Positions 1 through 32,170 of a stretch of DNA of 32,170 nt are shown piece after piece. A program made the translations under genes and the position numbers. The stretch lies in NCBI GenBank assembly GCA_902629855.1, contig CACOSI010000008.1, positions 1-32,170 of the forward strand, read 5' to 3'. The stretch comes from an uncultured Fidelibacterota bacterium (GTDB lineage Bacteria > Fidelibacterota > Marinisomatia > Marinisomatales > Marinisomataceae). Each line of letters opens with the position of its first letter. The first letter of the stretch is position 1. The notes below the pieces were generated by a model that saw nothing but the letters and a program-made list of their open reading frames with translations, was not told the DNA's origin and did not search any database.

Positions 1-777
1 TAAATTAAATGAAGCTATAATTATAATTAATGATAACGTAAAAAATGTAATTTTCTTTTCAACTTCAGTCGCTTCAAAAATTTGTCTATTTCTATCCTTC
101 CAAGATAAAGATCTATCCATTATAACATTTGAGTTTTGAATATCTCCAATAAGTTCAATAGATAGATTGTTCTTTTTTAAGAGTTCATCGTCAGAGATAA
201 AAATGAGATAATCATCAATACGGAGAATTCTATTAGAAAATATATTTACAACTTCAAATTTATGAGAAATAGGTGATGCTAAAGAATTAAGATTTATATT
301 TTTTGAAAAAATATTAACGAAATCACCAATATTAATATTCAAACTTCTTGCAAGTGAAGCTCCAATAATCATTTGATTATTTGTTAAATTTTTTTTGTTA
401 TTGTCTAGAGTTAGTTTGTAAAAATCTAAAGAATTATCTTTGTAGATATTTTTAATTTCTACGATTTTTTTCTTATTGTTGTGACTTAAAATAAACTCAT
501 CTTTATGAAAAATCGCAAATTGGATATTATTACTGTTTATTTCATTTAATAAAGTCAAATCAGAATCTTCATTAAATTTACTAATTAGAAATTCACCATT
601 TACTTTGGCTGTTTCTTCTTTGAGGATATTTTGAAATCCATTTAAAACAGATATAGATAAAATAATTGATAATGAACCAATAAAAAGCCCTAAAAATGAA
701 ACTATATTTACTACTCCATCTTTAAAAAAATTATTCTTTAAAAGGAATCTTTTAGCAATTTTAAATGGTAATCTCAT
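1..777 (-). CDS. LolC/LolE-type ABC transporter permease, C-terminal part outside the window
   Basis: This frame is open from an ATG at 777 to base 1, giving 259 residues with no stop, so the gene continues beyond the left edge. It has a hydrophobic segment at about residues 23-45 followed by 'VLNGFQNILKEE', the usual start of LolC/LolE/MacB-type permeases. A large hydrophilic, presumably periplasmic, domain follows, and a second membrane segment begins at about residue 243. Its ATG overlaps the stop of the preceding permease gene (ATGA), so the two are probably co-translated. The family moves lipoproteins out of the inner membrane together with a LolD ATPase; no such ATPase is visible here. 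Assignment to the family is fairly secure, but the exact substrate is inferred. Confidence 0.75.
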   Translation of the reverse strand, partial: MRLPFKIAKRFLLKNNFFKDGVVNIVSFLGLFIGSLSIILSISVLNGFQNILKEETAKVNGEFLISKFNEDSDLTLLNEINSNNIQFAIFHKDEFILSHNNKKKIVEIKNIYKDNSLDFYKLTLDNNKKNLTNNQMIIGASLARSLNINIGDFVNIFSKNINLNSLASPISHKFEVVNIFSNRILRIDDYLIFISDDELLKKNNLSIELIGDIQNSNVIMDRSLSWKDRNRQIFEATEVEKKITFFTLSLIIIIASFNL

Positions 778-1925
778 GAGCTTTTTAGGACTTCATTAAT
801 ATTTATTTTAAAAAATCTTGTAAGAGATAATGATGAAATAAAAAATGAAATTATGATGCTAAAAAAAATAATCCACGCAGAATTTTGAAAACTAAATTCC
901 ATTGGTATATAATTTACAAAATATATATTCTCATCGATTGCTATGAATCGATATTTCTCTTGAAGAAATATAATTATGTACGAAAAAACTATTCCTAAAA
1001 ATGAACCAATTAGAGATAGAAAGATTGATTGAAGCATAAAAATAGTTAATATCACTTTATTAGGAGTTCCATATGATTTCATCATAGCAAAATGTTTCTT
1101 TCTTTCATCGTAAAGAATGCTAATTGAGCTAAATAAACCAAAAAAAGATACTACAGCTATTAAACTAAAAATAAAGAAAATTGGTAATTTCTGAGCATTG
1201 ATCCATTCAAAAAGAATTGAATATTTTTCGTCTGTAGTAATTTCATTGAGCGGATATTCAACTTCAATATTAGCTTTTTCAAATAGAATCCATCCTGAAA
1301 TAGCAGATTTTTCCAGATTATAAAATTCTTTTATTAAATCAATTGAAACAAAAACTTGTCTATCGTCAAACTCATTAATTCCTGATGAAAAAATATGTTT
1401 AACTTCAAGAAATATGAATCTTTGGCCTTGAGAAATATTCTTTAAATTTTGGCTATTTAATAAGGCTAATTCATCTCCAATGGATACATTTAATTTGTTG
1501 GCCAATGTTGAACCAATAAATACATAATTTTTATCATTATTCTTTAAATCCAAATCATTAAAAATTTCAAAGTTTTTAAAGTCTTTTTTATTGAGTCCTG
1601 TAGCAACAATATTTTGACTTAAATTTTTGAATTTTATTAAACTTTTCTTCTCAATGTACTCGATTCCATTTTTAGGTGATTTTATATCTAGTTCTTGAGG
1701 AGAGAATACATCATCAAACAGATAATTTATTTGACTTTTTCCATTTAATTTTGACAGTTTATTGTAAATACTATTTTCAAAACCATTTATAGATGATAAC
1801 ACAATATTCAATGAAGCAACTCCAAATGCTAGAGATAAAATTGTAATAATATTTGTTATTTTATATAAAAAACTACTTTTGAGCGAAAATAGAAGTTTTC
1901 TGAAAAGAAATATTGATATCTTCAT
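774..1925 (-). CDS. LolC/LolE-type ABC transporter permease
   Basis: The 383-residue protein has the four-helix layout of LolC/LolE/FtsX-like permeases. One membrane helix lies at about residues 20-45 and is followed by 'SSINGFENSIYNKL'. A soluble domain spans about 50-245, and three helices lie at about 248-272, 290-322 and 350-375, with 'DERKKHFAMMKSYGTP' in the cytoplasmic loop, typical of the family. It starts with an ATGA overlap on the lysS stop, and its own stop overlaps the start of a second permease, so the two could form a LolC/LolE heterodimer. Length is a little under the usual 400 or so residues. Involvement in lipoprotein export is inferred from family; other MacB-like roles cannot be excluded because no ATPase is next to it. 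Confidence 0.78.
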   Translation of the reverse strand: MKISIFLFRKLLFSLKSSFLYKITNIITILSLAFGVASLNIVLSSINGFENSIYNKLSKLNGKSQINYLFDDVFSPQELDIKSPKNGIEYIEKKSLIKFKNLSQNIVATGLNKKDFKNFEIFNDLDLKNNDKNYVFIGSTLANKLNVSIGDELALLNSQNLKNISQGQRFIFLEVKHIFSSGINEFDDRQVFVSIDLIKEFYNLEKSAISGWILFEKANIEVEYPLNEITTDEKYSILFEWINAQKLPIFFIFSLIAVVSFFGLFSSISILYDERKKHFAMMKSYGTPNKVILTIFMLQSIFLSLIGSFLGIVFSYIIIFLQEKYRFIAIDENIYFVNYIPMEFSFQNSAWIIFFSIIISFFISSLSLTRFFKININEVLKSS

Positions 1926-3397
1926 TTAAGAGATTTTAATGTAGGAAAAATAATAGCATCTCTAATCCATCTTGAGTCAATTAAAAGCATAACTAGTCTA
2001 TCAATACCAATTCCCACACCCGCTGTAGGAGGCATTCCAACTTCAATTGCTTCAAGAAAATTTTCATCAACTGGAAATGCTTCTTCATCACCGCTATCTT
2101 TTTTCTTTGACTGGTCTTCAAATCTTTCTCGTTGATCTATAGGATCATTAAGCTCTGAAAAACCATTTGCAAACTCCATACCAGCTATAAAAAGTTCGAA
2201 CCTTTCTGTAAAATCATTGTCACCGTCTCTTTTTATCTTTGCCAGAGGAGAAATTTCAACAGGATGATTAATTACATATGTAGGTTGAATTAAATTAGGT
2301 TCTACTTTCCTTCTCATAATTTCATCAATCAATGAAGCCAAGCTATCTTTCTTTTTTACATCTAAATTTAATTTTTTACAAGTATCAAAAACATCACTAT
2401 GACTTGCAAGATTAATATTGTACCCCGTATGTTCTTTAATAAGTTCATCCATGGTCTTTCTTGCAAACTTTTTTGAAAAATTAATTTTATGTCCATCCCA
2501 TTCTATTTTTTTCATGCCTAAATCAGATATAACTTTTTTAAACATTTCTTCAACGAATTCCATCATAAAATTATAATCTGCATAAGCTTGATAAAATTCT
2601 AACATTGTAAATTCAGGATTATGACTTCTGTCTATTCCTTCATTTCTAAAATCTTTAGATAATTCATAAACTTTTTCAAAACCACCTACAATTAATTGCT
2701 TTAAATAAAGTTCTGTTGCAATTCTTAAGAAAAATTCTTGGTCAAGTGCATTATGATATGTTTTGAATGGTTTAGCATTTGCTCCTCCATAAATTGGCTG
2801 TAGAACAGGAGTTTCAACTTCGATATAATCATTTTTATTTAAAAAATTTCTGATAGAGTTAATAATCTTTGACCTTTTTATATAGTTTTCTTTTGTTGCA
2901 GGGTTAATTATCATATCAAGATATCTTTTTCGATACCTAAACTCTTTATCTGAAACCATATTAAACTTTTCACCATCTTTTTCTTTGACATCAGGGATAG
3001 GTTTAATATTCTTGCTTAAAATTGTCAATGAAGATACTTTAATAGTTAGAGCGCCTGTTTTAGTTTTAAAAACTTTTCCTTCAATACCAACAAAATCGCC
3101 AATATCAGTTAGCTTAAATAAATTGTAATTCTTTTCTCCTACATCATCTCTTGCAATATAAAATTGTATTTTTCCGTGTTGGTCTTGGATATGTGAAAAA
3201 GAGGCTTTTCCCATTTTTCTTAATGCCATAATTCTTCCTGCAAGAGAGACTTTTTTATCAATCATTTTTTCAGAAATATCTGCAGTTTTATGGCTACAAT
3301 GATAACTGTAAGCATAAGGCTCAATTCCCATTTCGCGAATCTTTTTTAGCTTTTCAAGTCTATTATCAATTATTTGTTTAAGGCTTTTATTTTCCAT
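1922..3397 (-). CDS. lysS: Lysyl-tRNA synthetase, class II
   Basis: LysRS charges tRNA-Lys with lysine in the cytoplasm. The 491-residue protein has an N-terminal OB-fold anticodon-binding domain at about residues 45-140 ('VSLAGRIMALRKMGKASF') and a class II catalytic domain. Motif 2 is seen as 'FRNEGIDRSHNPEFTMLE' and motif 3 as 'GVGIGIDRLVMLL' near the C-terminus. Length matches the bacterial family (about 500). The ATG at 3397 lies 9 bases after the prfB stop and has no clear Shine-Dalgarno sequence. The stop overlaps the ATG of the permease gene downstream. The prfB-lysS pairing is also familiar from Proteobacteria. Confidence 0.97.
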   Translation of the reverse strand: MENKSLKQIIDNRLEKLKKIREMGIEPYAYSYHCSHKTADISEKMIDKKVSLAGRIMALRKMGKASFSHIQDQHGKIQFYIARDDVGEKNYNLFKLTDIGDFVGIEGKVFKTKTGALTIKVSSLTILSKNIKPIPDVKEKDGEKFNMVSDKEFRYRKRYLDMIINPATKENYIKRSKIINSIRNFLNKNDYIEVETPVLQPIYGGANAKPFKTYHNALDQEFFLRIATELYLKQLIVGGFEKVYELSKDFRNEGIDRSHNPEFTMLEFYQAYADYNFMMEFVEEMFKKVISDLGMKKIEWDGHKINFSKKFARKTMDELIKEHTGYNINLASHSDVFDTCKKLNLDVKKKDSLASLIDEIMRRKVEPNLIQPTYVINHPVEISPLAKIKRDGDNDFTERFELFIAGMEFANGFSELNDPIDQRERFEDQSKKKDSGDEEAFPVDENFLEAIEVGMPPTAGVGIGIDRLVMLLIDSRWIRDAIIFPTLKSLK

Positions 3398-3406
3398 TTT
3401 GAAAAC

Positions 3407-4502
3407 TTATTTATTTTTTTCCATTTTATCTAACAAATAACTATACATGAACTCATCTAAATTACCGTCCATAATTGACTTAATATTACCAACTTCAAAT
3501 TTTGTTCGATGATCTTTAATCATATTGTATGGATGAAAAACATATGACCTAATCTGACTTCCCCATCCTATATCCATTTTTTCACCTTCTAGTTCTTTTT
3601 TTGATTGTTTCTGTTTTTCAATTTCTAATTGATAAAGTTTTGATTTAAGAACTTTCATTGCTTGATCTTTGTTTTTATGCTGCGATCTTTGAGTTTGACA
3701 TTGAGTAACAATTCCAGAGGGTATGTGAGTAATTCTGATAGCAGAGTCCGTTTTATTCACATGTTGACCCCCGGCTCCACTTGAACGGAAAGTATCTATT
3801 CTTAAATCTTTTTGATTTATTTCAATATCAATCTCCTCACTAATGGAAGGTGAAACTGAAACTGAGGCAAATGAGGTATGCCTTCTACTATTAGAGTCAA
3901 ATGGTGATATTCTTACTAACCTGTGAACACCTAATTCAGACTGCATTAAGCCATAAGCATAATCGCCTTTTATTTCTATGGTACAATCTTTGATACCTGC
4001 TTCATCTCCATTTTGATAATCGATAACATTATAATCAAAACCTTTTGATTCAGACCACATTTTATACATCCTGAATAGCATTTCAGCCCAATCTTGACTT
4101 TCAGTACCACCCGCACCAGGATGAATAGTAACAATAGCATTATCTATATCATTTTTTCCGTTGAGAAGTAATTTGAGTTCAAAATCTTTTATAAGGCTAG
4201 AGAAATTTTTTAGCTCTTGATTAATTTCACTTTCATCTATTTGTTTTTTTATAAAGAATTCAAAGAGAACTTCAACATCTTCAGCTTTTTGAATTAAACT
4301 TTTTTTCATATGAATATCTTTTTCAAGGAATGATATTCTTTTCATTATAGAGGTTGTTTGGGAATTATTTTCCCAGAGCTCTGGTTTAGAGATTTGTTCT
4401 TTTAAATCTTTGAGTTCGGCATTTTTGGACTCAAAGTCAAAGATGCCTCCTTATTTGATTATATTTCTCAAAAGATAAGTTAAATCTATCTCTTATATCC
4501 AT
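3407..4502 (-). CDS. prfB: Peptide chain release factor 2, expressed by programmed +1 frameshift
   Basis: RF2 ends translation at UGA and UAA codons. The main frame carries the codon-recognition motif SPF ('RISPFDS') and the catalytic GGQ ('SGAGGQHVNKT'). A simple ORF starting at 4345 gives only 312 residues and lacks the N-terminal helix. The missing part lies upstream: an ATG at 4502 begins a 21-codon zero frame ending CAT CTT TGA. Skipping one T (base 4439) joins it to the frame that runs to the stop at 3407, giving 364 residues; E. coli RF2 has 365. In the joined protein SPF is at about 199-201 and GGQ at 244-246, close to their E. coli positions. The start overlaps the last 10 bases of the upstream prenyltransferase gene. 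Low RF2 would favour the frameshift, as in the well-known autoregulation. Confidence 0.95.
4436..4452 (-). promoter_or_regulatory. RF2 programmed +1 frameshift site
   Basis: Read on the minus strand, the element is AAGGAGG CAT CTT TGA C. It has an internal Shine-Dalgarno-like AGGAGG, one intervening codon, the slippery CTT codon and an in-frame TGA followed by C. Spacing is identical to the E. coli prfB element (AGGGGG TAT CTT TGA C). The ribosome is expected to pause at TGA when RF2 is scarce, slip forward by one base and continue with GAC. The sequence match and the reading-frame change are seen directly; the regulation is established for the family. Confidence 0.95.
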
Positions 4503-5968
4503 ATACTTAAAAGAACTCCAATAGTTAACAAAATACCAGTTAAGAAATGTATTCCAATTGTCGATACATTGACAATTAATAATTCATACGGTAGCTGTTG
4601 AAGATTTGCATCTTCTTTTTCCCATTCCGTGAGCCAACTCATCCCTTTTTTATTTGCAAAATTAAAAATAGCTAATGGTAGTAAGGCTATAAGAGTAAAA
4701 TAGTTTCCAGCATAAAAAGAAGCAGCACAAATAAGTAAAAATGAAATTATCATAAGATTTCTCCATACTGCAAAAGGTTTTCTATAATTTGCTTTATCTG
4801 ATGGACCTGCAAGTTTAACGACCCAACTATTTTTATTAGCTGCTTTATCAGCATTATAATCTTGAAAACAATTAATAAATAATACTAGTGCAATAAAAAT
4901 ACCTACAGGAACGGAATATAATAGGGTTGCTACAGGGTCAATTGTTTGAGTAGGGGCTACAGCTTGATTTTGCATAAAAGCCGCACCGTATACCATAAGA
5001 GGACCAAAACCGATAAAGACAGCAAGATCTCCTAAGCCATTATATGCAAGCTTTAAAAAACCTGTGTACATTATTCCTAAGAATAAACCTAAATAACCAA
5101 GATACATTAAAGGAGAATTCCAATCACCATTAAAAAATTGATTATTCATTTCTAAACCAATAAAAAAGGTTGCTGAGAAAAATCCAATTGACAATAAAAG
5201 CATATTCGTTGGCGTAATTAATCCTGATTGAATAGATCTTGAGCCTCCATTAAATGGACTAGCTAATTTATTCATTTCATCATTTCTTGAACGATGATCA
5301 AAATAATCATTTATGTTATTTGTTCCTATTTGTGCAAATATTCCTCCAAACATTACTAACCAAAATATTCCCCAATCAAAAGATCCAAACTGCTTATAGG
5401 CTATAGCTGAACCTAATAAAATAGGAGCTATTGTAGCAGTAAGAAAAGGTGCTCTTACAACTGCAGCCCAATATTTTAATGTATTAGTAATATTCGATTT
5501 TACTTCGCTAAGAAAACTTGGTCTATTTTCAGGTAACTCCATCCACTCAAATTTTTCTTCAGCAAAGAAATCTACGTATTTAATCACAGTTGGTTTTATT
5601 TTATAATATCCTACAACATCATTTTGAATTAAAAACTCATCATGCATAAAATCTGAAAAGGCTTCTGTAACATTCAGTATAGCTTCTCTAGCTTTATTTG
5701 CTTCATCTTTATCTGTTATTTTGTGAGCATATCCATCAATCTGTAATTCTTTTATTCCATCTTCACCATCAGGTCTTATAACACATTGTACTTTTGGATT
5801 AACGGATATTTGAACTGCCTTTCTTGAAGGATTGAAAGTAAAGAAATAAATATCTGTACCATCATTTGCATAATAAACATTTGCTGCAGATGCATTACCT
5901 GCGACGCTTGTAGATAGAGTCATAAAATTTGCTCTATCTAAAAAATCCTGAATCTTTTCACTTAACAT
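4493..5968 (-). CDS. Fusion of an FMN-binding PPOX-like domain with a MenA/UbiA-type prenyltransferase
   Basis: This single uninterrupted 491-residue frame holds two domains. Residues 1-145 are soluble and resemble pyridoxamine 5'-phosphate oxidase-like split-barrel flavoproteins ('FMTLSTSVAGNASAANVYYA', 'NPSRKAVQISVNPKVQCVI'). Residues about 160-491 are a polytopic UbiA-family prenyltransferase. Its first Asp-rich motif is NDYFDHRSRND at 220-230 and its second is DYNADKAANK at 370-379. The best guess for the C-terminal part is MenA, which prenylates 1,4-dihydroxy-2-naphthoate in menaquinone synthesis; other UbiA substrates are possible. The ATG at 5968 is preceded by GAGGAG with six bases of spacing, which supports translation of the whole fusion. 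The role of the flavin-type domain is unknown; it might act on a quinone intermediate. The gene directly follows cdaA and overlaps the prfB start. Confidence 0.82.
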   Translation of the reverse strand: MLSEKIQDFLDRANFMTLSTSVAGNASAANVYYANDGTDIYFFTFNPSRKAVQISVNPKVQCVIRPDGEDGIKELQIDGYAHKITDKDEANKAREAILNVTEAFSDFMHDEFLIQNDVVGYYKIKPTVIKYVDFFAEEKFEWMELPENRPSFLSEVKSNITNTLKYWAAVVRAPFLTATIAPILLGSAIAYKQFGSFDWGIFWLVMFGGIFAQIGTNNINDYFDHRSRNDEMNKLASPFNGGSRSIQSGLITPTNMLLLSIGFFSATFFIGLEMNNQFFNGDWNSPLMYLGYLGLFLGIMYTGFLKLAYNGLGDLAVFIGFGPLMVYGAAFMQNQAVAPTQTIDPVATLLYSVPVGIFIALVLFINCFQDYNADKAANKNSWVVKLAGPSDKANYRKPFAVWRNLMIISFLLICAASFYAGNYFTLIALLPLAIFNFANKKGMSWLTEWEKEDANLQQLPYELLIVNVSTIGIHFLTGILLTIGVLLSIWI

Positions 5969-6748
5969 TTAATTCTCCTCTTTTAGCTCATTCATTTTTT
6001 CTTTGAGTATTTTACCTAATTCATCTCTTGAAAGTGCAGAACTTATAAAAAATCCGTTTTCTGCAACAGAAATTTTTCCTGTTTCTTCCGAGATTACAAC
6101 TGCTATAGCATCGCTTTCTTCTGAAATTCCTAAAGCTGCCCTGTGTCTTGTACCCATTTCTGGATTCAAAGTTTTACTTTCAGTTAATGGTAAAATACAT
6201 GCAGCTGCTTCAATTAGATTATTATGAATTACTACAGCACCGTCATGTAGTGGTGAGGAGGGATTAAAAATTGAGACCAATAATTCTGGACTAAATGTTG
6301 CGTTCATTGGAACAGCATCTGAAACAACATTTTTCAATGAATTTTCTCTTTCAAAAACTAATAAAGCTCCCCACTTATTTTTCTTTATTTCATCTATACA
6401 TGAGAGAATATCATCCTGAATTTCGGTTTTTTCAATTTGAAATAACTTACTAATGATTTTATTTTGACCAACTGATGTTAGTAATCTTCTTATTTCAGGT
6501 TGAAACAAGATTACAAATACAACTACCCAAACAGTTTGAAATAAGTTTACTAGCCATGAGGTTGCTTTAAAGCCTAAAATATTGATTATAAAGCCTGCAA
6601 AAAATAGAATTAAAAGGCCAATTAACATTTGTCCACCTCTTGTACCTCTAAAGTATGAATAGGCATAAGAAAAAATGAAAGTTACAAGGATCAAATCAAA
6701 TAGATCTGTGATTGTGAACTTTAAAAAACTTATCTCAAAAAGATTCAT
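5969..6748 (-). CDS. cdaA: Diadenylate cyclase (c-di-AMP synthase), CdaA type
   Basis: CdaA makes cyclic di-AMP from two ATP at the inner face of the membrane. The 259-residue protein has three predicted membrane helices within residues 10-85, then the DisA_N catalytic domain. The two signature motifs are present: DGA at 169-171 ('SPLHDGAVVIHNN') and RHR at 201-203 ('GTRHRAALGISE'). Length fits the family (about 270). It lies 8 bases after folP, and its stop codon sits immediately before the ATG of the prenyltransferase fusion, whose Shine-Dalgarno sequence lies inside the cdaA 3' end. c-di-AMP often controls potassium and osmotic balance, which would suit a sodium-using marine bacterium; that link is inference. 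Confidence 0.93.
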   Translation of the reverse strand: MNLFEISFLKFTITDLFDLILVTFIFSYAYSYFRGTRGGQMLIGLLILFFAGFIINILGFKATSWLVNLFQTVWVVVFVILFQPEIRRLLTSVGQNKIISKLFQIEKTEIQDDILSCIDEIKKNKWGALLVFERENSLKNVVSDAVPMNATFSPELLVSIFNPSSPLHDGAVVIHNNLIEAAACILPLTESKTLNPEMGTRHRAALGISEESDAIAVVISEETGKISVAENGFFISSALSRDELGKILKEKMNELKEEN

Positions 6749-6756
6749 ATTATAAT

Positions 6757-7608
6757 TTAGGTAATTAAATCAATTGGATTGAAAATTTTATTCGCAATAA
6801 TTAATGATTTTTTTGCGGCTAATACATCGTGGACTCTGAAAATTTTTGCTCCTTTTTGTAAACCAATTACATTTGCTGCAATAGAACCTTCCAAACGATC
6901 TTTTTCTTCAACATCAAGCGTGAGTCCAATGAATGACTTTCGTGATGCACCTAGAAGAACTGGAAAACCAAGATCAACAAAGGAATCTAAATTATTTATG
7001 ATTTCAAAGTTATGCTCAACGGACTTCCCAAAGCCTATGCCTGGATCAATAATTATATTTTTTTTATCAATACCAGCATTTATTGCACACTTAACTCTTG
7101 AAGAAAGATAGTCTTTAATTTCAGTTATTAGGTGATCGTATGTAGGATTATTTTGCATGTTTTTTGGAATGCCCTTCATGTGCATCATTACAATAGGAGA
7201 ATTGTAATTTTTTGCAACCTGAAGCATATTTTCATCAATTTCCATAGCACTTACATCATTAATAATATTAGCTCCAGCTGTTATTGCTTCTTCTGCTACC
7301 TTAGATTTTGTTGTATCAATGGAAATTAGAATGTCGTATTCTGATCTAATTTTTTCGATTACTGGAATAACTCTAGAAAGCTCTTCATCTGTTGAAACTG
7401 GGTCTGCAAAAGGTTTAGTTGATTCACCACCAATATCAATAATATCTGCGCCTTCTTCAATCATTTTTACAGAATGAGTAAATGCATTTTCTACTTTCAA
7501 AAACTGTCCTCCGTCTGAGAAAGAATCGGGAGTAACATTTAATATACCCATAATTAAATATGGTTTTTCAGATTTGACTAACCAATTATTGAAAGCGTTT
7601 ATATTCAC
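6757..7608 (-). CDS. folP: Dihydropteroate synthase
   Basis: FolP condenses p-aminobenzoate with dihydropterin pyrophosphate in folate synthesis and is the target of sulfonamides. Family motifs are visible in the 283-residue protein: 'MGILNVTPDSFSDGG' at about 20-34, 'IDIGGESTKP' for the pterin site, and 'IDPGIGFGKS' further on. The start is GTG at 7608, two bases after the ftsH stop, with no convincing Shine-Dalgarno sequence. The first ATG inside lies at residue 20, within the conserved motif, so GTG is the better start. It sits between ftsH and cdaA in a tilS-ftsH-folP-cdaA run. Confidence 0.96.
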   Translation of the reverse strand: MNINAFNNWLVKSEKPYLIMGILNVTPDSFSDGGQFLKVENAFTHSVKMIEEGADIIDIGGESTKPFADPVSTDEELSRVIPVIEKIRSEYDILISIDTTKSKVAEEAITAGANIINDVSAMEIDENMLQVAKNYNSPIVMMHMKGIPKNMQNNPTYDHLITEIKDYLSSRVKCAINAGIDKKNIIIDPGIGFGKSVEHNFEIINNLDSFVDLGFPVLLGASRKSFIGLTLDVEEKDRLEGSIAANVIGLQKGAKIFRVHDVLAAKKSLIIANKIFNPIDLIT

Positions 7609-7610
7609 GA

Positions 7611-9506
7611 CTAATTTTTAGAAATTTTATTTCCAGCCATCATTAATTTTATGTCAGACTCATTGATGGTCTCGTGTTCTAGAAGCTGATCAGCCATTAA
7701 ATGCAAAAGTTTGATATTTTTTTCTAAAATTTGAAGTGCAGTTTTTTGAGCATTTTTTATAATTGAAACAACCTCGTGGTCAATTTTTTGAGCAGTCTCT
7801 TCGCTATAATCTCTATGTGATTGTATTTCTCTTCCAAGAAAGATTTCTTCGTTTTTCTTTCCAAATGCCATTGGACCCATAATATCACTCATACCCCACT
7901 CACAAACCATTCTTCTAGCGATACTAGTGGCTCTTTCAATGTCATTGGATGCTCCAGTGGTAATCTCATTTAGAATTAATTCTTCCGCTGCTCTTCCACC
8001 CATCATAACTGCTAAACGGCTCAATATATAAGTTTTAGAATAACCATGTTTTTCATCAATCGGTAATTGCATTGTTACGCCCAATGCTCTTCCTCTTGGA
8101 ATTATCGTTACTTTATGAACCGGGTCTGCTTCAGGAGAAAAAAGAGCAACTACAGCATGTCCTGCTTCATGGTATGCTGTGACTTTCTTTTCATGATCGG
8201 ATAGTACCATACTTTTTCTTTGAACACCCATAAGTACTTTATCCTGTGCTTCTTGAAAGTCTGAATTATCAACACTTGCTTTTCTTCTTCGAGATGCAAG
8301 CAGTGCTGCTTCATTTACAAGATTTGCAAGGTCAGCACCAACCATTCCAGGTGTACCCTTAGCAATATCAAGCAAATTAACTGATTTTGGTTTAATTTTA
8401 ATTTTTTTGGTATGGATTTTTAAAATTTCATGTCTACCATTTAAGTCAGGTACATCAACAACAACTTGTCTATCAAATCTTCCAGGTCTCAAAAGCGCTG
8501 AATCTAGTACATCAGGTCTATTTGTAGCACCCATTACAATAACACTACTGGAATTTTCAAAACCATCTAATTCCACAAGCAACTGATTTAAGGTTTGCTC
8601 TCTCTCATCATGACCGCCTCCTAAACCTGCGCCTCTTTGCCTACCAACTGCATCTAGCTCATCTATAAAAACAATAGCAGGAGCATTTTTATTTGCTTGC
8701 TCAAAAAGATCTCTCACTCTTGAAGCGCCTACCCCAACAAACATTTCGACAAAATCTGCACCACTTATACTAAAAAAAGGTACATTTGATTCACCAGCTA
8801 CAGCTCTTGCTAATAATGTTTTACCTGTTCCAGGTGGCCCTACAAGAAGAACGCCTCTAGGAATTTTACCACCGAGTTTTTCAAACTTTTTTGGACTCTT
8901 AAGATATGCAATAACTTCTTCAAGCTCTTCTTTAGCTTCTATACAACCAGCTACGTCTTTAAACTTTACTTTTTTTTGTTTTCCTGAAAAGATCTTGGCT
9001 TTACTTTTTCCAAAACTAAACACATTATTCATTCCGTTACCAGATCCTTGCATTCTCCTTAAAAGAAATAACCAAAAGGCGATGAGTAATAGCCAAGGTG
9101 CAAAACCTAATAACCATCCTGTCCAATCAATCTTTTCACCTTCAAAATTGTATTCAATATTTTTCTCATCCCAAATTGAGATTTGCTCTGAATAATCTGC
9201 AGGAAGAAAAACAACAAATAATTTTCTGTCTTGAAACTCAGCTCCATTCTTGTTTATCAAAGTTGCTTCTTCAAAAAGTTCTCCGTGAAATGAATTATCA
9301 TTTTCTATAGAAGCTGATTTAATTTTATTTTCTGCTAATAATTCCTTATAAGAATTGTATGAAATTTCAACTTCATTAGCTGATTCATCTGGTAAAAATG
9401 CAAAAGACGCAATAACAAAAAAAATAATTGCGAACCAAATAAGCATTGAATTAGAACTGTTAGAGTTCTTTTTTTTGTCAGGTTTTTTATTTGTTGTATT
9501 TTTCAT
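7611..9506 (-). CDS. ftsH: ATP-dependent zinc metalloprotease FtsH
   Basis: FtsH is a membrane-anchored AAA+ protease that degrades misfolded membrane proteins and some regulators. The 631-residue protein has a polar N-terminus, a first membrane helix at about 21-38, a periplasmic FtsH_ext domain at about 45-125, and a second helix at about 129-149. The AAA domain follows, with Walker A GPPGTGKT at 223-230, Walker B 'IVFIDELDA' at 278-286 and '[20 protein letters not shown]' as the second region of homology. The zinc site HEAGH is at 446-450. All parts are intact and the length is normal. The gene follows tilS after 33 bases, has no obvious Shine-Dalgarno sequence, and leads directly into folP. 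Confidence 0.98.
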
Positions 9507-9539
9507 TGGTGCAGAATTTAAGAAATATTCATAAAAAAA

Positions 9540-10862
9540 CTAATTCCTATAAAAATTAAGTTTTGCGATTTTTTTTGAATTTTTTGATAATCTATAATTA
9601 TTACTTAATTGATGACCAGCAACCCATACAATTTCTGTTCCATTACAAACTACAAAAGTATTTTTTTTATCAACATAAGAGATTTTTTTATCATTTAAAA
9701 ATTTTGATACTTTCTTTTTACCATTCATCCCTAAAGGGTAAAAGTAATCATCAGATTTGATACTCCTAATGGTTAAGTTACTACTGATTTTATCTGCATC
9801 GATATATTCAGTATTTCTGTCTTTTGAGAATTTTTTAGGCATTTTTTCATAACTCCACTTAAAAGTGAAATTTTCAATTAATTTTTCTTCGTCAACAATT
9901 ACATTTTCTGAAAAACTTGAAAATTGTTTATTTGATATTACAATCTCTTTCCTATCGAATGTGATTACATAATTATTAAGATTTTTTTTGCTTCCAGTTT
10001 TTCCTTTTTTTAGAAAATCTTTTAACTCTTCTACCATATTTTTATTAAAAGACTGATTGTTTGAAATACATAATCTTTTAATAATGTTTAATTTTAATAA
10101 AAATGGATAATTATTGAAATTATCTAACTGTAGAAAATGTAAGTCACCTTCATGGGAGTAGTAATCAGATTCAAAAAAATTATCAGTGTTGTACTCAATT
10201 AACTCATTAACTTCATTAATTCTATTTTTTAAGCTAGTAAATGGTTTTTCAATATTTGGTTTTATGGAATGTAATTTTGAAAAAATATTTTTTCTTAAAA
10301 AATTTCTCAAAAATTTTTCATCATTATTAGTAGGATCATCCAAATATTTAAGATTATAACGATCAGCATAATCAATAATATCTTTTTTAATAAAGTTTAA
10401 CATCGGTCTAAAAATATGTTTTTTCTTTTCCCTAATGCCTTTGAGACCATTAAAACCAGACGAATTGAGAATTTTCATAAAAATAGTTTCTGCTTGATCA
10501 AGTGAATGATGTGCAGTAAAAATATAATCAGCATTAATTTCATTTTTAATGTTGTACAATAATTTGTAGCGCTTATCTCTTAGTTTGCTTTCAATATTTG
10601 AATCGATTTGATTAGCATTTATACTTTCAGTATAAAAATCCCAATTATTGTCTTTAGCAAGATTTTGAACAAAATTTTCCATTTTTTTAGAATCTCTATG
10701 AAAATTATGATTTATATGTGCTACAGATATTGTGTATTGACTAGCAATTTCCTTGCATAAGTGCATTAAAACGGTAGAATCCAATCCTCCAGAAACAGCT
10801 AAAATGATGTGTGATTTAGCTGGAATATTATTATAAATTTTTTTGTTAAAGTTATTTTGCAT
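9540..10862 (-). CDS. tilS: tRNA(Ile)-lysidine synthase
   Basis: TilS converts C34 of the CAU-anticodon isoleucine tRNA to lysidine, so that it reads AUA rather than AUG. AUA is used often in this AT-rich segment. The 440-residue protein begins with the PP-loop ATPase motif SGGLDS at 24-29 ('ILAVSGGLDSTVLMHL'), followed by 'FTAHHSLDQAETIFMKIL', characteristic of TilS. The C-terminal part is more diverged but contains 'PLGMNGKKKVSKFLNDKKI', typical of the TilS C-terminal domain. The start overlaps the 3' end of the metallo-hydrolase gene by 11 bases. The tilS-ftsH order is widespread among bacteria. Confidence 0.93.
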   Translation of the reverse strand: MQNNFNKKIYNNIPAKSHIILAVSGGLDSTVLMHLCKEIASQYTISVAHINHNFHRDSKKMENFVQNLAKDNNWDFYTESINANQIDSNIESKLRDKRYKLLYNIKNEINADYIFTAHHSLDQAETIFMKILNSSGFNGLKGIREKKKHIFRPMLNFIKKDIIDYADRYNLKYLDDPTNNDEKFLRNFLRKNIFSKLHSIKPNIEKPFTSLKNRINEVNELIEYNTDNFFESDYYSHEGDLHFLQLDNFNNYPFLLKLNIIKRLCISNNQSFNKNMVEELKDFLKKGKTGSKKNLNNYVITFDRKEIVISNKQFSSFSENVIVDEEKLIENFTFKWSYEKMPKKFSKDRNTEYIDADKISSNLTIRSIKSDDYFYPLGMNGKKKVSKFLNDKKISYVDKKNTFVVCNGTEIVWVAGHQLSNNYRLSKNSKKIAKLNFYRN

Positions 10863-11484
10863 ACTTCATTAAATATGGATTTGTTTTCAATTCTTGTGCA
10901 ATAGAAGTTTGTTCTCCATGTCCAGTACAAAGTATTGAATTTTTATCAAAAGAATTTACAAAACTTTCTAATGATTTTTCCATATCTAATGGATTAGATG
11001 CAGGTAAATCTGTTCTACCAATCGAACCCTTAAAAATTAAATCACCACAAAAAATGATTCCATCAATTTCAAAGCTCATGCAACCAGGAGAATGCCCTGG
11101 ATTGAAAAAGCATCTGAATTTAAAATTATTAATTTGTATTTCGGTCTCATTTTTATCAATCCAATTTGTGATTTTAGGTTTTTTAGCTTCAACTTTCCAA
11201 AATCCTGCAAGTTTTTCATAGTTTTCTATCAATAAAAAATCTTCTTTACACATATAAATAGGAATGGAATAACTGCTTTGGCATTTCTCAGCTGAGGCTA
11301 TATGATCTATATGAGCATGAGTTGCTAGAACAGCAATTGGATTTAAATGATTATTATTAATGAAATCATCAATGAGCTGAAATCCAAGACCTGGATCTAT
11401 AATAATAGCGTCTTTATTTTCATCAAATAAAATGTAAATGTTCTCTTCCAGAAGGTTGGAAATAATACATTTATAATTAAACAT
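10852..11484 (-). CDS. Metallo-beta-lactamase-fold hydrolase, glyoxalase II-like
   Basis: This 210-residue soluble protein has the metal-binding pattern of the glyoxalase II/YcbL branch of the metallo-beta-lactamase fold: 'THAHIDHIAS' (HxHxDH), 'GHSPGCMSFE', 'IFCGDLIFKGSIGRTDLP' and a final 'GHG'. It is short, like YcbL, and lacks the C-terminal domain of full-length GloB. The likely reaction is hydrolysis of a thioester such as S-lactoylglutathione or a related compound; the substrate cannot be read from sequence. Its ATG overlaps the stop of the GAPDH gene (TAATG), which suggests co-expression. A role in clearing methylglyoxal formed from triose phosphates would fit that neighbour, but this is inference. 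Confidence 0.85.
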   Translation of the reverse strand: MFNYKCIISNLLEENIYILFDENKDAIIIDPGLGFQLIDDFINNNHLNPIAVLATHAHIDHIASAEKCQSSYSIPIYMCKEDFLLIENYEKLAGFWKVEAKKPKITNWIDKNETEIQINNFKFRCFFNPGHSPGCMSFEIDGIIFCGDLIFKGSIGRTDLPASNPLDMEKSLESFVNSFDKNSILCTGHGEQTSIAQELKTNPYLMKYAK

Positions 11485-12548
11485 TAAACTCTATCAAAAA
11501 AGAATGGACCTAGAGTATTAATCTTATCTTGATAAGAATGTGGATTTAAGAATCTGACAGTAGCTGCAATACTCGAAAGTATAGAATTTCCATCTTGAGG
11601 TGTAAAACAAAATCCAGAGATTTCATGATCATTTCTCACATTTATTGATTCTTCGACAATAACTGTTTGATTAAGAATTCTTCCATAGAGACCCTGATCT
11701 CTTCCAAAAGAAAATACTTCATTTGTAGAATGATGTTCAGTTAAGGCAATTCTATCATTGCCTTTCAATAAATCAATTACTTTATCTTTAGATGTAGGCT
11801 CTTTTACTTTCAAATTAAACCATACTGTATGCATATATTGAGAATTAACTTTCATTGCAGATGAAAATAAATCTAAATCTAAATTCATCGTTTTAAATAG
11901 ACCTGCAGCATCTTCAGCATGGTGGGTTCCATATAAAGGATGTCCATGATTATTTACTGTAGGGGCTGGTACAAAACTACCTGTTTGACTAATGTCATTA
12001 CTTCTTCTAATGCATACAAATTTTCCATCAACAAGATTATCTGGGGAGATACTTAAAGCAATTGTGTTAACTAAACAAGCGATATTATGAGTATTGCATG
12101 AAACAATCTGTAAAAATTGATCTTCAGAGTTAATTACATGATCATTTATTCCTCTTGCATATTTTTTACCAAAACCATTTTCACTACCCTGAGCAAGAAA
12201 ACCCTTAACCTTATCAGTATATTTTTTATAAAAATTTTCTTTGTTGCTATGACCATGTCCACTTGGAGTGCAATCAATTACAACTGAACTTCTTGAAATA
12301 GCTTCATCCATTGTAAATTCAGGATCCAAGCCAATTTCTTTAAAACTTTCAACTCTGTCTTCAAGTACTGATAAACGAGCGCCCTTAGAAATTAAATTTT
12401 TAATCTTTGGGGCATCTTTTGTTAAAGGAGAGTGTTTATGAAAAGTAATTTCATCAATTCCTAAGTTACTTTTTTGTTCACATAAAATTCCAATCAATGG
12501 TTCTCCGATTGTTCCTGTTCCAACGATATGTACGACTTTTCTATCCAT
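11484..12548 (-). CDS. Archaeal-type (type II) glyceraldehyde-3-phosphate dehydrogenase
   Basis: The 354-residue protein resembles the archaeal GAPDH family rather than the classical bacterial GapA. It has an N-terminal Rossmann motif GTGTIG at 10-15, 'FLAQGSEN' at 117-124, and a catalytic-site motif SCNT with Cys151 ('IVSCNTHNIACLV'). A late block 'FGRDQGLYGRILNQTVIVEE' followed by SINV matches the corresponding archaeal segment (GRDLGR...EESINV) as I remember it. The usual GapA motif SCTTNC is absent. Members oxidise glyceraldehyde-3-phosphate to 1,3-bisphosphoglycerate with NAD(P). The ATG at 12548 is preceded by GGGGG at 12558-12562, a plausible ribosome site. The gene follows ccmD and overlaps the metallo-hydrolase start. 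Family placement is good; direction of flux and cofactor preference are unknown. Confidence 0.8.
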   Translation of the reverse strand: MDRKVVHIVGTGTIGEPLIGILCEQKSNLGIDEITFHKHSPLTKDAPKIKNLISKGARLSVLEDRVESFKEIGLDPEFTMDEAISRSSVVIDCTPSGHGHSNKENFYKKYTDKVKGFLAQGSENGFGKKYARGINDHVINSEDQFLQIVSCNTHNIACLVNTIALSISPDNLVDGKFVCIRRSNDISQTGSFVPAPTVNNHGHPLYGTHHAEDAAGLFKTMNLDLDLFSSAMKVNSQYMHTVWFNLKVKEPTSKDKVIDLLKGNDRIALTEHHSTNEVFSFGRDQGLYGRILNQTVIVEESINVRNDHEISGFCFTPQDGNSILSSIAATVRFLNPHSYQDKINTLGPFFFDRV

Positions 12549-12565
12549 AATTAATTTCCCCCAAA

Positions 12566-12664
12566 TTAATTTTTATATTTTTTTATATTAATAATGAACC
12601 ATAATAAAATAGTTATAAATACAACAAAAAGTGCTGACAAAAAATAGGATAGATAATTATACAT
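12566..12664 (-). CDS. ccmD: CcmD-like small membrane protein
   Basis: A 32-residue frame starts at ATG 12664, overlapping the last 8 bases of ccmC, and stops at 12566. It consists of a short start (MYNYLSYFL), one hydrophobic helix at about residues 8-26, and a lysine-rich tail (KKYKN). CcmD in known cytochrome c maturation operons is a small single-helix protein encoded directly after ccmC, and helps release holo-CcmE from the CcmABC complex. Position, overlap and topology all match. It is shorter than most CcmD proteins (about 40-70 residues), and sequence alone cannot prove homology at this length. Confidence 0.7.
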   Translation of the reverse strand: MYNYLSYFLSALFVVFITILLWFIINIKKYKN

Positions 12665-13304
12665 ATCTGTCCTCAATATCTTGCTTTTTAAGTACTGCAA
12701 TTTTTAATGATAACATTAAAAACATTAAAACAGTGAAAGAAAGTAGAGAAAATAGAAAAGGATTTAAAATACCAGAAGGTTGCTTATCCATTCCGAGCTG
12801 AGGATGAGATTGTATTTCAGCAGCCCAAAAATTAACTGATGCAAAAATAATTGGTATATCAAGAAATGCAATTATTCCAATTATTGCACATATAAGAGCA
12901 ACTCTTTGTCTATACAGCCCAACATTTCTCAAAATAAAGTATCCAACATATATCAAAAATAATACTAAAGTTGTAACTAGTCTTGGCTCCCAAACCCAAG
13001 GTTGTCCCCAAATAGGAGTCGCCCAAATGGGTCCAGTAATTAAAACAAGCATGGTAAAAATGGTTCCTATCTCTGCAGCAGCATACCCTATTCTATCATA
13101 TTTTAGATCTTTTTTAACTAAATACATAATTCCACTTAACATAACTATGAAATATGCAAGAAAACCAGACCATGCAATAGGAACATGCAGATAAAATATT
13201 TTTTGAGCCCATTCCTGTAAAGGAACCATTGGAGTGAAAAAAATCATCCAAATTAAATTTATAGACATCAGAAGTAAACAGACTAAAAAAAGTGCTAAAT
13301 TCAT
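12657..13304 (-). CDS. ccmC: Heme handling protein CcmC (cytochrome c maturation)
   Basis: CcmC presents heme to CcmE at the outer face of the inner membrane. The 215-residue protein has about six membrane helices and the tryptophan-rich heme motif at about residues 100-110, 'TPIWGQPWVWEPRL', close to the usual WGxxWxWD but with Glu in place of the final Asp. A candidate axial histidine is in 'YLHVPIAWSGFLAY', and another lies in 'EIQSHPQLGMD' before the last helix. The ATG at 13304 overlaps the ccmB stop by one base. Length and order (A-B-C-D) are normal for the family. Confidence 0.92.
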   Translation of the reverse strand: MNLALFLVCLLLMSINLIWMIFFTPMVPLQEWAQKIFYLHVPIAWSGFLAYFIVMLSGIMYLVKKDLKYDRIGYAAAEIGTIFTMLVLITGPIWATPIWGQPWVWEPRLVTTLVLFLIYVGYFILRNVGLYRQRVALICAIIGIIAFLDIPIIFASVNFWAAEIQSHPQLGMDKQPSGILNPFLFSLLSFTVLMFLMLSLKIAVLKKQDIEDRYV

Positions 13305-13966
13305 TATTGTTTAATCAATCTCCCAAAAAGATTTATCCCTAATACCATAGACATTAAGGCGAAAGTTAATAAAATCATCCAAGAATCAGTATATAAAATT
13401 AGCTCATCTTCTAAAATTAAAGTTAAAAAAATACTGGAGGCATTTACTAAGATTGGTACTATAATAGGAAAAAAAATTAAAGGGAAAAGAAATCCTTTTA
13501 TATTGGATACATTTGTTATTAAAAAAATTAAGATTCCAACACCTAAAAGTCCAAAATTGGATAATAAAAAAAGGGGTAAAAAAAATAATGTTTGCTTGGA
13601 AATAATAGTTTCAGTGAAGATAAAATAAAGTGAAGAAATAATTATTTGAAGCATCAACATAATAAGGCTAAAAGAAACAACTTTTGATAAAAATAATAGC
13701 CATAAATCTTTTGATGATGAATACAATAAATCATAGATACCATACTCTTTTTCTCTTGCAAATGAATTCTCGATTAGTTTAACTGAACAAAAAGATATGA
13801 CTATCCAAAAAAATCCAACAAAAATAGTTATGTCAATGATTTTTGCTGGTGGAAAAGAAAATAAAAGAAGTAAAAAACATGCGACTGAGAAAAAAAGCAT
13901 AAAGAATAAATTATTAGTCGACTTTCTTTCAAGAAAAAATTCATTATAAATCATATTAAATAACAT
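13304..13966 (-). CDS. ccmB: Cytochrome c maturation ABC transporter permease CcmB
   Basis: The 220-residue, very hydrophobic protein has about six membrane helices. It contains the family-typical 'ENSFAREKEYGIYDLLYSS' block at about 67-85, comparable to the ExExGTL(D/E)xL region of CcmB proteins. CcmB forms the membrane part of CcmAB, which uses ATP to release heme-loaded CcmE from CcmC/CcmD. The start overlaps the 3' end of ccmA by 11 bases, and the stop overlaps the ccmC ATG. Sequence is diverged, but context makes the assignment firm. Confidence 0.88.
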   Translation of the reverse strand: MLFNMIYNEFFLERKSTNNLFFMLFFSVACFLLLLFSFPPAKIIDITIFVGFFWIVISFCSVKLIENSFAREKEYGIYDLLYSSSKDLWLLFLSKVVSFSLIMLMLQIIISSLYFIFTETIISKQTLFFLPLFLLSNFGLLGVGILIFLITNVSNIKGFLFPLIFFPIIVPILVNASSIFLTLILEDELILYTDSWMILLTFALMSMVLGINLFGRLIKQ

Positions 13967-14561
13967 TTTGAACTAGATCCTGATTTTTAATTATGAAGTT
14001 TTTGGTTGATATTTCCTTACTTTTCTCAATCATATGGGATGAAAAAATGATTGATTTATTATTTTTTTTCCAATTTTGAAATATATTTTGAAAAATCTTT
14101 ATTCCATCTTCATCCAAATTACTAAAAGGTTCATCTATCAATAAATAGTCCCAATCAATATTCATTGCAATTAATAGCTTATTCCTTTGCAAATTACCTC
14201 TTGAAAAAAATTTTAGCTGTAAATGTTCTAAGCTCTTAATTTTTAGCTGCTTGAGTGAAAGACTGAAACATTCTTCATCAAAGAATTGGCCATATTGACG
14301 CAATATAATTTTTAAATTTTCTTCAATAGTCAACTCTCCAAAAATATTTGGTTTATCACTTAAAAAAACAAAGTTTTTATCTGAAATAATTTTTCCACTA
14401 TCAAAGTTTATTAAATTAGCTAAGCATTTTAAAAAAGTGGTTTTTCCTGAACCATTAGGTCCAGAAATAGAAATAATCTCACCACCACTCAAGCTAAAGT
14501 TTATATCATTTAAAATTGATTTATTTGAATATTTTTTGGAAAGTTTTTCTACAGAAAGCAT
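13956..14561 (-). CDS. ccmA: Cytochrome c maturation ABC transporter ATPase CcmA
   Basis: The 201-residue ATPase powers release of holo-CcmE. Walker A is GPNGSGKT at 34-41, Walker B 'YLLIDEPFSNLD' at 139-150, and the switch histidine is His176 (SSHMIEKS). The ABC signature is unusual: the place of LSxGQ is taken by FSRGN at 119-123, keeping Ser and Gly but losing the Gln. I chose ATG at 14561 rather than the GTG one codon upstream. The ATG shares its first base with the stop of the small gene before it (TGATG), which is the tight coupling seen elsewhere in this operon. It overlaps ccmB by 11 bases. Confidence 0.9.
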   Translation of the reverse strand: MLSVEKLSKKYSNKSILNDINFSLSGGEIISISGPNGSGKTTFLKCLANLINFDSGKIISDKNFVFLSDKPNIFGELTIEENLKIILRQYGQFFDEECFSLSLKQLKIKSLEHLQLKFFSRGNLQRNKLLIAMNIDWDYLLIDEPFSNLDEDGIKIFQNIFQNWKKNNKSIIFSSHMIEKSKEISTKNFIIKNQDLVQNVI

Positions 14562-14650
14562 CACTTAATTTTATTTATTAATGGCCAAAAAACATAGGCA
14601 ATTACTATAAATAGAAGGAAAAAGATAAAGATTTGATTGAACCATTCCAT
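14561..14650 (-). CDS. 29-residue single-helix membrane peptide between ccmF and ccmA, possibly a minimal CcmI/CcmH-type anchor
   Basis: An ATG at 14650 shares one base with the ccmF stop (TAATG). The frame runs 29 codons to a TGA at 14561-14563 that shares one base with the ccmA ATG (TGATG). The peptide starts MEWFNQ, has one hydrophobic helix at about residues 7-23, and ends 'FWPLINKIK'. That helix-then-WPL-then-basic pattern resembles the N-terminal anchor of CcmI proteins. Without this frame there would be an unusual 85-base gap in an otherwise overlapping operon. I infer a translated microprotein; homology to CcmI is only suggestive at this length. Confidence 0.6.
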   Translation of the reverse strand: MEWFNQIFIFFLLFIVIAYVFWPLINKIK

Positions 14651-16620
14651 TATCTTCTAATTCTATTTGGCCAAAATGCAAATAGCGATCCAACAACCAT
14701 TAAAATTCCACCAATCCATACCCAATTTACAAGCGGATTAATCATAATTTTAAAGTAACCTAAATTCTTTTCTGCGTCATATGCTGAAAAAATAGAATAC
14801 ACATCCTTTTGAATTGTACTATAAATATCTAATTCGCTATGAGGTTGTCTTTTTTCAGGATCTGAATTCCAATAGAAATATATTCTTTTTTCGGGCTTTA
14901 AATTTGTTAATAATTTATTTTTATCATCTATTACATCTATATCACTCATAAATGCATAATGATTATCTCTAGCTTCACTCTTTATACTATTTAACTTGAA
15001 AATATAATTGTTAAAATATATTTGCTCACCGGGAGAAAGACTAAATTCTTTTTCTGATTCAAATGCTCGTCCAATAAAACCAATGAACAATAAAACAATA
15101 CCTATATGGACTAAATATCCACCATTTTGATGTCTATTACTCATAAACATTTTATAAGTCGCAATTATAATATTACTATTTCTCTTTCTAAATTTTTTAA
15201 GAGATTTGTAATATTCGCCTAAAATTGATGATAAAGTAAAAGAAACGCCCATTATGGCAACGAGTACATAAAAATTATATTTTACAGAAAAGATGAAATA
15301 TAATGAGCCAACTAAAAAACTTGTAGACATTGGTATTAAAAAATTTTTTCTAAGAACTTTATATGAGGTTGATTTCCAGGAAAGTAATGGACCAATTCCC
15401 ATCAAGAAAAGTAGAACTAATCCAATTGGGACATTTAACTGATTAAAATATGACTGACCAACATAAATTTTTTCTCCGTCCCAAGCTTCAGATAAAATTG
15501 GGAATAATGTTCCCCACATAATCGTAAAGCACATAAGTATAAGTATTAAATTATTATATAAAAATCCTCCCTCTCTTGATGTAAAAGAATCAATTTTATC
15601 ATCTGTTTCTAAATAGGTTTTTCTACGCAAGAACCAAAAAACAGTATATAGAATTAAAACAGATAAGAAAGTGAAGAATAGTGGTCCTAAATTTTCAGCT
15701 GTAAATGAATGTACCGAACTAATAACCCCACTTCTTGTGATAAATGTACCAAGAACAACAAGTAAATAAGTTGAAGTAGCAAGCAAAATATTCCACTTTT
15801 TAAGCATTCCTCTTTTTTCTTGAATCATAGATGAGTGAATAAATGCAGTTAAAGTAAGCCACGGCATCAATGAAGAATTTTCTACTGGATCCCATGCCCA
15901 ATATCCACCCCATCCCAATTCATTATAAGCCCAATACCCTCCAAGAATTATTCCTGCAGATAAAAAAGTCCAGACTATAAGTGACCATCTTCTAATTGAT
16001 CTTACCCAATCAAAAGATACATTTTTTGAAATAGATGCTGCCATTGCCATTACAAAAATTATTGTGCATCCTGTAAAACCAACATAAAGTATTGGCGGAT
16101 GTATAGCCATAAAAAAGTTTTGTAGTAAAGGATTTAATCCATTTCCATTTTGTACTACAATATCTGAAGAAACAGGTTCAAAAGGGTTTGCAATGAAACT
16201 AGATAATATAATAAAAAATGAAAAAATGAATGTTAGAATTAGATACGAATTAAATTTTAGGTTTTCCATTTTTTTTAGAGTTTCAAAAATATAGATGACT
16301 GTAAAAAGTGATGTTATAAAAGACCAAAAAAGTAAAGAACCTGCCTGTCCTGCCCAGAGTGCAGTCACCTTATAAAAAGTTGGAGTTTCATAACTGGTAT
16401 ACTGTGCGACGTATTGAAGATTAAAATTACTTATTAGCAACTCATTTAAAAGGCAAAAAAACGCTAAAAATATACAATAACAAGTTGACAAAATAGATCT
16501 TTCACTTATATCAAGGTATGTTTTATCATTTCTAAGCTTGTATAGACATAAAAAGATGAATGATGAAAAAATTAAACCACCAGCTAGACTTATCGCTATG
16601 CTACCAATTTGAGAAATCAT
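14650..16620 (-). CDS. ccmF: Heme lyase subunit CcmF (cytochrome c synthase)
   Basis: CcmF takes heme from CcmE and attaches it to CxxCH motifs of apocytochrome c at the outer face of the membrane. The 656-residue polytopic protein has the diagnostic WWD domain at about 236-255 ('WGGYWAWDPVENSSLMPW'). It also has 'AIHPPILYVGF' (His174) and 'FIHSSM' (His262) on either side, the expected external heme-ligand histidines, and a C-terminal soluble domain at about 520-625 before the last helix. Length matches the family (about 650). It shares a base with the ccmE stop (TAATG) and with the small gene downstream. No ccmH or ccmG is present beside it. Confidence 0.97.
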   Translation of the reverse strand: MISQIGSIAISLAGGLIFSSFIFLCLYKLRNDKTYLDISERSILSTCYCIFLAFFCLLNELLISNFNLQYVAQYTSYETPTFYKVTALWAGQAGSLLFWSFITSLFTVIYIFETLKKMENLKFNSYLILTFIFSFFIILSSFIANPFEPVSSDIVVQNGNGLNPLLQNFFMAIHPPILYVGFTGCTIIFVMAMAASISKNVSFDWVRSIRRWSLIVWTFLSAGIILGGYWAYNELGWGGYWAWDPVENSSLMPWLTLTAFIHSSMIQEKRGMLKKWNILLATSTYLLVVLGTFITRSGVISSVHSFTAENLGPLFFTFLSVLILYTVFWFLRRKTYLETDDKIDSFTSREGGFLYNNLILILMCFTIMWGTLFPILSEAWDGEKIYVGQSYFNQLNVPIGLVLLFLMGIGPLLSWKSTSYKVLRKNFLIPMSTSFLVGSLYFIFSVKYNFYVLVAIMGVSFTLSSILGEYYKSLKKFRKRNSNIIIATYKMFMSNRHQNGGYLVHIGIVLLFIGFIGRAFESEKEFSLSPGEQIYFNNYIFKLNSIKSEARDNHYAFMSDIDVIDDKNKLLTNLKPEKRIYFYWNSDPEKRQPHSELDIYSTIQKDVYSIFSAYDAEKNLGYFKIMINPLVNWVWIGGILMVVGSLFAFWPNRIRR

Positions 16621-17027
16621 TATATCTTTTCAACATTCTTCAGGTCACCTTCATATCTTGAAGCACACTTTGTCTGAAGTTCTTTTGCAGTTATTAAATT
16701 GTTTGAATATGATCCCGAAACAACAACTTCAGCATCATCTGTAAAAAGGTCTGGACGAATACCATAATAGTAAACTTTTACACTATCTTGATTTTGATAT
16801 ACATAAAAAAATGCTTCTAACTGATCATCTTCTGAAATTTCGATGGAGTTAGGTTTTATATTACCACCTAATTTAATATTTGAAATATCAGATTTCTTAT
16901 TGATTAACTCTTGTACTGAATAGTATTTCATTGTTAACGAGTCATCTTGTTTAATATTTGTTAAATATACAATCCATCCAACAATGACTATAAAAATTAA
17001 AAATATTGAAGTACTTACTTTATTCAT
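16620..17027 (-). CDS. ccmE: Heme chaperone CcmE, CxxxY type
   Basis: CcmE is anchored in the inner membrane and carries covalently bound heme to CcmF. The 135-residue protein has one N-terminal helix at about 6-24 and an OB-fold domain with the family pattern 'YYYGIRPDLFTDDAEVVVSG'. Near the C-terminus the heme-attachment site is KCASRYE, with Cys121 and Tyr125. This is the CxxxY box of archaeal and Desulfovibrio-like CcmE rather than the HxxxY of E. coli, in which His binds the heme. It defines a variant often called System I*, which commonly lacks CcmH. The start lies 3 bases after the mutase stop, so the ccm genes are probably co-transcribed with it. Confidence 0.9.
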   Translation of the reverse strand: MNKVSTSIFLIFIVIVGWIVYLTNIKQDDSLTMKYYSVQELINKKSDISNIKLGGNIKPNSIEISEDDQLEAFFYVYQNQDSVKVYYYGIRPDLFTDDAEVVVSGSYSNNLITAKELQTKCASRYEGDLKNVEKI

Positions 17028-17030
17028 TTA

Positions 17031-18626
17031 TCAAATCCCAAAAGTTTCTTGCCATTCACCATACTCATTCTTCATTACTTCGACAATTTCTCCGACTGTA
17101 GCTCCTGCCTCCGCAACTTCAACTAAAAATGGGACTAAATTTAAATCTTTTTTGCAAGCAACACTCAATTTTTCCATTTTTTCTTTAAGTAATTTATTGT
17201 TTCTATTTTTTCTTAGTTTTTTAATTTTGTTTTCTTGTGTCAACTGAGCATCTTTAGAAATTTTTAAAATTTCAATGTCAATCTTTTCATTTTCTTCGAT
17301 AAAATCATTTACACCTACAATAACTCGCTCTTTTGAATCAACAGATTCTTGGAAAATAGATGCTGATTCCCCAATTTTTTTTTGAAAATATCCTTCTTCG
17401 ATAGCATTAATAGTACCACCCATTTCTTCTATCTCGTCAAATATTTTCATTGCTTGATTTTCGATTTTATCTGTTAACTCTTCAACGTACCATGATCCAC
17501 CAAGAGGATCTGCAACATTTGGAACTCCAGTTTCATAAGCTAAGATTTGTTGTGTTCTCAATGCTATTTTTGCGGCTTTTTCAGATGGAAGAGCTAGTGT
17601 TTCGTCAAGTGAATTTGTATGTAGAGAATTGGTTCCTCCCAGAACTGCTGACATTGCTTCAAAAGCTGTTCTAACAATATTATTTTCAGGCTGTTGTGCT
17701 GTTAAGGAGCAACCTGCAGTTTGTGTGTGAAACTTTAATTTTAAGGATGATTCTTTTTTAGCTTTGTACTTCTCTTTTAACCTTCTAGCCCAAATTCTGC
17801 GAGCAGCTCTATACTTTGCGATTTCTTCAAAAAAATCCATATGAGCGTTAAAAAAGAAAGATAATCTATGAGCAAAATCATCAATTTTTAATCCTCTTTT
17901 TAATGATTCATCAATGTATGCAAAACCATTATTTAGTGTAAACGCTAATTCTTGTGCAGCAGTTGATCCAGCTTCTCTAATATGATAACCACTTACCGAA
18001 ACTGGGTTATATAACGGCATATTTTCAGAACAATACTCAATTATATCTACTACAAGTTTAACTGATGGCTCTGGGGGAAATATCCACTCTTTTTGAGCCA
18101 TATATTCCTTTAAAGCATCATTTTGAAGTGTACCTCTTAAGTTTGCTATGTCAATACCATTCTTTTTAGCTAAAGCTACATAAAAAGCAAATAAAATTAT
18201 TGCTGGACCATTAATTGTTTGAGAAACTGAAATTTTCTCCAAATCTATGTCCTTAAATAAAATTTCCATGTCTTCTAGCGATGCAACATTAACTCCACAA
18301 ACACCAACCTCTCCAACAGATAATTCATGATCGGGGTCATATCCCATTAATGTTGGCATGTCGTAAGCAACAGATAGTCCTGTTTGACCATTTTTAAGCA
18401 AATATTTATATCTTTCATTTGTTTTTTCAGGCGTACTAAAACCGGAGAACTGCCTCATTGTCCATAGTTTACCTCTATACATATTTTTATGAATACCGCG
18501 TGTGTAAGGATAAGTACCTGGGTTTATATCATAAGATTTCTCTTTATGTTTTGAAGAGTAAAATTCTTGCAAATTATCACCGCTAATACTTTTAAAACTT
18601 CTATTTCTATCTATTTTCTTAGTCAT
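17031..18626 (-). CDS. B12-dependent acyl-CoA mutase large subunit, isobutyryl-CoA mutase-like
   Basis: The 531-residue protein is the substrate-binding TIM-barrel subunit of an adenosylcobalamin-dependent acyl-CoA mutase. Family blocks are clear: 'YPYTRGIH', 'RQFSGFSTPEKTNERY', 'GTLQNDALKEYMAQKEW', 'SVSGYHIREAG' (Tyr214, His215) and 'GGTNSLHTNSLDETLALPSE'. There is no DxHxxG cobalamin-binding domain, so a small subunit must be encoded elsewhere. It would usually be called methylmalonyl-CoA mutase, but two specificity positions differ. Phe60 replaces the Tyr and Gln178 replaces the Arg that contact the methylmalonyl carboxylate, both as in isobutyryl-CoA mutase. Ala87 occupies the position of the Asp typical of 2-hydroxyisobutyryl-CoA mutase. 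It lies between dxs (8-base overlap) and ccmE. The real substrate is uncertain. Confidence 0.88.
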   Translation of the reverse strand: MTKKIDRNRSFKSISGDNLQEFYSSKHKEKSYDINPGTYPYTRGIHKNMYRGKLWTMRQFSGFSTPEKTNERYKYLLKNGQTGLSVAYDMPTLMGYDPDHELSVGEVGVCGVNVASLEDMEILFKDIDLEKISVSQTINGPAIILFAFYVALAKKNGIDIANLRGTLQNDALKEYMAQKEWIFPPEPSVKLVVDIIEYCSENMPLYNPVSVSGYHIREAGSTAAQELAFTLNNGFAYIDESLKRGLKIDDFAHRLSFFFNAHMDFFEEIAKYRAARRIWARRLKEKYKAKKESSLKLKFHTQTAGCSLTAQQPENNIVRTAFEAMSAVLGGTNSLHTNSLDETLALPSEKAAKIALRTQQILAYETGVPNVADPLGGSWYVEELTDKIENQAMKIFDEIEEMGGTINAIEEGYFQKKIGESASIFQESVDSKERVIVGVNDFIEENEKIDIEILKISKDAQLTQENKIKKLRKNRNNKLLKEKMEKLSVACKKDLNLVPFLVEVAEAGATVGEIVEVMKNEYGEWQETFGI

Positions 18627-20481
18627 TTTTTAAGTTTTTAAAATTTATAATTTTTTCGGCTAATGAGGAACAATCAAGTCCAACTTCTTCAAGTAAAATA
18701 TTTCTCGGTCCATGATCAATAAACTCTCCAGGTATACCTATATTTATGATTGAATTTTCAAGGTTTAATTTCTTAGCCCATGAAATTACACCTTCACCAA
18801 AACCGCCATCGACAACACCTTCCTCAATAGTTATCACTTTATGAAATTTATTGAAAGCGTTTCTTAAGAATTTTTCATCCATAGGTTTTATAAATCTGCA
18901 ATTTACTACCTCACATGAGATACCTTGTTTTTCAATAAGCTCAGATGCATCAATAGCCCTCTTAACCATTGAACCAACTGCTAAAATTAAGATATCTGCT
19001 CCTTGCTTGACTGTTTCCCAAGAACCAATTTCGATTATTTTAGCATCTTTATTATCAAAGTAAATACACTCTTCTTTTGGATATCGAATAGTGAAAGGAG
19101 AATTTGTGTTTTTTGTAGCTGTAAAAATTAAATCTCTCAGTTCATTTCCGTCCTTCGGAGCAGTAACAATTATATTTTGGATACATCTCAAATAAGATAT
19201 ATCTAAAACTCCATGATGAGTAGCACCATCTTCTCCAACAAGACCAGACCTATCTAAGCAAAAAATTACAGGAAGTTTTTGGAGAGATATGTCGTGAATT
19301 ATATGATCAAATGCACGTTGAAGGAATGTAGAGTAAATTGCTACAACTGGAATCTTATTATTAACGGATAAACCTCCACTAAATGTCACAGCATGGCCTT
19401 CAGCAATCCCTACATCAAAGAATCGATCTGGAAATTTTTTTGAAAAATCAACTAAACCAGTTCCTTCTTTCATGGCAGCAGTAATGGCCACTAAGTCTTC
19501 GTTTTTTTCTGCTAAATCACATACAATTTCTCCAAAAGCATTTTGATAAATAGGTACTGAAGATTTTTTCTGTGGGGCTTTTTTCTTTTCTTTGACTCCG
19601 TGGAATTTAACTGGATCATCTTCCGCATAATCTAAACCCTTACCTTTTTTTGTAATAGTATGTAATACAACAGGTTTGTCTAATTCTTTAATTTTATCCA
19701 AAACATCAATTAATTCCTCAATATTATGACCATCAATTGGCCCAAAGTATCTAAATCCTAAATCTTCAAAAATTGTTGTTGGGAAAAAAAACTTTTTAGC
19801 ACTAGCCTCGGTTTTTCTTAAGATATTTACAAATAATTTACTTGGAAATTTTTTTATAGTGCGATAAATCAGTTTTCTGATCTTATTATACTTTCTGTTT
19901 GTAGCAATTTTTACTAAATAGTTTCTAAAAGCACCTAAATTAGGGCTTATAGACATATCATTATCATTTACAATTACCAGTAATTGCTTTCTAACATTAC
20001 CTGCATTATTTAATGCTTCAAAGGCTAACCCCCCTGAAAGAGCACCATCCCCAATAATACTTACAACTTTATAATTTTCATTATTGAGATTTCTTGCTGA
20101 GGCAATACCCAGTGCCGCAGATATTGAAGTTGATGCGTGTCCTGCACCAAAAATATCATATTCGCTTTCAGAGCGTTTCAAAAATCCGCTTAAACCTTTA
20201 TATTTTCTGATTGTATGAAATTCAGAAAATCTTCCTGTTAAAACCTTATGTGCATAGGCTTGGTGTCCTGTATCCCACACAATTTTATCTTTAGGAGCAT
20301 TAAAAACGTAGTGTACAGCTGTAGTTAATTCAATCGTACCTAAAGTTGGAGCTAAATGTCCTCCTATCTTATTTATTGTATCAATTATATAATGTCTTAG
20401 TTCACTGCAAACTTGATTGAGTTCGCTAACAGGTATTTTTTTTAAATCTTTTGGACTATGAATTTTATCTAAATACTTCAT
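18619..20481 (-). CDS. dxs: 1-deoxy-D-xylulose-5-phosphate synthase
   Basis: Dxs makes DXP from pyruvate and glyceraldehyde-3-phosphate using thiamine diphosphate, the first step of the non-mevalonate isoprenoid pathway. The 620-residue protein shows the thiamine-binding stretch 'IGDGALSGGLAFEALNNAG' (residues about 142-160) and 'DRSGLVGEDGATHHG' in the second half, both typical. Length matches the family (about 620). I chose ATG at 20481, which overlaps the pdxT stop (ATGA), over a TTG one codon earlier. IspH of the same pathway is encoded three genes upstream, and MenA uses the products. DXP also feeds pyridoxal phosphate synthesis in some bacteria, but the neighbouring pdxST route does not need it. 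Confidence 0.97.
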   Translation of the reverse strand: MKYLDKIHSPKDLKKIPVSELNQVCSELRHYIIDTINKIGGHLAPTLGTIELTTAVHYVFNAPKDKIVWDTGHQAYAHKVLTGRFSEFHTIRKYKGLSGFLKRSESEYDIFGAGHASTSISAALGIASARNLNNENYKVVSIIGDGALSGGLAFEALNNAGNVRKQLLVIVNDNDMSISPNLGAFRNYLVKIATNRKYNKIRKLIYRTIKKFPSKLFVNILRKTEASAKKFFFPTTIFEDLGFRYFGPIDGHNIEELIDVLDKIKELDKPVVLHTITKKGKGLDYAEDDPVKFHGVKEKKKAPQKKSSVPIYQNAFGEIVCDLAEKNEDLVAITAAMKEGTGLVDFSKKFPDRFFDVGIAEGHAVTFSGGLSVNNKIPVVAIYSTFLQRAFDHIIHDISLQKLPVIFCLDRSGLVGEDGATHHGVLDISYLRCIQNIIVTAPKDGNELRDLIFTATKNTNSPFTIRYPKEECIYFDNKDAKIIEIGSWETVKQGADILILAVGSMVKRAIDASELIEKQGISCEVVNCRFIKPMDEKFLRNAFNKFHKVITIEEGVVDGGFGEGVISWAKKLNLENSIINIGIPGEFIDHGPRNILLEEVGLDCSSLAEKIINFKNLKND

Positions 20482-21041
20482 CAATTACTCTTAAAACACA
20501 TTTCATGAATCTTTGTTTCATGCATCAATTCCGGGTGACAAGTTATAGCAAAATGTTTTCCTTGTCTCACGCCGATAATTTCATCATTTCTAAGTGCAAA
20601 AACACTACAATCGTTTCCTACGCTAATTATTTTTGGTGCTCTTATGAAAAGAACTTCACAAAGACTTTTATTTTTACCATCGATTACTTGTATTTTATCA
20701 GAAAATGAAAAAACTTGCCTTCCATAAGCATTTCTATCAATTTCTATATCTAATAAACCTAGATTTAATACTCTTTCATCGAATGAATTTCTACTCATAA
20801 TAATTGCTCCAGCGCACGAACCCAAAATTGGATTATTTTTAGCAAACTCTTTAATTTCCGAAACAAAGTTTGAATTGTCTAGGAGCTTGCTCATTGTAGT
20901 AGATTCTCCACCGGGAATTATTAAACCGCTTATCCTATCAAGATCCTTTACGCTTTTAACTTGCAATGATTCTAAATTAATCTTTTCTAATATATTTAGA
21001 TGTGATTGAAAATTACCTTGAAGTGCAAGGACACCAATCAT
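20481..21041 (-). CDS. pdxT: Pyridoxal 5'-phosphate synthase, glutaminase subunit
   Basis: PdxT hydrolyses glutamine and channels ammonia to PdxS. The 186-residue class I glutamine amidotransferase has the catalytic Cys76 in 'LGSCAGAI', and His169 and Glu171 in 'AITCHPEL'. The early motifs 'IGVLALQG' and 'GLIIPGGESTT' are also typical. It starts two bases after the pdxS stop and its stop overlaps the dxs ATG. PdxS and PdxT form a 12+12 complex in the cytoplasm. Nothing unusual apart from Ser in place of Thr before the catalytic Cys. Confidence 0.95.
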   Translation of the reverse strand: MIGVLALQGNFQSHLNILEKINLESLQVKSVKDLDRISGLIIPGGESTTMSKLLDNSNFVSEIKEFAKNNPILGSCAGAIIMSRNSFDERVLNLGLLDIEIDRNAYGRQVFSFSDKIQVIDGKNKSLCEVLFIRAPKIISVGNDCSVFALRNDEIIGVRQGKHFAITCHPELMHETKIHEMCFKSN

Positions 21042-21043
21042 TA

Positions 21044-21916
21044 TTAATCACCTCTATTAGAAAATTTTTCTTCTTCAGGAATATCGGACATAAGAATACC
21101 TTTCATGGCATCTTTCAAGTCATAAGAAGCAACCAAAACATCCTTTGCATTATGATAGTGAGCAACAGATTTTACAATAGCATGAGCTCTTTCAGATGGA
21201 TCTTGGCTTTTAAAAATACCAGAACCAACAAAAACAGTTTCAGCTCCAAGTTGCATCATTAAAGATGCATCTGCAGGAGTAGCAATACCTCCAGCAGCAA
21301 AATTAGGTACTGGAAGTTTTTGATTTTTTGCCACCTGTTCAATAAGCTCTAATGGCACTCTATATTCTTCAGCTTTTTTTGATAAGTCAGCAGATTTTAA
21401 TTCATTTATTTGAGAAGTAATCATTTTCATATGTCTTACTGCTTCAACAATATTCCCACTTCCAGCTTCTCCTTTGGTTCTTATTAATGCAGCTCCCTCA
21501 TGCACTCTTCTTAAAGCTTCACCTAAGTTTCTTGCTCCACAAACAAAAGGTACTTTAAATGGATGCTTATCAACATGAAAATGCTCATCTGCCATAGTTA
21601 AAACTTCACTCTCATCTATAAAGTCAACTTCCAATGCTTCGAGAATCTGAGCTTCAGCAAAATGTCCTATTCTACATTTTGCCATTACAGGAATAGATAC
21701 ATTATCCTGAATTTCTTTGATCATATGAGGATTACTCATTCTAGCTACACCACCATCTTTTCTTATGTCGGATGGAATCCTTTCTAAAGCCATAACAGAT
21801 ACAGCCCCAGCATCTTCAGCTATTTTAGCTTGTTCAACGTTTGTAACATCCATAATTACCCCACCTTTTAACATTTCGGCGAGACCTACTTTAACTTTGA
21901 AAGTGTCTTTTGTCAT
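21044..21916 (-). CDS. pdxS: Pyridoxal 5'-phosphate synthase, lyase subunit
   Basis: PdxS makes pyridoxal phosphate directly from ribose-5-phosphate, glyceraldehyde-3-phosphate and ammonia. The 290-residue protein is highly conserved: '[19 protein letters not shown]' includes Asp23, and '[15 protein letters not shown]' holds the catalytic Lys80. '[13 protein letters not shown]' and '[10 protein letters not shown]' follow. The ATG at 21914-21916 is preceded by GAGGAAAT and overlaps the 3' end of ispH by 26 bases. The DXP-independent PdxST route means that dxs here mainly serves isoprenoids. Confidence 0.98.
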
Positions 21917-22775
21917 AAATAATTTCCTCTTCGTATGTATTTGTGATTTCTCTGATTTTTTTTATTACTGATTCGATAATCCAGTCTGGAGTTGAAGCTC
22001 CAGCAGAAATTCCAACGGAATTTAAATCATTTGTAAACCAATTGGAATCAATTTCTGTTGCATTTGTCACTTGATGAGTATTTTTATTTCTTTCAAGGCT
22101 TAATTCAGCTAATCTTTTTGAATTTGCACTTGTAAATGAGCCTATGATGATCATGAGATCAGCTATTTTGGAAAGCTCTTTTATTTGTTCTTGATTTCTT
22201 TTTGTTGGAAAACAGATTGTATTTACAAATCTTAAGTCAAAAACTTTTGTCATTAAGATATTAATAATTTCTTGGACGTTTTCAATTGTCTGTGTTGATT
22301 GGCTAACAATGCCAGCTTTTTTTGTTTTTCTAAATGCGTTAGCTTCTTCAATATTAGAAATAATTACTGCATTTTTAACTTGGCTTGCAATACCAATGAC
22401 TTCGTCATGACCATGATCTCCGATAATAATTATTTTTCTACCATCTTCTTCCAATTCTTTAACATCTCTATGTATTTCATGGACTAATGGACATGTAGCA
22501 TCTATAATATTCATTTTTTTATCTTGAGCTTCTTTCCAAACGCTTGTTGAGGTTCCGTGAGCTCTAAAAAGAACAGGTTTATCTTTTGGAATTTGATCTA
22601 ATTTCTCCACAACCTTGACACCTTTTTTCTCAAGGTCATTTACAACACTTTCATTGTGAACAATATCTCCAAGCATATATACTTCACCATATTTTTCACT
22701 CATATCATATGCGCTCTTAACAGCGTCTCTAACACCAAAGCAATAACCTGATCCTTTAGCTAAGATAATCTTCAT
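21891..22775 (-). CDS. ispH: 4-hydroxy-3-methylbut-2-enyl diphosphate reductase
   Basis: IspH is the [4Fe-4S] enzyme that releases IPP and DMAPP at the end of the non-mevalonate pathway. The 294-residue protein has the three cluster cysteines: Cys12 in '[10 protein letters not shown]', Cys95 in '[11 protein letters not shown]' and Cys188 in '[13 protein letters not shown]'. The catalytic 'RAHGTS' and '[10 protein letters not shown]' segments are also present. It starts with an ATGA overlap on the DHH phosphoesterase stop. Its 3' end overlaps pdxS by 26 bases, so the last eight or so residues are encoded inside the pdxS start. Electron donors (ferredoxin or flavodoxin) are not encoded here. 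Confidence 0.97.
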
Positions 22776-23758
22776 TTTTCTTTGTTAATGTAAGTTGACA
22801 TTAAATTCAAAACAGTTGTTTTAACATCTGCAAATTCACCTTCAACAAGAGCTGCAGCTGCAAAAGGATGACCGCCTCCACCCATTTTTTTCGCAATTTC
22901 ATTTACTTTAAAGTTTCCTTTTGAACGAAAACTCATTCTAACTTTTCCTTGTAAATCGTATAACATAACTGAAACCTCAACACCCTTTATACCTCTGAAA
23001 AAATCTGTAAATCCATCGAAGTCATGCTTTGTTCCATTTACTTCTTTAATCATATCATGATTTAATGCAAACCACGCAAGCTTTCCACCACAATCAAAAT
23101 TTAAATTATCAATGACTTTTCCAAGCAATTTTATTCTGCTCCTTGAGGAGTTTTCATAAATATCTTGATATATTTTTGATATATCTAATCCCATTTTTAT
23201 TGCTTCAACTGCTATTTTATGACTCAAGTCGGTTGTATTGCTGTGCCTGAAAGAGCCAGTATCAGTTAATACGGCAACATATATTCCAAGCATAATATTT
23301 TTATCAATGGCAGTTTTATCAACCTCCTTAAGAAATGAATATATGATTTCTCCAACGGAACATGCATTTGTATCAATATATTCACTACTAAATAAATCGT
23401 TTGAAGATTTTATATGATGATCAATACTCAATGTTTCAATTTCATTTTCTTCAACAAGGTAGGCTAAATCTCCCATTCTATAAAAATCCCCAATATCTAA
23501 AACTAATCCTAGATCTGCATTTTTTATAAATGCGGCAGACTCACCATCAAGTTCAAAAAAAATATTTTCTTTGTTAAGAAAATTGTATGTTTCTGGAACT
23601 GGTGAATGATTAATTATCATACAATCTTTACCTAAAAATTCAAGGTACTTAAACATTGCGTATGCAGAACCCATGCTGTCGCCATCTGGATTAATATGGG
23701 ATGTAATGAAAATTTTATGATTTTCATCAATTTTTGATTTAATTGAAGAAAAATTCAT
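22772..23758 (-). CDS. DHH/DHHA1 phosphoesterase, NrnA-like (oligoribonuclease / pAp phosphatase)
   Basis: The 328-residue protein has the motifs of the DHH superfamily: 'TSHINPDGDSMGSAYAM' at about 19-35, 'VLDIGDFYRMGD', 'SIDHHIKSS' (the DHH motif) and 'KKMGGGGHPFAAAA' in the C-terminal DHHA1 domain. Related proteins (NrnA) degrade nano-RNAs, dephosphorylate pAp, or hydrolyse pApA, the linear product of c-di-AMP breakdown. That last activity would fit the presence of cdaA in the same window, but this is inference. It starts 2 bases after the adenosyltransferase stop and overlaps ispH. Confidence 0.88.
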   Translation of the reverse strand: MNFSSIKSKIDENHKIFITSHINPDGDSMGSAYAMFKYLEFLGKDCMIINHSPVPETYNFLNKENIFFELDGESAAFIKNADLGLVLDIGDFYRMGDLAYLVEENEIETLSIDHHIKSSNDLFSSEYIDTNACSVGEIIYSFLKEVDKTAIDKNIMLGIYVAVLTDTGSFRHSNTTDLSHKIAVEAIKMGLDISKIYQDIYENSSRSRIKLLGKVIDNLNFDCGGKLAWFALNHDMIKEVNGTKHDFDGFTDFFRGIKGVEVSVMLYDLQGKVRMSFRSKGNFKVNEIAKKMGGGGHPFAAAALVEGEFADVKTTVLNLMSTYINKEK

Positions 23759-23760
23759 AT

Positions 23761-24300
23761 TTATCTTTTCCAGGTAGTCTCGGATATATTATTTTTTTTA
23801 TTATAATTTCTTGAAAGAACAAAAAAATAGTCTGACAACCTATTAAGATACATAATAACTGGATTTTCTTCTAATGTATCAGAAAATAAATCAACAGTAG
23901 TTCTTTCAGCTCTTCTTGTCACTGAGCGAGCTACGTGAATATTAGATGAGAATGAATCTCCACTGGGCAGTATGAATTCTTGAAGTGGATCAAGTTCAGA
24001 ATTTAATGCATCTATTTGTTTATCTAAGTCTGTTATCATTTTTTCGTTAATTATTGAATTTTCAAAAGAGTTCAAAGATATCTGCCCACCGATATCGAAT
24101 AAGTTATTTTGTATTTTATGTAAGAATTTTTTGGTATCATCATCTTTACAATTAAGAGCACAGACCCCAATAATGCTACTCAATTCATCAACATCGCCAA
24201 GTGCCGATATAATTTTATCACTTTTGAAGACTTTTTCTCCAGTGGCTAAACCTGTTTTACCTTTATCCCCAGTTCTTGTAGTTACTTTTGTAATTCTCAT
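23761..24300 (-). CDS. ATP:cob(I)alamin adenosyltransferase, PduO type
   Basis: The enzyme transfers adenosyl from ATP to cob(I)alamin to make adenosylcobalamin. The 179-residue protein shows the PduO-family ATP-binding start 'TRTGDKGKTGLATGEKV' at about 7-23, then 'RSVTRRAERTTVDL' and 'YLNRLSDYFFVLSRNYN' near the C-terminus. An upstream ATG at 24372 would add 24 unrelated residues lying inside nhaD. I prefer the ATG at 24300, whose A overlaps the nhaD stop (TAATG) and which places the conserved motif at the normal distance from the start. Its product is the cofactor of the mutase encoded at 17031-18626. Confidence 0.93.
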   Translation of the reverse strand: MRITKVTTRTGDKGKTGLATGEKVFKSDKIISALGDVDELSSIIGVCALNCKDDDTKKFLHKIQNNLFDIGGQISLNSFENSIINEKMITDLDKQIDALNSELDPLQEFILPSGDSFSSNIHVARSVTRRAERTTVDLFSDTLEENPVIMYLNRLSDYFFVLSRNYNKKNNISETTWKR

Positions 24301-25613
24301 TAGACTATTCCTGACAGATATAAGTGAACTAAAATACTTAATATATAACCTATGAAAATTATTCCAGTCCATCTAAGATGACTTGAAAAAGTATAAATAC
24401 CTTTTGCTTGTCCCATCAAGGCTACTCCTGGAGCAGAGCCTATAGATAGTAAACTTCCTCCAACTCCTGCTGTTAAGGTGATTAATAACCACTGATTTAA
24501 ATCCATCGTAGTGGTATCATGCATTTGAATTACAGAAAACATTACAGGAATATTATCAATTAGTGCTGAAATAATTCCCATTAAAGAGTTAGCAACTGTG
24601 AAACCTAAACCATCATATAGTGTTGTATTTATCAATGCTAGATAACCAATTTTTGATAAGCCGGCAACACACATAATAACACCATAGAAAAATAATAATG
24701 TATCCCATTCAGCTTGAGCGATCTGTTTAAAAATTCCAAATGGCTGATCAGAACCGTCTCTTGTGATTTTATTTGATGAAGAAAAAGATCTTTTTAAGTA
24801 GTAACCATAGAGCTGGAGAAGGCTTAGTCCAGTCATCATTCCAAAGACAGGTGGAAGATTTAAAAAGTTCTTAAATGAAATTGCCAATGCTATTGTCACC
24901 AAAAATAAAAGGCTGATTGTTATCGCACCTTGTTTCAATATAACCGGTGGATTTTCAACATCCTCAGCTGAACCCTTTATGTAAAAGCTCATAATCGCTG
25001 AGGGAACGATAAAATTAACTAGAGAAGGTAAAAAAAGTTGAAAAAACTGTGTAAACTCAACATAACCTGCTTGCCAAACCATAAGAGTTGTAATATCACC
25101 AAATGGACTGAAAGCTCCTCCTGCATTTGCTGCAACAACAATATTTACACAACTAATGCTTGTGAAGTTTTTATTACCTTTTCCAACTGCAAGAACAACG
25201 GCACACATTGTTAGGGCTGTCGTAAGATTATCTGCAATTGGTGATAGAAAAAAAGAGATAAAACCAGTTATCCAAAATAATTTTTTATAGGAAAAATTTT
25301 GAGATAACAAAATAGATCTAAGTTTTTCAAACACATTTCTCTCAGACATTGAGTTTATGTATGTCATTGCAACAAGAAGAAACAGCATTAATTGATTAAA
25401 CTCATCAAATGCATGCATAATTTCTTTCTTAACTGCATAAGAATTGCCAGTTTGAACACCAACCCAAGCGATCATTGCCCAAATGATTCCAGCAGCAAAC
25501 ATTACAGGTTTTGATTTTCTTAAATGGGTTACCTCTTCTGTCATTACAAAAGCATAAGCTACTACAAATAACAAAATTGATATTATTCCAACTGGATGAT
25601 TTAGTAATTCCAT
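24300..25613 (-). CDS. nhaD: Na+/H+ antiporter NhaD
   Basis: NhaD-type antiporters of the ion transporter superfamily exchange cytoplasmic Na+ (or Li+) for H+. The 437-residue protein has about 11-12 membrane helices and the family blocks 'PIADNLTTALTMCAVVLA' and 'VVAANAGGAFSPFGDITT', with a later 'ALIDNIPVMFSVI' and 'GSAPGVALMGQAKG'. Length fits the family. It begins at ATG 25613 after a 68-base divergent spacer shared with the plus-strand nqrM, and probably leads the operon that runs leftwards. No Shine-Dalgarno sequence is visible. It would return protons using the sodium gradient made by NQR, or serve sodium and pH balance. Confidence 0.94.
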   Translation of the reverse strand: MELLNHPVGIISILLFVVAYAFVMTEEVTHLRKSKPVMFAAGIIWAMIAWVGVQTGNSYAVKKEIMHAFDEFNQLMLFLLVAMTYINSMSERNVFEKLRSILLSQNFSYKKLFWITGFISFFLSPIADNLTTALTMCAVVLAVGKGNKNFTSISCVNIVVAANAGGAFSPFGDITTLMVWQAGYVEFTQFFQLFLPSLVNFIVPSAIMSFYIKGSAEDVENPPVILKQGAITISLLFLVTIALAISFKNFLNLPPVFGMMTGLSLLQLYGYYLKRSFSSSNKITRDGSDQPFGIFKQIAQAEWDTLLFFYGVIMCVAGLSKIGYLALINTTLYDGLGFTVANSLMGIISALIDNIPVMFSVIQMHDTTTMDLNQWLLITLTAGVGGSLLSIGSAPGVALMGQAKGIYTFSSHLRWTGIIFIGYILSILVHLYLSGIV

Positions 25614-25681
25614 AGGGCGTAATTTAATTAAAAAGGAATGAAATAATTATTAAAATCGTACGTTTTTTTTTAAATTTTAAA
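25614..25681. promoter_or_regulatory. Divergent promoter region of nhaD and nqrM with a near-palindrome
   Basis: This is the only spacer in the window between two divergent starts, so it should hold promoters for both sides. At 25652-25667 is a 16-base near-perfect inverted repeat centred on CGTACG (AAAATCGTACGTTTTT, one mismatched pair), a possible operator. A TAAAAT at 25651-25656 could be a -10 box for nqrM, but I cannot see a convincing -35 for either direction. AT-rich sequence gives such boxes by chance. Confidence 0.4.
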
Positions 25682-25846
25682 GTGGAAACTTTATTACCAG
25701 TAATTGTAATTATAGCCCTATCAATGTTGGCGATGAATTTAGGTCTTATATTTAAAAATAAACCTCTTAAAAAAGCATGCGGAGATTCTCCTGATGGTTG
25801 TGAAATCTGTGGAGGAGAACCTGAAAATTGCGAAACTAATATTTAA
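25682..25846 (+). CDS. nqrM: Na+-NQR maturation protein NqrM (small, plus strand)
   Basis: The frame runs from GTG at 25682 to TAA at 25844-25846 and encodes 54 residues. It has a short start (METLL if GTG is read as Met), one membrane helix at about 6-24, then a basic turn KNKPLKK and a cysteine-rich tail CGDSPDGCEICGGEPENC with Cys33, Cys40, Cys43 and Cys50. This is the layout of NqrM (DUF539), a small membrane protein needed to deliver or assemble iron in NQR, normally encoded right after nqrF/apbE. Here it is convergent with apbE, and the two stop codons overlap. It is the only plus-strand gene I accept. No clear Shine-Dalgarno sequence precedes the GTG. The Cys spacing differs somewhat from Vibrio NqrM. 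Confidence 0.8.
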   Translation: METLLPVIVIIALSMLAMNLGLIFKNKPLKKACGDSPDGCEICGGEPENCETNI

Positions 25847-26862
25847 TTTTTCGGAAATTTCTCAGATGGTATCTGTACGAATGTGCCATCATTATTAACT
25901 AAAATTACTAGCGACTCAAGCTTATCAAACTTTTTAATAGAATCTGAAATTTCATTAAGCTTCATAGTATAATACATTGTTGATAATGCATCTGCATCCA
26001 TACATGACTCTTCTGAAATGATAGAAATTGATCCAATTTGTGATTGAACAGGCTTGCCTGTTTTAATATCTATTTCATGATGATAAAATTTGTCATCATA
26101 AATAAAATAGTTTCTATAATTACCAGATGTTGCTATTGATAAATTGTTTAAAGTGATAATTTTTTCGATATCATTTGAAAAATTATTAATTGAGGGTGTG
26201 TTTATGCCTATTTTCCAGTCTTTGGTGGTCGACTTTGTTCTAATCTCACCGCCAATTTCAACAAATACCTCGTCATAATTTTCTAAAAAATTAAAAATTT
26301 TATCAACCGCAAAACCTTTAGCTATTGAACTTAAATCTAATTGAACTCTAGAATCTTTTTTTCGCAATTTACCATCATTAATTTCAATAAGATTTTGACC
26401 AACAAATTGTTTAACACTATCTATTTCAGCTTCAGTGGGAGGGTTTAAAAATTTTTCTGGACCAAAACCCCACAAATTTACAAGAGGCTGAACAGTAATA
26501 TCATATCTTCCATCTGATAGTTCATTATACTTAAATGACTGCTTAACAACATAGGAAAAGTCTTTTGATATATTGAACCATTCAGTACTCTTTGAAGAGT
26601 TAAATTTTGATATTTCACTTTCAGGAATGTAAGTAGACATTTCTAGATTAATATTTTTTAAGATTTTTTCAATTTCCTTTTGAACTATTTCAACTTCACT
26701 ACTATCTTTTTTTTCAGAAGAATATTTGATATTGTATGAAGTTCCCATTGTGGAACCTTTTATTGAGATAATATCTAATTCAATACTATTATTGTTTGGA
26801 CTAGAACAAGATATTAATGAAAATATAAAGACTAAAAAAAATCTTTTAGCCAAAATCATCAT
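25843..26862 (-). CDS. apbE: FAD:protein FMN transferase ApbE (lipoprotein)
   Basis: ApbE attaches FMN through a phosphoester bond to Thr of the SGAT-type motifs of NqrB and NqrC. The 339-residue protein starts with a lipoprotein signal peptide and lipobox LISC (Cys19), so it sits on the periplasmic side of a membrane. Family blocks follow: 'GSTMGTSYNIKY', 'YDITVQPLVNLWGFGP', 'LDLSSIAKGFAVDKI', 'IATSGNYRNYF' and 'SCMDADALSTMYY' (metal-binding Asp). The start overlaps nqrF by 17 bases. Its two target proteins are encoded in the same operon. Its stop overlaps the stop of the convergent nqrM. Confidence 0.95.
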   Translation of the reverse strand: MMILAKRFFLVFIFSLISCSSPNNNSIELDIISIKGSTMGTSYNIKYSSEKKDSSEVEIVQKEIEKILKNINLEMSTYIPESEISKFNSSKSTEWFNISKDFSYVVKQSFKYNELSDGRYDITVQPLVNLWGFGPEKFLNPPTEAEIDSVKQFVGQNLIEINDGKLRKKDSRVQLDLSSIAKGFAVDKIFNFLENYDEVFVEIGGEIRTKSTTKDWKIGINTPSINNFSNDIEKIITLNNLSIATSGNYRNYFIYDDKFYHHEIDIKTGKPVQSQIGSISIISEESCMDADALSTMYYTMKLNEISDSIKKFDKLESLVILVNNDGTFVQIPSEKFPKN

Positions 26863-28072
26863 AAGCTATCATATCCTCTTCAACTCCTAAATCCCATAAC
26901 ATTTTTTGGACAGCGCTAATCATCATTGGAGGACCACATAAATAATATTCACATTCAGTAGGGTCTTCATGATTTTCAAGATGCATATCAAGTGCTACCT
27001 GGTGAATAAAACCTGTAGGACCTTCCCAATTATCTTCAGGTAGTGGATCTGATAAAGCAACTTGATAAGTGAAATTATCAAACTCTTCAGCTAATTCTTT
27101 AAACTCATCATCGTAAAACATTTCCTTGGCAGATCTTGCACCATACCAAAATGAAATTTTTCTTTTTGACTTTTCTGTTTTTAATAAATGAAAAATATGT
27201 GATCTTAATGGAGCCATTCCTGCCCCACCTCCAATGTAAACCATTTCTCTATCAGTATCTTTTATATGGAACTCTCCATATGGTCCTGAAACAGTCACTT
27301 TATCTCCTGCTTTTAAATTAAAAACGTATGACGAAGCAATACCTGGAGGAACACTTGGCATATTTGGTGGAGGACTAGCTATTCTAATATTTAGCATGAT
27401 GATATTACCCTCTGCAGGATGGTTAGCCATAGAATATGCCCTAAATACTGGCTCAGTATTTTCAGCAGTATACTGCCAAACATCGAATTGATCCCAATCA
27501 CTAGTATATAAATCTTGTATTTCAAAATTTTTATATTCAATGTCTTTATAAGCTGGAACATCAATTTGAATATAACCGCCAGATTCAAAGTGAATTGGAT
27601 CATCTGCAGGAAGTTCTAATATTAGTTCTTTGATAAATGTTGCTACATTATCGTTTGATTTAACAACTGCGTCCCATTTTCTTATACTGAAGATTTCATC
27701 AGGTACTTGAATCTTCATATCATTTCTAATTTTAACTTGGCAGCCTAATCTCCAATTTTCTTTTTGATCAGATCTTGATATGTAAGCTTCTTCCGTTGGT
27801 AGAATATCACCACCACCCTCAACAACTTGGCACTTACATTGAGCACATGTACCCTGCCCACCGCATGCGGATGGTAAATAAACGTTTTGTGAAGCAAGAG
27901 CTGATAAAACTGTTCCACCAGTATCAACCTTAATTGATTTATCATTATCATTATTTATCAATAATGTTACTTCTCCTTGCGGCAGCAAAAAATTACCTAA
28001 AACGTTTAAAATAATAACAAGTGATAAAATCACTGTTGAAAAAACTAATACTCCTAAAAAAATATCATTCAT
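26846..28072 (-). CDS. nqrF: Na+-NQR subunit F, NADH dehydrogenase flavoprotein
   Basis: NqrF accepts hydride from NADH on FAD and passes electrons through a [2Fe-2S] cluster. The 408-residue protein has one N-terminal helix at about 5-27 and a ferredoxin domain with Cys70, Cys76, Cys79 and Cys111 ('[13 protein letters not shown]', 'LGCQVK'). A FAD domain with RAYSMANHP and an NADH domain with '[14 protein letters not shown]' and 'YLCGPPMM' follow. Length matches V. cholerae NqrF (about 408). The start shares a base with the nqrE stop (TAATG). Confidence 0.98.
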
Positions 28073-28695
28073 TATAAATCTATCCCCGAAAATGCCATGA
28101 AAGCCATGGACAGTAAACCTGTTAACAACATTGCCATTCCAACACCCCTCAGTCTTGGAGGAATATTAGAATATCTAATTCTATATCTTATTGAAGCAAG
28201 AGCTACAATTGCAAGAAAAAATCCTACACCTGAACCAAAACCGTAGACAACTGTTTCTGAGATAGTATATTCTCTTTCAACCATAAATAAAGATCCCCCT
28301 AAGATTGAGCAGTTTACAGCTATTAAAGGCAAGAAAATTCCTAAACTATTATACAAAGATTGTGAGAATCTTTCCATAAACATTTCAACAAGCTGGACCA
28401 TAGCTGCAATAACAGAAATGAATACAATTAATTTTAAAAATCCCAAATCTGTATCAACAAAATCATCGCTTATCCAAACTAGAGCTCCTTTCGACAATAA
28501 AAACTCCCATAGTACCCAATTAATAGGGGCTGTAATAGTCAAAACAACAATAACTGCCATCCCAATACCAACGGATGCATCAATTTTTTTTGAAATTGCT
28601 AAAAATGAGCATAGGCCCAAAAAATATGCTAAAACAATGTTTTCGATAAAAACAGCTTTAGTAAAAATACTTAAATAATGTTCTAAGCCAGTCAT
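28072..28695 (-). CDS. nqrE: Na+-NQR subunit E
   Basis: The 207-residue integral membrane subunit has six predicted helices and the pseudo-symmetric fold shared with NqrD and RnfA. 'YFLGLCSFLAISKK' and 'IAVNCSILGGSLFM' each contribute one conserved Cys, which together with those of NqrD hold the iron centre in the membrane plane that relays electrons across. It starts immediately at the end of nqrD. The iron centre is the presumed target of NqrM, encoded nearby. Confidence 0.97.
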   Translation of the reverse strand: MTGLEHYLSIFTKAVFIENIVLAYFLGLCSFLAISKKIDASVGIGMAVIVVLTITAPINWVLWEFLLSKGALVWISDDFVDTDLGFLKLIVFISVIAAMVQLVEMFMERFSQSLYNSLGIFLPLIAVNCSILGGSLFMVEREYTISETVVYGFGSGVGFFLAIVALASIRYRIRYSNIPPRLRGVGMAMLLTGLLSMAFMAFSGIDL

Positions 28696-29349
28696 CTAAG
28701 CATCCTCCTCAACGCCAGCCATTTCTCTTTGAACCCATATAACTAAACCTAAGATGATAAATGCTCCAGGAGATAAAACTAAAAGTCCAACATTTTCATA
28801 TCCTGCAGCATACCATGATTCAGGAATTCTCCAAAGAACATATCCTGCTCCACCATCAGGTAATGTAATTGTTCCTGCCCCAAATAATTCTCTGAAGAAA
28901 GAAACAATGATAATAATTAGTCCATATCCAAAGCCATTTCCAATACCATCTAAAAAGGCTTTTGATGGACCATTTTTTAGAGCAAAAGCTTCTGCTCTAC
29001 CCATTATAATGCAATTTGTAATAATTAAACCTACAAAAACTGATAATTGTTTACTCATATCATATAGGTATGCTTTTAATAGTTCATCAACAACAGATAC
29101 GAGTGATGCAATTACGGATAACATAATTACAATTCTTACTCTATTGGGGATATAATTTCTAATTAGAGATAGTATTACGTTTGAAGAACACAAAACAAAA
29201 ATTACAGCCAGAGTCATAATTATTGCCTGATCTAGTCTAATTGTAACAGCTAATGCAGAACAAATTCCTAAAACTTGAAGTGATATAGGATTATTAACAT
29301 TAATTGGATCGCTAATAATTTTTTTTGATTCTGAATTAAATAGTTCCAT
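28696..29349 (-). CDS. nqrD: Na+-NQR subunit D
   Basis: The 217-residue membrane subunit pairs with NqrE. Its conserved cysteines are in '[13 protein letters not shown]' and '[15 protein letters not shown]'. Six helices are predicted, followed by a polar C-terminus. '[23 protein letters not shown]' agrees with the NqrD/RnfE family. The start overlaps nqrC by 14 bases and the stop adjoins nqrE. The gene is complete and of normal length. Confidence 0.97.
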
Positions 29350-30091
29350 AGTCTCTTATTTTATCTAAGGTTTTCTCATATCTTAATAAATCTTCTAAAA
29401 GAAAATCAGTGACACCATCAGCAGTTACAGTAGCTCCTGAGATTCCATCTACTTGATGGATAGATTCCATGTTTGTGTCAGAATAGTCAACTCCACCTTT
29501 AACGACTTTTATGCTAACAATTTTACCGCTTGTATTTCTAATTTTTTTTGGAACATATGATATTGAACCACTTGCATCTTTTAATGGGTGATTTATGAAG
29601 TTGTCAGTAAACCACTTCTTTTCAACCTCTCCACCAAGACCAGGCGTTTCACCATGTTTGTAGAATTGAATTCCAAGTACTGATTCTGTATCTGGATTCA
29701 ATGCAATATAACCAAAAATTGTTGACCACAAACCTTTTCCAGCAACTGGTAAAGCTATACCTTTAATTTCATTATTATCTTTTCTAATATATATTGGAAG
29801 GACGTCAACATTTTTTTCAATATCAATTTCTTCAATAGCACATTCAACAACTTCTCCTTCAATATTTACACACTTTGCATCAATATAACTTTTAAATGTT
29901 TGCTCAATAAGCTCATTTGAGAGAAGAAGATTTTCGTCAAAATTTAAAGATCTAAGAATAGTCTTTTGTACATCAGCTTTAAGGTTTTCCTCTTGAAGAT
30001 CTTTAATACTATCTTTAGTAAATGATAGCATTGATCCCAATATGATTGTTACAATAAAAACAAATCCTAATGTATAATTATTACTGTGCAT
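29336..30091 (-). CDS. nqrC: Na+-NQR subunit C (FMN-binding)
   Basis: NqrC carries covalent FMN on the periplasmic side of the membrane. The 251-residue protein has one N-terminal helix at about 7-24 and a periplasmic FMN-binding domain ending with the flavinylation motif SGAT at 218-221 ('[16 protein letters not shown]'), where Thr221 is the expected attachment site for ApbE. '[15 protein letters not shown]' is a further family block. It overlaps nqrB by 11 bases and nqrD by 14. Confidence 0.97.
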
Positions 30092-31289
30092 TTCTACTTA
30101 ACCTCATTTTAATATTTGATTGAACGACATAGTAATCTATTAATGGAGCAAACATATTCATGATAAGTATAGCTAAGAAAACACCTTCTGGATACGCTGG
30201 ATTAATTGAGCGAATGATTACAGTTAATACTCCAATCAGAAATCCATAAATCCATCTTCCTGTGTTAGTATGAGAAGAAGTAACGGGCTCTGTCGCCATA
30301 AAAACAGTTCCAAATAGAAAACTACCTAATAAAATATGTTGTAAAGGAGTAATGGTTAACATTGCATTTGGTGTACCACCAGATTCTAAGATACCTTCAA
30401 CAGTTAACATACTTAATAAATTAAAGAGAACTGCTGTAAAAACTAAACCAATAACACAAGAAACCATAATTCTCCAAGATGCAATACCACAATAAATTAG
30501 AAAAATTGCCCCTAATAAAATTAATAACTTGTTAGTTTCACCTATTGATCCGGGTATTAGTCCCCAAAAAAGATTTAAATTAGAATAATCAAATTGTGAA
30601 ATATTTGCATATAAATTCGATGCAGTATCATATTCTGCAGGATTAGCAGGTACTGCTAATGCTGTAGCTCCAGTGTATCCATCAGGACCAACTGCCCATA
30701 CCTTATCTCCAGAAATTTTTGTTGGAAATGCGAAGTACATAAATGCTCTTGATGTGAGAGCAGGATTGAAAATATTTGTTCCAACGCCACCAAAGATTTC
30801 TTTTCCAATTATAATACCAAAACTTGTACCAACAAATACCTGCCACAAAGGTACATCTGGTGGCATTGTTAGCGGAATCAATGCACATGAAACAAGAAAA
30901 CCTTCATTCACCTCGTGTTTTCTTACAATTGCGAATGTTATCTCACAAATTGCACCAGCAATGAATGTAATTATTAAGATAGGTAGAACGTATGATAATC
31001 CAAAAATAGTGTTACCAATGATACCTTTTTCAACTCCTAATGCAAGAGAATTAAGGTAACCAATATTGTATGCTCCAAAGATGTAGCATGGAATTAGAGC
31101 TATTACCACAAAAAACATTGTCCTTTTAATATCCATATTATCTCTAATATGCGGACCACTACTGGTTTGTTTATTTGTGGAGAAAAAAATTGTGTCAGCC
31201 GCTTCCCATAAAGGATATGCCCATGATAGAGGTTTACCCTTCTCAACAAATTTTCCTGTTTCGCTAAATATTTTTCTTAAAAAATTCAT
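30081..31289 (-). CDS. nqrB: Na+-NQR subunit B
   Basis: NqrB is the large membrane subunit that holds riboflavin and a covalent FMN and forms the sodium path and part of the quinone site. The 402-residue protein has about ten helices. Its flavinylation motif is TGAT at 206-209 ('DGYTGATALA'), with Thr209 the expected FMN site; many homologues have SGAT here. 'GGVGTNIFNPALTSRAF' and 'FMATEPVTSSHTNTGRW' are other conserved blocks. Two bases separate it from the nqrA stop. Length is typical (about 400-415). Confidence 0.97.
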   Translation of the reverse strand: MNFLRKIFSETGKFVEKGKPLSWAYPLWEAADTIFFSTNKQTSSGPHIRDNMDIKRTMFFVVIALIPCYIFGAYNIGYLNSLALGVEKGIIGNTIFGLSYVLPILIITFIAGAICEITFAIVRKHEVNEGFLVSCALIPLTMPPDVPLWQVFVGTSFGIIIGKEIFGGVGTNIFNPALTSRAFMYFAFPTKISGDKVWAVGPDGYTGATALAVPANPAEYDTASNLYANISQFDYSNLNLFWGLIPGSIGETNKLLILLGAIFLIYCGIASWRIMVSCVIGLVFTAVLFNLLSMLTVEGILESGGTPNAMLTITPLQHILLGSFLFGTVFMATEPVTSSHTNTGRWIYGFLIGVLTVIIRSINPAYPEGVFLAILIMNMFAPLIDYYVVQSNIKMRLSRNAQ

Positions 31290-31291
31290 AA

Positions 31292-32170
31292 TTACTGATC
31301 AAAATAAATTGTATCTAAACCCTTTCTAATTATTGAACCAACATCAGACTTGCTTGGACAAACAAATGAGCATAAAGCTACATCTTCTTCATCGCATTCA
31401 TATATTCCTAATTGCTCCATTTCATCAATGTCATTCGCTTCTATACTTCTGGCAAGAGCATTTATATGAATGTCCATTGGAAAAACTTTTTCCCATGCGT
31501 CAATTGGAACAAATGCTCTATTACTTCCATTTTGTAAGGTAGTAAAGTTAAATGATTTTTTGTTTGAACCAAAGTATGCATTAAAAATACTATATCTCGA
31601 TTTTCCTCCTGGATGCAACCATCCAATAAAAGGTCTTTCATAAGATTCTTCAATAACTGAAAACATCGAATGATAAAAACCTAAAAAACCGTCCAAAGAA
31701 ACTTGCTTTCCAGTTAAAACATCTCCAGATATTACTCTAACATTATCAATTATTAAACTACTCTTATGAGAAGAAAAACTAGCTCCTAAACGTGACTTTA
31801 CATAGCTTGGATTGACTGCTGGTCCCGAAACATTAATGGAAATAGAAGGATCAAAATATCCTTTCGAAAATAATTTACCTAATATAGGCAAATGAAATCC
31901 CTTGACAGTCCAAACCACCTCGTTTGAATTTATCGGGTCAATTTTATTTAAAATAACACCTATGTTACCTGCTGGATGTGGTCCATCAACTTCAATTAAA
32001 TCAATGAAATCTATTGAAGATAAATATGAAAACTCGTTTTTGTTTGTTGCAACATATAATTTTCCATCTGTTAGCTTTCTAAGATTTGATAATGCTGATA
32101 TAATATGATCTTTTTGAGAGTCTAAAGTAAAAGATAGATCGGTACTCAAAGGAGCTGAATTTACAAGACT
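31292..32170 (-). CDS. nqrA: Na+-NQR subunit A, N-terminal part outside the window
   Basis: The frame is open from the stop at 31292 to the right edge, giving 292 residues, so the gene continues beyond base 32170; NqrA proteins have about 450 residues. The TTG at 32147-32149 inside it is not the start. Family blocks are seen: 'DGPHPAGNIGVILNKIDP', 'SGDVLTGKQ', and near the C-terminus 'CDEEDVALCSFVCPSKSDVG', the usual ending of NqrA. This soluble subunit faces the cytoplasm and is implicated in quinone binding. It would be the first gene of the nqr operon; its promoter is not in the window. Confidence 0.97.
   Translation of the reverse strand, partial: SLVNSAPLSTDLSFTLDSQKDHIISALSNLRKLTDGKLYVATNKNEFSYLSSIDFIDLIEVDGPHPAGNIGVILNKIDPINSNEVVWTVKGFHLPILGKLFSKGYFDPSISINVSGPAVNPSYVKSRLGASFSSHKSSLIIDNVRVISGDVLTGKQVSLDGFLGFYHSMFSVIEESYERPFIGWLHPGGKSRYSIFNAYFGSNKKSFNFTTLQNGSNRAFVPIDAWEKVFPMDIHINALARSIEANDIDEMEQLGIYECDEEDVALCSFVCPSKSDVGSIIRKGLDTIYFDQ

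Follow-up and report, generated by a model that had tools for sequence, protein, structure and literature searches.

The window analyzed here, a stretch of 32,170 nucleotides, derives from a 0.93-Mb genome (88% complete) of the Marinimicrobia (Fidelibacterota, SAR406), bacteria that are widespread in the ocean. On its minus strand, from 5968 to 4493, lies a single open frame of 491 aa with an ATG start, i.e., an intact gene. The original prediction had read this gene as one continuous frame, preceded by GAGGAG at a spacing of 6, that joins a PPOX-like flavin domain to a MenA/UbiA prenyltransferase, and had called the pairing unusual, without stating the strand. Frame and ribosome site were as described, the two domains were recovered by Pfam and Foldseek, and the pairing is indeed unusual. 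Pfam placed PNPOx_N at residues 2–93 (42 bits; cut-off 28.1) and UbiA at residues 181–437 (93.2 bits; cut-off 34.2). An AlphaFold2 model of the two-domain protein, for which 23 natural fusion sequences were used, had a pLDDT of 88.5 and a pTM of 0.84. The stop codon of cdaA abuts the start of the fusion gene, and cdaA is a conserved neighbor across the genus. In the genus, the genes immediately upstream of the fusion are cdaA and folP (window 5969–7608), which might share a transcript with it.

Table 1. Features of the PPOX-UbiA locus and of the respiratory genes in the window.
Feature	Position	Strand	Basis or remark
PPOX-UbiA fusion gene, 491 aa	4493..5968	-	ORF and Pfam; conserved within the genus and beyond
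N-terminal FMN split-barrel (PNPOx-like) domain, residues 1-145 (putative FMN binding)	5534..5968	-	PNPOx_N 42 bits; Foldseek
FMN-phosphate motif SRKAVQISVNPKV, residues 48-60	5789..5827	-	aligned with E. coli PdxH SRKAHQIENNPRV, from residue 87
UbiA/MenA-like prenyltransferase domain, residues 160-491	4496..5491	-	UbiA 93.2 bits; Foldseek to UBIAD1 8djk
First Asp-rich motif NNINDYFDHRSRND, residues 217-230	5279..5320	-	N217, N220 invariant; D221, D224, D230 nearly so
Second Asp-rich motif NCFQDYNAD, residues 366-374	4847..4873	-	Gln in place of canonical MenA Arg
Shine-Dalgarno GAGGAG, 6 nt ahead of ATG, within cdaA 3' end	5975..5980	-	
cdaA (c-di-AMP cyclase)	5969..6748	-	DAC 145 bits, CdaA_N; directly upstream of fusion
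nqrF-E-D-C-B-A (Na+-translocating NADH:quinone reductase)	26846..32149	-	NCBIfam nqrF, E, D, C, B over cut-off; nqrA partial, cut by window end

Might an artifact have joined two genes? This objection, raised with the original prediction, fails, as the fusion is conserved in other assemblies. Thirty-three loci of other assemblies carry it, and together with the full-length copies found in about 30 genomes of the phylum (47–94% identity), they exclude a joining by sequencing or assembly error. The two halves at the junction are also alike in composition (GC, 0.31/0.31; GC3, 0.15/0.16). The fusion occurs in the genus (64–94% identity), in many other Marinimicrobia families (47–53%), and in Chloroflexota-labelled records; the further families f27–f29 have a divergent form of about 34% identity. 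No fusion match was obtained in two members of the genus that are 81% and 56% complete (G004 and G013, respectively). A third member, G014, gave only a weak match, and its sole UbiA is one CtaB-sized protein; this lack is probably an assembly gap. In yet another member, several frame changes and stops interrupt the fused gene (L187, G001:C10:4500-7000); they are probably sequencing errors in that assembly. Plasmid records yielded ordinary MenA only and no fusion.

Two side observations concern the neighborhoods of other fusions. In f27–f29, the divergent PPOX-UbiA lies within a conserved block (L082–L088) that contains purF, a second UbiA, a geranylgeranyl-reductase-like FAD protein, and a DnaQ/DinG-like nuclease-helicase. 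An f14 genome encodes an unfused UbiA of 300 aa with GGSR and QNLPD motifs 2.6 kb upstream of its PPOX-UbiA (L031:2017-2919); the tree placement of this protein, which sits on a long branch, is uncertain.

We examined the N-terminal half for signs of cofactor binding. Foldseek matched it to PNPOx-like FMN split barrels (3db0 and 3ec6, TMt 0.85; 2i02, 0.81), and several heme proteins were also among the fold matches. Heme-binding and cofactor-free members of the PNPOx split barrels exist, too. In the sequence alignment, R49-K50 of the fusion line up with the RK of SRKAHQ in PdxH. Both the fold and the SRKAxQIxxNPxV phosphate motif are thus common to this domain and to PNPOx-like proteins (PdxH, 2i02, 3db0). 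In contrast to PdxH, the fusion domain is joined to a membrane enzyme, and it scored only 19.5 bits against PdxH (cut-off 180). Judging from the sequence, we regard the split barrel as a putative FMN-binding module. The motif is present in 17/17 core fusions (47–94% identity), and the concern that the N-terminal domain might be a degenerate relic therefore does not hold for this gene. The motif, including its RK, is missing from six divergent fusions of f27–f29, indicating that flavin is not essential everywhere.

F420 was considered as another cofactor. The model for F420-dependent PPOX proteins gave 23.2 bits on the fusion (cut-off 79), and CofG and CofH, which serve F420 synthesis, had no match in G019, a genome of the same genus; F420 was accordingly rejected for the genus. 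As a separate observation, CofG and CofH are encoded about 6 kb upstream of PPOX-UbiA in a record labelled Anaerolineales (L022:13-2009) and also occur in L023 and L030.

The C-terminal half belongs to the UbiA superfamily, as evidenced by the UbiA profile, the multi-helix fold of the model, and two Asp-rich motifs. These motifs had been predicted at residues 220–230 and 370–379 and were located close by, at 217–230 (laid out as N217..N220-D221..D224..D230) and 366–379 (N366-x-x-Q-D370..D374..K379); N366, Q369, D370, and D374 are invariant among the PPOX fusions. The best family matches were the NCBIfam MenA models, all of them below their cut-offs (118 vs. 264, 90.3 vs. 102.15, and 90.6 vs. 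225 bits). The second motif of canonical MenA reads NNxRD in E. coli, Thermomicrobium, Natrinema, Parabacteroides (NNYRD), and the Men+ members of the phylum, whereas the fused clade has N-x-x-Q-D (with PPOX) or N-x-x-P-D (with PAS; see below). Because every MenA cut-off was missed and NNxRD is altered, we consider the fused UbiA to be MenA-like rather than a formal MenA. With MenA (TIGR00751 and PRK06080 groups), it has in common the UbiA fold, the NxxNDYxD first motif, a second Asp motif, and UbiE/MenG as a partner in the genome; it differs from MenA in the altered second motif, in an additional GGSR segment downstream of the first motif, in the N-terminal flavin module, and in the absence of men genes. 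These motif differences hint that its ring substrate may not be that of MenA. The closest solved structure, by sequence and by fold, is UBIAD1 (human MK-4 synthase; 8djk, TMt 0.73), which, unlike the fusion, has NNTRD and no flavin domain. UBIAD1 exchanges the side chain of imported vitamin K and is a model for salvage.

A PAS domain takes the place of PPOX on this kind of UbiA in families f5, f7, f8, f9, f10, f15, and f20; Pfam PAS_9 was detected in the six PAS-UbiA proteins tested (E, 1e-8 to 1e-11). When 71 UbiA sequences were placed in a tree, the enzymes with PPOX and those with PAS formed one clade (97/94) apart from canonical MenA, and the canonical MenA of Men+ phylum members grouped with that of E. 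coli (100/99). Within the fused clade, PAS arose once (100/98), and the PPOX enzymes, together with a few members that have no N-terminal domain, branch on the opposite side. The AlphaFold model of PAS-UbiA was weaker (pLDDT 75.8). Among solved folds, the uncharacterized PAS 3lyx was closest to the PAS domain, and the flavin-binding FAD-PAS domains of NifL and Aer, as well as LOV domains, were among the next; such folds are common in the PDB, making the flavin-type matches only suggestive. NifL and Aer are redox sensors, and their fold is near that of this PAS, which here is attached to a prenyltransferase and has a putative cofactor. Cys11 and Cys101 are among the invariant residues of the PAS sequences.

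These comparisons bear on whether the N-terminal domain could be a structural remnant that serves dimerization or stability and conducts no flavin chemistry. The six fusions that have lost the RK motif, along with the clade members that have no N-terminal domain, would accord with such a role. We consider it unlikely, given the conservation of the phosphate motif throughout the core fusions and the presence in the sister clade of a PAS domain with invariant residues, rather than nothing, at the same position. That a single membrane enzyme carries one or the other of two unrelated flavin-type domains suggests that quinone synthesis is under direct redox control.

The fusions in Chloroflexota-labelled records were compared with their surroundings. 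In two records titled Chloroflexi or Dehalococcoidia (L016 and L018), the fusion is 66–67% identical to that of G019, and the other matched genes are only 27–36% identical; in same-genus controls (L013 and L017), the neighboring genes are 42–82% identical to those of G019. Four records titled Anaerolineales (L022, L023, L030, and L032) have a fusion of 49–50% identity beside neighbors of 26–41%. By these sequence comparisons, the fusion apparently reached the Chloroflexota-labelled records by lateral transfer. The Chloroflexi- and Anaerolineales-titled fusions fall at different places inside the Marinimicrobia clade of the tree, a pattern suggestive of two transfers that involved only this gene. 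The neighbors in L016 are genes for a CoA-transferase, a citrate synthase, and an enoyl-CoA hydratase, and no UbiE gene is near the fusion in the Chloroflexota-labelled loci.

From where does the ring substrate of this enzyme come? Among 245 genomes of the phylum, most of them incomplete SAGs or MAGs, MenD exceeded its cut-off in 67 (70 at E <= 1e-40), MenB was found in 65, and MqnA in eight; none of the genomes with such a hit belongs to the genus. Known men and futalosine genes are absent from the genus. Only one of 101 fused-clade genomes had MenD and none had MqnA, and the distribution of MenB is in agreement; since genus members are not independent of one another, the statistic for this exclusion overstates its significance, and the Fisher value is not a real probability. 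The 101 comprise 33 genomes with PPOX, 10 with divergent PPOX, 52 with PAS, and six with unfused clade members, classes that were set by hit position and ORF length; 18 PAS rows (six by Pfam) and 36 PPOX rows were checked by sequence, some of them being the same locus fetched twice. Conversely, 39 of the 41 listed genomes with a short canonical MenA have MenD, and the other two (G168 and G172) have MenB. The lone MenD-positive genome of the fused clade, G038, encodes a separate MenA of canonical size within a men cluster, and in its Men+ sister, G025, the fused gene survives only as two broken shards, which contain in-frame stops and are separated by a large deletion. Both states occur within the single genera g9, g24, g33, and g59; the fused and Men systems therefore appear to replace each other repeatedly.

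We scrutinized one member of the genus, G019 (1.018 Mb in two contigs, 95% complete), in 20-kb stretches. When its 1,096 predicted proteins were compared with MenA-F, MenH, and UbiA-E of E. coli, the only real matches were the fused gene, UbiE, and a CtaB-like protein. Weak MenE-like matches are acyl-CoA ligases, and a weak MenB-like match is an enoyl-CoA hydratase. A divergent MenD in the genus was rejected, as the weak matches score as acetolactate synthase or 2-hydroxyacyl-CoA lyase. A 576-aa thiamine-diphosphate enzyme (G019:C2:76875-78605) falls between the models for these last two enzymes, below all cut-offs, and most genomes of the genus encode a relative. G019 keeps the shikimate-to-chorismate and Phe/Tyr operon; no chorismate enzyme of the TrpE, EntC, or MenF type was found there. 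Other routes fared no better. UbiD was not found in 40 of 41 relatives (none in the genus had it), PF01947 chorismate lyase was not found in any of the 41, and G019 had no match to UbiB, UbiC, or UbiD; a ubiquinone- or mPQ-type route was therefore rejected. HPPD was not found in the genus save in G009 and does not track the fusion, and a homogentisate (plastoquinone-like) route was rejected on these grounds.

It is very improbable, in light of these searches, that the fused enzyme is an ordinary MenA whose men partners were overlooked through incomplete or divergent genomes. To be sure, MenA models are its best family matches and most of the genomes are partial. However, the models for MenD, MenB, and MqnA succeed in control genomes as well as in the phylum's other families, men genes are absent even from genus genomes that are 94–98% complete, and the comparison of G019 with MenB-F and MenH of E. 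coli gave no real match.

The genomic context nevertheless calls for a quinone. The source genome encodes UbiE/MenG (G000:C6:11705-12373; 237 bits, cut-off 158) away from the fusion, and the copy in G019 passes the UbiE equivalog NF001244. Next to the fused gene of other families, in its PPOX and PAS versions alike, lies a gene for a UbiE/MenG-type methyltransferase. In a scan of fusion neighborhoods for ring genes, only UbiE was recurrently linked; carA and carB also recur and are not obviously related. The source genome has two UbiA proteins, namely the fusion and CtaB (heme O synthase); CtaA- and SCO-like genes lie beside the latter. Genes for cytochrome c maturation are also encoded. Taken with the Na+-NQR operon of the window, these genes indicate that a quinone is needed and that the last steps of its synthesis are encoded.

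Members of the UbiA family also include ether-lipid-type synthases, and the product could in principle be another prenylated lipid, e.g., an archaeal-type ether lipid. DGGGP synthases were among the fold matches of the UbiA half. We hardly expect such a product, because the fused gene is found in an operon with UbiE in relatives, its NDYxD motif is MenA-like, and larger relatives have a separate DGGGP-synthase-like UbiA. The latter protein (about 277–281 aa; L194–L199 from G038, G025, G066, G076, G026, and G185) adjoins a dnaE-like gene and usually prmC and prfA; its motifs resemble those of archaeal-type DGGGP synthase, and it was not found in the streamlined genus.

We conclude that the fusion is probably a respiratory-quinone prenyltransferase of the MenA/UBIAD1 type with a permanent N-terminal flavin module, whose ring is either scavenged or supplied by unrecognized enzymes. 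The UbiA half would place a polyprenyl chain on a hydroquinone-type ring acid, presumably a naphthoquinol or something similar; UbiE/MenG would then C-methylate the prenylated product, and Na+-NQR would use the resulting quinone. The ring itself would be imported or built by enzymes that escape recognition. The split barrel, with FMN, could tie prenylation to the redox state, acting either as a reductase on the incoming ring or as a sensor, the latter being how a flavin-type PAS would act in the sister clade. Since PAS takes the place of PPOX there, redox sensing is no less likely than reduction or protection of a naphthoquinol; the exchange favors sensing, whereas salvage of oxidized quinones from oxic water would favor reduction. 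By this account, the original prediction is borne out in part, including the modified quinone pathway that it had offered as one option.

Between scavenging of the ring and its synthesis by unknown enzymes, the odds are about even. The genus has the gene content of a DHNA-scavenging partial pathway, in which the prenyltransferase and UbiE are kept and the men genes are gone. Salvage, in which DHNA, menadione, or other quinones would be taken up, the ring reduced by PPOX, and the chain added by UbiA (as in UBIAD1 or Streptococcus, with a built-in reductase), is a possibility that we entertain with some reserve. It has precedents. The DHNA-dependent Porphyromonas pasteri has MenA and UbiE and no upstream genes (PMC9704088), and Streptococcus agalactiae keeps menA alone and forms DMK-10 from DHNA or MK-4 (PMC6030563). 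As in the present genomes, these scavengers have MenA (in P. pasteri, with the second DHNA-to-menaquinone gene) and no upstream men genes; unlike the present case, their loss is at the level of species or genus, whereas the fused UbiA is a distinct enzyme clade across a phylum. Salvage also comports with streamlined marine genomes of about 1 Mb and with the apparent gain by Chloroflexota of a single gene that has no UbiE nearby, which would pay at once only if a precursor were available. Against it, the trait is also found in genomes of 2–3.4 Mb from many families, including the one-contig G185; the canonical NNxRD is altered across the whole clade; and no importer was identified.

An unrecognized de novo ring pathway (from chorismate, tyrosine, or a polyketide), with the fused UbiA as its membrane step and perhaps a new quinone as its product, is a serious candidate, if one that we hold at a little less than even. 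The clade is ancient, spans about 100 genomes, and is devoid of all tested known routes. The motif change adjoins the catalytic Asp, and the retained shikimate-to-chorismate and Phe/Tyr operon of G019, a genome in which no enzyme of the TrpE/EntC/MenF type was found, is in keeping with such a pathway. A 2026 survey of 26,264 bacterial genomes reported many lineages, mostly Bacillota and Chloroflexota, with no known quinone pathway, inferred an alternative menaquinone route for Gloeobacter, and suggested undiscovered quinones or routes; its main text does not mention Marinimicrobia (PMC13386864). However, no candidate head-group genes emerged, the neighbors besides UbiE are uninformative, and the move of a single gene to Chloroflexota is harder to explain unless the route is present there too. 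More tentative still is the fuller proposal that the fused-clade Marinimicrobia possess a de novo head-group route distinct from the Men, futalosine, ubiquinone, and plastoquinone routes, with the flavin-gated prenyltransferase as its signature, and that the enzyme was passed to Chloroflexota, many of whose members have no known quinone pathway.

In the open-licence literature that we searched, there was no description of a UbiA-PPOX or UbiA-PAS fusion, nor of the quinones of the phylum, and the description of the phylum's named isolate mentions no quinone (PMC11652737). The larger findings of the analysis are that a known ring pathway is missing and that the N-terminal domain is exchanged between sister clades. 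Although a respiratory chain is encoded in the genus, much of the phylum has no known route to a quinone ring, and the fused enzyme marks such genomes. These observations point to an unrecognized quinone route or to scavenging in the fused-clade Marinimicrobia. The fused UbiA provides a handle on this problem, being a gene to express and a clade to profile, by which hidden biosynthesis could be distinguished from community-wide sharing of quinones.
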